NCBI RefSeq assembly: GCF_000375345.1
Contig: NZ_AQXD01000001.1
Location: 512,600-576,599, forward strand
Source: Wohlfahrtiimonas chitiniclastica DSM 18708
GTDB taxonomy: Bacteria > Pseudomonadota > Gammaproteobacteria > Cardiobacteriales > Wohlfahrtiimonadaceae
Direction of reading: 5' to 3'
DNA length: 64,000 nt
Below, piece by piece: positions 1 to 64,000 of the stretch; the first letter of the stretch is position 1; each line of letters opens with the position of its first letter. The translations under genes and the position numbers were made by a program. The notes under the pieces were generated by a model. It searched no databases, had not been told where the DNA came from, and was given only the letters and a program-made list of their open reading frames with translations.

Positions 1-511
1 TAAATTTTATATGCCTCTCATCATGCTCTGAGAAAAAGAGCGCATCTAAGGGCTCAAGCGCTTGTCCATTTAGGGAACATGCCGTCAATGCAATGATGCA
101 TGTGGTCAAAGAAGATCGCTGATAATCATTGTCTGTAAAATCAATACGCACCATTGAATGACTGGCGTGGCGCGTATCGGTAATGATGCCGCAATCTAAC
201 GCAGGCTCAACACAATGGATCATTTCCGTAGTGCTTTCACCACTAAAAGTAATGGGTTGCCCTGATTTTGTCAGGGTATGGAGCGCACCATCAATCAATA
301 GTTCAATCGATTGCCCCGTTAACAGTGCTAAGCTTCTTTGGCAATGCGGGAAATGAGAAAAGGGCCCTGTGTGTTCAACAGATGCCATGCTCACACGCCA
401 AATGAAGTCATCCATCGTGGCATTTTGGGGATGGATCATCACCTCGCGCGTGGTGCCAAGGCCATTTTTCCAAGGTTTGACCGTTAGGGTGTTAAAGGCG
501 ATTTTTTGCAT
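1..511 (-). CDS. HutD/Ves family protein (partial, runs off left edge)
   Basis: Reverse-strand frame open from the ATG at 511 to the window edge, about 170 residues, so the C-terminus is missing. The N-terminus ([19 protein letters not shown]) with the following TREV and [26 protein letters not shown] segments, cited here only as landmarks, match the HutD/Ves cupin family. These small cupins are linked with histidine-utilisation operons in pseudomonads; their biochemical role is poorly defined. The start overlaps the 3' end of the upstream permease gene by 20 bp, so the two are very probably translated from one leftward transcript. That pairing suggests histidine or related amino-acid metabolism, which is inference; no other hut gene is visible. 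Confidence 0.8.
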
Positions 512-1862
512 GAGGCTTGATCCATAAATAGTAACACACGGTTAAAATTACCAGCCAAATGATGCCAGCATATAAGGCATTGCGCACAGGTGCATAATAG
601 CCAAGCACGCCCACCACAAAGAGCATAAAGGCAATGGCAAGGGCAGGCCCAATTGGCCAAAAGGGCACTGGGAATTTAAGCTTTGCGATTTCATCTTTGG
701 TCAATTGTTGACGCATGCCCACTTGAGAGATGAGCACCGTGAGCCACACCCAAACAGTGGCAAAGGTTGCCATCGCTGCGATCACTAAAAATAAACCATC
801 GTGGAAAAAGTAGTTGAGCACAACACCAATGATCATCACCACAAACATGATGGCGATTGCCACAATCGGTACGCCACTTTTAGAGAGTTTACTCAATGCC
901 TTGGAGGCTTGACCTTGTTCACTGAGCCCATGCATCATGCGGCCTGCACCAAAGATGTCACTGTTGATGGCGGAGATGGCTGCTGTGATCACCACAATGT
1001 TCAGGAGGTTTGCAGCGTAATCAATGCCCAGACTTTTAAAAATCGTGACAAATGGGCTCGCGCCTAAGCCAATGTGATTCCACGGAAAAAGCGCCATCAG
1101 CACAAGGAGTGCTAAAAAGTAAAAGAGCAGAATTTGCACCGGCACCACATTGATGGACATCGGGATCGTTTTTTCTGGGTTTTCAGCCTCTAATGCAGTG
1201 AGCCCTAAAGTTTCCACACCACCAAATGAGAACACCACAACGGTTAATGATATGATGATGCCTGTGATGCCAAAGGGGGCAAAGCCATCGTGGCTCCACA
1301 GATTGCTAAGGCTTGGGGTGAATTCAAGGGGCACATTTAAATGCATGTGGCTCATGAGAATGTAGCCGCCTGCTATGATCATGGCAATGATGGACACCAC
1401 TTTTAATAGGGAAAGCCAAAAGCCAAGCTCGCCAAACATTTTGACGGCGCACAGATTGATGCCGCATAAAATTAATGTGATGGCCAACGCCCAAATCCAT
1501 GGGGCCACATCGGGGTACCATAAACCCATATAGATGGCAAAAGCGGTGACATCTGCAATGCAGACGAGCGCCATTTCAAATACATACGTCCAACCGGTGA
1601 TAAAACCTGCCAAAGGGCCTAAATATTTGGTGGCATAGGCGCCAAAAGCACCCGGCATCGGGTGGTGCATGATCATCTCACCTAGGGCGCGCATCACCAT
1701 AAAAACGGCGATGCCAGATAAAAAATAGGCGATGAGAACGGCAGGTCCTGCCAATTCAATGGCATTGGCTGAACCATAAAATAGACCGGTGCCCACGGCA
1801 GAACCTAAGCCAATGAATAAAACGTGGCGCGGTGTCAATCCGCGCTTGAGCTGAGTCGCCAT
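492..1862 (-). CDS. APC-family amino-acid permease (histidine/proline type)
   Basis: A 456-residue inner-membrane transporter with about 12 hydrophobic segments. The N-terminus has the amino-acid/polyamine/organocation signature: [20 protein letters not shown], then [20 protein letters not shown]. The consensus region GALGEM-like ([20 protein letters not shown]) lies near residue 60. Overall it resembles the ProY/AroP/HutT branch that imports neutral or aromatic amino acids or histidine by proton symport. The ATG at 1862 is preceded by AAGGA at good spacing. It overlaps a downstream HutD-family gene, which favours histidine as substrate, but the sequence alone does not settle substrate. Confidence 0.85.
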
Positions 1863-1895
1863 AATGTTAATTGTGTCCTTTATTGCTGCGTCGGG

Positions 1896-2900
1896 TTAGG
1901 CTAAATGCCCCATGCTGTAGAGTACGATGAGTGCAGTGACAGAGAGCACCGCCCAACAAATGGCGCCCATTATAATGGGACGAAGACCATTTTTCAGCAA
2001 TTTCATTAAATCTGTGTTGAGTCCAATGCCCACAAGCGCCACAATGATCAAAAATTTACCAAGTTGTGCCAAACCATGGGTGATCTCATGGGGAATGATG
2101 TTCAATGAATTGATTAAAGTGGTGATGATGAATCCAATGATGAAATAGGGCACCGCTTTGGTGAGTTTAAACTCATAATCATCGCCTGCGCTTTTTGATT
2201 TGGCCATATAAAGGGAGAGGAAAAAGGTGATGGGGACGATCATCAAGGTGCGTGTTAATTTAACAATGGTGGCAAGGCTGCCGGACTCATCACTGTAAGA
2301 ATAAGCTGCAGCTAAAACAGATGACGTGTCATTAATGGCTGTGCCTGCCCATAAGCCAAAGGCTTCATCGTTCATATGAAACAGATGGCCAAGGGCGGGG
2401 AAAATAAAAACAGCGGCAATGTTGAATAAAAAAATGGTGGCAATGGCATAGGCAATCTGTTGGCTGTCTGCACGCACAACAGGCGCTGTTGCTGCAATGG
2501 CTGAGCCACCACAAATGCTTGTGCCCACACCAATCAATGTGCCGGTGACAAAATCAATTTTCAGCATTTTTGCCACCACAATGGCAGTGATGAAGGTGGC
2601 CGCAAGTGTAAAGAGCATGATCCATAGCGAATTTAAGCCCACATGAAAGACCTCTTGAATGCTCATCTCAAAGCCTAATAAGATGATGGCATAATGGAGC
2701 ATTTTTTTGCCGGCAAAGCTGGTGCCTTTGCTGATTTTTTCAGAGGTTTTGGCAAATAATGCATTTAAAATGATGCCAAGGGTGATCCCAAATACCGCGC
2801 CACCAATGAGGGGAAATTGTTTGCCTAAAAAGTGCGCCCCTATGGCAATCACAAAGCAGCAGAGAATGCCAATGAGGATCGATCGATTGAGTTTAGTCAT
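1896..2900 (-). CDS. YeiH-family (UPF0324) membrane transporter
   Basis: A 334-residue polytopic inner-membrane protein of the UPF0324/YeiH family, often named putative sulfate exporter. About ten hydrophobic helices are visible. The family-typical glycine/serine-rich stretch GVGTSICGGSAIAATAPV lies near residue 120 and WAGTAINDTSSVLAAAYSY near 190. The frame is open further upstream to 3002, but I start at the ATG at 2900 (MTKLNRSILIG): it overlaps the ftsB stop by 8 bp, fits translational coupling, and begins just before the first helix. Substrate is not provable here. Confidence 0.85.
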   Translation of the reverse strand: MTKLNRSILIGILCCFVIAIGAHFLGKQFPLIGGAVFGITLGIILNALFAKTSEKISKGTSFAGKKMLHYAIILLGFEMSIQEVFHVGLNSLWIMLFTLAATFITAIVVAKMLKIDFVTGTLIGVGTSICGGSAIAATAPVVRADSQQIAYAIATIFLFNIAAVFIFPALGHLFHMNDEAFGLWAGTAINDTSSVLAAAYSYSDESGSLATIVKLTRTLMIVPITFFLSLYMAKSKSAGDDYEFKLTKAVPYFIIGFIITTLINSLNIIPHEITHGLAQLGKFLIIVALVGIGLNTDLMKLLKNGLRPIIMGAICWAVLSVTALIVLYSMGHLA

Positions 2901-3201
2901 AATGACGATGCTCCTCTTCACTTGGGAGGATTTGATAAAACGTTTCATCCTCTTGAATGAGGCCAAGTTTATGGCGTGCGAGCTCTTCTTGGGCACCGGC
3001 ATCGGTTTTGAGGCTTTTGATTTTCACTTCAAGGGCGGTGTTGCGCGCTTCAAGCAGTTTGTTTTGTTGATTGACGGCTTCGATTTTTGCAGTGAGTTTT
3101 TCAAGGGAGGCATAACCTTGATCCTCTTGAAACCACAAATTGTAACTTAAATAAAAAACCAAGCCTGCTAAAAAGGCAATAAGCGCGTGAAGCCATTTCA
3201 T
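2893..3201 (-). CDS. ftsB: cell division protein FtsB
   Basis: A 102-residue bitopic divisome protein. One N-terminal TM helix (about residues 4-21) is followed by a leucine-zipper coiled coil (about 30-70) and a short periplasmic tail, the DivIC/FtsB layout. ARHKLGLIQEDETFYQIL matches the conserved FtsB segment after the coiled coil. FtsB joins FtsL and FtsQ and relays the activation signal to FtsWI. In many gammaproteobacteria ftsB is next to ispD; here the gene downstream is a YeiH transporter overlapping by 8 bp, and prfA is divergent. Confidence 0.9.
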   Translation of the reverse strand: MKWLHALIAFLAGLVFYLSYNLWFQEDQGYASLEKLTAKIEAVNQQNKLLEARNTALEVKIKSLKTDAGAQEELARHKLGLIQEDETFYQILPSEEEHRHYD

Positions 3202-3287
3202 AAATTTTGTCCTATCGGGTACACGAATTGTAAATATTCTGCGATAATGGCTATTTTATCTCTTCTAGAAGAATATAGTAAAATTTT

Positions 3288-4376
3288 ATGAATCCATCGA
3301 TTATCCGTAAGTTAGATCAGTTGATTGAGCGTCATCAAGAAGTGGGCGTTTTACTCTCTGAGCCTGAAATCATCACCGATCAAAATAAATTCCGTGAGCT
3401 CTCGCAAGAGTATGCTCAATTGACGCCTGTGGTGGAAGAATTCACTGCATGGAAAACCAATGAGTTTAACCTCACTGAAGCTAAAGAGATGTTAGAAAGC
3501 AGTGATGCTGAGCTCAAAGAGATGGCAAAAGAAGAATTGCCATTGCTGCAAGAGAAACAAGCAGAATTAGAAAAGACATTACAAATTCTCCTTTTGCCGA
3601 AAGATCCGAATGATGACAGCAACATCTTCTTAGAGATTCGTGCCGGAACGGGCGGCGATGAAGCGGCGATTTTTGCTGGTGATTTATTCAATATGTATGC
3701 ACGTTATGCAGAAACATTGCGCTGGCAGGTGGAAATTGTCTCTGAAAACCGCGGCGAACATGGCGGCTTTAAAGAGATCATTGCGCGTGTGATTGGTCAT
3801 GGTGCGTATTCTCGCTTGAAGTTTGAATCCGGTGCGCACCGTGTACAACGTGTGCCAGAGACAGAATCACAAGGTCGCGTGCATACATCAGCAGCAACGG
3901 TTGCAATTTTGCCAGAAGTGCCAGAAACAGAAGTGGTGAACATCAATCCTGCGGATTTAAAAGTGGATACGTTCCGTGCATCGGGCGCCGGTGGTCAGCA
4001 CGTGAATAAAACGGATTCTGCCATCCGTATTACGCATTTACCGACAGGCACAGTGGTTGAGTGTCAAGATGAACGTTCTCAGCACAAAAACCGTGCGCGT
4101 GCCATGAGCTTATTGGCATCACGTTTATTAGAAGCCGAGCGTGAAAAAGAGCAAAAAGCCATGAGTGAAAATCGTAGAAGCCTTGTGGGTTCAGGGGATC
4201 GCTCTGAGCGCATTCGCACGTACAACTATCCGCAAGGTCGCATTACGGATCACCGCATTAACTTAACTCTCTATAAACTAGAAGACATCATGGGCGGCGA
4301 TTTAAATCAAGTCATCAATCCCCTCATTCAAGAGCATCAAGCGGACATGCTCTCTTCATTAAGCGATCAAGGATAA
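3288..4376 (+). CDS. prfA: peptide chain release factor 1
   Basis: A 362-residue class I release factor reading UAA/UAG. The catalytic GGQ loop lies in [18 protein letters not shown] (near residue 235). The stop-codon recognition tripeptide is P-E-T in [10 protein letters not shown], the PxT form typical of RF1 and not the SPF of RF2. The N-terminal PCRF domain has the family's [20 protein letters not shown]. Length matches E. coli RF1 (360). The usual neighbour prmC/hemK, which methylates the GGQ glutamine, is not next; a CpdB-like gene follows after 10 bp. Confidence 0.97.
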
Positions 4377-4386
4377 TGACAGTGAC

Positions 4387-6321
4387 ATGACCCTTCAACG
4401 AGCGAAACTTTGCATTTTAGCCACCACGGATTTACATGCACATGTCACGAATTATGATTATTATCGTGATCAATCGCTCCTTGATGTCGGATTAATGGGA
4501 CTGGCAGATGTGATCGAGCAGATTCGCCGCACAGAGCCAAATACACTGTTATTAGACAATGGTGATTGCCTGCAGGGCAATCCCATTGGCAACTATCTGC
4601 GCGATGATGCCATGGTGCATCAGCATTCGATGATTACACTCATGAATGCGCTGAAATATGATGGCGCAACCCTTGGCAATCATGAGTTTGATTTTGGATT
4701 GCCGTATCTTCATAAGGCGATACAAGATTGGCGCCATCCGGTGACGAGTGCAAACATTGAAACGGCGGCAGGCAAACCATGGTTGCCACCTTATTTATTA
4801 TTACAGCGATCGATCACCATGGAAAAGGGTGCACCGAAACCAATCACCATTGGTGTCATCGGGGCAGTACCCCCTCAAGTGATGCTCTGGAATCATAAAG
4901 TTTTATCAGAAGATCCTCACGAGCGCTTAGTGGTGAAGGACATCACCGCATCGATTGCTCATTATGTCAAAGAGATGAAAACCAAAGGTGCGGATCTGAT
5001 TGTTGTGTTGTCCCATTCTGGCGTCAGTGATCGCCCTTATCAAATGGGGGCAGAGAACAGCGTCACTTATCTTGCAGAGATTGAAGGCGTTGATGCCATT
5101 GTGGCAGGGCATGCCCATGGCGTCATGGCAGAAAAGATGGGCAGTCGTGCGGTGCCTGTGGTCATGTCTGGTGCCTTTGGGCAATACTTAGGCTGTGTGA
5201 ATTTTACACTGACCCATGATGCGACAGGTTGGCACATTGAGCGTGCATGGCCTGAATTGATTGAAAATGGTGGGCAAGGGGATGCAACGCACCCATTATT
5301 TCCCTGTGTGGCGCGTGAACATGCATTGACCTTAGCGCGTATGAATGCCCCAATTGGACGCAATGTCACCGATTTTTCAAGTGCAATGAGTCTGGTGGAA
5401 GATGATGCCTGCATTGAGCTCATTGCCCAAGCGCAGTTGTGGTATGGGGCGCAATTATTAGCGTCATTGGGCGTAGAAAAGCGTCCAATTCTCAGTGCCG
5501 TGCCTGCATTTAAAGTGGGCGGACGTAAAAATGCCCCGCATGATTTTACCTGGATTGAGCCTGGCATTTTGAGCTTTAAGAATGTGGCGGATTTGTATCC
5601 CTTTAACAATCAATTGGCCATCCTTCGCATCAATGGGCGTGATCTACGCGAATGGCTTGAATGCGCAAACAGCATCTATTTTACCATTGATGAAGGACAA
5701 AGTGCCGCCCAACCACTGATCAATTGGGCGAAACATCGTGGATACAATCGCGATGTGATCAAAGGTGTTGAATACACTGTCGATGTGCAGCAGCCGCGCC
5801 GATATAATGGGGAGTGTCGTTTGGTTAATGAGGCAGCACGGCGCATTGTAGATTTAACCCATGAGGGGAAATGGGTTCGCGATGAGGATGAGTTTTTTCT
5901 CATCACCAATCAATATCGTGCATATGCAGGAAAATTCCCCGGCAGTGGGGAACATGCGGTGGTGACGTTATCCACCGATGAATTACCCACAATCATTGCA
6001 GAATATTTGATGCATCAAGTGGCCAATGAAGGCCACATTCGTGTGGTGCCCACTTTCAATTGGCAACTGGCATGTCGTGCAAAGGTGCGCTATGAAACGG
6101 CGCCCGATGAAAAAGCAGCGCAATACATTCAAACATACATGCCCACTTGGCAGCGCTGTCAAAGATTGGATGAAGATGGCTTTGCCATTTACATTTGCCC
6201 AAATATTGCGCAAAAAACCTCAATTTTAGATGTGAATCATTCGCAATCTTTACATTTCTCATATAGGACTAAATTTACTTATTTTAACAATGGTGGTGAT
6301 AATTTTTATCAATCTCATTGA
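4387..6321 (+). CDS. cpdB: CpdB-like 2',3'-cyclic-nucleotide phosphodiesterase/3'-nucleotidase
   Basis: A 644-residue two-domain metallophosphoesterase/5'-nucleotidase. Metallophosphatase motifs appear in order: TTDLHAHVTNYDYYRD (residues about 13-28), LLLDNGDCLQGNPIGNYL (about 54-71), TLGNHEFDFGLPYLH (about 95-110), LSHSG and VAGHAHGVMA (about 240). A 5'-nucleotidase C-terminal domain follows, with the aromatic substrate-binding region near YPFNNQLAILRINGRDLREW. Known relatives such as E. coli CpdB are periplasmic, yet this protein starts with MTLQRAKLCILATTDLHAH and has no signal peptide, so a cytoplasmic location is expected. The gene follows prfA by 10 bp, probably co-transcribed. Confidence 0.88.
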   Translation: MTLQRAKLCILATTDLHAHVTNYDYYRDQSLLDVGLMGLADVIEQIRRTEPNTLLLDNGDCLQGNPIGNYLRDDAMVHQHSMITLMNALKYDGATLGNHEFDFGLPYLHKAIQDWRHPVTSANIETAAGKPWLPPYLLLQRSITMEKGAPKPITIGVIGAVPPQVMLWNHKVLSEDPHERLVVKDITASIAHYVKEMKTKGADLIVVLSHSGVSDRPYQMGAENSVTYLAEIEGVDAIVAGHAHGVMAEKMGSRAVPVVMSGAFGQYLGCVNFTLTHDATGWHIERAWPELIENGGQGDATHPLFPCVAREHALTLARMNAPIGRNVTDFSSAMSLVEDDACIELIAQAQLWYGAQLLASLGVEKRPILSAVPAFKVGGRKNAPHDFTWIEPGILSFKNVADLYPFNNQLAILRINGRDLREWLECANSIYFTIDEGQSAAQPLINWAKHRGYNRDVIKGVEYTVDVQQPRRYNGECRLVNEAARRIVDLTHEGKWVRDEDEFFLITNQYRAYAGKFPGSGEHAVVTLSTDELPTIIAEYLMHQVANEGHIRVVPTFNWQLACRAKVRYETAPDEKAAQYIQTYMPTWQRCQRLDEDGFAIYICPNIAQKTSILDVNHSQSLHFSYRTKFTYFNNGGDNFYQSH

Positions 6322-6380
6322 TAAATAGTGAATTTTACCCATTGGATCTGTCAGTAAAACAGCTAAAATCATTTATTTTG

Positions 6381-6408
6381 TTGATATTTCCTAACAAAAA
6401 TATATAAT
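6381..6408 (+). promoter_or_regulatory. candidate sigma70 promoter for rpoS
   Basis: TTGATA (6381-6386) and TATAAT (6403-6408) are separated by 16 bp in the AT-rich 278-bp gap before rpoS. If used, transcription starts near 6415 and gives a leader of about 185 nt before the rpoS start, long enough for RNA folding or sRNA control. The leader holds AT-rich potential stems but I cannot fold it reliably by eye. Confidence 0.6.
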
Positions 6409-6599
6409 TGATGCCATTGGTAATGAAGACATAAAGATGGAACGTTTCATTATAATCTTTTTAAAAGATGATGATAAGGGTTTTTTATTTTATCAATCAT
6501 GCCATTGTCTATATGATTGTCGGCGTCAAATCATACAGACAAATTAATGAGTTACACAAACTGTTTTATTAAAGAAATATCAATCAATAAGGGTTGTCA

Positions 6600-7523
6600 A
6601 TGAATAAGGAAGGTTTACTCGGTGAGTGGGATCAAGAATCCGTAGAAGGTTCTGACCTCATCCGCGATAAAGATGAGTTTACAAATATTGTCACAAATCA
6701 TGATAAACACAGTAATATTGATATTTCTGATTCCTTAAGCATGTATTTCAGTGACCTCTCAAGTCGCACATTATTAACGGCAGAAGAAGAGAAGGCATTG
6801 GCGTATCGTGTTCAAGCTGGGGATCAAGCGGCGCGTCAAGAGATGATCGAAAGCAATCTGCGCCTTGTGATCGCAATTGCTAAGCGCTATGCCAATCGTG
6901 ACATTCCATTGAGCGATCTCATCGCGGAGGGCAACATGGGATTGATGCAGGCGGTGGAAAAGTTTGACCCAGAGATGAATTACCGCTTTTCTACCTATGC
7001 GGTGTGGTGGATTCGTCATGCCATTGAGCGTGACATTATGAATACGGGGCGTGCGGTGCGTTTGCCGATTCATTTACACAAAGCGATTAACCGTATTTTA
7101 AAGATTCAGCGTGATTTAGGTAAAAAACTGAACCGCGAACCAACGTACACAGAAATTGCGGAAGTGGCGAAGAAAAGTGTCAAAGAGGTGGAAGATCTTC
7201 TGATTGAAAATGAGATGATTCTTTCGTTAGATATGGAAGTGAATGATGAACAGGGCTCATTGTTAGACATGCTCTCAAGTGACCATCGCTCAGACGATGC
7301 CCTAGGAATGATGGAGGAAGATTGTTTGATGTCCGCATTAGAAGAGGGTTTGACCCATTTAGATGATGTTTCCCGCCGCGTGATCATTGAGCGCTTTGGC
7401 TTAGATGATGATGTGCCAAAAACCTATGCCGAAGTGGGCGATCTTTTAGGCACAACGAGTGAAAAAGTGCGCCGTATTCAGATGAAAGCACTTAAAGAGA
7501 TCCGCGAATATTTAGTGGATTGA
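6600..7523 (+). CDS. rpoS: RNA polymerase sigma factor RpoS (sigma-38)
   Basis: A 307-residue sigma70-family protein. Region 2 is clear: LLTAEEEKALAYRVQAGDQA, then MIESNLRLVIAIAKRY (2.1), DLIAEGNMGLMQAVEKFDP (2.2) and FSTYAVWWIRHAIERDIMN (2.3-2.4). Region 3 and a region 4 helix-turn-helix (TYAEVGDLLGTTSEKVRRIQ) follow. The short N-terminus and GRAVRLPIHLHK favour RpoS; the RpoH-specific box is absent. I use the ATG at 6600 with AAGGG 6 nt upstream rather than the TTG at 6594, which abuts the ribosome site. No nlpD is upstream, unlike the usual gammaproteobacterial nlpD-rpoS order. Confidence 0.9.
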   Translation: MNKEGLLGEWDQESVEGSDLIRDKDEFTNIVTNHDKHSNIDISDSLSMYFSDLSSRTLLTAEEEKALAYRVQAGDQAARQEMIESNLRLVIAIAKRYANRDIPLSDLIAEGNMGLMQAVEKFDPEMNYRFSTYAVWWIRHAIERDIMNTGRAVRLPIHLHKAINRILKIQRDLGKKLNREPTYTEIAEVAKKSVKEVEDLLIENEMILSLDMEVNDEQGSLLDMLSSDHRSDDALGMMEEDCLMSALEEGLTHLDDVSRRVIIERFGLDDDVPKTYAEVGDLLGTTSEKVRRIQMKALKEIREYLVD

Positions 7524-7529
7524 TTCATT

Positions 7530-7558
7530 AAAAAAGCCCATCATGGATGGGCTTTTTT
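7530..7558. terminator. bidirectional intrinsic terminator between rpoS and usp
   Basis: AAAAAAGCCCATC-ATG-GATGGGCTTTTTT forms a GC-rich stem flanked by an A tract and a T tract, so it can terminate the convergent rpoS and universal-stress transcripts. Confidence 0.85.
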
Positions 7559-7575
7559 GAGTCTGATGATTTTAA

Positions 7576-7995
7576 TTATTTAACCAATAAAACGGGCACA
7601 GTGGCTTTTTGTACCACATCATTACTGACGCCGCCAAGCACAAATTTTTGCACAGCATTTAAACCACGGCTACCGATGACAATGATGTCTGCACCGGCTG
7701 TTTTAGAGTGTTGCACAATCGCTGGCGCCGCTTCACCTGTGATGATGCTCGTTTTGTGCTGTACAGCGGCATCGTCTAGGATTTTTTCAACGGGTTGAAT
7801 TTTTGCATTGCGTACTTTTTCTTGCTCTTCTTTAGAAGGTTCTAATAAGATTTCGCGCGCTGTTTTTGGGGGAACTGTCACATAGACAATTTCCACAACT
7901 GCATCCGCGTCTGCTTTTGCAAGTTTTGCAGCTTCCGCCGCGGCACGAAGAGAGTTTTCAGAACCATCAATGGCCAATAAGATTTTTTTATACAT
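7576..7995 (-). CDS. universal stress protein UspA family
   Basis: A 139-residue single-domain Usp protein. It opens with MYKKILLAIDGSENS and ends with the ATP-binding signature G-x2-G-x9-G-(V)S in IGSRGLNAVQKFVLGGVS, so it is of the ATP-binding subtype. The frame is open to 8076, but the ATG at 7995 has AAGGAG at proper spacing and matches the family N-terminus. It lies convergent to rpoS with a shared terminator. Stress-survival roles of the family are known; the specific role here is not. Confidence 0.9.
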   Translation of the reverse strand: MYKKILLAIDGSENSLRAAAEAAKLAKADADAVVEIVYVTVPPKTAREILLEPSKEEQEKVRNAKIQPVEKILDDAAVQHKTSIITGEAAPAIVQHSKTAGADIIVIGSRGLNAVQKFVLGGVSNDVVQKATVPVLLVK

Positions 7996-8057
7996 ATTGT
8001 GACTCCTTATGTCGGTACGAATGATTATTGTTGATTGAGTATAACCCATTATTGTAG

Positions 8058-8095
8058 AAAAAGCCTTGATAAACAATTATATCAAGGCTTTTTTT
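8058..8095. terminator. intrinsic terminator downstream of gapA
   Basis: AAAAAGCCTTGAT and its inverse ATCAAGGCTTTTTTT (arms at 8058-8070 and 8081-8095) flank a 10-nt AT loop. The stem lies between gapA and usp, serving the leftward gapA transcript and possibly acting both ways. Confidence 0.8.
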
Positions 8096-8116
8096 GATCA
8101 GTGTCGTCTCTTAAAC

Positions 8117-9130
<1,014 letters not shown>

Positions 9131-9155
9131 CTAATGGGTAATAAAAACAAACGGA

Positions 9156-9179
9156 GTAACTATAGTCATCTATAGTTAC
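9156..9179. promoter_or_regulatory. perfect 10-bp palindrome in the gapA leader
   Basis: GTAACTATAG, a 4-nt spacer TCAT, then CTATAGTTAC: both arms match exactly over 10 bp. It lies about 44 bp upstream of the gapA start and 46 bp past the pepA stop. No T tract follows on either strand, so a terminator is unlikely. An operator or a leader hairpin is the better reading. Confidence 0.5.
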
Positions 9180-9225
9180 ATAATTTTAATTTAATGTATA
9201 TCTTTTCGCTTGATCTACGTCTATC

Positions 9226-10716
9226 TTATGCCAAAGATTGCTTTTTCAGATAATCGAGTAATAAGCCAACAGGGCGACCCGTTGCACCTTTATTCGCACC
9301 TGATGTCCACGCAGTGCCCGCAATGTCTAAATGGGCCCACGCATATTTTTCGGTAAAGCGTGATAAGAAACATGCCGCAGTGATTGAGCCACCTGCGCGG
9401 CCGCCGCCAATGTTGGCAATGTCTGCAAATGGGCTGTCTAATTGACTTTGATACTCATCCCACATTGGCAATTGCCATACACGGTCACGCGTTGCTTCAC
9501 CCGATGCCATCAATGCATCGGCTAAGTCTTGATTGTTGGCAAATAAACCCGTCGGTTCATGACCAAGGGCAATGATGATGGCACCTGTTAACGTGGCCAC
9601 ATCGATCACTGCTTTGGGTTCATATTGCTCTGCATACGTTAATGCATCACATAAAATGAGGCGGCCTTCAGCATCGGTGTTTAAAATTTCGATGGTTTGG
9701 CCAGACATGGATGTCACCACATCGCCAGGTTTAATCGCAGTGCCTGAAGGCATGTTTTCAACTGCTGGAATCAACGCCACAATGTTTAAAGGTAAGGCCA
9801 ATTCTGCCACCGCTTTCATGGTGCCAAGCACACTTGCCGCACCACACATGTCATACTTCATTTCATCCATGCCAGCGCCTGGTTTTAAGGAAATGCCGCC
9901 TGAGTCAAAAGTCACGCCTTTGCCCACTAACACAATTGGGGCTTCTTCACGGCTTTGTGCACCATGATATTCTAAAACGATGAAGTTAGGCGCTTCTGCG
10001 CTGCCTTGAGACACCGCCACAATTGCGCCCATGCCTAAACGTTTGATGTCGCTGTCATTGAGGATTTTGCAATGTAAATCATCATATTCGCGCGCAAGAT
10101 TGTCCGCAATGTCAGATAAATCAGTGGGCGTTAAGTGATTTGCTGGTGTATTGCCAAGATCTTTTGTGAGCAATACGCCTTTTTTGAGGGCTAAACCATA
10201 ATCAAAGGCTGCTTTGATCTCTTCGGTTAACGCAGCAACATTGATGGCGTATACTTGTGCATTTTGCTCATCTTTTTTGCTTTTGTATTGATTAAAAGTA
10301 TAGGTGGCATGCGCAACCGTTTCGATGATTTTTGGAATGGTGTACGCTTTTTTACCACAGTTGCTCAAGATGGAGAATGTGATGGTTTCGGCGGGCATTT
10401 TTTTCACCCATTGAGTGGCAGCATCTACAGCTTTACTCAACGTCACCACAGAGGCTTTTTCACGCGCACCAAAGCCCACCACCAATAAATAACGGGCTTT
10501 GATGTTTTTCGGTTGAAAGATTGGGAAAACTGAACCCGCTTTCCCAGTGATTTCGCCTGAATCTAATAAAGACTGCAATAAGCCATCCATGGCTGCATCG
10601 AGTGCTTTAGCATCGGGTGAGAGCTCATCTTCATAGCAGTTCACCACCAATACATCGGTTTCTAACGCAGCGATGTCTTCGCTGATCAATTGGTAAGAGA
10701 CGGGTTGAGTTTTCAT
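9226..10716 (-). CDS. pepA: leucyl aminopeptidase (M17)
   Basis: A 496-residue cytosolic dimetal aminopeptidase. The M17 signature NTDAEGRLILCDALTYAE is intact. The upstream metal and catalytic segment VGKGVTFDSGGISLKPGAGM and DMCGAASVLG are also present, as is the conserved GRP-V-GLLLDYL C-terminus. The N-terminal macro-like domain occupies about the first 170 residues. It removes N-terminal residues from peptides; in E. coli PepA is also a DNA-binding architectural factor in Xer and carAB regulation (known of the family, not shown here). It follows miaB by 19 bp on the same strand, so co-transcription is likely. Confidence 0.95.
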   Translation of the reverse strand: MKTQPVSYQLISEDIAALETDVLVVNCYEDELSPDAKALDAAMDGLLQSLLDSGEITGKAGSVFPIFQPKNIKARYLLVVGFGAREKASVVTLSKAVDAATQWVKKMPAETITFSILSNCGKKAYTIPKIIETVAHATYTFNQYKSKKDEQNAQVYAINVAALTEEIKAAFDYGLALKKGVLLTKDLGNTPANHLTPTDLSDIADNLAREYDDLHCKILNDSDIKRLGMGAIVAVSQGSAEAPNFIVLEYHGAQSREEAPIVLVGKGVTFDSGGISLKPGAGMDEMKYDMCGAASVLGTMKAVAELALPLNIVALIPAVENMPSGTAIKPGDVVTSMSGQTIEILNTDAEGRLILCDALTYAEQYEPKAVIDVATLTGAIIIALGHEPTGLFANNQDLADALMASGEATRDRVWQLPMWDEYQSQLDSPFADIANIGGGRAGGSITAACFLSRFTEKYAWAHLDIAGTAWTSGANKGATGRPVGLLLDYLKKQSLA

Positions 10717-10735
10717 AAATTCTTTCCTTTTTTGA

Positions 10736-12085
10736 TTATTCTAGAACTAAACGGCCACGCAATGAGTTTGGCAATGCTTCTGTAATGATGACATCACAGA
10801 ACTGGCCAATCAACTCTTTTGGTCCAATGAAGTTCACAACGCGGTTGTTTTCAGTGCGGCCAGCTAAAACTTCAGGATCGTGTCGAGAAGGGCGGCTCAC
10901 TAAAATGCGTTGCTTTGTGCCCACCATGCTTTCTGAAATGGCATTCACTTGTGAAGTGATTTGGGCTTGAAGACGGGCTAAGCGCTCTTTTTTCTCTTCC
11001 ATAGACACATTGTCCGGTAAAGAGGCGGCAGGTGTGCCTGGGCGCGGGGAATAGATGAAGCTAAAGGACATGTCATAGTTCAACTCTTTGACCAAATCCA
11101 TGGTTTTTTCAAAATCTTCAGCCGTTTCACCCGGGAAGCCCACAATGATGTCAGTGGATAAAGAGATGTCTGGGCGCACTTTTTGTAACTTACGGATTTT
11201 AGACTTATATTCAAGCGCCGTATGGTTACGTTTCATGGCCATCAAAATCTTATCAGAGCCCGATTGAATCGGTAAATGTAAGTGAGACACCAATTCAGGC
11301 ACGCGGCCATACACTTCAATCAAGCGATCAGAGAAGGCAATCGGGTGCGATGTGGTAAAGCGAATGCGGTCAATGCCATCGACTTTTGCCACGTATTCAA
11401 TCAATAACGCTAAGTCACAGATGGAGCCATCGGGCATTTCGCCTTGATAGTCGTTCACATTTTGCCCAAGTAGGTTGATCTCTTTGACGCCTTGTTCCGC
11501 TAAAATGGCGATTTCGCCGATCACATCCATCATTGGGCGAGAAATCTCTTCGCCGCGTGTATAAGGCACGATGCAGAATGAGCAATATTTGTTACAGCCT
11601 TCCATGATGGACACAAACGCTGAAGGACCTTCGGCGCGTGGTTCTGGCAAGTGATCAAACTTCTCAATCTCAGGGAAAGAAACATCCACTTGGGCGCCAT
11701 TGCCTTTCCAGACATCGAGGAGCATTTTTGGCAAGCGGTGCAATGTTTGAGGGCCAAACACAATGTCAACATAAGGCGCACGTTTACGGATCAATTCACC
11801 TTCTTGGCTCGCCACGCAGCCGCCCACACAAATCACAATGTTTGGGTTCGCAGCTTTCAGCTCGCGCCAGCGACCTAATTCAGAGAATACTTTCTCTTGC
11901 GCTTTTTCACGAATGGAGCAGGTGTTTAAAATGATCACGTCCGCTTTTTCCACATCAGTGGTTTTTTCAAGCTGACAAAACGCCTTTAAGCTGTCCGCCA
12001 TTTTGTCTGAGTCATACTCATTCATTTGGCAGCCTTGCGTTTGGATGTAAAAAGTTTTAGAAGTAGATGGTAATTCAGTTGTCAT
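10736..12085 (-). CDS. miaB: tRNA-2-methylthio-N6-dimethylallyladenosine synthase
   Basis: A 449-residue radical-SAM methylthiotransferase acting on i6A37 of tRNAs. The N-terminal MTTase domain ([20 protein letters not shown]) has three cluster cysteines. The radical-SAM CxxxCxxC motif is in [18 protein letters not shown] (about residue 165). A C-terminal TRAM domain begins near 385. Length matches MiaB (about 470) and the sequence fits MiaB rather than RimO. It leads a likely miaB-pepA transcript. Confidence 0.96.
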
Positions 12086-12239
12086 AAAATTAGATAGATA
12101 AACTAAGGATAGTTAAAAACAGAGGCGATTTTACACGGTTTTCAGAAAAAATTCTGAAAGAAATGGCGGGCACAGATGGCACGGTTTATTTTTGTGCAAA
12201 AAATGCCATACTAAGCTTTTCTTCATTGGAGGTTTATCC

Positions 12240-13100
12240 ATGATCCCTAAGGAATTGGCCACATTATTGTCACACACGGCGCGCCGTGCCATTGCACTGA
12301 CACCCACAGCGGCACAGGTGCATCATGATTTATATGCTTCCAAAATTGGTGGCGTGCCGTATTTTCCTAAGGATGCACTGTATCCAACGAATGATGATGG
12401 CGTCCCCTTAGCTTTACTCGCACAACTGAACTTATCTGACATCTTTAAAGATGCTGAGCTTTTAAGTACATGCGAGCAAGATGCCGTTTTAAAACATTTA
12501 CCAAAGTCTGGCATGCTCAGCTTTTTTTATGACATCACCGATGATTTAATGGGGTTAGACTTAGAAAAAACCGGTCAGGGCAATGGCAGCGCAGTGCACT
12601 ATTTTACAGAGATTTTGCCAGAATCTGCCTTGACACAAGTACCGTTTGAAGCTTTGCGCTCACACATTCAAGATGACAATGCAGATGATTATGGTGCGCT
12701 TAGCATTGATCAAGCGGTGGGCTTGACGGCCAGCATCAAAGAGACCCTGTATGAGTTAGAATCTGAATCATTTGGTAACCCTGAGATTGAGGCCTTTAAA
12801 ACAGCGCTTGAGGCATACACTGAATCATTAGAGGATGAAGATGAGGAGGAGTCCGTCATGATGGCCATTTATGATGCTGTTGATGCAGCCAATTACGGTC
12901 ATGCTGTGGGTGGATATCCGAATTTTACGCAGTTTGATCCGCGTGAGCGCGCACAGAATCAACAATTTTTATTGCTGCAAATTGACAGCATTGGGGATGT
13001 ATTGATTGGCGACTGTGGCTCCATTCAGTTTTTTATGACGATGGAAGCCTTGGAGCAACGTGATTTTAATCACGTGCTCTATGATTGGGCGTGCGGCTAG
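12240..13100 (+). CDS. DUF1963/YwqG-family protein
   Basis: A 286-residue soluble protein. The DUF1963 pattern is visible: KIGGVPYFPKDALYPTNDD near the N-terminus, then LLAQLNLSDI, GMLSFFYD and the late segment HAVGGYPNFTQFDPR, ending with GDCGSIQFFM. The family has no established biochemical role. I start at the ATG at 12240 because GGAGG lies 7 nt upstream; the frame extends back to 12192 without a ribosome site. It is monocistronic, convergent with pgeF, and stops overlap by 4 bp (13097-13100). Confidence 0.8.
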   Translation: MIPKELATLLSHTARRAIALTPTAAQVHHDLYASKIGGVPYFPKDALYPTNDDGVPLALLAQLNLSDIFKDAELLSTCEQDAVLKHLPKSGMLSFFYDITDDLMGLDLEKTGQGNGSAVHYFTEILPESALTQVPFEALRSHIQDDNADDYGALSIDQAVGLTASIKETLYELESESFGNPEIEAFKTALEAYTESLEDEDEEESVMMAIYDAVDAANYGHAVGGYPNFTQFDPRERAQNQQFLLLQIDSIGDVLIGDCGSIQFFMTMEALEQRDFNHVLYDWACG

Positions 13101-13864
13101 GATGCCATCCAGATCAAGGTGGCTTGGCGACCTGAGGCCTTGCCATCTCGACGATATGAGAAAAATAGATCCGGTGAGCTGTGGGTACAGTAATCGCCGC
13201 CAAAAATGTTGTGGGCTTTGACGCCAAAGGCTTTCAGCTTTTCCCGGGCAATGCTGTAAAGGTCAGCATAAAAGTGATTTGCACGCTCGCTGTCGATGAA
13301 AAAATCACCATAATGAGGATTGTGTGCCATAAAGGCTTCGCGCACTTCAGGACCCACTTCAAAGGCTTTTTGGGAAATGGCGGGCGCTAACCAGGCAATC
13401 ATTGTGTCATCCATGTGATGGCAAGCCGATAAGGTGTTTTCAATGATGCCATTGAGTAAACCGCGCCAGCCTGCATGAATGGCCGAGACAAAGGTACCCG
13501 CTTCATTGGTTAAAATGATGGGCAAGCAGTCTGCCGTTAAAATGGCACATACTTGATTCGGTTTGGTGGTAAAAAGGGCATCGCCCTCACAAATGGCCTC
13601 TAACGCACTGGCATCATGAACAATGGTGCTGTGGGTTTGAGAAATCCATCGCGGTGGCTCAGGCAGATTGAGCGCCTCCATCAGGCGCGCTCTGTTTTTG
13701 ATCACATCATCACGATCATCCTCAACGCTGAGCGCTAAGTTTAAACCATCAATGGGCGCACTGCTAAAACCGCCCAAACGTGTGGTTGAGTAAGCTTTAA
13801 TATGAGCTGGCACAGACCAGTTCGGTTTGATCACAGGTAATCCATTGATGGTTTTGATGGTCAT
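13097..13864 (-). CDS. pgeF: PgeF/YfiH-type multicopper-like laccase-domain protein
   Basis: A 255-residue protein of the YfiH/laccase-domain (DUF152) family, reported to act as a purine nucleoside phosphorylase/adenosine deaminase or as a peptidoglycan-editing factor. The conserved core is visible: LTADCLPIILT (metal cysteine), FVSAIHAGWRGLLNGI (metal histidine) and GGDYCTHSSPDLFFSYRRD. It starts at the ATG at 13864, 4 bp after the rluD stop; the open frame to 13948 lies inside rluD and is not needed. rluD-yfiH is a common gammaproteobacterial pair. Confidence 0.9.
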   Translation of the reverse strand: MTIKTINGLPVIKPNWSVPAHIKAYSTTRLGGFSSAPIDGLNLALSVEDDRDDVIKNRARLMEALNLPEPPRWISQTHSTIVHDASALEAICEGDALFTTKPNQVCAILTADCLPIILTNEAGTFVSAIHAGWRGLLNGIIENTLSACHHMDDTMIAWLAPAISQKAFEVGPEVREAFMAHNPHYGDFFIDSERANHFYADLYSIAREKLKAFGVKAHNIFGGDYCTHSSPDLFFSYRRDGKASGRQATLIWMAS

Positions 13865-13868
13865 GACT

Positions 13869-14840
13869 CTAATAATCCTCGTTACGTTGATAATCTTCTT
13901 CAAAAACGTGCATGATTTTTGCCAAGTCAGCAGGATAATCGCATTCAAATAACATGCGTTTACCCGTATGGGGATGTGTTAATTCGAGCTTTTTCGCATG
14001 TAAGGCTTGGCGCTTGAATTGACGCAACTCTTCTGCCAGTTCGGGCACCATTTTAGGTGGCAATTTTAAACGCCAGCCATAAGTAGAATCCCCAAAGAGC
14101 GGATGATGAATGAAGTTCATGTGCACACGGATTTGATGGGTGCGCCCAGTTTCAAGTTTACACTCCACCAATGTGTGACCACGGTAATGATCTAAGATGC
14201 GATAATGGGTGATGGCGGGCTTGCCAATGGCTTGCGCGCTCATCTTTTTGCGATCCACCTTGTGGCGGCCAATGGGCACATCAATGGTTTGCCCAGAAAT
14301 GAGTTCACCCGTGGCAATCGCGTGGTAAGTTCTGCCCATTGAGTGATCACTCAATTGCTCGACTAAATGGTAATAAGCATCTAGATTTTTAGAGACCACC
14401 ATTAAGCCGGTGGTGTCTTTATCTAAACGGTGCACAATGCCTGCACGCGGCAATAAATGCGCGTTTTCGTTGTGAAAGAGCAGGGCATTTAATAAAGTGC
14501 CATCAGGGTTGCCCGCCGCAGGGTGTACCACTAAGCCCGCAGGCTTATTGATCACCATGATGTGGTCATCTTCATAGACAATGTTTAAAGGGATGTCTTC
14601 GGCTTTCGCATCGTTTAAATAATCTTGCTCTAAAATCAATGTGATGGAGACCGCTTCACCGCCATAGACTTTATCTTTGATTTTAGGTGGTTTACCATCT
14701 AACAAAGTTTGACCATTTTTGATGGCGTCTTGGATTTTACTGCGGGAATAATTCGGTAACAATTCACTTAGAACAACATCTAAACGGTTGCCAGCGGCAG
14801 ACATAGGGATAGTCAATGAAAAAGTTTCTGTCGATTGCAT
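13869..14840 (-). CDS. rluD: 23S rRNA pseudouridine(1911/1915/1917) synthase
   Basis: A 323-residue RluA-family synthase. An N-terminal S4 RNA-binding domain (NRLDVVLSELLPNYSRSKIQ) precedes the catalytic domain. The active-site aspartate is in IVHRLDKDTTGLMVVSK (about residue 140). GRTHQIRVHMNFIHHPLFGD is the conserved late motif. The genomic context (divergent bamD, downstream pgeF) is the standard arrangement for RluD, which modifies helix 69. Confidence 0.95.
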   Translation of the reverse strand: MQSTETFSLTIPMSAAGNRLDVVLSELLPNYSRSKIQDAIKNGQTLLDGKPPKIKDKVYGGEAVSITLILEQDYLNDAKAEDIPLNIVYEDDHIMVINKPAGLVVHPAAGNPDGTLLNALLFHNENAHLLPRAGIVHRLDKDTTGLMVVSKNLDAYYHLVEQLSDHSMGRTYHAIATGELISGQTIDVPIGRHKVDRKKMSAQAIGKPAITHYRILDHYRGHTLVECKLETGRTHQIRVHMNFIHHPLFGDSTYGWRLKLPPKMVPELAEELRQFKRQALHAKKLELTHPHTGKRMLFECDYPADLAKIMHVFEEDYQRNEDY

Positions 14841-14890
14841 AAATTTGAGTATAATAGCTGGTTAAAATTTCTGTTAAAACACTAAATCAC

Positions 14891-15667
14891 ATGGATTTGA
14901 ATATGAATAAAACTGTTTTGCATTGTAGCGTACTTTTATCAACAATGTTGTTGATTGTTGGATGCTCAAGTACCAAAAAAGAAGATCGTTATCGTATGAT
15001 GTCAGGCAGTGATCTTTTACAGGAAGGTCGATCAAGTTTAGATGGTGGTAGTTATAAAGAGTCGATTGAACGTTTTGATGTGATCGAAGCGCGCTTCCCC
15101 CAAGGGAATTATGCAGAACAGGCGAAGTTGAATAAAATTTACGCATACTATCTCAATCGTGATCATAAAGAGGCGCTACAAGAGGCCGATAACTTCATTA
15201 AACTCTACCCAAATCATCCACATGTGGATTATGCATGGTACATGAAAGGTTTAGTGAACTTTGATAAAGCCCGTTCCATCATCGATAAATTCTTACCGCC
15301 TGATCATACAAAAGTGGATCAAAAGCAGCTCACAGATTCGATGGAAGCATTTTTGGTGATTTTAGATAAGTATCCAAACAGTGTGTATGCAGAAGATGCC
15401 GCAAAACGTGTCATTTATCTTCGCAATACTTTAGCGCAATCAGAAATCCACATTGCCAATTTCTACATGCAGCGTAAAGCGTATGTGGGCGCGGCGAACC
15501 GTGCGCAATATGTGATTGATAATTACGATGGCTCACCGGCTGTACAAGAAGCATTGCTCATTCAAGTCAAAGCGTATCGAGCCCTTGGTTTAGAGAATAT
15601 GGCCAATGATCGCTTGCGCATTTTGCAAAAGAACTACCCAAATTACGCAGGTTTAAAATCTCTATAA
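14891..15667 (+). CDS. bamD: outer membrane assembly lipoprotein BamD
   Basis: A 258-residue lipoprotein of the BAM complex that folds outer-membrane proteins. A signal peptide ends in the lipobox LIVGC (lipidated cysteine at about residue 25), followed by TPR repeats: YKESIERFDVIEARFPQGNY, EALQEADNFIKLYPNHPHVD, and a C-terminal AQYVIDNYDGSPAVQEAL. Two ATGs are possible, 14891 and 14903; GGA before the second weakly favours 14903 and both leave a proper signal peptide. Divergent from rluD; waaA follows after 16 bp. Confidence 0.92.
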   Translation: MDLNMNKTVLHCSVLLSTMLLIVGCSSTKKEDRYRMMSGSDLLQEGRSSLDGGSYKESIERFDVIEARFPQGNYAEQAKLNKIYAYYLNRDHKEALQEADNFIKLYPNHPHVDYAWYMKGLVNFDKARSIIDKFLPPDHTKVDQKQLTDSMEAFLVILDKYPNSVYAEDAAKRVIYLRNTLAQSEIHIANFYMQRKAYVGAANRAQYVIDNYDGSPAVQEALLIQVKAYRALGLENMANDRLRILQKNYPNYAGLKSL

Positions 15668-15683
15668 GCGCCATTGATCGGAC

Positions 15684-16946
15684 ATGTTATTTTTAGTGTA
15701 TAGAATCCTATGGTGGGTGATCCTGCCATGGGTTTTATTATTTCGGTATTTGAAAGATAAAAAATCAGGCAAAGCGGGGCGTTATTGCATTGAGCGCCTC
15801 GGTTTTTCAAACGCTGTTCAACCTCACGATGTGATTTTGCATGCGGTTTCCTTAGGGGAAGTGCGCGCAATGACGCCATTGGTGTGCGAGTTATTGAAAA
15901 CCTCGCCATCATGTTCTATTTTGATCACCACAACCACATTAACGGGACGTGCGCAGATTGAAAAGAGCTTCGGGGATCAAGTCTCTGTCACCTTTTTGCC
16001 TCATGACATTGGCTTTTTTGTGCGCCGCTTTTTAAAAAAAGTGCGCCCTAAGGCTTTGATGATCATGGAGACGGAGATTTGGCCCAACCTTCTCAGTCAA
16101 TGCGCCAAATTGGGGATTGAAACGTTCATCATCAGCGCATGTTTGTCGGATCGTTCGCAAAAGGGCTATCAAAAGATGCCCAAAACCATTGCCAAACTTT
16201 TAGCGCCCATTCATGTGATGGCGCAAACAAAAGAGGATCAAGCCCGCTTTTTAGCCATTGGCGCTGAGAAAGTGACGGTGATGGGCAATTTAAAATACTT
16301 CACCATTTTGCCAGAAGATTTCACTTATCAAGTGACGCAGCTGACTAAAGGCAAGCACAATTATCTGTTATGGTGTTTAGCGAGCAGCCATGATGGGGAA
16401 GAAAAGCTCATTTTAGAGCATTTTAAAACATTAAAAGAGCAGCATCCACACCTTAAATTGGCCATAGCGCCAAGGCATCCTGAGCGCTTTAAGGCTGTGC
16501 GTAATCTGATTAAAGATTATGGCTTTTTATGCCAAGCGCGCAGTGAAACGGCGCTTGAGGATTTTGAGTTCAACCATCATGATGTGTGGTTATTTGATAC
16601 GATAGGTGAGCTGTTGTATCTCTATGGCGTTTCTGACATTGTGACGGTGGGCGGCAGTTTTGTCCCCATTGGCGGACACAATATTTTAGAGCCCGCATGC
16701 CTTAAAAAGGTGATCACCACGGGGCCTTATGTGGATAACATTATGGAGATGGTGACCCTTTTTCAAGCGCACGATGCCATTGAGATCCTCACCCATGAAA
16801 CGTTAGATGATCAGATGGCCAAACTCATTGAAGAGCGCGCGGTGCGTCGGCGCATGAAAAACGCCGCCGAAGCTTGTGTGCAACAAAATCAGCATGCTTT
16901 GCCCTATGTGATCGACGCCCTAAAGGGGGCACTTGAGGAGAGATGA
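15684..16946 (+). CDS. waaA: 3-deoxy-D-manno-octulosonic acid (Kdo) transferase
   Basis: A 420-residue GT30-family enzyme. It transfers Kdo from CMP-Kdo to lipid IVA at the inner-membrane face. An N-terminal hydrophobic anchor (about residues 2-20) and the acceptor-site region (VILHAVSLGEVRAMTPLV) are visible. The donor-domain motif METEIWPNLL follows at about 130. VTVGGSFVPIGGHNILEPA is the late signature (about 330). Length matches E. coli WaaA (425). The stop is 1 nt before the next start, so the downstream unknown gene is coupled to it. Confidence 0.95.
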   Translation: MLFLVYRILWWVILPWVLLFRYLKDKKSGKAGRYCIERLGFSNAVQPHDVILHAVSLGEVRAMTPLVCELLKTSPSCSILITTTTLTGRAQIEKSFGDQVSVTFLPHDIGFFVRRFLKKVRPKALMIMETEIWPNLLSQCAKLGIETFIISACLSDRSQKGYQKMPKTIAKLLAPIHVMAQTKEDQARFLAIGAEKVTVMGNLKYFTILPEDFTYQVTQLTKGKHNYLLWCLASSHDGEEKLILEHFKTLKEQHPHLKLAIAPRHPERFKAVRNLIKDYGFLCQARSETALEDFEFNHHDVWLFDTIGELLYLYGVSDIVTVGGSFVPIGGHNILEPACLKKVITTGPYVDNIMEMVTLFQAHDAIEILTHETLDDQMAKLIEERAVRRRMKNAAEACVQQNQHALPYVIDALKGALEER

Positions 16947-16947
16947 G

Positions 16948-17640
16948 ATGAAAGAGCGCTTGCGACAATTGAATCAATTTTATCTGCCACCTTTGACCAA
17001 GCTCTATTTTGAGCGAGCAGCCCTTGAGAAGATTGTGAACCATGTGCCGCTGTTTGTGCGGATCTCTGATCCGGACAGTTGGCTCATGCAAAGTGCCTAT
17101 CAGATGTATCGTAATCTCTCTAAAGAGGCGTTGAGTGATCGCCTTGATCAACTCATTGATTATTTAACCACCGAAGCCACCTCCGTTTTTGAAGGGCAGC
17201 AAGGGCTTGTGGTGCATGATTCTGTGCCGTACATTGAGTGGCGCATGGGGCAAAAGTTCTGTGCCATCACTGATTTACTGGGTAAACCTACACTTTTTAT
17301 GGATCTGCATGATTTGAGCGCAGATTCAGAGCAGCTCAGTAAAAGCATCAATCATCTGCAATCGGCTTGGGATGATCAATTACAGATTGTGTTGATGGGA
17401 GAGATACACACCTATCCTGCCATGACACAATATGAGAATTTAATGCTGATTGATCCGACCCGCGTCACGCATCCGCATTTTGTGGAGCGTTTTCGCTTTA
17501 AACCTCGCAACCTCAGCATGTTCAGCTTTGGCAGCAAGCCCTTTTTCTTGATGAATGGTCAGGGTAAATTGCTGAGCTTTTTCAGTAAGCAGGATCAATC
17601 AGTGTTGGTGGAAGAGGTGAAAAAGCAGCTTAAGCTTTAA
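16948..17640 (+). CDS. unrecognised cytosolic protein coupled to waaA
   Basis: A 230-residue protein I do not recognise. It has no signal peptide and no TM helix, and is rich in aspartate, leucine and aromatic residues. It starts at the ATG at 16948, one base after the waaA stop, with GAGGAGAG just upstream, so translation is strongly coupled to Kdo transferase. That suggests a role tied to LPS or envelope work, but this is guilt by association; Kdo kinase (KdkA) motifs are not seen. The stop overlaps the convergent msrB by 11 bp. Confidence 0.75.
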
Positions 17641-18058
17641 ACAGTGCCAAATAATCGCCATAGCCTTCTTCTGCCATGGTTTCGAAAGGCACAAAGCGCA
17701 GCGCTGCACCATTGATGCAGTAACGTAAGCCGCCCATTTCAACCGGACCATCCGTAAAAACATGCCCAAGGTGGGCATCTGATTGTGCACTTCGCACTTC
17801 TGTACGGATCATGCCATGGCTTAAGTCACGCACCTCTTTGAGGGTTTCAATCGGGCGGCTGAAGGACGGCCAACCGCAGCCGGCATCAAATTTATCTAAA
17901 GAGCAAAAGAGCGGCTCACCGCTGATGATGTCTACATAAATGCCTGCCTGATCAAAATCATTATAATGACTGGTGAATGGGCGCTCTGTGCCATTTTCTT
18001 GCGTCACATAATATTGCAGATCCGTTAAACGTTTTTTTAAATCATCTTGATTCATCAT
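17630..18058 (-). CDS. msrB: peptide-methionine (R)-S-oxide reductase
   Basis: A 142-residue enzyme repairing methionine-R-sulfoxide in proteins. Family landmarks: [35 protein letters not shown] and the catalytic segment [11 protein letters not shown] with the nucleophilic cysteine (about residue 116). The paired CxxC zinc sites found in many MsrB proteins are absent, so this is the zinc-free form. AAGGAG precedes the ATG at 18058. The 3' end overlaps a convergent gene by 11 bp. Confidence 0.94.
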
Positions 18059-18179
18059 TCATCTCCTTTTGCGGGTAAAGAATGAGCATAACAAATTTTG
18101 ATTTCCCATGGCATTCGGTGTTAGGATACGCGCCTTAATTTTTTCAGAATTCATCATGCGATTGACTCGACCCCTCTCC

Positions 18180-18275
18180 ATTTGACGCACTCATTTAATC
18201 CCTAGTTTAGGGATATGTCGGAGTGCCAAAGGTGGTACGGGCTGATTGCGCGTGGGTCTTTTGCACTCCATTTCT
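18180..18275 (+). promoter_or_regulatory. structured leader with two mutually exclusive stems upstream of the cystine-type transporter
   Basis: GGAGTGC (18220-18226) can pair with GCACTCC downstream (18263-18269), extended by a further AAAGG/TCTTT stem. GAGTGC of the same strand can instead pair with GCACTC upstream (18187-18192), enclosing a small hairpin TCCCTA-GTT-TAGGGA (18199-18213). Sharing one strand between two helices is how attenuators and riboswitches work. I recognise no known riboswitch family. It ends about 37 bp before the transporter start, leaving the AAGGATG ribosome site outside the stem. Confidence 0.45.
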
Positions 18276-18306
18276 TGTTGTTTAAATTTTAGAAAAGGAT
18301 GTAAAA

Positions 18307-19602
18307 ATGACTCACCATATGCAGCTCATGAGCTTTGTGATGCTCGCTGTCGGCTTATTGAGCTTTGCTGCCATTTATGTATTATCTAAGCGCACAAATT
18401 TTGGCGTGGTTTCGATGGTGGCACTCATCATCGGTGGCGTGCTTGGCGTAATTTTCCCCGGCGATACAGCTTACTTTGCCGTTTTTGGCACCATTTATGT
18501 GAAAACCATCTCCATGATGGTGATCCCGTTATTGCTTGTCTCTTTGATTCGCTCGATTAATAAAATGGAGTCCGTGCAGGCATTGCAATCGATTGGCTCA
18601 AAAAGCTTCTTTTGGTTGTTGTTTCAGGTGATTTTAGCGGCGATTGTGGCCGCAGTATTGGCATTGTCGATTGATTTAGGCAAGGGCAGCACATTAACAG
18701 GCGCTGAAGATTATGTGCAAAAAGCGGTGCCACCGATCACACAAGTGATCACTGATCTATTTTCGAATAACTTGTTTAAATCCATGGCCGCAGGGCAAGT
18801 GATTCCGGTGGTATTGTTTGCCATTATGGTGGGCATTGCATTGGTGGCTGTGCGCACGCGTGGGCGCAATGTGACGGCATTCATTGAGTTCATTGACGCG
18901 GCGTACATCGTGATTTATCAAATCGTTAAAGTGCTCATTAAATTGTTGCCGTATGCGATTGTGCCATTGATGGCCAATACATTGGCCACAAGCGATGCCT
19001 CAGTCTTAAAACCCTTATTAACGGTGATTGCTCTGACATTCATTGCTTGCTTTTTCCATATTTTCATCACGGGCGGTATTTTGATCGCCCTTGTTGCAAA
19101 ATTAAATCCCATCAAATATTTTAAAGCGATTTTACCCGCACAAATCATGGCATTCAGCTCAAGAAGCAGTGCGGGCACATTGCCATTGTACATTGATTGC
19201 TTAACTAAGCGCGTGGGTGTTTCTGACAACATTGCAGGATTCGTGGGGTCGCTCGGTACAAGTGTTGGCATGGCAGGCTGCGCAGGCGTTTGGCCGGTAT
19301 TGCTCGCAATCTTCGCCTTAAATGCCACAACGGGCGATGTGACGATGACGCAAGTGATCATCATCATTGCGTTGACGCCGCTTGTGTCACTAGGGACAGC
19401 AGGCGTGCCGGGCGGCGGTATTTTGATCGCCACAGCCCTCTTTTTAACGATGGGTTTACCTGTGGAAGTGGTGGGGATTTTTGCGGGGATTGATGCATTT
19501 GTGGACATGGCGCGCACTTGTGCAAATGTCAGTAGTTCTATGACTGCTGCAACCTTGGTGGCAAGCTCTGAAGATGCCATTATTCCGCCAGAATCTGTAT
19601 AA
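18307..19602 (+). CDS. DAACS-family symporter, L-cystine (TcyP-like) type
   Basis: A 431-residue inner-membrane transporter of the dicarboxylate/amino acid:cation symporter family. The re-entrant-loop signature AFSSRSSAGTLPLYIDCLTK and the late segments SLGTSVGMAGCAGVWP and VDMARTCANVSSSMTAATL resemble TcyP/YdjN cystine carriers more than the glutamate or C4-dicarboxylate carriers. About eight helices plus two hairpins are expected. The ATG at 18307 has AAGGATG upstream. A folded leader precedes it and a strong terminator follows, so it is a regulated single gene. Cystine as substrate is a family inference. Confidence 0.85.
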   Translation: MTHHMQLMSFVMLAVGLLSFAAIYVLSKRTNFGVVSMVALIIGGVLGVIFPGDTAYFAVFGTIYVKTISMMVIPLLLVSLIRSINKMESVQALQSIGSKSFFWLLFQVILAAIVAAVLALSIDLGKGSTLTGAEDYVQKAVPPITQVITDLFSNNLFKSMAAGQVIPVVLFAIMVGIALVAVRTRGRNVTAFIEFIDAAYIVIYQIVKVLIKLLPYAIVPLMANTLATSDASVLKPLLTVIALTFIACFFHIFITGGILIALVAKLNPIKYFKAILPAQIMAFSSRSSAGTLPLYIDCLTKRVGVSDNIAGFVGSLGTSVGMAGCAGVWPVLLAIFALNATTGDVTMTQVIIIIALTPLVSLGTAGVPGGGILIATALFLTMGLPVEVVGIFAGIDAFVDMARTCANVSSSMTAATLVASSEDAIIPPESV

Positions 19603-19617
19603 TCATCTGTGAATGAC

Positions 19618-19643
19618 AAGCTCCGCACTGCGGAGCTTTTTTA
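19618..19643. terminator. intrinsic terminator after the DAACS transporter
   Basis: AAGCTCCGCA-C-TGCGGAGCTT followed by T residues. The strong stem sits between convergent genes: the transporter ends at 19602 and the YoaK-like gene ends at 19641. Confidence 0.85.
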
Positions 19644-20345
19644 TGTGGGATCAATCGCGATGCCTTTTTTACGTGGGCTAAAATAGAGATAAAGAGCCAG
19701 TAAAACAAGGAGCGCTGCCGGTACAAAGAGTGAATGATCATGTAAATGGTGTGTTAATAATGTGCCACAGAATCCGCCAAGGGCAAAGCTACAGAGCACA
19801 GAGAAATAAAGAATCGCCGTTTTAAATGCGCTGTGATCACCACACAAAAATCGCATCAAGTGATTAAAGGCTAGTTGTGCCACCATGGTGACAGCAATGT
19901 TGCCATACAGCATGCCCTTCATTTTATGAAAGCCATTGCCTTGCATGCCCGCAATGAAGGAAATGATGATACAGATGCCAATCAAGCTCAAATAGGGCGT
20001 TAGGATGCCTGTGGCCAATAGGCAAAGGATGGCGGATTCTAACAGGAGAATAACAAAGGTCCAATTGAGTTTTTTGCGCACAGAATCTAAATATTGGATG
20101 AATACCGTAGTCATTGATCCTAAGCCAAATGCTAAGACGGTGAGCGCCGCAATTTTTAAATGTGCCCAATTGCCTGTAGCCAATGAGTGGCCAATCATGA
20201 TCACATTGCCTGATTGCACCGTACCAAAGACGCCCGCTTGATCATAGGTAAAACCATTCATCATCCCCGCGATGATCGCTAAAAAGCAGGCGATGCCAGG
20301 ATTTTCCATAACAGGAAAGGGGTGTTGATTCGTTGTCATAATCAT
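19641..20345 (-). CDS. YoaK-family (DUF1275) membrane protein
   Basis: About 234 residues with six hydrophobic helices. The DUF1275 landmarks are ACFLAIIAGMMNGFTYDQAG near the start, FGTVQSGNVIMIG, and IISFIAGMQGNGFHKM in the middle. The family is widespread and uncharacterised, with a transporter role suspected. The frame opens with a TTG at 20375, but the ATGs at 20345 and 20339 both have good ribosome sites (GAAGG and AAAGG); I use 20345. Confidence 0.82.
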   Translation of the reverse strand: MIMTTNQHPFPVMENPGIACFLAIIAGMMNGFTYDQAGVFGTVQSGNVIMIGHSLATGNWAHLKIAALTVLAFGLGSMTTVFIQYLDSVRKKLNWTFVILLLESAILCLLATGILTPYLSLIGICIIISFIAGMQGNGFHKMKGMLYGNIAVTMVAQLAFNHLMRFLCGDHSAFKTAILYFSVLCSFALGGFCGTLLTHHLHDHSLFVPAALLVLLALYLYFSPRKKGIAIDPT

Positions 20346-20540
20346 GCCTTTGCCTTCAATAATGATGATGCTCAACGTATCATTTCATTTTTAATTAATC
20401 AATTGATATAAATGATTAAATAATCGATTTTAATGGTGATCTATACGCTATATATCAAGATAATATCGACTGCGCAGCTGCTTTTTTCTTGTGATATGCT
20501 AGGCAAAAATGATGAATGAGCCAACATTGAGGAGGATGGC

Positions 20541-20897
20541 ATGAAGATTTTAGGGTATGGCGCAGCATTGGTGGTGATTTTAAGTGCTGCCTATGCGGAC
20601 ATTACGGCACGCGAGGCGCATCAATACATGCATGCAACGCAAACGGTGTGCGGTGACGTCAAGCAAGTGACGGTGACGAATAAGGCAGTGTTCATCAACT
20701 TTGATGCTGCTTATCCGAACCAAAGTTTTTATGGCGTCGTGTGGCAACGCAATGTCGATGCGGCAGGCGGCGTATATGCTTTGCGGGCGCTCCATGGTAA
20801 AAATGTGTGCATCACAGGTCAACTACAATTGTATAAACAGATTCCGAACATTCACATTGATGATGGCGCACAAATTGAGGTGCGCAAGAAGCGCTAA
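20541..20897 (+). CDS. small exported OB-fold-like protein
   Basis: A 118-residue protein with a clear signal peptide (MKILGYGAALVVILSAAYA, then DITARE) and two cysteines that could form a disulfide. The segment KAVFINFDAAYPNQSFYGVVW resembles small periplasmic OB-fold/nuclease-like domains in which FLN-G-YPNQ-F-VVIW recurs. The catalytic arginines of true nucleases are not evident, so I do not claim enzymatic activity. GAGGA precedes the start. It stands alone just upstream of tRNA-Arg. Confidence 0.65.
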   Translation: MKILGYGAALVVILSAAYADITAREAHQYMHATQTVCGDVKQVTVTNKAVFINFDAAYPNQSFYGVVWQRNVDAAGGVYALRALHGKNVCITGQLQLYKQIPNIHIDDGAQIEVRKKR

Positions 20898-20961
20898 TTT
20901 TCTGCTGCCCATTAATACATCTATGAAAATGGCAGAAACTTCGCTACAATAGCCACGCTTT

Positions 20962-21038
20962 GCGCTCGTAGCTCAGTTGGATAGAGTGTCAGTTTCCGAA
21001 ACTGAAGGTCAGAGGTTCGATCCCTCTCGGGCGCGCCA
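20962..21038 (+). tRNA. tRNA-Arg (anticodon CCG)
   Basis: A 77-nt cloverleaf. Acceptor GCGCTCG pairs with CGGGCGC, followed by discriminator G and an encoded CCA. The D arm contains AGCTCAGTTGGATAGAG. The anticodon loop TTCCGAA sits on a TCAGT/ACTGA stem, and the T arm is AGAGGTTCGATCCCTCT. The CCG anticodon reads CGG arginine codons. The 3' half is the prophage attachment site and the gene stays intact after integration. Confidence 0.97.
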
Positions 21039-21043
21039 TTTTC
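21023..21043 (+). repeat. attL core (prophage left attachment site)
   Basis: A 21-bp segment starting CCTCTCGGGCGCGCC in the tRNA T-arm/acceptor 3' end and running into ATTTTC. It is repeated at 49381-49401 with a single G-to-T difference. It marks the left end of the P2-like prophage. Confidence 0.9.
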
Positions 21044-21072
21044 ATAATAGAAGAGAATAATCAATAATAGTA

Positions 21073-21110
21073 AAGCATAGATAGAATCAGGGTTCTACTA
21101 TGCTTTTTTC
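21073..21110 (+). terminator. intrinsic terminator after tRNA-Arg
   Basis: AAGCATAG (21073-21080) pairs with CTATGCTT (21098-21105). An inner TAGAA/TTCTA extension closes the loop, and a T tract follows. It lies on phage-derived DNA just inside attL and would end tRNA transcription before the integrase gene. Confidence 0.75.
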
Positions 21111-21150
21111 GTTTCTAGAATAGCCAAGAATATAAAAATTTAGTTTAAAA

Positions 21151-21245
21151 TAGAAGTAAATGGAAGTAAGATTGGAGTATCTACTTCCAAATTTGTAAGG
21201 TTTTACTTCCAAAATGGCGAAAATTATACTTCCACTTACTTCCAA
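21151..21245. repeat. cluster of GGAAGTA/TACTTCC motifs, candidate integrase arm-type sites (left)
   Basis: AGAAGTAAA and GGAAGTAA lie back to back (21152-21169). Inverted ACTTCC copies follow at 21183, 21205, 21228 and 21238, the last two inside the first codons of the integrase gene. The same motif recurs as a pair beside attR (49301-49320). Short repeats on both sides of the core in this arrangement are what P2- and lambda-type integrases use as arm-type binding sites. The assignment is inferred. Confidence 0.6.
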
Positions 21246-22404
21246 ACAAGTTAAAGAAGCCCAGCCTAAGCCTAGAGCTTACAAGCTTTATGATGGTGGC
21301 GGGTTAATACTGACAATTTATCCAACAGGTAAGAAAGTTTGGCGGTTAGATTATTATGATCTCAATAAAAAACGTAAAACTTACACAATTGGTGATGCGC
21401 AGCACATCCCTTTAGCCGCTGCGAGAAAAAAACGCGATGAACTCAAAGGGAATCTGGAGAATCATCAAAGTATCTCTAAAAAAGATATCATGACATTTGG
21501 TCAGGTTTTTTATGAATGGTTTGATAAATGGAAATTGCTTGTTGTTGAATCAACTGCAAATCGGGCCTTATCATCTGTCCAAAAAGATTGTTTTCCTACA
21601 ATTGAAAATTTAGACATCACAAAAATTAGGCCTAAAGATATTGTTGCAGCATTAGCGCCAATCGATAAGCGTGGTGCTGGAGAAACATTAGAGAAAACAA
21701 AATCAGCACTTAAATTAACCTTTGATTATGCCATTGCACGAGGATTATGTGATATGAATCCTGTTACGTCAGTCACTGCATCGGCTTTTACCATACGTGA
21801 AAAACAGAATCATAGGGCGCTAGATCCATCAAAAATATATATGTTAAATGATTTTTTTGCATCTGATAGAAGTTCATTAATTGTTCGAAAATGCACCGAG
21901 TTTACATTAAGAACCATGTGCAGAATTAGCGAAGCTGTATATGCTACATGGGATGAAATTGACGGTGATGTTTGGACAATACCCGCTGAGAGAATGAAAA
22001 GCAGAAGGGCTCATATTGTTCATTTAACTGAACAATCATTGGAAATTCTCGAAGATATGAAGAAATTCAAATCATCTCAATATATTTTTCAAAATAATCA
22101 TTTAAGTACACATATTCATAAAGACACACCAAATACAGCAATTAATCGCTGTGGTATTGATAGTACAGTACATGGTTTTAGGGCATTGGCTTCCACAGTA
22201 TTAAATGGCACATGTTTATTTGATAGAGATGTGATTGAAATGTGTTTATCGCACAAAGATAGTGATGCTGTACGCGCTGCTTATAATCGCGCACAGTACT
22301 TAGAACACAGAAAAGAAGCTTTGATTTGGTGGAGTGACTTTATAGATATGTGTGATACAGAAAAAAATAATATGAAAGCCCTGAAAAAATTCAAGCTTAT
22401 ATAA
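21214..22404 (+). CDS. int: prophage tyrosine integrase (P4-type, DUF4102 N-terminus)
   Basis: A 396-residue site-specific recombinase. An N-terminal DUF4102 arm-binding domain (KLYDGGGLILTIYPTGKKVW; RKTYTIGDAQHIPLAAARKK) is followed by a core-binding helical domain. The catalytic domain shows Arg in RTMCRISEAVYATWDEID (about 238), H-x-x-R in VHGFRALAST (about 320-323), a second His in LSHKDSDAV (about 347) and the nucleophilic Tyr in RAAYNRAQYLEHR (about 357). It lies just inside attL, pointing inward. Candidate arm-type repeats overlap its start, so Int may autoregulate. Confidence 0.93.
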   Translation: MAKIILPLTSKQVKEAQPKPRAYKLYDGGGLILTIYPTGKKVWRLDYYDLNKKRKTYTIGDAQHIPLAAARKKRDELKGNLENHQSISKKDIMTFGQVFYEWFDKWKLLVVESTANRALSSVQKDCFPTIENLDITKIRPKDIVAALAPIDKRGAGETLEKTKSALKLTFDYAIARGLCDMNPVTSVTASAFTIREKQNHRALDPSKIYMLNDFFASDRSSLIVRKCTEFTLRTMCRISEAVYATWDEIDGDVWTIPAERMKSRRAHIVHLTEQSLEILEDMKKFKSSQYIFQNNHLSTHIHKDTPNTAINRCGIDSTVHGFRALASTVLNGTCLFDRDVIEMCLSHKDSDAVRAAYNRAQYLEHRKEALIWWSDFIDMCDTEKNNMKALKKFKLI

Positions 22405-22430
22405 TTAAACAATGATTTCTATTTAAGTGG

Positions 22431-22718
22431 ATGCTGTTGGATGAGGATTATTTTTATTTTAAGAAATGCCCCCGAAAAATCCGCACCTCACCACGGCGGG
22501 CTTTATGCAAAAAAGGCGTTTTTTTACGGCCAAAATTATGGCGTAGGTGCGTAGAAGAGGGCAATGCTGTGCAGTATTACCAAAGGATTGCGCTTGATCA
22601 CATCAATGATAAGCAACCAAATTGGGATTCTGATTTATTTCGAATATTTATATTACTTTTTTCTTTAAATTTTCCGCCCTTAAATAGAGAGTTTTTAAAA
22701 CTTGTGGGTATGTTTTAA
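22431..22718 (+). CDS. possible small phage protein, unrecognised
   Basis: A 95-codon open frame starting at a TTG or a nearby ATG, rich in Arg and Lys in the first half (CPRKIRTSPRRALCKKGVFL) and hydrophobic at the end. It has no good ribosome site. The basic CPRKIRTSPRRALCKKGVF stretch is reminiscent of the poorly defined Ash-type short ORFs annotated beside integrases in P4- and P2-like elements, but I cannot confirm that. It could equally be non-coding. Confidence 0.3.
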   Translation: MLLDEDYFYFKKCPRKIRTSPRRALCKKGVFLRPKLWRRCVEEGNAVQYYQRIALDHINDKQPNWDSDLFRIFILLFSLNFPPLNREFLKLVGMF

Positions 22719-23006
22719 AAGTAGTAATTTCAGTAACATTTTTTTATAACTCTTCCAAATGCATTGCAATCACTAGCTTTTGAGAGTTTCCAAAATGTAA
22801 CATTTAAGTAACTTTTCTGTAATCAATATTACAAATAAGATGTAACATTTTTTATAAAAATAATCATTTAAATTCAAATAGATATAGATTTTTGTAATCT
22901 GAGGTTACTAAAAAATACTAAAATGTTACATTTTTAAAATCTCTTGAAATGTAGCAATACCAATGCTTTTGGTAAATATTACAAAATCAGGTTACTGATG
23001 TTACTC
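22719..23006. repeat. AT-rich gap with iteron-like GTAAC/GTTAC repeats
   Basis: This stretch without a supported gene holds repeated copies of TGTAACATTT and relatives: AGTAACATTTTTTTATAA (22732), ATGTAACATTTAAGTAAC (22795), ATGTAACATTTTTTATAA (22840), inverted AATGTTACATTTTT (22922), GGTTACT (22903) and GGTTACTGATGTTACT (22990). A replication origin with iterons, or a cluster of protein-binding sites, is plausible. The prophage's Toprim-helicase resembles P4 alpha, a protein known to bind iterons. Which it is cannot be decided by eye. Confidence 0.5.
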
Positions 23007-23022
23007 TTTTGAGAAACACCCC

Positions 23023-23988
23023 CTAGCTTTCTTCTAAGTCGTATTTGTCAAAATCAAATATCTTTTGGCCAAGTCGATGATTCACTGAGTAGAATTTTCG
23101 GATCATTGGATACAGCTCATTTTTGTAAAAGACTTTCGCAAATGGTGCAGGATTACCAAAGCCACCAGCATTTGTTGCTTGAATACTCATGAGCACCAAT
23201 GGCACACGATGAACGGTGGCAATGTCATCACGTGACACATCTTTGATATTGACGAATTCATCTTTGGCTGCAATCTGGCTAATGGGAATCAGCTGCACAG
23301 AATCTTTATCCCCTTTGGGCAAATGAACGAGCAGGTTATTAAAATTACCTGACTGCTTTGTCTTTTTGAGCGTCTCTTCAATGGTTTTCATGCCCTTATC
23401 TGAAACATGTCCATTGATGGCAAGTATAAAGCCCGCATGCGATCCATTTTTGTAATATTTATAACGGAATAGGGTGCCTGCATGATTTAATGCAATACTG
23501 AGCATGGCGCTTAAATATGGTGGGATTCCATACACATTTTGATTCACATCATAAGCTTTGACATGAATCAGGTTGTTCTTTTTGATCTTCTCACCAAAGT
23601 TTTTGAGAAAGTAATAATTGCCATCTGTGCCAACGCGGGTATATTTGGCCATCACATGGCGATAGCGAATTGTATTGCCCACCAATGATTTAACAGGCTC
23701 AAGATAAGCATTGCCAAAAATTAGATAATCAGCAATGAAGGCTTCACACGATTCATAATCTAAAAAATGAGTATCTTTAAAAATAGAACTGAGGATGTTT
23801 TTTTTACAATCTAAAGCGGATTCATGATGGGTATTCAAACGAGGCAATTTGGTTAATGTGTCGTATGAAATGGGTGGAGCATAGTAGCCATCAATGGTTT
23901 GGCAAGATAACATATCAATGAAATCGTGTGGGCTGAAGATCTCAGGCTCGCCCATGTTAAATGTCACTACATCATTATTCATAATCAT
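23023..23988 (-). CDS. phage portal protein (P2 gpQ-like, PBSX family)
   Basis: A 321-residue portal subunit forming the dodecameric DNA gateway of the procapsid. Landmarks of the PBSX/Q family: YYAPPISYDTLTKL near the N-terminus, ADYLIFGNAYLEPVKS in the middle, VYGIPPYLSAMLSIALN and VHRVPLVLMSIQATNAGGFG late. It is transcribed leftward directly after the terminase ATPase gene (5 bp gap), the P2 order P-Q. The length is slightly shorter than P2 gpQ (344). Confidence 0.92.
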   Translation of the reverse strand: MIMNNDVVTFNMGEPEIFSPHDFIDMLSCQTIDGYYAPPISYDTLTKLPRLNTHHESALDCKKNILSSIFKDTHFLDYESCEAFIADYLIFGNAYLEPVKSLVGNTIRYRHVMAKYTRVGTDGNYYFLKNFGEKIKKNNLIHVKAYDVNQNVYGIPPYLSAMLSIALNHAGTLFRYKYYKNGSHAGFILAINGHVSDKGMKTIEETLKKTKQSGNFNNLLVHLPKGDKDSVQLIPISQIAAKDEFVNIKDVSRDDIATVHRVPLVLMSIQATNAGGFGNPAPFAKVFYKNELYPMIRKFYSVNHRLGQKIFDFDKYDLEES

Positions 23989-23993
23989 TCTCT

Positions 23994-25736
23994 CTATAAA
24001 ACTACAATATGTTCATGTTCAGTATCGACCGTTGTGCCATCGAATCGTTCATAGCCCAGCGCGTACATCGTTGCCCAACTTAAATCTGCATGCCCATGTT
24101 CTTCATCTCTCACAGATTGGAACGTGGCATATTGCTGTGATTTGGTCATGGCATTTTTGATGTTTAAAAAACTGGATAAAAGATCCTGCCAACCTGCATC
24201 AAATTCTATTTTGCGCTCACGAAATAGGGTTTTGGCTTGTAGGACAAATAAGGTTTTTAAGGATAGATCGCTTTGGTAACGCGTTAAGTTTGGATAGAAG
24301 TTTTCCACGCGTTCAGCGATCACCAATCCCATGTTTCTGGTATCAATGCCAAGATGTACGACGTTGTAGCGATCTGTGATTTCTTTGAGATAGCGCTCTT
24401 GATTGTCAAAGGAGACATCCTGCCAAAAGTGCTTTTCTAAAATGCGATACGGCTCATTTTTATTGGATGGAATGGCAACCACAACACACGCAGCACCATC
24501 ATTGGTGCGGGCAGGGTCATAGCCCACAGCCACCTTTTTACGGCCAAATGGTTTATGGGGTTTGGTTAAAGGTTCAAAGTCTGTCCACTTCTCCCATGAA
24601 TCCACCATACATGCGCTTAAATCATTAAAATTAAATGCGCTTTCCATGTCATCAAAGAATTCGAACTCAAACAGCTTTGAGAATTGATCTGGCGTATAAC
24701 GTAGACGTAAACTATCTAAATCCACTAAATCAAAACCGCCTGCAATCGCATCATGAATGGTGATGATCTTACGGAATTTACCATCTTCACACAGCCGCCC
24801 ATTTTTAAGTGAGGCATGATCGACCTTAAAGGGTTTATTCTTTTTGTTTGAGTGGTATTCAGCAGCCGTCCAAAATTTATAGGCAGGATGCTTTTTACTA
24901 GAAGGCGTGGATAAATAATTAATAATAAAGTTTTTATGTGTCGCACATGCGGTCACAACGGTTTGTAACTCTTCAAAGCGAGGCATCCAAAAGAATTCAT
25001 CACAGGTCACATCGCCTGTATAGCCTTGGGCAGTGTATGGATTGGCACCTAAAAAATAAAAGTTCAGATCATCTTTAAATTTAATGGCATCCCCGCCTGA
25101 TAATTCAACCCCCGTCAGATTTTTAACAAAGGCCAACATGTAGCGTTTGGCTTGGAACGCCTGATTTTTACTGGCTGAAATGTAAATTTGATTGTGTTTG
25201 AGATTCACCAAACGGCGTAGGGCATAATAAGATAGAAAATAGGTAAAGCCAGCCTGTCGAGTTTTACCAAAAATGAATTCAGCCGAACTCTTTTTACTGT
25301 TTTTATATTTTTCAATGTCTTGAATGATCTGCGTTTGGAATGGGAATAGATCTTTTAATCCCTCATTGATTTGGGATTGGAATTTTTCCCAATCGAATTG
25401 ATCGCTATTGATTTGCGCACTGCGTTTTTTGCGTTGTGGCTTGGGTGAGTAGATGTTTTTCATTTGTACACCAAGCTCTTTAAACTCACGCAATTCATTT
25501 TCTGTTTTGGTGTTCTTCATCAGTAAACGAATGTATTTGAGCTGAAAAGCATCTTGGCAACGTGTGAAAAAATCCGCCTCATCCCATTTATCATTTTTGC
25601 GCCAATCGTAAATGGTGCTCTCTGGCGTGCCAATCATTTTGGAAATTTCAGATACGCGAAAGCCCGCGAAATAAAAGAGCCTTGAAAGTTCGCGTGGTTG
25701 GGTGTTTTCTGGTGTGATGAGCAATTCATTATTCAT
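23994..25736 (-). CDS. terminase large subunit / ATPase (P2 gpP-like)
   Basis: A 580-residue DNA-packaging motor. The N-terminus has a terminase helix-turn-helix (YFAGFRVSEISKMIGTPEST). The ATPase P-loop variant is FGKTRQAGFTYFLSYYALRR (about residue 165), with a Walker B-like VTCDEFFW. The nuclease domain has VGYDPARTNDGAACVVVAIP with its metal aspartate. I start at the ATG at 25736 (MNNELLITPEN); the frame continues to an ATG at 25829 without a ribosome site and would swallow the divergent promoter region. Confidence 0.92.
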   Translation of the reverse strand: MNNELLITPENTQPRELSRLFYFAGFRVSEISKMIGTPESTIYDWRKNDKWDEADFFTRCQDAFQLKYIRLLMKNTKTENELREFKELGVQMKNIYSPKPQRKKRSAQINSDQFDWEKFQSQINEGLKDLFPFQTQIIQDIEKYKNSKKSSAEFIFGKTRQAGFTYFLSYYALRRLVNLKHNQIYISASKNQAFQAKRYMLAFVKNLTGVELSGGDAIKFKDDLNFYFLGANPYTAQGYTGDVTCDEFFWMPRFEELQTVVTACATHKNFIINYLSTPSSKKHPAYKFWTAAEYHSNKKNKPFKVDHASLKNGRLCEDGKFRKIITIHDAIAGGFDLVDLDSLRLRYTPDQFSKLFEFEFFDDMESAFNFNDLSACMVDSWEKWTDFEPLTKPHKPFGRKKVAVGYDPARTNDGAACVVVAIPSNKNEPYRILEKHFWQDVSFDNQERYLKEITDRYNVVHLGIDTRNMGLVIAERVENFYPNLTRYQSDLSLKTLFVLQAKTLFRERKIEFDAGWQDLLSSFLNIKNAMTKSQQYATFQSVRDEEHGHADLSWATMYALGYERFDGTTVDTEHEHIVVL

Positions 25737-25874
25737 GTGCTCATTCTCTATGGTTACGCGTAAAAAATAATCTCGTTTGAGTTTGCAACCCTTGAGGGCA
25801 AACTGTAATGACGTGCGTTCTGTTGCCATTAACGTAAAAATTGAATCCTCTTTTGTACGATTAGGATTCTATTC
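25737..25874. promoter_or_regulatory. divergent late-promoter region between gpP and gpO
   Basis: 138 bp separate the leftward P-Q genes from the rightward O onward block, the place where P2 has its divergent late promoters activated by Ogr. A notable element is TTTG-CAA-CCCT-TG-AGGG-CAAA (25782-25802), a stem with a 3-nt bulge. No convincing sigma70 -35 is seen, as expected for activator-dependent late promoters. Ogr site positions are not assigned. Confidence 0.5.
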
Positions 25875-26696
25875 ATGAATAAAAAAACGAAATGGACACG
25901 GGTTGCGGTCAGTGGTCCCACCATTGATGGGCGAGAAATCACCCCACAACAAATCAATGAAATGGCCGCGTCATATAATCCTGCGGTTTATCAAGCAAAC
26001 ATTTGGATGGAGCACATCCGCAGCTCATACCCTGACAGCACATTTGGCAATTATGGTCATGTTTTGGCATTAAAAGCGGAAGATTATGCAATCAATGGCA
26101 CTACGCAGCGTGCGTTATATGCAGAAATGGAAGTGACGCCAGCCCTTGTTGAGTGGAATGCCAAAAATCAAAAGAAAGGCTTTTCCATTGAAATTGCACC
26201 AAACTTTGCAAAAACCAATCAAGCATATCTTTCAGGTTTAGGTGTGACCGACTCACCTGCAAGCCTTGGCACTGAAGCTTTGCAATTTAACATTCAAGTG
26301 CGTCATAAGCCTGAGCACATTTTTTCAACTGCATTGGAATTTACAGGCATTGATTTTGTAGACGATGGTGATGTGGATGCCAATGAAAAAGGCTTATTTA
26401 AAAGCTTATTTGCGGGTCTGTTTGCGGCACAACGTGAACAAAATGAACCGCCAAAATCTGCCCCAAAATTAGCAGAGTCAAACTTCTCACTTGAGTCATT
26501 AGAACGTGCTTTAACTCAATTTGCATCCAAGCAAGATGACGTGATTACAGAGCTCAAGCAACAAAACAAAGCGCTTTCAGACTCATTTACTGAACTTAAA
26601 ACAGAGTTTGAATCATTAAAAAACACGCCAGAACCCAGTGCAAAACAGGAATTTGTTGCGGGCAATGGTGCCAATGAATATTTAGCAGATGTCTAA
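25875..26696 (+). CDS. capsid scaffolding protein/protease (P2 gpO-like)
   Basis: A 273-residue internal scaffold that also carries a serine protease. Residues that match the P2 gpO catalytic triad are visible: Asp18 (GPTIDGREIT), His47 (IWMEHIR) and Ser104 (KKGFSIEIAPNF), close to D19, H48 and S107 of P2. A linker follows, then a C-terminal scaffold coiled coil (about 200-260, ELKQQNKALSDSFTELKTEF). It is the first gene of the rightward late block, 10 bp before the capsid gene. Confidence 0.93.
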   Translation: MNKKTKWTRVAVSGPTIDGREITPQQINEMAASYNPAVYQANIWMEHIRSSYPDSTFGNYGHVLALKAEDYAINGTTQRALYAEMEVTPALVEWNAKNQKKGFSIEIAPNFAKTNQAYLSGLGVTDSPASLGTEALQFNIQVRHKPEHIFSTALEFTGIDFVDDGDVDANEKGLFKSLFAGLFAAQREQNEPPKSAPKLAESNFSLESLERALTQFASKQDDVITELKQQNKALSDSFTELKTEFESLKNTPEPSAKQEFVAGNGANEYLADV

Positions 26697-26705
26697 GGAA
26701 GAGTT

Positions 26706-27725
26706 ATGAGCGAAGTTTTATTACAAAACACATTAGAGTGTTTAACCAATTACACAGCACGTCAGGCGGAATTGCATGGCGTGGATGTTAAAGCCATTGA
26801 AGCTGGCCAGAAGTTTACCATTAACCCGCAAACGGAATATGTGTGGGTGGAAAAGGTGGCTTCAGAAGGCATTTTAAGTGAAGTGGACATTGACCTTTGT
26901 ACAGATATGATTGTCAATGATCTTGGTTTTGGTCCTTCACAGTTGGTGTCAGGGCGTACAAATACTGAAGATAAAGAGCGTGAAACAAGCGGTTTAGGTA
27001 AGCCGTCAGGCATTGTGTATACCGCTGTCAAAACAGATCATGACACGCATTTTACTTTTGCAGAATTGAACTCCTTTGCACGCACCAAAGAGATGTTCCA
27101 AAAGCGTTTACAAGATCGACGCTTAGAAAGTAAACGTGAAGATATGGAGCGCATTGGTTGGAATGGTGAAAAAGTTGCAGAGAACACCGATAAAAAAACC
27201 TATCCATTAGGGCAGGATGTGAACATTGGTTGGCTGCAACGCATTCGCACACATAAACCAGAACATGCCATCACTGAGTTAAATGGTGAAGCCATTAAAG
27301 TGGGCAAGGGTCAATTGATTGAAAACTTGGATCAATTGGTGGTTCAAGCATTGAGTTTAATCCCTAAGCAGTATCAAAAAGACCTTAAAGTTTATGTGTC
27401 CAGTGATTTATTGGTGGGTCGCCAAATGAAGTTGTTAGAGAAAGCGACCAACACTGAAACGGCACAGAAAATCACACAGGAAGCTTATTACGTCATCAAT
27501 GGCTTGATTGCCAAATCCCCCGACTTTTTCCCCGATGGCACCATTTTAGTGACGCGTCCTAAAAACTTAGCCATTCGCATTCAAAAAGGCTCTGTGCGCT
27601 CATCTTATGAGATGAATTCAAAGCGTGATCGTTATGAGAATTACAACACGCAAAATGAATTTTATGCATTGCACAATTATGAACAAGCGGTGCTTGTTGA
27701 AAAAATCACCTTAGAAGATAAATAA
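26706..27725 (+). CDS. major capsid protein (P2 gpN-like)
   Basis: A 339-residue HK97-fold capsid protein. Family landmarks are the N-terminal LTNYTARQAELHGVD, the central RRLESKREDMERIGWNGEKV and YKNLQ-like late segment LAIRIQKGSVRSSYE, with RDRYENYNTQNEFYALHNYEQ, of which the first part is cited here only as landmark. P2 gpN is cleaved by gpO near residue 31; a similar cut is likely but not visible. AAGGAAGAG precedes the ATG. Confidence 0.92.
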   Translation: MSEVLLQNTLECLTNYTARQAELHGVDVKAIEAGQKFTINPQTEYVWVEKVASEGILSEVDIDLCTDMIVNDLGFGPSQLVSGRTNTEDKERETSGLGKPSGIVYTAVKTDHDTHFTFAELNSFARTKEMFQKRLQDRRLESKREDMERIGWNGEKVAENTDKKTYPLGQDVNIGWLQRIRTHKPEHAITELNGEAIKVGKGQLIENLDQLVVQALSLIPKQYQKDLKVYVSSDLLVGRQMKLLEKATNTETAQKITQEAYYVINGLIAKSPDFFPDGTILVTRPKNLAIRIQKGSVRSSYEMNSKRDRYENYNTQNEFYALHNYEQAVLVEKITLEDK

Positions 27726-27734
27726 GGGGGATCT

Positions 27735-28394
27735 GTGTTTTATTTCAAACGAGAAAAAGAACGCAAGCTTGCAGAGTTGCAAGGCAATGCAGCCACTCCA
27801 AATGATATGGATCCTGAGCAGCAGAATTTATTGGTGCGCTTAAAGCATGACCTATCTAGCTTACGCAGCATTTTGAGCTATGAAGAGAAAGAGCGCTTTA
27901 AAGCGGAACACCTTGAGGATTATCGCCATTGGGTTGAAGGCATTTTAGATAATCCAAATGCACCTGAAGATAAGATCACCGCTGAAATGTTCATTTGGGC
28001 AGTTGATGCGGGGGACATTGATTTTGCACTGCGCATTGCAACGTATTTGATGACAAACAATTATGATTTGCCACCGATCTTTAAGACCAATAAGGCAGGT
28101 GCCATCACGGAACAGATCACCAATCGGGCATTGAATCAAAAGCCAGATACAACGCTAGAACATTTATTGGCTTTGAATGATCTGATGATGGATGAAGATA
28201 TGTTGGATGCCATTCGTGCGAAGTTAAATCGTGCCATTGGTGAGTTATCAGAAGAAAGTAATCCACAGTTTGCTTTGGCAGTTTGGAAGCGTGCGCTTGA
28301 ATTAGATCCCGATGTTGGAGTTAAAACACGCGCAAATAAGCTTGAAGCTGCTTTAAACAAGCAAGAAGAGACATCAACCGACAAGGTTGAATAA
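27735..28394 (+). CDS. terminase small subunit (P2 gpM-like)
   Basis: A 219-residue terminase endonuclease/small subunit. The gpM pattern is seen: LKHDLSSLRSILSYEEKERF, a central MFIWAVDAGDIDFALRIATY, and a TPR-like C-terminus AVWKRALELDPDVGVKT. It starts at GTG 27735 behind AAGGGGG; no ATG fits. It lies between capsid and head-completion genes, as in P2. Confidence 0.88.
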   Translation: MFYFKREKERKLAELQGNAATPNDMDPEQQNLLVRLKHDLSSLRSILSYEEKERFKAEHLEDYRHWVEGILDNPNAPEDKITAEMFIWAVDAGDIDFALRIATYLMTNNYDLPPIFKTNKAGAITEQITNRALNQKPDTTLEHLLALNDLMMDEDMLDAIRAKLNRAIGELSEESNPQFALAVWKRALELDPDVGVKTRANKLEAALNKQEETSTDKVE

Positions 28395-28487
28395 CGAGCG
28401 TCACCACGCGGGGGCTTATGTTGGGAAGCTGATCATTGATATGACACGCGAAGTACCAGCATACAGCCCCGTCATTGGAGGATTAGG

Positions 28488-28946
28488 ATGAGCTTCATTG
28501 GTCAAAATAGCAAAAACAGTGAATTAATGATCCCACGCTCTGGCTTTTGGCCAGGGATTAATGGTCAAAGTTTTCGTGATGCGATGCGTATTTTAGACTC
28601 TGTTAAAAATGAACAAGTGGAAATGGCATTGTTGTCCGCCCTTGATTTGGTCATTTCTGAATTACGCATCTTCAGAGCAAAGCATGCTGAGTATTTGACA
28701 CTTGAAGAAGTCCCCTGTGATGAATTGGCGGGTAAAAGCCGTTATGTATTTAACTTTGAACGTGCAGTATTTAGCGAAGGTAAAGCAAAGCTTTTAGAAG
28801 ATTTTCGGGACATGGATTTGACGCGTAAATCAGGTGAAGACCGCGCAAGCCTCATTACGCCAGAAGTCGATGAATTGCGCCGTGACCGATGGAATGCTGT
28901 ACGAACTTTTTATGATGAACCTGATGTGTTTGCGGTGTTGGTATGA
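28488..28946 (+). CDS. head completion/stabilisation protein (P2 gpL-like)
   Basis: A 152-residue head-completion protein. It has the gpL-type start SFIGQNSKNSELMIPRSGFW, the middle LLSALDLVISELRIFRAKHA and the final RRDRWNAVRTFYDEPDVFAV, each matching the family in outline. GGAGGATTAGG precedes the ATG. The stop overlaps the gpX-like start by 4 bp. The 93-bp gap after gpM holds no supportable gene. Confidence 0.88.
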   Translation: MSFIGQNSKNSELMIPRSGFWPGINGQSFRDAMRILDSVKNEQVEMALLSALDLVISELRIFRAKHAEYLTLEEVPCDELAGKSRYVFNFERAVFSEGKAKLLEDFRDMDLTRKSGEDRASLITPEVDELRRDRWNAVRTFYDEPDVFAVLV

Positions 28947-29149
28947 GAAAGATCATTGCCAATGGCCAACAAACCATAGATGCAGCTTTATATGCGGCCA
29001 GTGTGCCAACGTCTCAATTTGATCAAGTGATCATGATGAAAGAGAACAGACATTTGGCAATGTTGCCAGCCATTTTACCTGCGCGCACGGTGATCTATTT
29101 GCCTGAGTACAAAGCGCCAGTTAAACAAACAATAAGTTTATGGGATTGA
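28943..29149 (+). CDS. tail protein X (P2 gpX-like)
   Basis: A 68-residue protein with the LysM-like gpX pattern: TIDAALYAASVPTSQFDQV, then ILPARTVIYLPEYKAPVKQT and the terminal SLWD. It is essential for tail assembly in P2. The start overlaps the gpL-like stop (ATGA), and the lysis cassette follows. Confidence 0.85.
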   Translation: MRKIIANGQQTIDAALYAASVPTSQFDQVIMMKENRHLAMLPAILPARTVIYLPEYKAPVKQTISLWD

Positions 29150-29151
29150 TA

Positions 29152-29643
29152 ATGTTTAAGTTAGGACAAAAATCACGTGCAAATTTAGTGGGTGTGCATC
29201 CACATTTAGTGGCCATTGTTGAACGAGCCATTCAATTGACTCAACAAGATTTTCAAGTTTTTGAGGGTGTGCGCACAGCCGCCCAACAAAAGATTAATTA
29301 CCAAAAGGGCACGTCCCAAACATTACATGGTTCACGCCATTTGATTGGCAAAGATGGTTATGCCCATGCGGTTGATTTGGTGCCATTGATCAATGGCAAG
29401 TTGGCATGGGATTGGAATGGTTGCTATGCAATTGCTGAAGCGGTTCGACAAGCATCCATTGAGCTCAATATCCCGATTCGTTGGGGTGGTGTATGGAATG
29501 CATTGCTATCTGAGACCCGCGGCATGACCACAGAACAAGCGCAACAGAAATATGTTGATCAACGCATTCGCAGTGGCCAGCGTGCTTTTGCAGATGGTCC
29601 ACATTTTGAATTGCCTCTCTCTCCACAATATCCACAGTTTTAG
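29152..29643 (+). CDS. endolysin, M15-type zinc peptidase
   Basis: About 163 residues with the VanY/M15C layout. Zinc and catalytic ligands are visible in LHGSRHLIGKDGYAHAVDLV (His and Asp, about residues 60-80) and GPHFELP (final His, about 154), with an aromatic core IRWGGVW. It is expected to cut the peptide stems of peptidoglycan (L-Ala-D-Glu or similar). An in-frame ATG lies at 29140, inside the gpX-like gene; I prefer 29152. P2's lysozyme-type gpK is replaced here by a peptidase. Confidence 0.88.
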   Translation: MFKLGQKSRANLVGVHPHLVAIVERAIQLTQQDFQVFEGVRTAAQQKINYQKGTSQTLHGSRHLIGKDGYAHAVDLVPLINGKLAWDWNGCYAIAEAVRQASIELNIPIRWGGVWNALLSETRGMTTEQAQQKYVDQRIRSGQRAFADGPHFELPLSPQYPQF

Positions 29644-29652
29644 AGGGCAGAC

Positions 29653-29862
29653 ATGGAAAAGATTGATGATACAAAAGTCATGAGCTTAGGCGCTTTTGTG
29701 GTTGCCACCATTGTTTTATTGGTGATTGCGGTACGTGATCCAAGTGCATTGGGTGAAATCTATTGGATCTATTGTTTGGCATTTGCAGGCTTGAAAGTGT
29801 CTAAAGGCATTGTGACCACATTTCAAAAACGCGATGCCTTAAAAAAGGATGACCATGAATAG
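29653..29862 (+). CDS. candidate holin
   Basis: A 69-residue protein with two hydrophobic segments (about residues 11-27 and 35-52) and a charged C-terminus (QKRDALKKDDHE). It lies between the endolysin and the spanins, and this size, topology and place suit a class II holin that opens the inner membrane. I do not recognise a specific holin family. The stop overlaps the next start. Confidence 0.65.
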   Translation: MEKIDDTKVMSLGAFVVATIVLLVIAVRDPSALGEIYWIYCLAFAGLKVSKGIVTTFQKRDALKKDDHE

Positions 29863-30100
29863 TTTTGTGTGGGGATTAGGTGTGCTCGGTGTGGCTGCAT
29901 TACTGATCAAAATTGTGATGTGGCGCATGACGCAGTTAAAAAAGCAGCGAGATGAGGCAATTAAAGAGGGAAACATTGCGCATGAAATCATTCATAACGT
30001 CAAAAAAGCGAACCACATTAAAGCGCGTCATGCTCAGTTGTCTGATGCTGATCGCATTGAGCGCATGCGCACCAAAGGTTATTTACGAAGTGAGAAATGA
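29855..30100 (+). CDS. i-spanin (Rz-like)
   Basis: About 81 residues: an N-terminal TM anchor (about residues 5-22) and a charged periplasmic coiled coil (RMTQLKKQRDEAIKEGNIAH), the Rz topology. It resembles the DUF2681-type proteins of Haemophilus phages. The ATG at 29855 has AAGGA at good spacing; the earlier ATG at 29849 abuts it. The Rz1 lipoprotein gene lies within and beyond it in another frame. Confidence 0.75.
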   Translation: MNSFVWGLGVLGVAALLIKIVMWRMTQLKKQRDEAIKEGNIAHEIIHNVKKANHIKARHAQLSDADRIERMRTKGYLRSEK

Positions 30101-30230
30101 CAGTTGGTGTCTCATCTTTGATCCCATTTATGGGCATGAATTGGACACCAGTGGCACACAAGAACAATTAGAAAAGTACATGGATTTATACACATATTTT
30201 TGCAAAGAAGGCGGAAGCAATGGCAGTTGA
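29982..30230 (+). CDS. o-spanin (Rz1-like lipoprotein), overlapping Rz
   Basis: About 82 residues in the +1 frame relative to Rz, starting inside it and ending 130 bp beyond it. A lipobox LSAC (cysteine at about residue 29) follows a hydrophobic signal. The mature part has two further cysteines (NDSWCLIFDPIYG; LYTYFCKEGG), a pattern seen in Pasteurellaceae phage Rz1 proteins. Rz and Rz1 bridge inner and outer membranes in the last lysis step. The start could also be a downstream ATG near 30030. Confidence 0.75.
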   Translation: MKSFITSKKRTTLKRVMLSCLMLIALSACAPKVIYEVRNDSWCLIFDPIYGHELDTSGTQEQLEKYMDLYTYFCKEGGSNGS

Positions 30231-30582
30231 GAGTCATCAAACAGTAACAATTCGGGAAGTGAATAAATCACTGCTGGCAATCCTAAGCACTTTTTTTGGC
30301 ATCGGTATTGCCATTGCCACTTGGTATTTTTCGGCGAATAACAACCGATTGGACAAGTTTGCCAATGTGCAAAATGAAATGAATTTAAAGATTGAGAAAT
30401 TCAGCATTACCACTGAATTGACTGATCTGAAGGTCACAAAGTTGGAAAATCGTGCCGATGCATTTATGACCAAGATGAGTGCCTTTGATAAGGAACTCTC
30501 TGAATCAAAAATGATTTTGAACAACCATGACCAGCTTTTAAAGAAACATGAGAACCAGATTAAGGAGCTCGAAAAACGATGA
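30220..30582 (+). CDS. membrane-anchored coiled-coil protein, unrecognised
   Basis: A 120-residue protein with one TM helix (about residues 18-39) and a long coiled coil (about 45-118). GAAGG lies upstream of the ATG. It sits between the spanins and gpR, where P2 has lysis regulators (lysA, lysB). A lysis-timing role is possible but has no direct support. It overlaps the Rz1-like stop by 11 bp and the next start by 4 bp. Confidence 0.65.
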   Translation: MAVESHQTVTIREVNKSLLAILSTFFGIGIAIATWYFSANNNRLDKFANVQNEMNLKIEKFSITTELTDLKVTKLENRADAFMTKMSAFDKELSESKMILNNHDQLLKKHENQIKELEKR

Positions 30583-30935
30583 GAAAGCTCACATCACTGA
30601 CCCAAATGCTTGAGCAATATGTGGATCAATCAAAATTTGATGTGTTCACAGATGAAGGCAAGATGACCAAAAGCAATGCCAAAGCGTTGGATTATCGTTT
30701 GAGTTATCGAGCCAATATTTACATTAATGATTTTGCAGGCGATGCATTGTTGTTATTTGCCGCGGTTGGGGAATGGATGAGTGAGCATGCCAGTAAAACA
30801 GGCGGTGATGAATTTATGCGATTTGAAACGGCATTAGAACGTGAAACCGATGCATTCATTGCCATTGAGTTGCAGTTGGTTGAGAACGTATCCGTCAAAA
30901 GATTGGATGGGAAGTTGGTGACTCATGCATGCTGA
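30579..30935 (+). CDS. tail completion protein R (P2 gpR-like)
   Basis: A 118-residue protein matching gpR in size and in the segment DYRLSYRANIYINDFAGDAL. gpR and gpS join the tail to the head in P2. It overlaps the gpS-like gene by 11 bp. Confidence 0.85.
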   Translation: MRKLTSLTQMLEQYVDQSKFDVFTDEGKMTKSNAKALDYRLSYRANIYINDFAGDALLLFAAVGEWMSEHASKTGGDEFMRFETALERETDAFIAIELQLVENVSVKRLDGKLVTHAC

Positions 30936-31359
30936 TTTAGGGGCTTTAAAAGATTTGATCAAAGCATTATCGCCCGTTGAACGGAAGAAATTGGCCAAAA
31001 GTTTGGGGATGGTGGTACGTCGAAGTGCAGGGCAGAGAATCAAGAAAAACGTGGATCCGGAAGGATCAGCATTTGTCCCACGTAAGCCACAAAAATACTC
31101 AATGAAGAAAGGCAAAATGTTTAAGCGCCTTTCGCAATTACGCAGATTAAGCATCATTGCCACTGACCAAGGCGTCAATGTGCAATATAAAAGTGGCTTA
31201 GATGGCTATATTGCAGGCGTTCACCAATTTGGGAAATCCTCCATCGTGAACCGTAAAAAACGATTGAAGCATAAATATCCCGTGCGTGAGCTGTTTGGCA
31301 TCACAAACGATGATCAAAAAGCATTAGAAGATGCTGTTAAACAACATTTAGGATTTTGA
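30925..31359 (+). CDS. tail completion / virion morphogenesis protein S (P2 gpS-like)
   Basis: A 144-residue protein of the phage virion-morphogenesis family. LIKALSPVERKKLAKSLGMV and QRIKKNVDPEGSAFVPRKP are typical, as is GVHQFGKSSIVN with ARY-PVRELFGI-type late motif (KYPVRELFGITNDDQ). It acts with gpR in tail completion. The next gene starts 1 bp after the stop. Confidence 0.88.
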   Translation: MHADLGALKDLIKALSPVERKKLAKSLGMVVRRSAGQRIKKNVDPEGSAFVPRKPQKYSMKKGKMFKRLSQLRRLSIIATDQGVNVQYKSGLDGYIAGVHQFGKSSIVNRKKRLKHKYPVRELFGITNDDQKALEDAVKQHLGF

Positions 31360-31360
31360 G

Positions 31361-31993
31361 ATGTTACCGTCAGACATTCATAGAAAACTTCAAAACATGA
31401 ACCCTGTGGGCAAGATTGTCGCGGTTGATTTAACGACAGCGCCAGGCTTAGTGCGTGTTGAAATCGATCAGGGTGTTTATAGCGATTGGATGCCATGCGC
31501 CATGCCATTCATTGGTGGTACATGGATTTGGTGTGCGCCAAAAATCGGTGTCTCTGGCACTGTGATGATGGAAGGTGGTGAGGATGATGTGTGCCGTTTT
31601 GCCCCCAATTATTTTGATGAAAGTAACTATCCCTATTTGTCTGAAGCTGACTTTAAAATCCATTTTGATAATGGCGATGAGATCCACCACAACACAGAAA
31701 GTGGCACTTTAACTTTAAACAGCTCTGCCAATGTGATTGTCAATACTCAAACCGCAGAGGTACATGCCCCCACGATCACGTTAGATGGTGACACCACCAT
31801 TGAAAAATCCCTCACGGTTAAAGGTTTTACGAATTTAGAAGGTGGCTTTGCGATGAGTGGTTCAGGCAAAGCGGGCACCGTAAATATTCCGATTGATTTT
31901 AAAGTGGATCCAACCATTAATGGCAAAAAATATAGCCAGCATCATCACAGTGGTGTGCAAGCTGGTGGTGATCAAACAGGGGGTGTTGTGTGA
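31361..31993 (+). CDS. baseplate spike protein (P2 gpV-like)
   Basis: A 210-residue membrane-piercing spike. An OB-fold domain near the N-terminus (VGKIVAVDLTTAPGLVRVEI) is followed by a beta-helical shaft. The tip segment SQHHHSGVQAGGDQTGGVV carries the HxH motif that in P2 gpV binds an iron ion at the apex. It punctures the outer membrane after sheath contraction. It overlaps the gpW-like start by 4 bp. Confidence 0.92.
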   Translation: MLPSDIHRKLQNMNPVGKIVAVDLTTAPGLVRVEIDQGVYSDWMPCAMPFIGGTWIWCAPKIGVSGTVMMEGGEDDVCRFAPNYFDESNYPYLSEADFKIHFDNGDEIHHNTESGTLTLNSSANVIVNTQTAEVHAPTITLDGDTTIEKSLTVKGFTNLEGGFAMSGSGKAGTVNIPIDFKVDPTINGKKYSQHHHSGVQAGGDQTGGVV

Positions 31994-32367
31994 TGAATCG
32001 AATTACGGGGCATGAAATCCCTATGAACCAACACATTCAGCAATCCATCATTGACATCATCACAACGCGCATTGGCTCACGTGTGATGCGTAGAGAGTAT
32101 GGATCTCTATTGCCTGAGTTAATCGACCGACCTGCAAATGATGAAAACATGATGCAACTGATGAGTGCAACGGTGATCGCTTTATCCATTTGGGAGCCAC
32201 GCATTACTGCAACCTTTGTGAATTTTACACCTGTATCTAATGCAGGACTTGTCGATTTAGAGATCGCAGCAACCATTAAGGAAAGCGGTGAACAGTTCTA
32301 TATGAACCAGCGCTTATTGCGTAATCCTGATGCGCTCAATGATTTTGTCAAAGGAGCATCCGCATGA
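31990..32367 (+). CDS. baseplate assembly protein W (P2 gpW-like)
   Basis: A 125-residue gp25/lysozyme-like baseplate wedge protein. The conserved SIIDIITTRIGSRVMRREYG and SLLPELIDRP are clear. Two adjacent ATGs (31990, 31993) can serve as start. It overlaps both neighbours by 4 bp. Confidence 0.9.
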   Translation: MMNRITGHEIPMNQHIQQSIIDIITTRIGSRVMRREYGSLLPELIDRPANDENMMQLMSATVIALSIWEPRITATFVNFTPVSNAGLVDLEIAATIKESGEQFYMNQRLLRNPDALNDFVKGASA

Positions 32368-33260
32368 TTAATTTAGAAACATTGCCAACGCCAGAGGTCT
32401 TTTATGAGATTGATTATGAAAAAGAGTTATCAAATTTAGAGGCTCAATTTCGTGTATTGAGTCCTGATTATGCAACATTGGTGCTTGAGAGTGATCCCAT
32501 TAAAAAATTGTTGGAACTTTCAGCCTATCAAACCGTTTTATTGAAAAACGAAATCAATGAGAAGCTCAAGCAAACCATGTTGGCATATGCCACACAAAAT
32601 AATTTGGACAACATTGCAGCCAATACAGTGACGGAGCGTTTAATCATTCAGGCAGGTGACCCAAATGCCAATCCGCCCATTCCCACCATTTGGGAGGCAG
32701 ATGAGGATTTACGTTACCGCGCACAAAATGCCCCTAAAAAATGGTCTGTGGCAGGACCCGCACGCGCTTATGAATTATTGGCACGTTCTGTGGATGGCAG
32801 AGTGAAAGAAGTGGGCGTACATGCGCATACACCAAAAGCGGGCGATGTGACATTAACCATTGTGACCCATGATCAAAAGGGTGTGGCTGATGAGGTATTG
32901 CTAAAGAAGATTGAAAACTATCTTGAATCTGAAGAGGTGGTGCCACTGTGTGATTCTGTGTATGTCAAGAAAGCAGAGTTTATTGATCAAGCCATTGAAA
33001 TTACGGTGACGTATTACAAAGGTCAGGTGAAATCACTTGTGGATCACTCTGTACAACAACGCTTTGAAGCCTTGAAAAAGGATGTGTCAAAGCTTGGGGA
33101 AGCTCTAACACTCAATGCCATTCATGATATGGCACGCGCACCAGGTGTGCAGAACATTAAGATCATTGCACCGAAAGCAGATGTGATCGCTAAAGCGAAT
33201 CAGGTGATCCGATTAACAGGGATCAAAATGAATGATGGTGGTTTCTATGCGTCCACATGA
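32364..33260 (+). CDS. baseplate assembly protein J (P2 gpJ-like)
   Basis: A 298-residue baseplate wedge protein. It contains LLELSAYQTVLLKNEINEKL, AQNAPKKWSVAGPARAYELL and GDVTLTIV, typical of gpJ. It sits in the V-W-J-I order of P2, and its 3' end overlaps the gpI-like start. Confidence 0.92.
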   Translation: MINLETLPTPEVFYEIDYEKELSNLEAQFRVLSPDYATLVLESDPIKKLLELSAYQTVLLKNEINEKLKQTMLAYATQNNLDNIAANTVTERLIIQAGDPNANPPIPTIWEADEDLRYRAQNAPKKWSVAGPARAYELLARSVDGRVKEVGVHAHTPKAGDVTLTIVTHDQKGVADEVLLKKIENYLESEEVVPLCDSVYVKKAEFIDQAIEITVTYYKGQVKSLVDHSVQQRFEALKKDVSKLGEALTLNAIHDMARAPGVQNIKIIAPKADVIAKANQVIRLTGIKMNDGGFYAST

Positions 33261-33813
33261 ATTATTGCCCACATCTAGCACGCAATTAGAACGTGATTTA
33301 GCGGATGTCTGTGCATTATCAATGCATGATTTTAGTTATGCCGCGCTCAATAGTGCAGAGGATTGTCCAACTGAATTATTAGGGTGGTTGGCATGGTCAA
33401 GAAGCATTGAAGATTGGGATGAATCATGGCCAGAAGATCGCAAACGCAAAATGATTAGAGAAGCGCCTGCCATCAGTTTGCAAGCAGGCACTGTGGCATC
33501 CATGCGTAGAGCAATGCGCTCTGTGGGTTTTGGTGAAATTGAATTCATTCGTAGAGGGAAGCGCCAACAACATGATGGTTTGTTTAAACACAATGGCCGC
33601 ATTCGATATGCCAAGCAAACCACAATGACATGGGCGCAATACATTGTGGCTTTTCAATCGCCATTGACAACTGACCAAATGGAAATGGCCAAAAGCATTT
33701 TAAATGCGACCGCCCCTGCACGGTGTGAATTGTTAGATGTGCAATATGCACGCCCCATGAAGCATGACAAAACATTTAAGCACAACGGTACTTATAGATA
33801 TGGAGTGAGATAA
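33247..33813 (+). CDS. tail protein I (P2 gpI-like)
   Basis: About 188 residues. RPHELLPTSSTQLERDLADV and the P2_phage_TIGR-type middle (LLGWLAWSRSIEDWDESWPE) mark the gpI family. I use the ATG at 33247, which overlaps the J stop; upstream ATGs at 33232 and 33235 have no ribosome site. Its stop TAA abuts the tail-fibre ATG. Confidence 0.88.
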   Translation: MRPHELLPTSSTQLERDLADVCALSMHDFSYAALNSAEDCPTELLGWLAWSRSIEDWDESWPEDRKRKMIREAPAISLQAGTVASMRRAMRSVGFGEIEFIRRGKRQQHDGLFKHNGRIRYAKQTTMTWAQYIVAFQSPLTTDQMEMAKSILNATAPARCELLDVQYARPMKHDKTFKHNGTYRYGVR

Positions 33814-34617
33814 ATGCCTGAAATTTTAAAGAATATTAAAGCTGAAGATCGGCTCAAAAAGATTCGCATTGTCAGTGAAAATGATGATGTGATGGGTGGT
33901 CAGCCTGAGGCTGATGGTATGAAGGAAAATGATAACAATGCCATTTTTGACTTGGCTTGTTCAGTGATGCATGCATTGGCCGAAGTTGCCAAAGTTGATC
34001 AAAAAGCCATCCCACAAATTTTGGATGCCTTGGGTGATTCACGCACAGCGGGTGCCAGTCAGCGCATTGTGAATGAAGTCAATAAACTTGCAAAAGCTGC
34101 ACAAACAGCCGCGAATCAAGCCAATGACAAAGCGAACACGGCAAATACAGCGGCAGCAACAGCGGATAAAAAAGCAGCTGCGGCACAGAATAAAGCAGAT
34201 AGTGCTTATAATCTAGCTGAGAAAAAGATTACAGGTGGCTCTGTTGTGCAATCCATAGGCACATCAACAACAAACGTGATGAGTCAGAAAGCTGTTAGTG
34301 ATCAGTTGAAGAGCATTGAAAACAGTCACGGGTTAGGATATGGGCAGAAATGGGTTAATGTTACGAGTCAGAGAACGTTTGATACGTTATACAAAAATAA
34401 TACTAATAAGCCGATTTGCGTACAAATAAATAATGAGTTTGATAACTACTACGATCCCCTCAAGATTTTTATCGATAATACATTAATTCTAGAAACAGAC
34501 CAGGGTAACGGCAAAAATTGGTACGGCCATACATCTTTTATCGTACCCGCAGGCTCAACATATAGAGCAGAGAAAGTCGGTTGGAAAAATTTAATTATTT
34601 GGAGCGAACTACGATGA
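33814..34617 (+). CDS. tail fibre protein (P2 gpH-like, short)
   Basis: A 267-residue protein. The N-terminal part binds the baseplate; an Ala/Lys-rich coiled coil spans about residues 90-145 (TANTAAATADKKAAAAQNKA). TSTTNVMSQKAVSDQL is a common fibre motif near 155. The C-terminal 100 residues form a distinct tip domain (WVNVTSQRTFDTLYKNNTNK) with a different base composition from the rest, which suggests modular exchange. At well under half the length of P2 gpH (669) it is an unusually short fibre. Confidence 0.8.
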   Translation: MPEILKNIKAEDRLKKIRIVSENDDVMGGQPEADGMKENDNNAIFDLACSVMHALAEVAKVDQKAIPQILDALGDSRTAGASQRIVNEVNKLAKAAQTAANQANDKANTANTAAATADKKAAAAQNKADSAYNLAEKKITGGSVVQSIGTSTTNVMSQKAVSDQLKSIENSHGLGYGQKWVNVTSQRTFDTLYKNNTNKPICVQINNEFDNYYDPLKIFIDNTLILETDQGNGKNWYGHTSFIVPAGSTYRAEKVGWKNLIIWSELR

Positions 34618-34979
34618 AACACTACACAAACAAAAAAACAAATGAAGTTTTTGGTTACGAATCAATCGAAGACGCTCAAAAATTCAACGATGATTTCGAG
34701 AATCTCGTTGAGATGACTGATGAACAATTCATTCAGTTTAGAGACCATAAGTCAAAAGGCGGAAAATGGACTTATCAAGGTTGGGTGATCGATGATGCTT
34801 TACTGAATAAAGAACAAGCCCAAGAAGCAAAACTGATGTTGCAAAAGCTTTTAGATGAGAAGTCATCACTTCAGTCAGATATGAACATGCATCTTTTATT
34901 AGATGAAAAAGAAGAAGCAAGAGCAGTTGCTCAAAAAATCAAAGATATTAATTCAGAAATTGAAAAACTCAAGGAGTAA
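34614..34979 (+). CDS. tail fibre assembly chaperone-like protein (P2 gpG position)
   Basis: About 121 residues starting at the ATG that overlaps the fibre stop (ATGA at 34614). Its C-terminal half is a coiled coil (EKSSLQSDMNMHLLLDEKEE, then EIEKLKE). Position after the fibre gene and size suit a gpG/Tfa-type chaperone, though I do not see a clear Tfa signature. Confidence 0.6.
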   Translation: MKHYTNKKTNEVFGYESIEDAQKFNDDFENLVEMTDEQFIQFRDHKSKGGKWTYQGWVIDDALLNKEQAQEAKLMLQKLLDEKSSLQSDMNMHLLLDEKEEARAVAQKIKDINSEIEKLKE

Positions 34980-34981
34980 TC

Positions 34982-35131
34982 ATGGAAGTCTTACGACAAA
35001 TCCAAATCGGCGCTGTGCGCTATCAAAAAGGTGATGTGATTGACGTGAAGAAACTCACCAAAGAGCAAATTGAAAAGATGGTTCACGCAGGCTATTTGAC
35101 GGATGGTAAGAATAAAAAAGGAGAGAAATAA
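34982..35131 (+). CDS. 49-residue phage protein between fibre and sheath genes
   Basis: A small gene of 49 codons: starts MEVLRQIQIGAVRYQKGDVI and ends GKNKKGEK. AAGGAG lies 8 nt before its ATG (end of the previous gene) and its stop TAATG overlaps the sheath ATG, so it is packed into the operon. Basic and soluble. Similar short ORFs with a RYQKGD-type core occur before sheath genes of related P2-like phages, by recollection; function unknown. Confidence 0.7.
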   Translation: MEVLRQIQIGAVRYQKGDVIDVKKLTKEQIEKMVHAGYLTDGKNKKGEK

Positions 35132-36303
35132 TGAGCACTGCATATTTACATGGTGTGCGCCTGACGATTGATGATCAGGCATATATTGAAACACGCATTA
35201 TGGCCACAGATACCATTGGCGTTGTGTGTACTGCGGAAGATGCGGATCCTGAAGTGTTTCCGTTAGATCGTTGTGTTTTGGTCTTAGATATTAAAAAAGC
35301 AATTGCCAAAGCAGGAAATAAAGGCACGTTGTCAGAAACATTGCAATCGATTGATGCAGAAGTGCGTGCGCCTGTTGTGGTTGTGCGTGTGGCAGAAGGT
35401 GAAAGTGAAGAGACGATTGCCAATATTATTGGCAAGGTGAATGACAATGATAGCGTGACAGGGCTCAAAGCACTGGCATTAGCGCCCACTCAAGTGGGTG
35501 TGACACCGCGCATTTTTACCATTCCACTTTATGATAAATCTGAAGCTGTGGCCAAAGCATTGGTGGAGCATGCAGAACGTCAATATGGTTTTGCTTATAT
35601 GAGCATGAGCCATTGTGAAAATATCGCAGATGCTTTGGTATACCGTAAGAAGTTTGCCAATAACTATGGCATGTTCTTTTATGGTGACATCATCAAGTTT
35701 AATCCACAATTGGCCGCAGAAGTTGAGCACTATGCGGGACCAGCATTGGCAGGTTTACGCGCCCGCTTAGATCAGGAGAAAGGCTGGCATTATTCCATTT
35801 CAAATAAGGTGCTCAAAGGTGTGACAGGTTTAACCAAAGAGGTGACATATAGCGGCATCAATGGCTATGGCACAGGTGCAAACACGTTGAATGAAGCGGG
35901 TATTTCTTGCTTTGTGTTAGATGATGGCTACCGCACTTGGGGCAACCGCACCACCGCGGGACCTGATTCATCCATGTACTTTGAAGTCTTTGCACGTTCA
36001 AGCCAAGTGGCAGCCATTACTTTGGCAAATTTACTCAAAAACATGACACAAGATCAACCGATGAATCCTGCGCGTTTGGATCAGTTCAAACAACGCGGTG
36101 ATGCCATTTTATATGATTGGCAGCGTGCAGGCCGTATTTTAGGTGGTGAGATTATTCTACATCCTGAATTAAATGGTGATGATGCATTGATGAGTGGCCG
36201 CCCTGATTGGTTACTTGAATTGACAGCAGTGCCACCGATTGAGTCTCCAGGATTAACGGTGCGCTTATCCGATAAATTCATTAAAAATGCTGTAGGAGGT
36301 TAA
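35131..36303 (+). CDS. tail sheath protein (P2 gpFI-like)
   Basis: A 390-residue contractile sheath subunit. Landmarks: YLHGVRLTIDDQAYIETRIM, TIGVVCTAEDADPEVFPLDR and the C-terminal sheath domain with YGTGANTLNEAGISCFVLDD, FEVFARSS and RDAILYDWQRAGRILGG-type ends. AAGGAGAG lies just upstream. It contracts to drive the tube through the envelope. Confidence 0.95.
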   Translation: MSTAYLHGVRLTIDDQAYIETRIMATDTIGVVCTAEDADPEVFPLDRCVLVLDIKKAIAKAGNKGTLSETLQSIDAEVRAPVVVVRVAEGESEETIANIIGKVNDNDSVTGLKALALAPTQVGVTPRIFTIPLYDKSEAVAKALVEHAERQYGFAYMSMSHCENIADALVYRKKFANNYGMFFYGDIIKFNPQLAAEVEHYAGPALAGLRARLDQEKGWHYSISNKVLKGVTGLTKEVTYSGINGYGTGANTLNEAGISCFVLDDGYRTWGNRTTAGPDSSMYFEVFARSSQVAAITLANLLKNMTQDQPMNPARLDQFKQRGDAILYDWQRAGRILGGEIILHPELNGDDALMSGRPDWLLELTAVPPIESPGLTVRLSDKFIKNAVGG

Positions 36304-36305
36304 TC

Positions 36306-36824
36306 ATGAGCATTGTATTGCCACGCATTTTACGTGCGTTTGATTTGTATGTGGGTGACAACAACTATGCTGGCACCTGTGAAAAAATTAAGTTGCCGAA
36401 GAACTCACCAAAATTAGAAGAGTTGAATGCAGGTGGTTTATCACGTCCACTTAAAGTGGCTGTGGGTTATGACGCTGATTGGGAAATGAGCTTTTCAACC
36501 AAAGGGTTGGATTTTGATTTGCTGGTCAATAGCAATTGTTCCGTGGATGGTGTGCCCATCATGATTTTGGGCTCATTAGGGGAAGGGGACAGTTGTACAG
36601 AACGAGCATTTAAAGCCTATTTTTGGGGGCAAATTCAGGAAGCAGATGCAGGTGATTTATCACTCAATGAATTGAGTACAAATGATGTGACATTGGCGGT
36701 TGCACGTGTTCAGTATTTCGTGGATGGCAAAGAGATTTACTTTGAAGATCCCATGAACATGATTCGCCGCATCAATGGTAAAGATCAATTGGCAGACCGC
36801 CGTCGTCACTTAGGGAGACAATAA
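36306..36824 (+). CDS. tail tube protein (P2 gpFII-like)
   Basis: A 172-residue major tail tube protein. LPRILRAFDLYVGDNNYAGT and the late FEDPMNMIRRINGKDQLADR match gpFII. It lies 2 bp after the sheath gene and 2 bp before E. Confidence 0.94.
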   Translation: MSIVLPRILRAFDLYVGDNNYAGTCEKIKLPKNSPKLEELNAGGLSRPLKVAVGYDADWEMSFSTKGLDFDLLVNSNCSVDGVPIMILGSLGEGDSCTERAFKAYFWGQIQEADAGDLSLNELSTNDVTLAVARVQYFVDGKEIYFEDPMNMIRRINGKDQLADRRRHLGRQ

Positions 36825-36826
36825 AC

Positions 36827-37129
36827 ATGAGCGAACAAAAAACAGTGAGATTAAGCAAGCCTGTAATGGTGGGCGAAACTGAATATACAGAAATTGTGGT
36901 GCGTGAACCGAATGTGATTGCCCTTAAAGGATTGTCATTGCACGCATTGCAGTTTGGCCATACCGATCCATTGATTGAGTTGCTGCCAAAAATCACGGAG
37001 CCACGTTTATCGCAGACGGTCATCAAAAAGATGAGCGTTAAAGACATCAGTAAGTTTGCATTAGTGGTCACAGCTTTTTTGGTGGATCCGCTCGATTGGG
37101 CGGAGGAAGAGGAACAGATGGAGGCATAA
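36827..37129 (+). CDS. tail assembly protein E (P2 gpE-like)
   Basis: A 100-residue tail assembly chaperone, the zero-frame product. REPNVIALKGLSLHALQFGH is typical. In-frame slippery T-TTT-TTG (37075-37081) sits 16 codons before its stop, allowing a -1 shift into the longer E' product. Confidence 0.9.
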   Translation: MSEQKTVRLSKPVMVGETEYTEIVVREPNVIALKGLSLHALQFGHTDPLIELLPKITEPRLSQTVIKKMSVKDISKFALVVTAFLVDPLDWAEEEEQMEA

Positions 37130-37272
37130 AGTCAAAAATGGTGGTGATCGGGTTGTCGTTCCCGTTCATCACTTATGGCGATATGTGCAACATGGAAATA
37201 TCTGAATTAAATGGGTGGTATGAGGATGCCAAAACATACCAAGAAGAGCTAAAGGAGGCACGTGGTGGCTGA
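36827..37272 (+). CDS. tail assembly protein E' (-1 frameshift product)
   Basis: Read as E to the heptamer T-TTT-TTG at 37075-37081, then in the -1 frame to the TGA at 37270-37272, adding about 64 residues. The extension includes VVIGLSFPFITYGDMCNMEI then SELNGWYEDAKTYQEELKEA, which looks like real coding sequence and fills the gap before the tape measure. P2 and most long-tailed phages make such a chaperone pair (E/E', lambda G/GT). The heptamer is in the correct phase for slippage. Strong, but expression is inferred. Confidence 0.8.
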
Positions 37273-39442
37273 GTTGAAAATGGAAGTGATTTTACAGGCA
37301 TTTGACCACGTGACCTCTGTGATGCGTGGTATTGATGGCTCAATTGGTAAAACCAAGCAGAACATCAAAGATTATAAAAAACGCGTTCGAGAGCTCAATG
37401 ATCGCATTCCACAAGTTGGACCATTGAGCAGGGCGCAGCAACGTGATCAACAAGAACTTGAGAAAACCTCTCGTTTAATTGAAAGGCAACAAGCGCGATT
37501 GACGCGACTTTATAAAACGCAGGCTCATCGAAATTCAGGAAAACAAATGATGGGTGCAGGTGGTATGCACATTGCAGCGGCCACGGCAATGGGTTATGGC
37601 GTATCGCGTTTTATGGATGATGGTATGAACTTTGATACGACGATGGGCAGAGTTCAGGCTTTAACACGTTTGCAAAAAGATGATCCCATGCTGGCAGCAT
37701 TGCGGGCAAATGCTAAAGAATTGGGTGCTTCAACTTGGGCGGATCCTACACAAGTTGCTCAAGGCCAAGCATTTTATGCGATGGCAGGCTTTAAACCTGA
37801 AGAGATCATCAAGTCAATGGCGGGTACATTGGATTTGGCTAAAGCAGGTGATGTGGATATTTCAAGGGCGGCGGACATTGGGTCAAATATTCTCTCAGCT
37901 TTTGGCTTATCAGCCGATGAAATGGACCGTGTGGGTGATATTTTAGTGGGGACATTTACGCGTACGAATACAGATCTTGAGATGCTTGGTGAAACCATGA
38001 AATATGTAGGGCCAATTGCCAAGGGATTGGGTGTCAGTTTAGAGGAAACCTCTGCCATTGCTGGTGTGTTGGGGAACATTGGTATTCAAGGCAGTCAATC
38101 AGGTACAGCCATGCGTGCGATCTTCAGTCGTTTAGCAGCAGGACCGAGCATGGCAAAGAAAGAGCTGGCTAAACTTGGCATTAAAACGAATGATAAAAAG
38201 GGCAACCTTAGAACGCCTGTTGATTTATTGAGAGAAGTGTTACAGAAAACAGCCAAAATGGGTAATGCTCAACGCATGGGGATTTTGAAAAGTATTGCAG
38301 GTGAGGAAGCGGCTGCGGCTTTTTCTGCATTGATTGAGAAAGGCAACTTAGAAGATTTAAATCGCATCATTGATGAGCTGAAGAACAACCATGGTGAAAG
38401 TAAGCAATTGGCCAAAGTCATGGCGGATAACTTATCAGGCGATATGCAGCAATTAAATTCAGCATGGACGGATTTTAAGATCTCTATCTTTGAGGTGAAC
38501 AATAAAGGGCTACGTAATACGTTTAAATGGCTCACTAAAATCATGGTTAATATTGGGGATTTTGCCAAAAGTAGTCCAGATATCATTAGTAATTTGAGCT
38601 ACATCGCAGCAGGTGTGATGGGCATTACAGCCTCATTAGGTTTGGCTAAATTGGCATGGGGAGCATTTCAGTTTGCTGTGCTTGGTAATCCCATTGTGGC
38701 AGCCATTGCTGGCATTGGCTTGGTCATGTATGGCGTGTATAAAAATTGGGACAGCTTAGTTTGGTTTTTCACAGATGGTGTTTTTCAAATAGGGAAAGAT
38801 CTGCGGAATGTCTATGACTGGTTAGGGAGCTGGATTGGCAGAATCCCCATCATTGGCTCTAAGTTACAATTTGTCTTTGATATTGGCGCTAATACTATTT
38901 TGGGGATTGGCACTGCATTTAGAAAGTTTGGGGAGTTCATGGGTGCAGGGGTCGCTTTTGTCGTGAATGCCTTTAGGGATTGGGACTCCTCGTTTGCGGT
39001 ATTAAAGTCCTCTGTGGCGGAATTTTGGAACGATATGGTCAAGTGGGCACAACCAGCCATTGATAGAGTCATGAAAATATTGCAGCCGTTTTTTGATGCT
39101 TATTATGCCATTGTCGGGAAAAAAGACACGGCTATGTATGACAAATTAGACATTGAAAATAAAACAGGTTTGACCTATGGCGAGTTTGGGACTTTAAGTC
39201 CAGAAGTACAATTAAAAGCAATTGGCGGCAATGCGCATTTAAATGATGCGGCTCGCCAAGAAGATTATCAACGCATATTGCAAAACCGCATCAATGGGAC
39301 TGGCAATCGTACACAAACCAACACATTCAAGATTAACATTACAGTGCAAAGCAGTGATGCATCCGCCATTGCTGAATCAGTTAAGCGTGGCATTGCCAGC
39401 GTTACCAATAAAAACAGTGCATTTTTAGGAGATGTGACGTAA
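37262..39442 (+). CDS. tail tape measure protein (P2 gpT-like)
   Basis: A 726-residue tape measure that sets tail length. N-terminal coiled coils (SRAQQRDQQELEKTSRLIER) precede a conserved TMP core (LGASTWADPTQVAQGQAFYA, GIQGSQSGTAMRAIFSRLAA; residues about 150-290). A hydrophobic stretch lies at about 445-500. Start is GTG at 37262 or 37265 behind AAGGAGG; the second gives better spacing. It overlaps the E' stop, as expected for a coupled chaperone. Confidence 0.93.
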   Translation: MVAELKMEVILQAFDHVTSVMRGIDGSIGKTKQNIKDYKKRVRELNDRIPQVGPLSRAQQRDQQELEKTSRLIERQQARLTRLYKTQAHRNSGKQMMGAGGMHIAAATAMGYGVSRFMDDGMNFDTTMGRVQALTRLQKDDPMLAALRANAKELGASTWADPTQVAQGQAFYAMAGFKPEEIIKSMAGTLDLAKAGDVDISRAADIGSNILSAFGLSADEMDRVGDILVGTFTRTNTDLEMLGETMKYVGPIAKGLGVSLEETSAIAGVLGNIGIQGSQSGTAMRAIFSRLAAGPSMAKKELAKLGIKTNDKKGNLRTPVDLLREVLQKTAKMGNAQRMGILKSIAGEEAAAAFSALIEKGNLEDLNRIIDELKNNHGESKQLAKVMADNLSGDMQQLNSAWTDFKISIFEVNNKGLRNTFKWLTKIMVNIGDFAKSSPDIISNLSYIAAGVMGITASLGLAKLAWGAFQFAVLGNPIVAAIAGIGLVMYGVYKNWDSLVWFFTDGVFQIGKDLRNVYDWLGSWIGRIPIIGSKLQFVFDIGANTILGIGTAFRKFGEFMGAGVAFVVNAFRDWDSSFAVLKSSVAEFWNDMVKWAQPAIDRVMKILQPFFDAYYAIVGKKDTAMYDKLDIENKTGLTYGEFGTLSPEVQLKAIGGNAHLNDAARQEDYQRILQNRINGTGNRTQTNTFKINITVQSSDASAIAESVKRGIASVTNKNSAFLGDVT

Positions 39443-39876
39443 TGAAAGTTCAAATGGTTTGGGGATTTTTCCCCTTTGCTTTGGAGTCATTGCCATATGA
39501 GCAGTTTACAAAGAAAACGGGCTATAAATATGCGAGTAATTCACGGGTGGGCACGCGTGATGCCCATCAATTTTTGGGTCCTGGTGATGAAATGGTGGTG
39601 TTGTCGGGCAAACTTTTACCCATGCTGACAGGCGGGCGCAATGTGTTGGAAATTTTGCGGTTACAGGCAAGCAGCGGGCAGGCATTTCCTTTGATTGAAA
39701 GAACGGGCAGAATTCATGGCAATTATATTTGTATGAATGCCGATGAAATTGCCCGTCAGTTTGAGCACACAGGCGCACCACATATTGTGGATTTTACCCT
39801 TGAGTTCAAACGGGAAGGGGATGATCTATTAGGTGCATTGGGTGTGCTGACAAGCCAGATTAGTGGGTTGATTTAA
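39442..39876 (+). CDS. tail protein U (P2 gpU-like)
   Basis: A 144-residue tail tip protein. MVWGFFPFALESLPYEQFTK and RIGRIHGNYICMN-type segments (ERTGRIHGNYICMNADEIAR) fit gpU. Its stop overlaps by 4 bp the end of a convergent accessory gene that separates it from gpD. Confidence 0.88.
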   Translation: MKVQMVWGFFPFALESLPYEQFTKKTGYKYASNSRVGTRDAHQFLGPGDEMVVLSGKLLPMLTGGRNVLEILRLQASSGQAFPLIERTGRIHGNYICMNADEIARQFEHTGAPHIVDFTLEFKREGDDLLGALGVLTSQISGLI

Positions 39877-40595
39877 TTCCCTAGTTTAACTTGTTCCCAT
39901 TCTGTTTTGAGTATTTCTTGAGTCATGATACTAATCATTTTCAGAGTGATTGTTTTTGTATGTATATAAAATTGCATTTGGTCAGTTGAGGATAATTGTG
40001 CAAAACTATCGCAATATAGAGGAAATGGTGCTGCGAATGGTGCACCCCAATATTCAGATATTTTTTGACAAAATTGATTGATATCCTCGATACTTAAAGG
40101 ATTAAAAATAAAGCAATTTACTTCCCCTAATAATCTAACTAATTCTAGTGATTTATCATTTTTTATAGTTTTTGCTTGTGGTGACAACAGCAGTGTTACA
40201 TAGGATGTTATGTACAATAATCTATTGTGATTTTCTTCTGTAACTAACTGAGGTGTAAATACTATATTGTTTTGGTGGTCATAATTATATGATTTCATGT
40301 TATATACAAGTTGCAAATATTCTGCCATATTTTTACGTAAATCATTGATCCATTCTTGTCTGTTTTTTGATAGTACTTCTATTTCTCTTTTTTTTCTTTC
40401 AGATATGACACTGTTATACCAAGCTAAAACAAGAGGAAATGAAACATACATTATGGTTAGTAGCACAGAATAATTGCCTAGTTCTGTATTCTTAAATATA
40501 GCTAATGTCACCGCTAAAACTATGAGAATTGAGGATACACCTAGTATAAATCCTAATAACCAAGACTCAGATAGTCTTTTATTATATTTATCCAT
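39873..40595 (-). CDS. two-TM accessory (moron) protein between U and D, unrecognised
   Basis: A 240-residue protein on the strand opposite to the late genes, inserted between the normally adjacent U and D and visibly richer in A+T. Two TM helices (about residues 12-34 and 43-60) are followed by a basic juxtamembrane helix (ERKKREIEVLSKNRQEWIND) and a helical cytosolic domain. The RQEWI-LR-AE(Y/F)-type helix is shared by many unclassified two-TM proteins. Position, orientation and composition mark it as cargo expressed in the lysogen; immunity or exclusion is a guess. Confidence 0.75.
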   Translation of the reverse strand: MDKYNKRLSESWLLGFILGVSSILIVLAVTLAIFKNTELGNYSVLLTIMYVSFPLVLAWYNSVISERKKREIEVLSKNRQEWINDLRKNMAEYLQLVYNMKSYNYDHQNNIVFTPQLVTEENHNRLLYITSYVTLLLSPQAKTIKNDKSLELVRLLGEVNCFIFNPLSIEDINQFCQKISEYWGAPFAAPFPLYCDSFAQLSSTDQMQFYIHTKTITLKMISIMTQEILKTEWEQVKLGN

Positions 40596-40682
40596 GATTT
40601 ATGTCCTTAAATAAACTAGAAGTTCATTATTTTAATAACAGAACTTTTTTAATATTGAAACTTTGTATTATAAGGAGCCACT

Positions 40683-41663
40683 ATGCTTTTTGATACCAAA
40701 ACACCACAATATGCCATCACTGTTGATGGCAAGAACATTACCAGCCGCATTAATTCACGCTTATTGTCCCTCAATTTGGTTGATAATCGTGGTTTTGATG
40801 CTGATACATTAACGCTTGTGATTGATGATAGTGATGGTTTCATGGCGTTGCCAAAGCGTGGCGTTAAGATCAATGTGAAGATTGGCTTTGGTGCATTGAT
40901 TGATCGCGGGGACTTTGTGGTGGATGCTGTTTCACATACAGGCGCACCTGATGTGATCACCATTTCCGCCAATTCTGCGGACTTTAGAAAGAAGCTTTTG
41001 GAGCAGAAGAACAAGGCATATCATCAAAAGACCATCAAAGAGATTGTGGAAGCGATTGCAGGAGAGCACAAATTAGAATTCCGAGTGGCTGATGAATTGG
41101 CCAACATTAAAGTGCAGGATCGTCAGCAGCGCAATGAGAGTGATGCCAACTTTTTAACGCGTTTGGCTGAAGAGTTTGATGCAGTAGCCACGGTGAAAAA
41201 GGGTACCATCCTATTTTTGAAACGCGGGGAAAGCAAGACAGCTAGCGGCCAAGAGTTGCCCACAATCATCATTACCCGTAATCAAGGGGATAATCACAGT
41301 TATTCTGTGAGTGATCGTGATGCTTATACGGGCATTAAAGCGAAATACACAACCACTAAGAATGGCGTGCGTAAAGAGGTTTTGGTGGGCGATGATGAGC
41401 GCACAAAGATGCTGCGCCGCATTTACAAAACGGAAGATGAGGCAAGGGCAGCGGCAGAAAATGAATTGAAGCGGGTACAACGTGCAGTTGCATCATTTTC
41501 GTTTACGCTGGCGATGGGTCGCCCTGAACTCATAGCAGAAAGCCCAGTGAAAGTACTGGGCTTTAAGGCGGAGATTGATTCACAAAATTGGATCGCTACT
41601 CGTGTGACTCATAACCTTGATCAGAGTGGTTTGACGACTCAGGTTGAGGCGGAGGTTAAATAA
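40683..41663 (+). CDS. late-control/tail protein D (P2 gpD-like)
   Basis: A 326-residue tail hub protein of the gp27-like family. RINSRLLSLNLVDNRGFDAD and the phage_GPD middle (IKVQDRQQRNESDANFLTRL) are clear. AAGGAG precedes the ATG. It is the last structural gene and is cut off from U by an opposite-strand insertion, so it may need its own promoter in 40596-40682. Confidence 0.92.
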   Translation: MLFDTKTPQYAITVDGKNITSRINSRLLSLNLVDNRGFDADTLTLVIDDSDGFMALPKRGVKINVKIGFGALIDRGDFVVDAVSHTGAPDVITISANSADFRKKLLEQKNKAYHQKTIKEIVEAIAGEHKLEFRVADELANIKVQDRQQRNESDANFLTRLAEEFDAVATVKKGTILFLKRGESKTASGQELPTIIITRNQGDNHSYSVSDRDAYTGIKAKYTTTKNGVRKEVLVGDDERTKMLRRIYKTEDEARAAAENELKRVQRAVASFSFTLAMGRPELIAESPVKVLGFKAEIDSQNWIATRVTHNLDQSGLTTQVEAEVK

Positions 41664-41683
41664 TCGGTATTCAAATTGTATAA

Positions 41684-43093
41684 TTATTCTCGCTGCTGTG
41701 CAATATTAGCAGCTGTATCTATTATTTCCTTAACTGGATGTTTGAGAGGTTGCTGCTTATCTAAAGTTGTAGATGGATTAAAAGATACATTTTGGATTAA
41801 ATCACCCATTAAATTCTCAAGCATTTTTTTTTCTTGATCGCTCTCAATGCTTTCAATTTGTTGTTTAAAACTACTGTAGGAACTTGCTATAGATTCTTTA
41901 TGTGCATACTCTTGTTGCAATCTTACACATTCATTTAATTTTGAGGAAACAAAAATTGTTATCCAGACCAATAGGCCAAGTATAGGAAGCTGTAATAATA
42001 TTTTAGAAAAAACATAAAGTAAGGTTATGTTTTCTAAGTTTGCATATTTAATTACATTATAGCCACCAAAAACAGCTAATACACAAAATAATCCTATGAG
42101 CGCTCGATTATAAAAAGTGATTTTTTTATCGAAAGTCTCTTTAGCTGCTTTATAGGAACTTGCCAATCCTGCACTCATAGCTGCTGGCAATAAATCTTCA
42201 ATTTTTGTAGTGAATCCTTTATAAGTATTTTCATATTCTATGATCTTCTTATCAACTGCATCTTTTTGCTTTGCAAAAAAATTTTCTAGCTCTTTAGCTT
42301 GTTCCTTTGTTTTAGCTTGTATTGCATCAAGAGAATTGTTAGTTTCATCTAATTTTTCATCTAAAGCGTTAATTCTACTTTCAGCACCATCTTCAGCAAA
42401 TAACTTTTCCTCTAAATCATCAATTTTAGCTTCTGTGCCATTTTCACCAAATAAGTGATGCTCTAAAGTATTTATTCGTTCGACTATACCTGTTTCTGTT
42501 GCTGATAGCTTGTTATCTAATGCATTAATTCTAGTATCTACATCTGTTTCAGATGTAGATATTTTGTCCTCTATCGCTTTAACTCGTTCTGTCGTGTTTG
42601 ATTCTGCCGCCACTAATTTGTTATCTAATGCATTAATTCTAGCGCCTACATCTGTTTCTGATGTAGATATTTTGTCCTCTATTGCTTTAACTCGTTCTGT
42701 CGTGTCTGATTCTGCAGCCACTAATTTGTTATCTAATGTATTAATTCTAGCATCTACATCTGTTTCTGATGTAGATATTTTGTCCTCTATTGCTTTAACT
42801 CGTTCTGTCGTGTCTGATTCTGCCGCCACTAATTTGTTATCTAATGTATTAATTCTAGCATCTACATCTGTTTCTGATGTAGATATTTTATCCTCTATTG
42901 CTTTAACTCGTTCTGTCGTGTCTGATTCTGCAGCCACTAATTTGTTATCTAATGTATTAATTCTAGCATCTACATCTGTTTCTGATGTAGATATTTTGTC
43001 CTCTATCGCTTTAACTCGTTCTGTCGTGTCTGATTCTGCAGCCACTAATTTGTTATCTAATGCATTAATTCTAGCGCCTACATCTGTATTCAT
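41684..43093 (-). CDS. repeat coiled-coil membrane protein of the repressor-linked cassette, unrecognised
   Basis: A 469-residue protein. Residues 4-183 are five near-identical 36-residue repeats (DARINTLDNKLVAAESDTTE, then RVKAIEDKISTSET), a sixth degenerate copy follows, and more coiled coil runs to about 300. Two TM helices (about 330-348 and 362-384) and a basic/polar cytosolic tail follow. DLLPAAMSAGLASSYKAAKE precedes the membrane part. No enzyme motif is seen. It starts 9 bp after the upstream TM/BRCT-like gene and lies in the leftward repressor operon. A long cytoplasmic coiled-coil rod on a membrane hairpin suits sensing or assembly; function unknown. Confidence 0.8.
   Translation of the reverse strand: MNTDVGARINALDNKLVAAESDTTERVKAIEDKISTSETDVDARINTLDNKLVAAESDTTERVKAIEDKISTSETDVDARINTLDNKLVAAESDTTERVKAIEDKISTSETDVDARINTLDNKLVAAESDTTERVKAIEDKISTSETDVGARINALDNKLVAAESNTTERVKAIEDKISTSETDVDTRINALDNKLSATETGIVERINTLEHHLFGENGTEAKIDDLEEKLFAEDGAESRINALDEKLDETNNSLDAIQAKTKEQAKELENFFAKQKDAVDKKIIEYENTYKGFTTKIEDLLPAAMSAGLASSYKAAKETFDKKITFYNRALIGLFCVLAVFGGYNVIKYANLENITLLYVFSKILLQLPILGLLVWITIFVSSKLNECVRLQQEYAHKESIASSYSSFKQQIESIESDQEKKMLENLMGDLIQNVSFNPSTTLDKQQPLKHPVKEIIDTAANIAQQRE
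42545..43084. repeat. five 108-bp tandem repeats within the coiled-coil gene
   Basis: Five consecutive 108-bp units (boundaries about 43084, 42976, 42868, 42760, 42652, 42545) differ by only a few bases, many silent; a sixth unit to about 42437 is diverged. Each encodes one 36-residue coiled-coil block. Identity this high at DNA level implies recent expansion or gene conversion and predicts copy-number variation between strains. Confidence 0.9.
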
Positions 43094-43102
43094 AATTATT
43101 AT

Positions 43103-43942
43103 TTAAACCTCACTCGTTTTTAAAAAATGTAAAAATTGTTCTTTATTCATAATCAATGTGCCATTCTCTGTGGCTCGTTCTCTTTGTGTTTCAGGTAATG
43201 CAGCATTAGTAACAATAGCAAATAATGTTTTGGTTTGTGTTTTTAGTACTTTTAATCGATATGCTTTAGCAAGCTCTTCCAACTCAAGTGATTCAGATTC
43301 TGAAAAGCCGATAATATTAATGCCTGTTCGTTTTATATCATGAGTCAATGACTTTATCTGTTTAATGATTGGTTGCCAATGCTGCAATTTTTCTTTAAAC
43401 CTTTCACCACGTAAAACATTCAAAACATTTTCATAAGAAAAGGTAAAAATGTATTTATCATAACTATCTTCTAATACATAGCCATTAAAAAACATTGGAT
43501 ATTCACTTGTAATAATAAGGTTTAGATTTTTTTGTTCCCCTTTCTTATTGTTGTAGCGAATAGAAATAAAATTATCATTATGAGTGGCATATTCATCTAA
43601 ATATGCCTCATACATCGTATCAACTATTTCTTGACCATTTGTAAAATACTCAATTTTCTCACGCACATAAGTTCTTTCAGCCTTTGCGGTATGACAATAT
43701 CCATAAATATAATTTTCATCTACTTTATGCAGGGTAATAGTTTTATATCGTTTGGCCTCTTCTAAATCTTCTTCCTCTTCTGTTAAATCCTCATCATGAT
43801 CGGGAAAATTTAGATAATAGAAAGATACTTTTTTCCCTTTTTTTGGCGAGATTTTTTGTTTTTGGTTGCGTTTAAGTTTTTTATTTCGCATTAAAATAAG
43901 AAGAAAAATCCCCACAATCACAAATGCCAAAAAGATTTCCAT
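43103..43942 (-). CDS. TM-anchored WYL-like/BRCT-like protein of the repressor-linked cassette
   Basis: A 279-residue protein. One N-terminal TM helix (about residues 3-18) is followed by a basic stretch and an acidic patch (HDEDLTEEEEDLEE). A segment TLHKVDENYIYGYCHTAKAE, RTYVREKI resembles a WYL-type domain. The last 70 residues (INIIGFSESESLELEELAKA, TLFAIVTNAALPETQRERAT, EQFLHFL) have the hydrophobic pattern of a BRCT domain. It starts 1 bp after the repressor stop and precedes the coiled-coil gene by 9 bp. A DNA- or phosphopeptide-type domain on a membrane anchor is unusual. Both domain calls are by eye. Confidence 0.75.
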   Translation of the reverse strand: MEIFLAFVIVGIFLLILMRNKKLKRNQKQKISPKKGKKVSFYYLNFPDHDEDLTEEEEDLEEAKRYKTITLHKVDENYIYGYCHTAKAERTYVREKIEYFTNGQEIVDTMYEAYLDEYATHNDNFISIRYNNKKGEQKNLNLIITSEYPMFFNGYVLEDSYDKYIFTFSYENVLNVLRGERFKEKLQHWQPIIKQIKSLTHDIKRTGINIIGFSESESLELEELAKAYRLKVLKTQTKTLFAIVTNAALPETQRERATENGTLIMNKEQFLHFLKTSEV

Positions 43943-43943
43943 A

Positions 43944-44642
43944 TTAATCCCTTACACGCCGATTTCTAAACAATGTCACAGGCTCAACATGCACAACGCA
44001 CCCGATGATGTCAAAGTCATTCGGTGGGTTCTTCATATCAATCGTGAACGGTTTATAAAGTGGGTTAGTGCTAGAAATTTCAATGATTTTATTGGGTAGC
44101 TTTTGCACGCTTTTAACGATCAAGTCACCATCGATTCTGAGCACATAAATCCCATCATTAAAGAGTTTATTGGCGGTATCAATGAGCATGACATCCTTAT
44201 CATTGATGACGCCAATCATAGAGTCACCACGGGCAGTGATGGCAATTAAATCTTTGGGATTGACCTCTAAATATTTTTTAACCCAATACTTACGATATGC
44301 CAATGAGAACTCATAGGTTTCTTCATTAATGGCTGATCCATGACCTGCCGCCGCAAACACTTTATAACGAGGCACAAAACAGAATTCTTCCAAATCAACT
44401 AAATGACCAGCGTTGTCATAAATTTTGGGCTGTGAGCTATTAGATGGTATGCCCGTAATAATGTATTGGATATCACAGCCAATTTTTGTGATATTTGCAA
44501 AATATTCGGCATCAGGTTTACGCGTCCCTTTTTCATAATTCATTTGGGCATTGCCACCGACACCTGCAATTTCTCCAAATTCTTTTTGGGTCATTTTTAA
44601 GTTGTCCCTAACTTCTTTAAGTCTACGTCCGATTTCTATCAT
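43944..44642 (-). CDS. CI-like repressor (XRE HTH plus S24 peptidase)
   Basis: A 232-residue lysogeny repressor. The N-terminal helix-turn-helix is KMTQKEFGEIAGVGGNAQMN (about residues 17-36). The C-terminal LexA/CI-type self-cleavage domain has the catalytic Ser in ARGDSMIGVINDKDVMLI (about 139) and Lys in IDGDLIVKSVQK (about 177). A cleavable AAAGHGS linker lies near 98. Such a repressor should be inactivated after DNA damage, unlike the small P2 C protein. GAGGAAAC precedes the ATG. It leads a leftward operon with two membrane-protein genes. Confidence 0.92.
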   Translation of the reverse strand: MIEIGRRLKEVRDNLKMTQKEFGEIAGVGGNAQMNYEKGTRKPDAEYFANITKIGCDIQYIITGIPSNSSQPKIYDNAGHLVDLEEFCFVPRYKVFAAAGHGSAINEETYEFSLAYRKYWVKKYLEVNPKDLIAITARGDSMIGVINDKDVMLIDTANKLFNDGIYVLRIDGDLIVKSVQKLPNKIIEISSTNPLYKPFTIDMKNPPNDFDIIGCVVHVEPVTLFRNRRVRD

Positions 44643-44781
44643 ATGAGTGTTTCCTCTATAGATTAATTCAAACGATAGATTGATTTATTGACATTCACCC
44701 AATTGATGGGTAATATGCCAAATACGGTCATTTGAAGTAACTATAATTAAGTCATTTGTTAAGTCATTAAGGATATTATCA
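44643..44781. promoter_or_regulatory. immunity control region: early promoter, operator palindrome and repeats
   Basis: A near-consensus rightward promoter: TTGACA (44688-44693), 17-bp spacer, TAATAT (44711-44716). Its spacer contains ACCCA-ATTGA-TGGGT (44697-44711), an inverted repeat well placed for a repressor. ATAGATTAATT (44658) and ATAGATTGATT (44675) form a direct repeat on the repressor side. GTCATTTG occurs at 44727 and 44751, with GTCATT at 44763, on the early-gene side. Operator assignments are inferred from position. Confidence 0.7.
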
Positions 44782-44952
44782 ATGAAAAATAAGCTTTTTA
44801 CAAGCGAGCAAAGGAGTGAGCAAGTTCGTGTATCCATCACGAAATCTGAGTTAAATCAGCTCAGAAACATTGCAAATAGAGAGAAGCGTCCAGTTGCGAC
44901 TGTGGCTCATGCTTTATTAAAAAAAGCAATTGAAGAGTACAGCTGCAAATAA
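44782..44952 (+). CDS. 56-residue ribbon-helix-helix protein, first early gene
   Basis: A short gene (56 codons), MKNKLFTSEQRSEQ then VRVSITKSELNQLRNIANRE and a final helix HALLKKAIEEY. A single beta strand followed by two helices fits the Arc/CopG ribbon-helix-helix fold. AAGGAT lies upstream. As the first gene rightward of the operator it takes the place of Cro/Cox, so it may repress the lysogenic promoter or direct excision (inference). The GTCATT repeats just upstream are candidate sites. Confidence 0.7.
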   Translation: MKNKLFTSEQRSEQVRVSITKSELNQLRNIANREKRPVATVAHALLKKAIEEYSCK

Positions 44953-44968
44953 CACATTTGGAGAGTAT

Positions 44969-45160
44969 GTGAATAGATCAGGAACCGCTAATTCGTATAA
45001 ATGTCCACAGTGTGGTAGCAGAGCCAAGATTGTCACCACTAAAGTGATCACGACACAAACGAGGGAGAAGTATTACCAGTGTACAAATCTGCATTGCTCA
45101 TCCACGTTTGTGACCTATGAAACAGTTGATCGCTGGATCATTAAAACGAAATCTAATTAA
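44969..45160 (+). CDS. Ogr/Delta-like zinc-finger late activator
   Basis: About 63 residues starting at GTG 44969 behind GGAGAG. The Ogr/Delta pattern is complete: YKCPQCGSRAKIVTTKV, then EKYYQCTNLHCSSTFVTYET, giving four zinc cysteines (CPQC, QCTNLHC). Members bind upstream of P2 late promoters and contact RNA polymerase alpha. In P2 ogr sits after D; here it is in the early operon. Confidence 0.88.
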   Translation: MNRSGTANSYKCPQCGSRAKIVTTKVITTQTREKYYQCTNLHCSSTFVTYETVDRWIIKTKSN

Positions 45161-45183
45161 TTAAAATTTAAGGAGAAAAAATT

Positions 45184-45534
45184 ATGGCTTTAGTTAGTCA
45201 GGGCACTTTTTTACCCATTAAAAATGTATCTCAATGTTTAGAGGCAGCACACTTGGATTTTAAACGCGTAGCGAAAGCAGTGCGCGGTATAGCTTTAACA
45301 TCAATGTTTATCGACCATTCAAATGATGTACAGAAGTTGGCTCAACAAGCATCACAAATGACAAGTTCTGCATTGTTAAGTGTGCTTGAGTCTGTGCGTC
45401 ATCAATATTACTTAGCAGCGGATGAAGTGGCAGATCAAGCATTTACCATTCATTTGTTGAAGTCTGCCATCTCAATCCATGAATTGATGAAATCCATTAA
45501 GAAGGGCGCATCTCAGGGGGTGAATCATGACTAG
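45184..45534 (+). CDS. early-operon protein, unrecognised
   Basis: A 116-residue mainly helical soluble protein with no motif I recognise. AAGGAG precedes the ATG. It overlaps the thioredoxin-like gene by 8 bp, so the two are co-translated and may work together. Confidence 0.7.
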   Translation: MALVSQGTFLPIKNVSQCLEAAHLDFKRVAKAVRGIALTSMFIDHSNDVQKLAQQASQMTSSALLSVLESVRHQYYLAADEVADQAFTIHLLKSAISIHELMKSIKKGASQGVNHD

Positions 45535-45847
45535 TTATGTGATCAATATTACCAATGGTTTAACGCTCAAAAACATCACAGATAACGAGCCCACCATTAT
45601 TTTATTCACGCGTAGCCACTGCACATCTTCTAAGAAAATGCTGCACATGCTCGATGAGTTCAGTAAACGTCATTTGCACATTGCATGCGTCAATGTAGAC
45701 ATCAGCCCAAACAGCGTTGGGAAGAACCTGATGCACCGCTTCAATATCAAGGTTGCACCTTCTTTTGTTGTGTTCAAACAAGGCAAAGAGGTGAACCGCG
45801 GATGTGGTTACACACAGTTTGTGAATTATATGACGAGTGAAATGTAA
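45527..45847 (+). CDS. phage thioredoxin-like protein with CxxS site
   Basis: A 106-residue thioredoxin-fold protein without a signal peptide. The active-site loop is SHCTSSKKML (CTSS, a monothiol variant with the second Cys replaced by Ser; about residue 33). The cis-proline segment is VAPSFVVFKQGKE (about 80) and the final GCGYTQFVNYM helix region is present. A CxxS site is unlikely to reduce disulfides in the normal way. Location next to the replication gene recalls host thioredoxin as the T7 polymerase clamp, an analogy only. Confidence 0.78.
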   Translation: MTSYVINITNGLTLKNITDNEPTIILFTRSHCTSSKKMLHMLDEFSKRHLHIACVNVDISPNSVGKNLMHRFNIKVAPSFVVFKQGKEVNRGCGYTQFVNYMTSEM

Positions 45848-48459
45848 TGAAAATGGAACGCAGTCAGAGAGATGAAGTGGTGCGCCGCTTCATCGCAGAA
45901 ACAGGGGCAAAGCCTCAAGGCAATGGCAAACGCTATAAAAATGGTATTTGTCCAAGCTGTCAGAAAAAGAAATTATGGATATTTGGTGATGATCCGTGGA
46001 AGATCCAATGTGATAGTACCACGTGCGGTTATGAGATCTCCGCACGTGATCGTTATCCAGACATCTTTGAAAACTTTTCTAAACGCTATGCCCATGAAAT
46101 GGCAGAAGATGGCCGCGCAATTGCTAAAGCATACTTGAGGGAAGCAAGGGGCTTTAACACCACATTGTGTGACCAATTCACGCAAGAAACGTTTTTTGAT
46201 TATAGCACAAAAGTTTCCACACCAACGGTGCGTTTTCCAATGCCAGGGGATGGTTATTGGGAACGCCTGATTGAAAACTTGGAAAAGTTTGAGCAAAAAG
46301 CCCACTTCAAAAAAGGCTATTCATACAAAGGATTGGCTTGGCATTTTAATGATCTTGATGTGACCAAAATTAATGAATTATGGGTGGTCGAAGGGATCTT
46401 TGATGCGATTGCGTTAAGACATCATAACATTCATGCCATCAGTGCCATGAGTGCTAATAACTTTCCTGAACACACTTTAACGCAGATCTACCAAAAGAAT
46501 CCGCGCTTAAACATTGTGATTGCCTTAGATTCAGATGAGAAAGGCAAACAGTCTGCCATTAAATGGTTAAAGCTATGTGAAAAAATAGGATTCTTTTCTG
46601 ACATCCGTTTGGCCATTACCAATGATGGCGATGATTGGAACGATAAGCACATCAAAGAGCAATTAGATGATGAAGATATTGAAACCTATCTTCACCACGG
46701 CGCAGTGTTGTCCGCAAGATCACCGATGCGCAAAGCATATTTGATGTATCAGCGCTATGAAAAGCAGCAGTTTTTCCTTGAGTTCAATTTCAATACATAT
46801 TGGGTCAAAGTGGATGTGAAGGCGATGCTTGAAGCCATCAATAAAAACGATGAGGACGAGGAAACAGCCTTTAAGTCGTCTTGTACCATCACTGAGATTG
46901 CCAATTGCGTTACGAATATTTTGTACGCACAAAAAGAGTTAGATACCAATGAGTTATTCTACTTTCTTGAAGTGGTCATGAAAAATAAACGCAATAAAGA
47001 TGCCTTTTCACCGAAGCAATTGTCCAGCGCGGGCGAGTTCAAAGCGCGTGTGATGAATACGGTGTCAGGTGCGACATTTACAGGTGAAACAAAGCATTTA
47101 GATCAAATCTATCGTGTGAAAACGAGCGACATCAAAGACATTAACACGGTGCCATTTTTAGGGTATGCCAAAGAGTTGGGCGCGTATATTTTCCCTGAGT
47201 TTGCTGTTAAAAATGGTCGTGTCTATAAGCTCAATAAGGAAGAGTATTTTGAGTTGCCAGGGAACCAAAACATTAAGACAACTTTTTCAATGCCTGAGTT
47301 TGATCCAAGCATGGACTATCAAAATACATGGCACCAAGATTTCATTGATGTCTTTGGCCAAAAAGGATTGACGGTTTTAGCGTTTTGGCTTGGCTCATTA
47401 TTTGTAGAACAATTGCGTGATGTTTATAAAGGCTTTCCATTTTTGGAGCTCACAGGTGAAGCGGGTGCAGGTAAGTCCACCATTTTACAATTCATGTGGA
47501 AACTCTCTGGGCGTGGGGGAGACTATGAAGGGGTCAATCCCAATAACGGCTCTAAAGTGGGTTATTTCAGAACATTATCACAAGTGGCCAACTTGCCAAC
47601 GGTAATGATTGAGTGTGAAGGCTTTAACTTAGAGGATCTCAAGTCCTTATACAATGGCGGTTACTTGAGAACAACGGGCCAAAAGAATAATGGCAATAAC
47701 ACCAACAGCCCTAAATTCAGAGGTTCATTGATTTTATCCCAAAATGAGCGAGCCATTACCGCAGGTTCACGCGATAACTTAATTGCGTTGTTGTCCCGCC
47801 TTGTTTATGTGCATTTTGATACGAGCAATCACACATCTGAGTCACGCATTAAAGCCCGTCGATTAGAACAAATGTCAATGGATGAGTTGTCAGGCTTTTT
47901 GGTGGAAGCACTGAAAAATGAAGATGCCATTTTAAAGTGTGTTCATTCAGTTTTTGAACAAAACAGAGCACGCATTATGGCATTGGAAGAGGTGCAGACA
48001 ACGCGCATTGGCTTGACGCATGGCTTGATGCTCTCATTGTTGCAGGCTTTGAAGTTTTTAATGCCCATTCCTGAGCACACGATGCGTGCAACTGAAGAGT
48101 ACATTTGCCGCATTGCAATTGAACGCGATATTGAACTTAAACAAGATCATCCAATTTTAGAGCAGTTTTGGGAGGTTTATGAGTATCTCAATAATGAAGG
48201 TTTTGCGGTTAATCATTCCAGAAATGATGAGTATATCGCCATCAACTTAAATCAGTTTTATGGATTGGCCGCAGAGATGCGCCAGCAGCTAGATGACATT
48301 AAAACAGTCAAGAAGATGCTGCCACACACCAGCAGGCACAAATATATTGAGCATAATAAAGTTGTGAATTCTAAGTACAACGATGATGAGTACACAAACA
48401 GAGCAGGGAAGGGTTTTGGCTCATTGCGTTGTTATATTTTTCATAAAGGTAAGGGGTAA
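45847..48459 (+). CDS. Toprim primase-helicase replication protein (P4 alpha-like layout)
   Basis: An 870-residue protein. An N-terminal zinc finger (CPSC at 35, CDSTTCG at 56) is followed by a Toprim domain: ELWVVEGIFDAIALRHHN (about 178-195) with the acidic IALDSDEKGK (about 226). A long linker leads to an SF3/DUF927-type helicase: LTGEAGAGKSTILQFMWKLS (Walker A, about 535), VMIECEGFN-type Walker B and SLILSQNERA sensor. It probably primes and unwinds phage DNA. P2's rolling-circle gpA (with paired catalytic Tyr) is absent, so replication differs from P2. It overlaps the CxxS gene by 1 bp. Confidence 0.88.
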   Translation: MKMERSQRDEVVRRFIAETGAKPQGNGKRYKNGICPSCQKKKLWIFGDDPWKIQCDSTTCGYEISARDRYPDIFENFSKRYAHEMAEDGRAIAKAYLREARGFNTTLCDQFTQETFFDYSTKVSTPTVRFPMPGDGYWERLIENLEKFEQKAHFKKGYSYKGLAWHFNDLDVTKINELWVVEGIFDAIALRHHNIHAISAMSANNFPEHTLTQIYQKNPRLNIVIALDSDEKGKQSAIKWLKLCEKIGFFSDIRLAITNDGDDWNDKHIKEQLDDEDIETYLHHGAVLSARSPMRKAYLMYQRYEKQQFFLEFNFNTYWVKVDVKAMLEAINKNDEDEETAFKSSCTITEIANCVTNILYAQKELDTNELFYFLEVVMKNKRNKDAFSPKQLSSAGEFKARVMNTVSGATFTGETKHLDQIYRVKTSDIKDINTVPFLGYAKELGAYIFPEFAVKNGRVYKLNKEEYFELPGNQNIKTTFSMPEFDPSMDYQNTWHQDFIDVFGQKGLTVLAFWLGSLFVEQLRDVYKGFPFLELTGEAGAGKSTILQFMWKLSGRGGDYEGVNPNNGSKVGYFRTLSQVANLPTVMIECEGFNLEDLKSLYNGGYLRTTGQKNNGNNTNSPKFRGSLILSQNERAITAGSRDNLIALLSRLVYVHFDTSNHTSESRIKARRLEQMSMDELSGFLVEALKNEDAILKCVHSVFEQNRARIMALEEVQTTRIGLTHGLMLSLLQALKFLMPIPEHTMRATEEYICRIAIERDIELKQDHPILEQFWEVYEYLNNEGFAVNHSRNDEYIAINLNQFYGLAAEMRQQLDDIKTVKKMLPHTSRHKYIEHNKVVNSKYNDDEYTNRAGKGFGSLRCYIFHKGKG

Positions 48460-48536
48460 TCAAAATGGCCAATCGTTATTTTCTTTGGAAAAACAGTGAA
48501 ATTTTATAATTGATTGATTAGAAAAAGGATTTAAGT

Positions 48537-48722
48537 ATGAATAATTTGGAAATGAATGAGCGCATTGCTGGTATTGAACGCATTTTGGCATATCTACAAA
48601 AACAAAGAATGCAACTGTTTGATCGGCGCAAGATTCAGCGTCGGGAATACAAATTGATCATTGATGAAATCAATGATGCAAAAAGACGGATTCATAAACT
48701 TAAAGCAATGAAGGGCGATTAA
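48537..48722 (+). CDS. 61-residue coiled-coil early protein
   Basis: A short, highly charged, wholly helical protein (IERILAYLQKQRMQLFDRRK, IIDEINDAKRRIHKLKAM) with coiled-coil periodicity. AAAGGA precedes the ATG. Its stop overlaps the next start. Function unknown. Confidence 0.65.
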   Translation: MNNLEMNERIAGIERILAYLQKQRMQLFDRRKIQRREYKLIIDEINDAKRRIHKLKAMKGD

Positions 48723-48841
48723 TGCAGAACTTCACGATTAAATTGGGCGGCTATGAATATGTCATAGCTGCACAATCTTTTGAATTGGCACATTTGGAAG
48801 CAGTTAAACAACATTTAGAATTAGGGAGAGAATTACAATGA
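48722..48841 (+). CDS. 39-residue early phage peptide
   Basis: A short gene: ATG overlaps the previous TAA, and its own TGA overlaps the next ATG. It reads MQNFTIKLGGYEYVIAAQSF, then ELAHLEAVKQHLELGRELQ. The tight overlaps on both sides are the main support. Function unknown. Confidence 0.6.
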   Translation: MQNFTIKLGGYEYVIAAQSFELAHLEAVKQHLELGRELQ

Positions 48842-49302
48842 GCATGACAGATAAACGCGACAAAACGTCATACATCATCAACAATGAAATTAAGAAATTC
48901 TTAAATGATCATGGCTATATGTTGAGTCGTCATGATGTGAAAAAATTTGATGGCCAGTGGCTTTATAATATCTCTAAAATTAATTTGACTGGTGTACAAC
49001 ATATTGAGCAATTGACCCGTAATGGTTTGATTGAGGCATATAAAAAAGGTGTGTTGCTTCAGAGGTTAAATGTGAGTCATAATTTCAAACCAGCATTTAT
49101 TTTACAAAAAGACGTTGCTATACTCATGTCAGAAAATGGCAAACCCATCCATAATTACACGATTAATAATTATGTAAGAGATGGCATGCTGCCAGAACCA
49201 ATTGTGAGCGGCAGAACCAAAAAATGGTCGGTTGATCAATTGTGTGAGCATTTAAAAATTTCAGAAGAAACATTGTGGAAAACACTCGGTAGGGATTATT
49301 AG
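48838..49302 (+). CDS. AlpA/excisionase-like DNA-binding protein
   Basis: A 154-residue protein whose C-terminal 50 residues look like a winged MerR/AlpA-type helix-turn-helix: NYTINNYVRDGMLPEPIVSG, RTKKWSVDQLCEHL. That is the pattern of excisionases and AlpA activators. It is the last gene before attR, next to the right-hand arm-type repeats, which fits a directionality factor. The N-terminal part is unrecognised. Confidence 0.65.
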   Translation: MSMTDKRDKTSYIINNEIKKFLNDHGYMLSRHDVKKFDGQWLYNISKINLTGVQHIEQLTRNGLIEAYKKGVLLQRLNVSHNFKPAFILQKDVAILMSENGKPIHNYTINNYVRDGMLPEPIVSGRTKKWSVDQLCEHLKISEETLWKTLGRDY

Positions 49303-49320
49303 AAGTAAATTTGGAAGTAA
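49301..49320. repeat. right-hand AGAAGTAA/GGAAGTAA pair, candidate integrase arm-type sites
   Basis: AGAAGTAA (49301) and GGAAGTAA (49313) repeat the motif clustered at 21151-21245 beside attL. In the circular phage these would flank the att core on both sides. Confidence 0.6.
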
Positions 49321-49340
49321 AAAATAAACACTCCAAATAT

Positions 49341-49370
49341 AAAGCCCTTTAAATCAAGGGCTTTAGTTGT
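49341..49370 (+). terminator. intrinsic terminator at the end of the phage early operon
   Basis: AAAGCCCTT-TAAATC-AAGGGCTTT (arms 49341-49349 and 49356-49364) followed by AGTTGTTTTT. It lies between the last phage gene and attR and would protect host DNA from phage read-through. Confidence 0.8.
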
Positions 49371-49380
49371 TTTTAGGTTT

Positions 49381-49401
49381 CCTCTCGTGCGCGCCATTTT
49401 C
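49381..49401 (+). repeat. attR core (prophage right attachment site)
   Basis: CCTCTCGTGCGCGCC continuing to ATTTTC repeats 20 of 21 bases of 21023-21043. The single difference is T for G at 49388. It is a remnant of the tRNA 3' end. Downstream to 49499 is host DNA with no gene. Confidence 0.9.
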
Positions 49402-49499
49402 TTTCCATTGTGTGGATATTCGCGATCATCTTGTTGCCAAAATGTTGTATACTGGCCGATAAATTTTGCAAATGATAGCGTCAATATTGACAAATAATA

Positions 49500-49907
49500 A
49501 TGGTTACAATGATGAAAGAAATAGAAGTGGTTGCGGCAGTCATTCAACATGAAGGCAAAATATTTTGTGCCCAGCGTGGGGCCAATGCAAAAGAGTATTT
49601 GGCATATAAATACGAATTTCCAGGTGGCAAAACAGAGGCCGGTGAAACCCATGAAGCGGCCTTGATTCGTGAAATTGATGAAGAGCTCAATTGGGTCATT
49701 CAAGTGGATGAGCCTTTGATCACAGTCCATCACACGTATCCTGATTTTAAAATCATCATGCACGCATTTTTATGCACGCCCCTTGATCTGAACTTTCGTT
49801 TAAATGAACACATGGATTATGTGTGGTTGCCCATCAGTGAGCTTTACGCATTAGATTGGGCTGCGGCGGATTTGCCGATCATTGATCAGCTCAGTTATCT
49901 TGAGTAA
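49500..49907 (+). CDS. Nudix (MutT-type) nucleoside triphosphate pyrophosphohydrolase
   Basis: A 135-residue Nudix hydrolase (start could also be 49509 or 49512). The Nudix box GX5EX7REUXEE is intact in GKTEAGETHEAALIREIDEE (about residues 42-61). The protein resembles MutT/NudG-type enzymes that clean oxidised or modified dNTPs. Its stop lies 5 bp before a PLD-nuclease/helicase gene, and this Nudix plus DUF3427 pairing recurs in other bacteria, by recollection. It is the first host gene after attR. Confidence 0.88.
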   Translation: MVTMMKEIEVVAAVIQHEGKIFCAQRGANAKEYLAYKYEFPGGKTEAGETHEAALIREIDEELNWVIQVDEPLITVHHTYPDFKIIMHAFLCTPLDLNFRLNEHMDYVWLPISELYALDWAAADLPIIDQLSYLE

Positions 49908-49912
49908 GCGCT

Positions 49913-52855
49913 ATGAATGATCTTCTCAATGATCTGACCACAAGTTTTTATGATGTGGATCACATTTCAAAAGGGCAATATCTGCCTGCCATTTTAGTCA
50001 ATGATTTTAAACGCGAAAAAAAGGTGCTCACCACGATTTTAGAGCAGCTGAAAACCTGTGATGAATTCTTTATCTCGGTGGCCTTTGTGACGACAGGCGG
50101 TGTTGCGGTGATTCGTGAGGCGCTCGATGAGTTGAATCGTAAAGCGATTAAAGGCGTGATCATTGTGTCACAATACCTTAATTTTACCGATCCTGCGGCA
50201 CTTGAGCGTTTATTGGCCTATCGAAACATTGAACTGCGCATTGATGTGCACAACAGCTTTCATGCCAAATGTTTTTATTTTGAAAAGGGCGAGCAGAGCA
50301 TTGTGGTCATTGGCAGTAGCAATTTGACGGACAGTGCCTTATGCAAAAATTATGAATTTAACATTAAATTAGATGCCTCCATTAATGGCGAGATCATCGA
50401 GCAGATCAAAGCTGAACAACAAGTGATGTATGAGCGATCAATCCTTGTGAGCAAAGCCATCATTGATCAATATCGTGTTCAGTATGAGCAATTGCGCTTT
50501 GGCAGAAACCAATTGCAGCATACGAAAATCACAAGCGGGCAACACATTGCACCGAATGCCATGCAATTAAAAGCTTTGGATAATTTACAACATCTTCGCG
50601 ATGAAAAAGGGGCAACAAAGGCATTGCTCATTTCTGCAACCGGCACGGGCAAAACTTATCTATCGGCGTTTGATGTGGCGCGCGTTCAACCCAAAACATT
50701 CCTCTTTTTAGTGCACAGAAGCACGATTGCAGCCAAATCCATGCAGTCGTATCAAAAGATATTGTCAAGCGTTGCAGGCCATGATCCGCACATGACCTTT
50801 GGCTTATTTGACGGCAATCATAAAGATTACGCTGCCGATTATCTCTTTGCCACAGTGCAAACGATGAGTTTGCCCCATCATTTAGCGCATTTTGCTCAAG
50901 ATCATTTTGATTACATTGTGATTGATGAAACCCACCGCGCAGCGGCGCAAACGTATCAAACCATTCTTAACCATTTTACGCCCAAATTTTTATTGGGCAT
51001 GACGGCAACGCCAGAGCGCATGAGTGGTGAAGATATTTTTCAATATTTTGATCACAACATTGCCTATGAAATTCGCTTAAAAGATGCACTTGAAGCAGAT
51101 TTACTCACCACATTTCATTATTACGGCATTGCGGACATTGTATTGACGGACGATGTGAAAAAGCCGCCAAGCTTTAATCAATTGATTCGTGAAGAACGTG
51201 TGGCGCACATTTTGGAGAAAATCACCCATTATTCTACGGATACTGGAGATTATCGCGGGCTGGTTTTTTGCTCAAGTGTAGAAGAAGCCGATGCATTATC
51301 CGCACAATTTTGTGGGTTTGGTTTTCGTGCATGTGCTTTGTCTGGGCGCCACAGTGAACATGAACGTGAGGCGGCGATTGAATCGCTCGAATCTGATGAT
51401 GTGGATCATCTACAATTCATTTTCACGGTGGATATTTTCAATGAAGGGATCGACATTCCGCGCGTGAATCTCATTGTGATGTTGCGCGCAACGCAATCGG
51501 TGATTGTGTTTGTGCAGCAGCTTGGGCGCGGATTGCGTAAAGCACAAGATAAGTCTTATGTTACGGTGTTGGATTTCATTGGTAATTATGCCAATAACTA
51601 TATGATTCCGATGGCACTTTTTGGCGATACATCATATAACAAAGATGCGCTTCGCCGAAAAATGAGTGAAGGCAGCAGCGCGTTGCCGGGCGCATCGAGC
51701 ATTAGCTTTGATGCCATTACAGAGCAGCGCATTTATGCTGCGATTAATCAAGCATCTTTTGATCATAAAAAAGATTTGGCCGAGGACATGAAGGCGCTCT
51801 TTGATAAGCTTGGGCATATGCCGACGCCCATTGACTTTATTCGCCATGGGTCGCGTGATCCTTATCAATACATTCGGGTGTTTGGCAGTTATTATCAAGC
51901 GCTGAAATATGTTTTTAAAGCGCATGTGCCGCCACTTTCAGAGGATGCTGCCGCCATGCTGCGTTACTTTGATGGTGAGATCAATAATGCCAAGCGCATT
52001 ACAGAAAGTTGTCTGCTCTTTGAATTATTACAGCATCATGTCATCACGTTAGATGCATTTAAATCCCATTGCAATGCACATTTTCACTTTACGCCAACGG
52101 ATGCAGACATCATTTCAGTGGTGGATAATCTTAACTTTAGCTTTGTGGTGACTGAGGTCAATAAACGCAAAGTGGTTTATCGCCACAGTGCATATTTAAA
52201 AGATGCAGCATTGTATGATGTGGTGGCATTTGATGGGCAATCCTTTGTTTTGACGTCACAATTTAAAACATTGTTGGCGCAATCAAGTTTTAAAACCCAT
52301 TTGATGCAATCGGTGGATTTAGCCCGTGCCGTTTATCGACAAAAGTTGGTAGATTCATGTTTGATCGATGGGCGCTTTATTTTGTATGAAAAATATAGCC
52401 GCAAAGATGTCTTTCGCATTCTCAATTACCAAGAAAATCCAAATGCGCAAAGTGTGGGCGGTTATCTGTTTGATCGGGATGAAACAGTGTGCCCCATTTT
52501 TGTCAATTATCATAAAGATGAAAACATCAGCGATCGCACCAAATATGAGGATGCTTTCTTAAATCCATCGCTCCTGCGTTGGTTTTCAAAAGGGCAGCGC
52601 ACACTTAAAAGTAAAGATGTGCAGGCGTTTTATCACAGTCAATCGCGCAATATCGCTTTGTATCTTTTTGTGAAAAAAGACAATGATGAAGGGCGTGAGT
52701 TTTATTGCTTAGGGCGCGTCACGGCGGATCAACACAGTTTTATGGAAGAGAAAATGCCGATCTCTGAAGATAAAACCATCAATGTGGTGACGCTCAATTT
52801 AGAGCTCAAGCAAGCGGTGAAAGAGAGTTTGTATCAATATTTAATTCATCCATAA
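49913..52855 (+). CDS. PLD-nuclease/SF2 helicase/DUF3427 protein
   Basis: A 980-residue multidomain protein. A phospholipase-D-type nuclease domain comes first (HAKCFYF, HxK motif at about 117; GSSNLTDSAL at about 135). An SF2 helicase follows with ATGTGKTYL (about 243), DETH (about 339), LGMTATPERM and a motif VI QQLGRGLRKA (about 535). The last 280 residues form a DUF3427 domain (SVGGYLFDRDETVCPIFVNY). One HxK per chain means dimerisation is needed for cutting. Translationally linked to a Nudix enzyme. A role in DNA repair or in restricting foreign DNA is suspected for this architecture and not proven. Confidence 0.9.
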   Translation: MNDLLNDLTTSFYDVDHISKGQYLPAILVNDFKREKKVLTTILEQLKTCDEFFISVAFVTTGGVAVIREALDELNRKAIKGVIIVSQYLNFTDPAALERLLAYRNIELRIDVHNSFHAKCFYFEKGEQSIVVIGSSNLTDSALCKNYEFNIKLDASINGEIIEQIKAEQQVMYERSILVSKAIIDQYRVQYEQLRFGRNQLQHTKITSGQHIAPNAMQLKALDNLQHLRDEKGATKALLISATGTGKTYLSAFDVARVQPKTFLFLVHRSTIAAKSMQSYQKILSSVAGHDPHMTFGLFDGNHKDYAADYLFATVQTMSLPHHLAHFAQDHFDYIVIDETHRAAAQTYQTILNHFTPKFLLGMTATPERMSGEDIFQYFDHNIAYEIRLKDALEADLLTTFHYYGIADIVLTDDVKKPPSFNQLIREERVAHILEKITHYSTDTGDYRGLVFCSSVEEADALSAQFCGFGFRACALSGRHSEHEREAAIESLESDDVDHLQFIFTVDIFNEGIDIPRVNLIVMLRATQSVIVFVQQLGRGLRKAQDKSYVTVLDFIGNYANNYMIPMALFGDTSYNKDALRRKMSEGSSALPGASSISFDAITEQRIYAAINQASFDHKKDLAEDMKALFDKLGHMPTPIDFIRHGSRDPYQYIRVFGSYYQALKYVFKAHVPPLSEDAAAMLRYFDGEINNAKRITESCLLFELLQHHVITLDAFKSHCNAHFHFTPTDADIISVVDNLNFSFVVTEVNKRKVVYRHSAYLKDAALYDVVAFDGQSFVLTSQFKTLLAQSSFKTHLMQSVDLARAVYRQKLVDSCLIDGRFILYEKYSRKDVFRILNYQENPNAQSVGGYLFDRDETVCPIFVNYHKDENISDRTKYEDAFLNPSLLRWFSKGQRTLKSKDVQAFYHSQSRNIALYLFVKKDNDEGREFYCLGRVTADQHSFMEEKMPISEDKTINVVTLNLELKQAVKESLYQYLIHP

Positions 52856-52858
52856 AAC

Positions 52859-52880
52859 AAAACCCCGCTTTGCGGGGCTT
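52859..52880 (-). terminator. intrinsic terminator of yicC (convergent gap)
   Basis: AGCCCCGC-AAA-GCGGGGTTTTGTTTT read leftward: 6-bp GC stem with a U tract after yicC. It may also act weakly on the rightward helicase transcript. Confidence 0.8.
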
Positions 52881-52891
52881 CAATGTATGGC

Positions 52892-53758
52892 TTACTCGAT
52901 GTTTTGAATTTGTTCGCGGATCTGTTCGATCAACACTTTTAACTCAACGGCAATGGCGGTGAGCTCTGCATCTTGGGACTTTGAGCCAAGTGTATTCGCT
53001 TCGCGGTTCAACTCTTGAGTTAAAAAGTCTAAGCGGCGGCCAATCGGTTCATTGCGGGCAATGGCATCGGTCATGGCGACAACATGAGAATGGAGGCGGT
53101 CGATCTCTTCATCGATGTCCAATTTTTGAATGGCAAAGACTAATTCTTGCTCTAAGCGCTGTTGATCCACCTCAATGGCAAATTCAGCTAAGCGCGCGGT
53201 TAATTTATCACGCAGGCGTACAATCGCTTCAGGGCGCAGGGCTTGGGCTTGTTCAGTCAATGCCGCGATTTTATTTAAACGATCTTCAATCACAGCTTGA
53301 ATGCGTGCGCCTTCTGCTTGACGATTTTTCGCCAATGATTGAAGTGCCGTTGCAAAAGTTTGTGTGGTGATGGCTTCTAACGCATTAGGATCTGGCGTAC
53401 GCGTGATGAGCATATTTGGAAAGCGCATCAACTCAGAAGGGCTCAAGGCATGTGTTGTCCCAAGAATGGCATTGGCCTCTTGATGCAGGGCGATCACATT
53501 TTTAGCAAGCGTTTCATTGAGGGTTAAATGTTCATTGGTGGCACCGGCTGCTTCTAGGCGCATCATGATCTCAAGTTTACCGCGCTTTAATACGGATTGC
53601 GCTTGATCACGCAAGGCAGGTTCAAAGGCACGCAATAGGTCTGGCAATTTAAAATAGGTTTCTAAATAGCGGTGATTGATGCTGCGTAGCTCAATGGATA
53701 ATGTACCAAAATCTGTGGCTACGGTTTCTCTAGCAAAACCTGTCATGGAGGAGATCAT
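52892..53758 (-). CDS. yicC: YicC-family endoribonuclease
   Basis: A 288-residue protein of the YicC/YloC family, shown in E. coli and B. subtilis to be an endoribonuclease. The N-terminus MISSMTGFARETV and SIELRSINHRYLETYFKLP are diagnostic, as is the C-terminal EELNREANTLGSKSQD-type motif (LDFLTQELNREANTLGSKSQ). The ATG at 53758 has AAGGA upstream; the open frame to 53827 is not needed. folE is divergent. Confidence 0.94.
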   Translation of the reverse strand: MISSMTGFARETVATDFGTLSIELRSINHRYLETYFKLPDLLRAFEPALRDQAQSVLKRGKLEIMMRLEAAGATNEHLTLNETLAKNVIALHQEANAILGTTHALSPSELMRFPNMLITRTPDPNALEAITTQTFATALQSLAKNRQAEGARIQAVIEDRLNKIAALTEQAQALRPEAIVRLRDKLTARLAEFAIEVDQQRLEQELVFAIQKLDIDEEIDRLHSHVVAMTDAIARNEPIGRRLDFLTQELNREANTLGSKSQDAELTAIAVELKVLIEQIREQIQNIE

Positions 53759-53888
53759 ACTGTTCCTTAAAATTACGATAAACAAAATGCAATTATAACG
53801 CTCTTTGCGGGATTTGGTGAATATCATTGATCAATGTTGCAATTCCTAGTAAACTTCGGAGCTTTATTCACATTATTGAGTTGCGATC

Positions 53889-54437
53889 ATGTCTGATTTA
53901 GAAAAAAATTACCGTGCCATTTTAACTGAAATTGGTGAAGATCCTGAGCGCGAAGGCCTCGTTGATACACCGAAACGCGCTGCAAAGGCGATGCAATATC
54001 TGTGTCGTGGTTATGAGCAAACCTTAGAAGAAGTCGTGGGCGGCGCCATTTTCTCATCAGACAGCAATGAAATGGTATTGGTCAAAGACATTGAGTTGTA
54101 TTCTTTGTGTGAGCACCACATTTTGCCCTTCATCGGTAAAGCGCATGTGGCGTATTTGCCCAATGGCAAAGTGCTTGGTTTATCGAAAATTGCCCGCATT
54201 GTGGACATGTTTGCGCGCCGTTTACAGATTCAAGAGGCGCTCACCTCTGAAATCGCCAATGCCATTCAAGAAGTGACGGATGCTAAAGGCGTTGCGGTTG
54301 TGATTGAAGCAAAACACATGTGCATGATGATGCGCGGCGTTGAGAAGCAAAATTCTCACATGGTGACATCTGCCATGCTTGGCGCCTTTAGAAACAATCC
54401 GGCCACGCGTGCAGAGTTTTTAAGCTTCATTAAGTAA
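53889..54437 (+). CDS. folE: GTP cyclohydrolase I
   Basis: A 182-residue enzyme making dihydroneopterin triphosphate from GTP, the first step of folate synthesis. Zinc ligands Cys and His are in [20 protein letters not shown], and the later Cys in [32 protein letters not shown] is conserved. This is the usual FolE-IA form. It ends inside the convergent yhbQ by 18 bp, with its terminator within yhbQ. Confidence 0.97.
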
Positions 54438-54701
54438 GCGCGTGAGATCAACGCCAAAAGCGGCTAAATAAGCCGCTTTTTTTGTGCGCGTCAATTGCTT
54501 AAAGGCATATTCTTGCTGCATCGCTAAGGTTTGTGTGGCAAAGCGCTCGGCATGAATCAATTGTACGGGTAAACGCGCCCGCGTATATTTTGCCCCTTTG
54601 CCGCGATTATGTGTTGCTGTACGCCGCGCTAGATCTGTGGTGTAACCGGCATAGAGTGAATCATCATGACACAGCAGAACATAAAAGAAGTGATCAGCCA
54701 T
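54420..54701 (-). CDS. GIY-YIG nuclease-superfamily protein YhbQ (UPF0213)
   Basis: A 93-residue single-domain GIY-YIG protein. [20 protein letters not shown] holds the YVL..YAG form of the motif, followed by an [18 protein letters not shown] strand/helix with the conserved Arg and Tyr. The family's nuclease activity is implied by fold. It starts inside the end of mutY (8-bp overlap) and its 3' end carries the opposing folE terminator. Confidence 0.9.
54455..54485 (+). terminator. folE intrinsic terminator embedded in the yhbQ coding region
   Basis: AAAAGCGGCT-AAATA-AGCCGCTTTTTTT: 9-bp stem and T tract 20 bp after the folE stop. It lies within yhbQ codons 73-82 on the other strand, so one sequence serves as both coding and stop signal. 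Confidence 0.75.
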
Positions 54702-55791
54702 GAATCACATCTAATAAATCATTGGTGGGTTTGGTTTTTGCATACGTTTCATACATGGCGCGCGGTGTGAAAGCATAGCATTGTCCATTGAGAGTGATGG
54801 ATGATTCATCCGTTATCACTTTAATCCATAGTGGCTCAATGTGAAAATTAATGTGTGTGAGCACATGTTTAAAGCGCGGCAAGGAGATGCTCTCGATCAC
54901 GGTCACATTCGGCATCATCTCTTCAATGTCTAGCAAATGGGAAGAGAGGTGCGGGAACTCATAAAGGTTGTGCCAGATGGTTTCTGTGGTGCGTTGATGA
55001 AACAATAATTCGCCACGCTGATTTTCCACAATCATGGGGAAGAGTTCGAGCTCTTTTTTCACAGCTTTGATCTTTTTCGCGGGAATCATCGCCACTTGTT
55101 GCTGTTGCAAAGTGATGCAACGTGCCTGCCAAAAGCAAGTGGTGCATTTAGGCTGCTTGGTGCACACTGTGGCGCCAAAGTCCATCACCGCTTGCGTATA
55201 ATCATTTGGGCGCGCTTGGCTGCTCATCATATAGGCAAAGGGCAACAGGACTTTTTCCAACTGCTTTTCTGGATGCATTGCGCCTGTGACGCGTGCCATC
55301 ACGCGTTTGACATTGCCATCTAAAATCGCAAAAGGGCGATTAAATCCTTGGCTCATAATGGCAGCGGCGGTGGTGCGCCCAATGCCTTTGATGGATTCAA
55401 TGGCCGCAAAATCACAGGGGATTTCACCATTGAATTGATCCCGGACATATTGTGCGCCTTGATGTAAATTTCGGGCGCGGGCGTAATAGCCTAAGCCTTC
55501 CCAAGCTTTGAGTACGCGTTCAATCTCTGCATCCGCCAGCGCATTGATGGTGGGAAACTGCTCGATGAAATTAAAAAAGTATGGAATCACCGTTGCCACT
55601 TGCGTTTGCTGTAGCATGATTTCAGAGAGCCAAATGTGATAGATGTTTTGAGCATTTGTGTAATGATCCTGTGGCTTCCAAGGCAGATCATGGCGACCAT
55701 GTTCATCAAACCATTGCATCAATTGTTGATGAAAGGCGCGCAGTGTTTCGCCCGTGGTTGGGGCTAAAAAAAGTGACATGTTCATTCTCAT
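54694..55791 (-). CDS. mutY: A/G-specific adenine glycosylase
   Basis: A 365-residue base-excision enzyme removing A opposite 8-oxoG. The HhH-GPD region has IWLSEIMLQQTQVATVIPYF and IKGIGRTTAAAIMSQGF with the catalytic Asp in AILDGNVKRVMARV. The iron-sulfur cluster loop is CTKQPKCTTCFWQARC (C-x6-C-x2-C-x5-C). A C-terminal Nudix-like 8-oxoG reader follows. I start at the ATG at 55791, which overlaps the cmoM stop (ATGA); ATGs at 55785 and 55779 are alternatives. Confidence 0.95.
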   Translation of the reverse strand: MRMNMSLFLAPTTGETLRAFHQQLMQWFDEHGRHDLPWKPQDHYTNAQNIYHIWLSEIMLQQTQVATVIPYFFNFIEQFPTINALADAEIERVLKAWEGLGYYARARNLHQGAQYVRDQFNGEIPCDFAAIESIKGIGRTTAAAIMSQGFNRPFAILDGNVKRVMARVTGAMHPEKQLEKVLLPFAYMMSSQARPNDYTQAVMDFGATVCTKQPKCTTCFWQARCITLQQQQVAMIPAKKIKAVKKELELFPMIVENQRGELLFHQRTTETIWHNLYEFPHLSSHLLDIEEMMPNVTVIESISLPRFKHVLTHINFHIEPLWIKVITDESSITLNGQCYAFTPRAMYETYAKTKPTNDLLDVIHG

Positions 55792-56543
55792 TTTAGGCGA
55801 ACGAGCCAATGCAAATAACGGGCATTGGGCAGATATTCAGGTTTCGTGGAGCAGTGCATCTCCATCTTTAAATGGTCTTCCGTGCTGATTTTTTGCTTAT
55901 TGTCTTTGGTCATAAAATCATAATAAGTGCGAATACCACTTTGATGGATGATCTCACAGCCTGCAGTTTCTAGCGCTTGTTTTAATTCTGTCGGTTGCAC
56001 CGGTGAAATGGGCGTTAAGCCGCCGGCCTCACCACGGAAATTGTTTTTCTCCACATAACGATAATTGCCACGAATGAGATTGTGATAAATCAAACCATTG
56101 ACATTATAAAAGAGTAGGGAGAGCGTGCTGTGTTGATGCATGACATGTTTGGCAATTTGAATGATGTCGGCAGGATTGTCTAGCCATTCGATCACCGCAT
56201 GGGCAAGGATCAGATCATATGGTTCTGTGAAGCGCTCTGGAATGTTTTGCAATTCATCATGGATGAAGGTTGCCGTCAATTGATGATCAGCAAAGCGCGT
56301 TTTGGCAAGGCTCAACATATTATCAGCCGCTTCTAAAAGGGTCATGTCATGACCATTTTCCGCCAATACTCTGGCAAATTGTCCTTGGCCTGCGCCAATG
56401 TCCAAAGTTTTGAAAGGACGCTTGAGCAGATCAAATTTGAGGAAATCACGCTCTAAAATGGCTAGGCGCAATTGACCTTTAAAGGAGGCATAAATTTTAT
56501 CCTGAAAGTGTGCGCTTAATGCATCAAAACGAGGAGCAGTCAT
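55788..56543 (-). CDS. cmoM: tRNA 5-carboxymethoxyuridine methyltransferase CmoM
   Basis: A 251-residue class I SAM methyltransferase. The SAM motif is LDIGAGQGQFARVLAENGHD (about residues 47-66), followed by LILAHAVIEWLDNPADII and LSLLFYNVNGLIYHNLIRGN. The FYN-NGL-HN segment is distinctive of CmoM/SmtA. It makes the methyl ester of cmo5U34 in tRNA. It overlaps mutY by 4 bp, leading a cmoM-mutY-yhbQ transcript. Confidence 0.85.
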   Translation of the reverse strand: MTAPRFDALSAHFQDKIYASFKGQLRLAILERDFLKFDLLKRPFKTLDIGAGQGQFARVLAENGHDMTLLEAADNMLSLAKTRFADHQLTATFIHDELQNIPERFTEPYDLILAHAVIEWLDNPADIIQIAKHVMHQHSTLSLLFYNVNGLIYHNLIRGNYRYVEKNNFRGEAGGLTPISPVQPTELKQALETAGCEIIHQSGIRTYYDFMTKDNKQKISTEDHLKMEMHCSTKPEYLPNARYLHWLVRLK

Positions 56544-56663
56544 GAGGGAAAACCATAAAGAAAAGAGGGATCATAGTGGAAGGGGTGAAAAAATGTCAAA
56601 TTTGCTAGATATCAGCTACAATGAATGACTGTGATGTTGATTAAAAAATAATGGAGCGTACGT

Positions 56664-57113
56664 ATGAAAAAGAGTGTGATCACAGCGGCAATGTTGCCTT
56701 TAATATTAACCGGTTGCTTATCTGTTTCCCCTAAAAAAACAGAGGCGCCAAAGCCTGTTGAGCCTGTAGAAACAGCCTCACAAATCGCCCAAACGAGCCT
56801 TGATTATCCTGGCACGTATCGCACGCGTTTAAAATGCGAAGGGTGTGATTATACCAATGCACAATTGCAAGTGAATCAGTATGGGCAATATCGTTATATT
56901 GAGCAAAGCATGAAAAATGGTGCGCCATTAGGTCAACCCATTGTGTTTCAAGGCCGTTATACGTGGGATAAAAATGCCCCCATCATTCGCCTCTTAAATG
57001 CACGCAACATGCATTTCTTTGTGGCAGAAAATCAGATGGTGCTGTTAGATCATCCTGTGGCAAGCTTTGCTGAGATCACCTCAGAGCCTAAATTCCAAAA
57101 AGTGGTGCGTTAA
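56664..57113 (+). CDS. NlpE-like outer-membrane lipoprotein
   Basis: A 149-residue lipoprotein. The signal ends in LILTGC (cysteine 18), a Pro-rich linker follows, and the NlpE N-terminal domain is seen in YPGTYRTRLKCEGCDYTNAQ with its CxxC, then QYGQYRYIEQSM and GRYTWDKNAPIIRLL. E. coli NlpE senses surface contact and lipoprotein stress through Cpx; this shorter form has only the N-terminal barrel. It precedes the moxR-like gene by 18 bp. Confidence 0.85.
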   Translation: MKKSVITAAMLPLILTGCLSVSPKKTEAPKPVEPVETASQIAQTSLDYPGTYRTRLKCEGCDYTNAQLQVNQYGQYRYIEQSMKNGAPLGQPIVFQGRYTWDKNAPIIRLLNARNMHFFVAENQMVLLDHPVASFAEITSEPKFQKVVR

Positions 57114-57131
57114 TATTTTTCTTGAGTCGTC

Positions 57132-58043
57132 ATGCATAATCAAATCAAACAAATAAAAATGGCGCTCAACGCCATCATTTTAGGTAAAGAAGCGCAGGTC
57201 ACATTAAGTTTGGCCTGCCTTTTTGCAAAAGGCCATCTGTTGTTAGAAGATTTACCGGGTATGGGTAAAACAACGTTGGCACACAGTTTGGCCAAAGTGC
57301 TCGGTTTATCGTATCAGCGCTTACAATTCACCTCTGACTTATTGCCAGGGGATATCATTGGCGGCGAGATCTTTGATCAAGCACAACAAGCCTTTCGCCT
57401 GCACCATGGCCCAATTTTTACAGAATTGCTGCTCGCCGATGAGATCAATCGCACCACGCCAAAAAGCCAAAGTGCATTGTTAGAGGCAATGGAAGAGCGC
57501 CAAGTGTCGATTGGGCGCAAAAGTTATCGCCTGCCAGAACACTTCTTTGTGATCGCCACTCAAAATCCGAACACAGCGGGCAGTGGCACCTATCCATTGC
57601 CAGATTCTCAGATGGATCGCTTTTTAATGACGCTGTCGCTTGGCTATCCGACTCAGGAAGCAGAGCGCCGCATATTAAAAGGTGAAACCCATCGCGGTAA
57701 AGTGGCGGCATTGCCAACGCTGTTGACGCGAGAATCCCTCAGTCTCATTCAGCAACAAGTGATGGCCGTGACGGCATCGGATGCATTGTTAGATTATATT
57801 TTGCGTTTGGTGTTTGCCACTCGTACTGAGGCGCGCTTTGCCGTTGGTATTTCGCCCCGCGGTAGTGTGGCATTATTAAAAGCAGCGAAGGCATATGCTT
57901 TGGTCAGTGGGCGGGATTATGTGGTGCCAGAAGATGTGAAAGCGGTATTGCCGAGTGTCTTTGAGCACCGTTTGCGTCACAGCGGACACAACAGCCATGA
58001 TGCGGTGCAATGGTTGTTGAATCATATTCCAACACTTGTGTAA
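57132..58043 (+). CDS. MoxR-family AAA+ ATPase
   Basis: A 303-residue chaperone-type ATPase. Walker A is EDLPGMGKTTLAHSLAK (about residues 38-54), Walker B LLADEINRTTPKSQSALLEA, and sensor region VIATQNPNTAGSGTYPLPDS. The AAA lid follows. MoxR proteins mature partner proteins with VWA or DUF58 domains, and a DUF58 gene follows immediately. Confidence 0.94.
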   Translation: MHNQIKQIKMALNAIILGKEAQVTLSLACLFAKGHLLLEDLPGMGKTTLAHSLAKVLGLSYQRLQFTSDLLPGDIIGGEIFDQAQQAFRLHHGPIFTELLLADEINRTTPKSQSALLEAMEERQVSIGRKSYRLPEHFFVIATQNPNTAGSGTYPLPDSQMDRFLMTLSLGYPTQEAERRILKGETHRGKVAALPTLLTRESLSLIQQQVMAVTASDALLDYILRLVFATRTEARFAVGISPRGSVALLKAAKAYALVSGRDYVVPEDVKAVLPSVFEHRLRHSGHNSHDAVQWLLNHIPTLV

Positions 58044-58045
58044 TC

Positions 58046-58933
58046 ATGCAGACCATCAATCGCCGCACTCTTTATATTTTACCCACACGCTTTGGGCTCA
58101 TTTATGTGTTGCTCTGTGGCGTGTTGTTGGTGATGGCCATTAATTTTGACAATGCCTTGGTGTATCTGCTCTGTTTTTGGCTCTTTTCACTCTTTTTGGC
58201 CACCATGGTGCTCACTTGGCGCAATTTAGATCAATTAAAGCTCACGGTGGGGCGTGCAGAGCCTGTGTTTGATGGGCAAACGGCGATGTTTCCGGTGGGT
58301 GTTGAGGCACCTGATCGTTTGCATCCGGCCATTATGGTGAGCATTGCCGCCTCTGAGGTGCGCATTGATTGCCCAAAAGAACAGAGGGTCACCGCGCCAA
58401 TATTGCTTGAGGATTGTGTGCGAGGGCGCGTTGATTTGCCGCCTGTCACCCTGTCGACGACTTATCCGCTCGGGCTGTTTCGTGCATGGACGCGTATTGA
58501 TCTGCCTTCGCACACCTTATGTTATCCCAAACCCATGACGATTCCACTGCCAACACACCATACCATGGTAGAGGGGCAAGGGGCATCAGAGTCAGCGGCG
58601 CACATCATCCGTGGTGTGGATCATTTTGAGGGATTAAAAAGATATGCCATTGGGGATGCGCTTTCGCGGATTGATTGGCGCGCCTATGCTAAAGGTCAAG
58701 GGGTTTGGGTGAAGGAATTTTCTGGCCAAACCACTACCGAAGTGTGGCTCAGTGATGCGGATTTTACCGGGTCAATCGAACAGAAATTATCTTACTTATG
58801 CCATTTTGTATTGCTTTGGACGGAAAAAGGACAACGATTTGGGCTACGATTGGGCGCTTTAACCATTGAGCCCAATACAGGTGATGCTCATCAAGCACGC
58901 TGTTTAGAGGCGTTGGCATTGTATCAACGATAG
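58046..58933 (+). CDS. DUF58 protein of the MoxR operon
   Basis: A 295-residue membrane-associated protein. Two TM helices lie at about residues 14-50 (FGLIYVLLCGVLLVMAINF). The DUF58 core is VDHFEGLKRYAIGDALSRID, then WRAYAKGQGVWVKEF. I start at the ATG at 58046, 2 bp after the moxR stop. Standard MoxR-DUF58-TgpA arrangement; exact role unknown. Confidence 0.9.
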   Translation: MQTINRRTLYILPTRFGLIYVLLCGVLLVMAINFDNALVYLLCFWLFSLFLATMVLTWRNLDQLKLTVGRAEPVFDGQTAMFPVGVEAPDRLHPAIMVSIAASEVRIDCPKEQRVTAPILLEDCVRGRVDLPPVTLSTTYPLGLFRAWTRIDLPSHTLCYPKPMTIPLPTHHTMVEGQGASESAAHIIRGVDHFEGLKRYAIGDALSRIDWRAYAKGQGVWVKEFSGQTTTEVWLSDADFTGSIEQKLSYLCHFVLLWTEKGQRFGLRLGALTIEPNTGDAHQARCLEALALYQR

Positions 58934-58937
58934 AGGC

Positions 58938-60953
58938 ATGAATAATATGGATCTTCCACGCAGCTCAGTCATTTGGTTCGGTGCGGCGTTTGTCTTAACC
59001 CTTTTGCCACAATTGTGGCTCTTTTTGCCCATGTGGGTGGCGCTGATGTTTGTGGGCTGCTTTGTGTGGCGCCTGCGCATTTATCGCATGAAAATGGGCT
59101 TTCCCTCAAGCATTGTCAAAGTCGCGATGATCCTAGCCGTTGTGGGCATTTTGTATGCCACGCAAGGCAATTTTCTCAATACAACGGGGTGCAGCATTTT
59201 GTTGATGGCGATTTATGCCCTTAAATTTGTGGAATCTAAAACTGTGCGTGATGGTTATATTCTCAGCGCTGTGGGATTGATCGGGATTTCAACATTATAT
59301 TTATTTGATCGTAGCATTGGCATGTTCATGTATTCTGTGCTGATTTTCGCGCTGATTGTGTCAGGAATGCTCAGTTTGCAGCAAGTGGGTTATGGGCGCG
59401 TCAATCACAAAGCCCAAGTGTTCACCGCCTTACAACTGATGGCGCTCTCTTTGCCTTTAATGATTGTACTTTTTTTGGTGTTCCCGCGCTTTCCCTCTCT
59501 ATTGCCAGGGCGTGGGCAGATGACAGAAGTGGCCAAAACCGGTGTGTCAAACAGTATGACGCCTGGAAGCATCGCAAAGCTTGCCAGCAGTGATCAACAC
59601 ATGTTTTGGGCAGAATTTGAAGGGGCAGTGCCTAAGGTCAATGAGCTTTATTGGCGCAGCTTAACGCTGGATCATTTTGATGGGAAAACCTGGCGCGCAA
59701 CCCATGCTGCTGATGCGTTACCGCAAGCAGGTTACCGCTTGCCAAAATCCTCAAAAGGCCAACATTATAGCGTGGTGATGTCGCCGACGCAGCAGCGCTA
59801 TTTGGCAACCCTTGATCTCACGTTGATGGATGAAGGGCAAAATACTATTGTGCCTTTGCCTGATTTCAGTTATCAGTATGCTCATCCGGTAGAGCAGAAA
59901 ATTCAATACGGCGGCACTTATTACAAAGAGGCTCAATTGCAAAATGGGCAAAATGTGGCTGAGATTACCGCATCTGGTTACACACAGATCACGAATGATA
60001 ATCCCTACACTGCCGCTTTGGCCGATCGCTTATGGTTAGAGAGTCAAAATCCAACCCAATATGTGCAAAAGATTTTGCAGCATTTTCGTCAGGATTATGT
60101 ATATACGTTAGAGCCAGGGCGATTGACGAGTGAAAACACCCTCGATGAGTTTATGTTTGACACCAAAAGCGGTTTTTGTGAACATTATGCAGGGGCAACG
60201 GCTTGGATGCTGCGCCGTGCAGGCATTTCGAGCCGTGTTGTCATTGGTTATCTTGGCGGCGACATTAAAGCTGCCGAACGCCGCGTTGCCGTCAGAGGGC
60301 AAGAAGCCCATGCATGGGTGGAATATTGGGATCAAAATCATTGGGTGCGACTTGATCCTACGATGGCAGTGGCACCGAATCGATTAGACCATGGCATTGA
60401 AGCGTTATTGATGGCATTGACGGGTGAAACAACCGTGGGTCAGGGTGAACAAAGCTGGTTGGCCGCTCTTAAAGCATGGCGAGAGGATTTAGATTATCGC
60501 TGGACGAAGTTTGTTTTAGGGTATCAAAACCAAACGCAACAATCGCTCTTCTCCATGCTGTTTAATGTCAAAGAGCTGACCACAGCATTGTTATTGAAAG
60601 TGACAATTGCTTTCATCCTACTGATTGTATTTGCATTAGTGCTGTGGGTGATGAAACCTTGGCGTGCCTTTAAACGCACGGTGAGTGATGAGTATCAGCG
60701 ATTATTGGCGCTGAGCAATGCACGCTTTAGGCTTGATTTGCCGCAAGGCACTTCAATCGATGAATTCAAGCAGGCATTGATGCCGTATCTTTCAGAGGAT
60801 GAGCAAAAAAGTTTAGAAAAGATGCAACAAATGTTGGTGAACTATTTTTATGCGCCGCATAAAGGTGTACAATCAACCACTTTGGTGAAGAAAGCGATTT
60901 TAGCCATGCAGAAAATTGTGAAGGGTAACAATGGCACACGACGAAATGGATGA
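58938..60953 (+). CDS. TgpA-like membrane transglutaminase (DUF3488/DUF4129)
   Basis: A 671-residue protein. Five to six N-terminal TM helices (to about residue 185) precede a periplasmic transglutaminase domain with the triad Cys in KSGFCEHYAGATAWMLRRAG (about 415), His in GQEAHAWVEYWD (about 455) and Asp in WVRLDPTMAV (about 470). A last TM helix (about 550-570) leads to a cytosolic DUF4129 tail. P. aeruginosa TgpA is essential. It overlaps slyX by 23 bp. Confidence 0.93.
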   Translation: MNNMDLPRSSVIWFGAAFVLTLLPQLWLFLPMWVALMFVGCFVWRLRIYRMKMGFPSSIVKVAMILAVVGILYATQGNFLNTTGCSILLMAIYALKFVESKTVRDGYILSAVGLIGISTLYLFDRSIGMFMYSVLIFALIVSGMLSLQQVGYGRVNHKAQVFTALQLMALSLPLMIVLFLVFPRFPSLLPGRGQMTEVAKTGVSNSMTPGSIAKLASSDQHMFWAEFEGAVPKVNELYWRSLTLDHFDGKTWRATHAADALPQAGYRLPKSSKGQHYSVVMSPTQQRYLATLDLTLMDEGQNTIVPLPDFSYQYAHPVEQKIQYGGTYYKEAQLQNGQNVAEITASGYTQITNDNPYTAALADRLWLESQNPTQYVQKILQHFRQDYVYTLEPGRLTSENTLDEFMFDTKSGFCEHYAGATAWMLRRAGISSRVVIGYLGGDIKAAERRVAVRGQEAHAWVEYWDQNHWVRLDPTMAVAPNRLDHGIEALLMALTGETTVGQGEQSWLAALKAWREDLDYRWTKFVLGYQNQTQQSLFSMLFNVKELTTALLLKVTIAFILLIVFALVLWVMKPWRAFKRTVSDEYQRLLALSNARFRLDLPQGTSIDEFKQALMPYLSEDEQKSLEKMQQMLVNYFYAPHKGVQSTTLVKKAILAMQKIVKGNNGTRRNG

Positions 60954-61155
60954 CTTACGCGCCCGCGTAGATGAATTAGAGCAGCGCGAGGCGTTTCACG
61001 AACTCACGATTGAGACATTGAATCAATGTCTGATTGATCAACAACGCCAAATCGAAGATTTGCACAATCAGTTGATCACATTATCTTCTAAATTAGCAGA
61101 GAAGACAGAAGACTCACAGATTTCGCTTTTAGATGAGCGTCCCCCACATTATTAA
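60931..61155 (+). CDS. slyX: SlyX protein
   Basis: A 74-residue coiled-coil protein: DLRARVDELEQREAFHELTI then LNQCLIDQQRQIEDLHNQLI and the diagnostic tail RPPHY. Its function is unknown. The start lies inside the 3' end of the tgpA-like gene, so the two are coupled. A weak CCCCA/TGGGG hairpin covers its stop. Confidence 0.93.
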   Translation: MAHDEMDDLRARVDELEQREAFHELTIETLNQCLIDQQRQIEDLHNQLITLSSKLAEKTEDSQISLLDERPPHY

Positions 61156-61179
61156 TGGGGCATCGCCGGTTCTAGCCGT

Positions 61180-61207
61180 TTGCGACTGTGAATAAAAAGT
61201 ATATAAT
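61180..61207 (+). promoter_or_regulatory. candidate promoter of the formate dehydrogenase operon
   Basis: TTGCGA (61180-61185) and TATAAT (61202-61207) with a 16-bp spacer. The transcript leader would be about 90 nt, AT-rich, ending with GAGG 7 nt before the ATG. No clear FNR box is seen. Confidence 0.5.
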
Positions 61208-61303
61208 GAACAACTCGTTTTAAAATTTTTTAAAGACTGTGAATGGATGTTTAGAGTTTTTAAAAAGTGTTGTTAGGTGTGTTTTAAATTTAAGAGGTAA
61301 TTT

Positions 61304-64000
61304 ATGGAAGTTTCTAGACGACAGTTTTTTAAACTGTCCGCTGGAGCTGTCGGAGGAACTGGTTTGGCGTTAATGGGTATGGCGCCAAGCATAGCTCACG
61401 CGGAAGTTCGCCAGTATAAATTATTGCGCGCAAAAGAAGTGCGTAATACATGTACATACTGTTCGGTAGGGTGCGGATTGTTAATGTATAGTTTAGGTGA
61501 TGGCGCTTATAATGCGAAAGCAAGCCTCATCCATGTGGAAGGGGATCCGGATCATCCAGTGAGCCGCGGGGCGTTATGTCCTAAGGGAGCGGGCTTACTA
61601 GATTACGTGAAGAGTCCAAACCGCTTGAAGTATCCTGAAGTTCGTCGTCCAAATTCTGATAAGTGGGAGCGCATCAGTTGGGATCAGGCGTACAAAGAGA
61701 TCGCCGCCCACATTAAAGAAGATCGCGATGCCAACATGGTGGTGCACAACGCAGAAGGCGTGCGTGTCAACCGTTGGACAACGGCGGGCTTTTTAGCAGC
61801 GTCAGGTGCGAGTAATGAAGCCGGTCATTTGACAGGTAAGTTTGTTCGTTCACTTGGGATGGTGGCCATAGATAATCAGGCTCGGGTCTGACATGGACCC
61901 ACGGTAGCAAGTCTTGCTCCATCATTTGGCCGCGGCGCCATGACCAACCACTGGGTTGATATCAAAAATGCCGACGTTGTAATTGTAATGGGTGGGAATG
62001 CTGCGGAAGCGCATCCTGTTGGTTTTCGTTGGGTCGTAGAAGCAAAACAAAGACGTGGCGCAACATTTGTTGTGGTTGATCCTCGTTTTAACCGCTCTGC
62101 ATCCGTTGCTGATTTTTATGCACCGATTCGTTCAGGGACAGACATTGCGTTCCTTGGCGGTGTGATCAATTGGCTCATCGCAAATGGCAAAATAAACTGG
62201 GATTATGTAAAAAATTACACCAATGCGACGTTTATTGTCCATGATGACTTTGATTTCAATGAGGGATTATTCTCGGGTTGGGATAAAGAGAAAAACGCGT
62301 ACACAGATAAATCCTCTTGGAACTACAAGATGGATGAAAATGGCGATGCCGTTGTCGATCCGACAATGGAGGATCCGCGCTGTGTGTTTAATATGATGAA
62401 AAAACATTATGCATCATATACACCTGAGTTGGTGAGCACCATCACAGGGACGCCGGTTGAAGAATTTTTAAAAGTTTGTGAAATTTTAGGCACCTGTTCT
62501 GCCCACAATAAAGTGGCGACATTCTTGTACGCACTTGGTTGGACGCAGCATACGATTGGTTCGCAAAACATTCGTACCATGGCGATGATTCAATTGTTAT
62601 TGGGTAACATCGGTATGCCAGGGGGCGGTGTGAACGCACTGCGTGGTCACTCGAACATTCAAGGTTTGACGGATTTAGGTTTGTTGTCAACGAACTTGCC
62701 GGGCTATATGCCATTGCCAAGTGAAAAACAGACAACGATTGACACCTATTTGTCACAAGTGACGCCAAAAGCAACACGACCTGATCAGTTCAACTATTGG
62801 GGCAACACGCCGAAGTTCTTCGTCAGTATGATGAAAACATTCTGGGGTGATAAAGCCACCAAAGAGAACGGTTGGGGCTTTGATTGGTTGCCTAAATGGG
62901 ATCAAATGTACGATGTATTGCGCGTATTTGAGTTGATGAAACAAGGGAAAATGAATGGCTATTTCTGCCAAGGCTTTAACCCTGTGGCATCGTTCCCAAA
63001 TAAGAACAAAACCATCGCAGCACTCTCTAAATTGAAATATTTAGTGGTGATGGATCCATTGGTGACAGAAACCTCCACTTTCTGGAAAAACTATGGCGAG
63101 TCAAACGATGTGGATTCCAGTAAAATTGGCACCACGGTGTATCGTTTACCCACCACATGTTTTGCGGAAGAAGATGGCGCTGTTGTGAACTCCGGTCGCT
63201 GGTTACAATGGCACTGGAAAGCAGCAGATGCACCGGGAGAAGCATTGCCAGATGCGAATATTTTGTCAGGCATTTTATATGAAGTGCGCCGACTCTATAA
63301 AGAGCATGGTGGTGTGAACCCTGAACCATTGATGAATATTTCTTGGAAATATGACATCCCAACTGCGCCTCATCCTGATGAATTGGCCAAAGAGCTCAAT
63401 GGTTATGCATTGGCAGACATCAAAGATGCCGATGGCAATGTGATTTTGAAAAAAGGTCAATTGATCTCAAGCTTTGCGCAATTGCGTGATGATGGGACAA
63501 CCGCATCAGGCTGCTGGATTTACGCAGGCTCATGGACGGAAGCGGGCAACCAAATGGCCAACCGTGACAACAGCGATCCATCGGGCTTAGGTAATACTTT
63601 AGGTTGGGCGTGGGCATGGCCTGCAAACCGCCGCATTATCTATAACCGTGCATCGGCTGACCGTGATGGTAAGGCGTGGGATAAAGAGCGCGCGCTCATT
63701 TTCTGGAATGGTAAAAAATGGACCGGTTACGATGTCCCTGACTTCAAAGCAGATGAGCCGCCAGGCAGTGCGATGAATCCATACATCATGAATCCTGAAG
63801 GTGTGAGCCGTTTATATGCGATCGATAAGATGGCAGAAGGACCGTTCCCAGCCCATTATGAACCCATGGAATCTCCAATTGGCGTGAACTTGATGTATCC
63901 AAAAGTGCTCAATAACCCTGCGGTGCGCATCTTTGAAGATGACCGTAAGGAATTAGGGACAATGGAAGATTACCCATACGTGGGCACAACTTACCGTTTG
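61304..64000 (+). CDS. fdnG: selenocysteine-containing formate dehydrogenase-N alpha subunit (partial, runs off right edge)
   Basis: 899 codons are visible with TGA at 61889-61891 read as selenocysteine (codon 196), flanked by NQARV-U-HGPTVASLAPSFGRG, the exact FdnG/FdoG context. The frame stays open to the window edge. A Tat signal (SRRQFFK, residues 4-10) marks export of the folded enzyme. The [4Fe-4S] ligands are C50, C53, C57 and C92. Bis-MGD domain motifs follow (MGGNAAEAHPVGFRW). It oxidises formate at the outer face of the inner membrane and feeds quinone via beta and gamma subunits, expected beyond the window. fdoG is equally possible. Confidence 0.95.
61889..61925 (+). promoter_or_regulatory. 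Sec codon and bacterial SECIS hairpin
   Basis: TGA followed by a stem with arms GGTAGCA and TGCTCC (61904-61920) and a GU-containing apical loop, right after the stop-like codon. This is the SelB-binding element position in fdnG, fdoG and fdhF mRNA. It requires host selA, selB, selC and selD, which are outside the window. Confidence 0.8.

Follow-up and report, generated by a model that had tools for sequence, protein, structure and literature searches.

Could the nearly identical repeats at the start of gene P0001 set the length of a protein rod, and what would a protein with such a rod be doing in a prophage? The gene lies in a P2-like prophage within the window (the whole 64-kb stretch of DNA that was analysed; Table 1). 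The original prediction had read the repeats as recently amplified coiled-coil units, and their number as a possible means of tuning the length of the rod, as in surface-sensor or phase-variable proteins. We find that the array is real, recently homogenised and part of a prophage cargo gene, and that following the repeats leads to a conserved protein family that has no accepted match in Pfam, NCBIfam or PADLOC and constitutes a concrete candidate defence family.

Table 1. Features of the P0001 locus and the surrounding prophage (window coordinates).
Feature	Position	Strand	Basis or remark
P2-like prophage, approximate extent, integrase to primase	21214–48459		PHROG matches of selected genes, gene order
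Integrase	21214–22404
gpD, a conserved tail hub gene that borders the putative cargo site on the left	40683–41663	+	PF05954, sister prophages
Stretch swapped for other cargo in L090 and L092	41666–43109
P0001, 469 aa, N-terminal repeat rod and predicted C-terminal two-helix membrane hairpin	41684–43093	-	Open frame, homologues
Family motif RLQQEYAHKE, residues 391–400, directly past the hairpin	41894–41923	-	Alignment A5
Predicted membrane hairpin, residues ~324–387	41933–42124	-	Hydropathy, helices in the AlphaFold2 model
Family motif LLPAAMSAGLASSY, residues 301–314, ahead of the hairpin	42152–42193	-	Alignments A3, A5
Two helix-turn motifs, residues 214–247	42353–42454	-	The 17-aa unit, ~10 copies in W. 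larvae
Sixth unit, 30–35% diverged	42446–42553	-	Unit comparison
Five near-identical 108-bp units together	42554–43093	-	Tandem Repeats Finder, unit comparison
Unit 5	42554–42661	-
Unit 4	42662–42769	-
Unit 3	42770–42877	-
Unit 2	42878–42985	-
Unit 1	42986–43093	-	Carries the start codon
7-bp inverted repeat at a unit junction	42646–42666
Perfect 9-bp inverted repeats at unit junctions	42752–42776, 42860–42884, 42968–42992
P0002, 279 aa, upstream of P0001	43103–43942	-
CI-type repressor, HTH and S24 peptidase, first of three same-strand genes	43944–44642	-	Pfam, PHROG
Primase	45847–48459

The 108-bp repeat array and its history

Tandem Repeats Finder, run over the whole window with a score of at least 50 and periods of up to 500, returned a sole array, at 42510–43087, with a period of 108, 5.4 copies, 96% match and a score of 1051. 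The 540-bp stretch originally singled out is offset by 9 bp from units 1–5 as counted in the phase of the gene. These five units differ pairwise at 1–10 of their 108 bases, the first two codons of unit 1 alone accounting for five base differences, and units 2–4 are only 1–2 bases apart among themselves. The sixth unit differs from them at 32–38 of 108 bases; both the near-identity of the five and the divergence of the sixth were therefore correctly predicted. Such similarity cannot be produced by chance. At codons 6, 11 and 29, units 1 and 5 agree with each other against units 2–4, a mosaic of the kind expected from unequal recombination or conversion. With the first two codons excluded, the codon differences over all pairs of units 1–5 comprise 16 synonymous and 16 non-synonymous ones. 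The 9-bp inverted repeats at the unit junctions might help slippage; by eye, they are poorly conserved in W. larvae.

One unit of 108 bp corresponds to 36 codons, so that a change in copy number keeps the frame and alters only the length of the protein. Phase variation in the on/off sense is thus not what this array would bring about.

Furthermore, the homologous gene of W. larvae (L013), which also adjoins gpD and has the end of a P0002-like gene immediately upstream, carries 3.7 copies of the 108-bp unit together with 10.5 copies of a 51-bp unit, of which about two copies can be read in the window gene. The units are 0.9–9.3% apart within the window gene and 5.6–12% apart within the W. larvae gene, compared with 17.6–25% between the two. 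Since units are closer within than between the species, the expansion or homogenisation of each array postdates the separation of the two lineages, in agreement with the recent amplification or homogenisation originally proposed. The comparison of the two sequences indicates that the rod does change in length by unit number over species time, and the two species form a natural pair in which the rod of the same protein was amplified in two different ways.

Could the copy number be an artefact of the draft genome, an assembly of 7 contigs and 1,991,020 bases? Units as similar as 2–4 could be collapsed or misplaced by short reads, and the only match to the repeat-unit pattern across IMG/VR is a record (L050/L089) that equals the window letter for letter over 12,654 bases. 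This record presumably comes from the same strain and hence offers no independent confirmation of the copy number. The proposed comparison of repeat number between related prophages was carried out, and the gene is absent from the other five of the six sister records. On the other hand, the units can be told apart by individual bases, and 3.7 copies of the homologous unit occur independently in the W. larvae gene. We therefore consider an assembly artefact rather unlikely.

Architecture of P0001 and the family of its C-terminal half

Each 36-residue block consists of two half-units of 18 residues. The predicted block length was thus right but the strict heptads were not, because over residues 1–216 the hydrophobic power lies at a period of 3.60, with none at the canonical heptad period of 3.50. 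An exact 18- or 36-residue repeat forces such periods, so the value of 3.60 only characterises the repeat and cannot count as an independent test, and it is compatible with local heptads within a single unit. If the repeats form one continuous coil, a period of 3.6 residues would give a nearly straight rod instead of the canonical left-handed heptad coil.

Within residues 1–299, the top 19-residue Kyte-Doolittle mean is 0.65, so that hydropathy gives no export-like stretch at the N-terminus. By hydropathy, P0001 has two membrane-like segments only, at residues ~324–351 and ~356–387. With no hydrophobic stretch at the N-terminus and membrane-like segments confined to the C-terminal part, the repeat rod is predicted to be cytosolic. 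A surface-exposed, length- or phase-variable sensor, as originally suggested, would suit the recent in-frame amplification, but it is very unlikely in view of an N-terminus that does not look signal-like by hydropathy, a hairpin that is C-terminal only and a unit that stays in frame. Streptococcal M proteins are length-polymorphic coiled-coil repeat proteins at the cell surface; P0001 resembles them in that its rod length is altered by in-frame unit duplication, whereas its rod is predicted to lie in the cytosol. For the C-terminal 172 residues, AlphaFold2 predicts an entirely helical structure (mean pLDDT 79.5, pTM 0.60). Its model of the complete protein is of low quality (mean pLDDT 65.3, pTM 0.29), and only the all-helical secondary structure was taken from it.

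The C-terminal half was found at 37 loci in genome contigs (L013–L049) and at 7 in viral contigs (L050–L056). With the window included and L045 left out for its broken frame, the family table has 44 rows, 42 of them distinct (L050 is a copy of the window, and L054 equals L033 letter for letter over 10,285 bases). Thirty-three of the 44 rows are 468–510 aa long, 9 are shorter, some of them cut by contig ends, and 2 are longer. According to the names in the record titles, the hosts are mostly Proteobacteria, with Campylobacterota, Verrucomicrobia and Bacteroidota also represented. These relatives make up an unnamed coiled-coil family of ~490 aa, marked by IESLLPGATSAGLASAY, a membrane hairpin and RLQQEYAHKEALAKSY, whose C-terminal half aligns throughout with the window protein. 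In the best segment, relatives from outside the genus, such as those of Colwellia sp. TT2012 (L014), Serratia microhaemolytica (L015) and Comamonas testosteroni (L037), are 28–46% identical to it.

In alignment A5, which holds 39 sequences, the residues L, A, G and L of the first motif are invariant (family consensus LLPGATSAGLASAY), as is RLQQEYAHKE, most of which also served as a search pattern. The window protein has both juxtamembrane motifs flanking the two-helix membrane hairpin, and a hairpin of this kind appears in the hydropathy of the W. larvae protein as well. By eye and by pattern, the central LFGxE...GI.xKI motif of the family resembles the 17-aa unit. An N-terminal domain of ~130 residues (MSRW...DPELVP...YIRPYMV) is present in 17 of 21 aligned proteins and absent from those of the window, W. 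larvae, L040 and L049. The window and W. larvae proteins carry DNA-level repeats where their relatives have this domain, and from the alignment we regard the Wohlfahrtiimonas protein as a family variant that lacks it. Two irregular relatives were also seen: that in L017 is split in two frames (5110–5637 and 5746–6567), and in L018, an Ignatzschineria MAG, the contig starts inside the family gene (1–426). Both might possibly be due to repeats.

The protein is rare and patchily distributed. Within the class, matches occurred in 4 of 276 genomes (taken at completeness of at least 90), the own one counted, and two of the other three were weak, spanning ~40 residues. With the whole protein as the query, 7 of 57 related genomes gave matches, again with the own one counted and several of them weak.

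The C-terminal domain had no match above the cut-offs in Pfam, NCBIfam or PADLOC. Weak matches below the cut-offs, to the NCBIfam Sip4 immunity protein (E 0.0039, with the L014 relative) and to phrog_9294 (E 0.016), do not decide the matter, and the stronger PADLOC and PHROG matches (LmuB, phrog_28427) fall mainly in the coiled coil. That to LmuB of Lamassu (E 5e-7) covers residues 15–322, which are mostly coiled coil, and Pfam finds no SMC/ABC-type ATPase head in P0001, which is thus not a Lamassu LmuB member. Similarly, the match to ZorA of Zorya (E 0.025, residues 30–212) lies in the coiled coil, Pfam matches no MotA/ExbB/TolQ domain, and P0001 is not a ZorA member. A fold search with the C-terminal model gave best E values of 1.1 (PDB) and 0.54 (viral), and the profile of the C-terminal domain matched no PDB sequence at E ≤ 1. 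The whole protein gave one weak match to PDB sequences (E 0.0093), in the coiled coil. Literature searches of titles and the starts of abstracts, by motif text (LLPGATSAG) or by topic, returned no description of the family, which is therefore undescribed as far as these searches show.

Do the repeats themselves matter to the function? Arrays at the DNA level occur in 2 of the 42 distinct family genes, both from Wohlfahrtiimonas and unlike in unit make-up. The idea that repeat number sets the length of the rod holds for the difference between these two species, but, with most rows at 468–510 aa, variation in length is no trait of the family. This restriction to a single genus suits a neutral rod: given an 18-residue helical period to start from, unequal recombination would change the number of units, which a straight coiled coil can accommodate, and homogenisation would be a by-product. 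The equal numbers of synonymous and non-synonymous differences between units are compatible with weak constraint, and the short inverted repeats at the junctions could promote slippage. Against neutrality, two unlike units were amplified in two species whose proteins are still 68% identical in the C-terminal part, which would at least be consistent with selection in favour of a longer spacer. We give the neutral explanation of the repeats an even chance, the same as an adaptive one, and it can hold together with a cargo role for the gene. The repeats as such look like a quirk of the lineage, and the notable part appears to be the family and the site in which the gene stands.

The prophage and its cargo site

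The prophage encodes an integrase, a portal protein, baseplate and tail proteins, gpD, a CI repressor, a primase and a regulator that we take to be Ogr-like. On one strand, cI is followed after 1 bp by P0002, and P0002 after 9 bp by P0001. This third and last gene converges with gpD, the end of which is 20 bp away. The simplest reading of this arrangement is that P0001 belongs to the genes of lysogeny. A promoter scan yielded fewer promoter-like sites than shuffled sequences did, and decides nothing here.

An IMG/VR search with gpD returned six records in which gpD is 95–100% identical. The five sister records (L090–L094), which from their sequence probably represent other strains of the species, are 93.6–96.2% identical to the window in the left-hand block, which runs up to the end of gpD, and 93.8–98.3% identical in the block that starts from P0002 (L090, L092) or cI (L091, L093, L094). 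Between these blocks, the sisters showed no match of more than 150 bp to the window, except that L092 repeats the end of gpD over 156 bp. In L091, L093 and L094, the swapped stretch extends to the end of cI (~43944). The family domain was found in none of the five sisters and hence in only one of the six records, so that P0001 may be a recent passenger. Its place is taken by a PIN_8 protein in L092 and by a DUF4145 protein in L091 (in both cases the positions fit ORFs), which is only suggestive of defence. The cargo protein of L090 had been guessed, on reading, to be a DUF3800 protein, and Pfam did not confirm this.

Closely related prophages thus hold unlike cargo between conserved genes that they share, which is how a cargo hotspot is recognised, and on these alignments we take the site between cI (or P0002) and gpD to be one. 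In W. larvae (L013), Comamonas (L024) and one viral contig (L053), the family gene likewise has a gpD gene no more than ~3 kb away. Rousset et al. (2022, PMC9122126) describe defence hotspots in P2-like phages, one of them between cI and the integrase of a P2-related Vibrionaceae phage. Our site resembles those hotspots in that small cargo with high turnover sits between two conserved phage genes, and, like the Vibrionaceae hotspot, it lies on the cI side. It differs in being bordered by cI (or P0002) and by gpD, and in that the activity of its cargo is putative.

Could P0001 instead serve in the structure or assembly of the phage, as a tail accessory or similar, with a rod length tuned to the virion? 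The gene adjoins a tail gene, and the whole protein, used as a tblastn query, matched 75 phage records at E ≤ 0.01 (best rows ~27% identity), several of them annotated as tail fibre; a DNA search against phage records gave no match. The C-terminal piece alone, however, had no tblastn match among phage records, and the tail-fibre matches consequently reflect coiled-coil similarity. Furthermore, P0001 is on the cI strand, opposite the tail genes and 9 bp behind the preceding gene, it has a predicted membrane hairpin, its homologues adjoin type I restriction genes, and sister prophages with a 95–98% identical gpD are without it. A structural role is, in our judgement, highly improbable.

Several other observations were made in this prophage. 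Between a gpU-like gene and gpD, the minus strand carries a gene of 240 aa (39873–40595) whose N-terminus reads as membrane-like. The stretch around it (~39861–40649) is not shared by L091–L094 and is shared in part, to 40379, by L090; from this distribution, it looks like a second cargo site. In the sister CI repressors, the C-terminal S24 halves are almost identical, and the N-terminal HTH halves are of three kinds (window, L093 and L094; L090 and L091; L092), as expected of swapped immunity specificities. The end of P0002 resembles a BRCT domain on reading and has a match (E 2.9e-8) to a PHROG whose annotation is DNA ligase. P0002 is kept in L090 and L092 alongside other cargo and is missing from L091, L093 and L094. 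A small thioredoxin-like ORF (by reading) precedes the primase at 45527–45847 and is conserved in the five sisters.

Defence genes beside the relatives and a possible role

We also evaluated the genes beside the relatives, in a set of 94 ORFs from 40 loci that were hand-picked by nearness out of 237 listed (L013, L045, L050 and L054 being outside the set). Strong defence neighbours were found at no fewer than 8 of the 40 loci (L014, L015, L016, L025, L026, L027, L039 and L046), a count that is a lower bound drawn from single-protein results and one named member of the PADLOC tally. At the other 32 loci, there was no defence neighbour among the matches listed. A type I methylase adjoins the relatives in L015, L016, L026 and L046 (each with single-protein confirmation, and as a BLAST cluster), accompanied in L046 by a specificity subunit. 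The restriction subunit has single-protein confirmation in L015 and L016, and the candidate subunit of L026 is placed with these two by the BLAST cluster only, its PDB search giving no match. Elsewhere, PD-T7-3 lies upstream of the relative in L014, PDC-S11 lies downstream in L025, PDC-S20 is present in L026, an AbiLi/AriA-like protein is the neighbour in L039, and in L027 a CBASS phospholipase and cyclase are preceded by PDC-S57 and one unmatched ORF.

Across the 94 ORFs, 247 PADLOC families were matched at E ≤ 1e-10. Among the best 25 of these 247, the leading type I methylase and specificity models had 5 matches each, and a type I restriction-subunit model had 3. Pfam likewise gave N6_Mtase 3, Methylase_S 5 and HSDR_N 3 times. 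Two sets of single-protein defence look-ups gave matches in 5 of 10 and 3 of 10 proteins; those of the first set that had none came from L043, L020, L014 (downstream), L024 and L036. As a control, we took the four ORFs closest to the midpoint of every one of 23 arbitrary 12-kb stretches, 92 in total, from genomes that were not matched to the test set. The control matched 44 PADLOC families, compared with 247 in the test set. Eight of these had two ORFs each (BrxHI twice, SngC, DpdF twice, PsyrT, Cas3 and PbeA), mostly helicase-like models by reading, and the single matches include AbiEii, mad3, mad8 and DpdJ. None of the type I restriction families reached two members among the best 25 of the 44, although one member is possible. 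These results indicate a clear association with type I restriction, that with other defence genes being no more than indicative. Of the 32 plasmid records with a distant match, three neighbourhoods were examined: in a Vibrio parahaemolyticus plasmid, the distant relative is two genes away from an Abi family protein, and in the Campylobacter jejuni and Acinetobacter baumannii plasmids no annotated gene was recognised as defence.

On balance, and with modest confidence, we favour the reading of P0001 as an exclusion or abortive-infection protein, carried as cargo by a P2-like prophage and expressed in lysogeny, with a rod that was expanded in this lineage. In such a scheme, cI, P0002 and P0001 would be transcribed jointly during lysogeny, and P0001 would protect the lysogen against other phages by exclusion or abortive infection. 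The rod would sense or oligomerise in the cytosol, and the conserved hairpin and its two flanking motifs would act at the membrane. The Wohlfahrtiimonas protein lacks the usual N-terminal domain of the family and starts with the rod. In-frame duplications would have lengthened this rod, adding 36-aa units and, in W. larvae, 17-aa units as well, and the units would have been homogenised by unequal recombination or conversion. The significance of the family lies in its occurrence beside type I restriction, CBASS and Abi-like genes at these eight or more loci as well as in a cargo site with turnover. A more far-reaching idea, to which we give little credence, is that the cytosolic rod on its hairpin might be a molecular ruler or oligomerisation scaffold of a new anti-phage family, and that repeat duplication might remodel it in Wohlfahrtiimonas prophages, with the number of units tuning the exclusion exerted by the lysogen.

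Finally, a homologous protein directly follows the relative at three loci (L024:6589–7425, L037:6619–7476 and L053:3830–4753). DUF6216 matches 3 of the 94 neighbour ORFs, and these are probably the ORFs behind the relatives in L024, L037 and L053.
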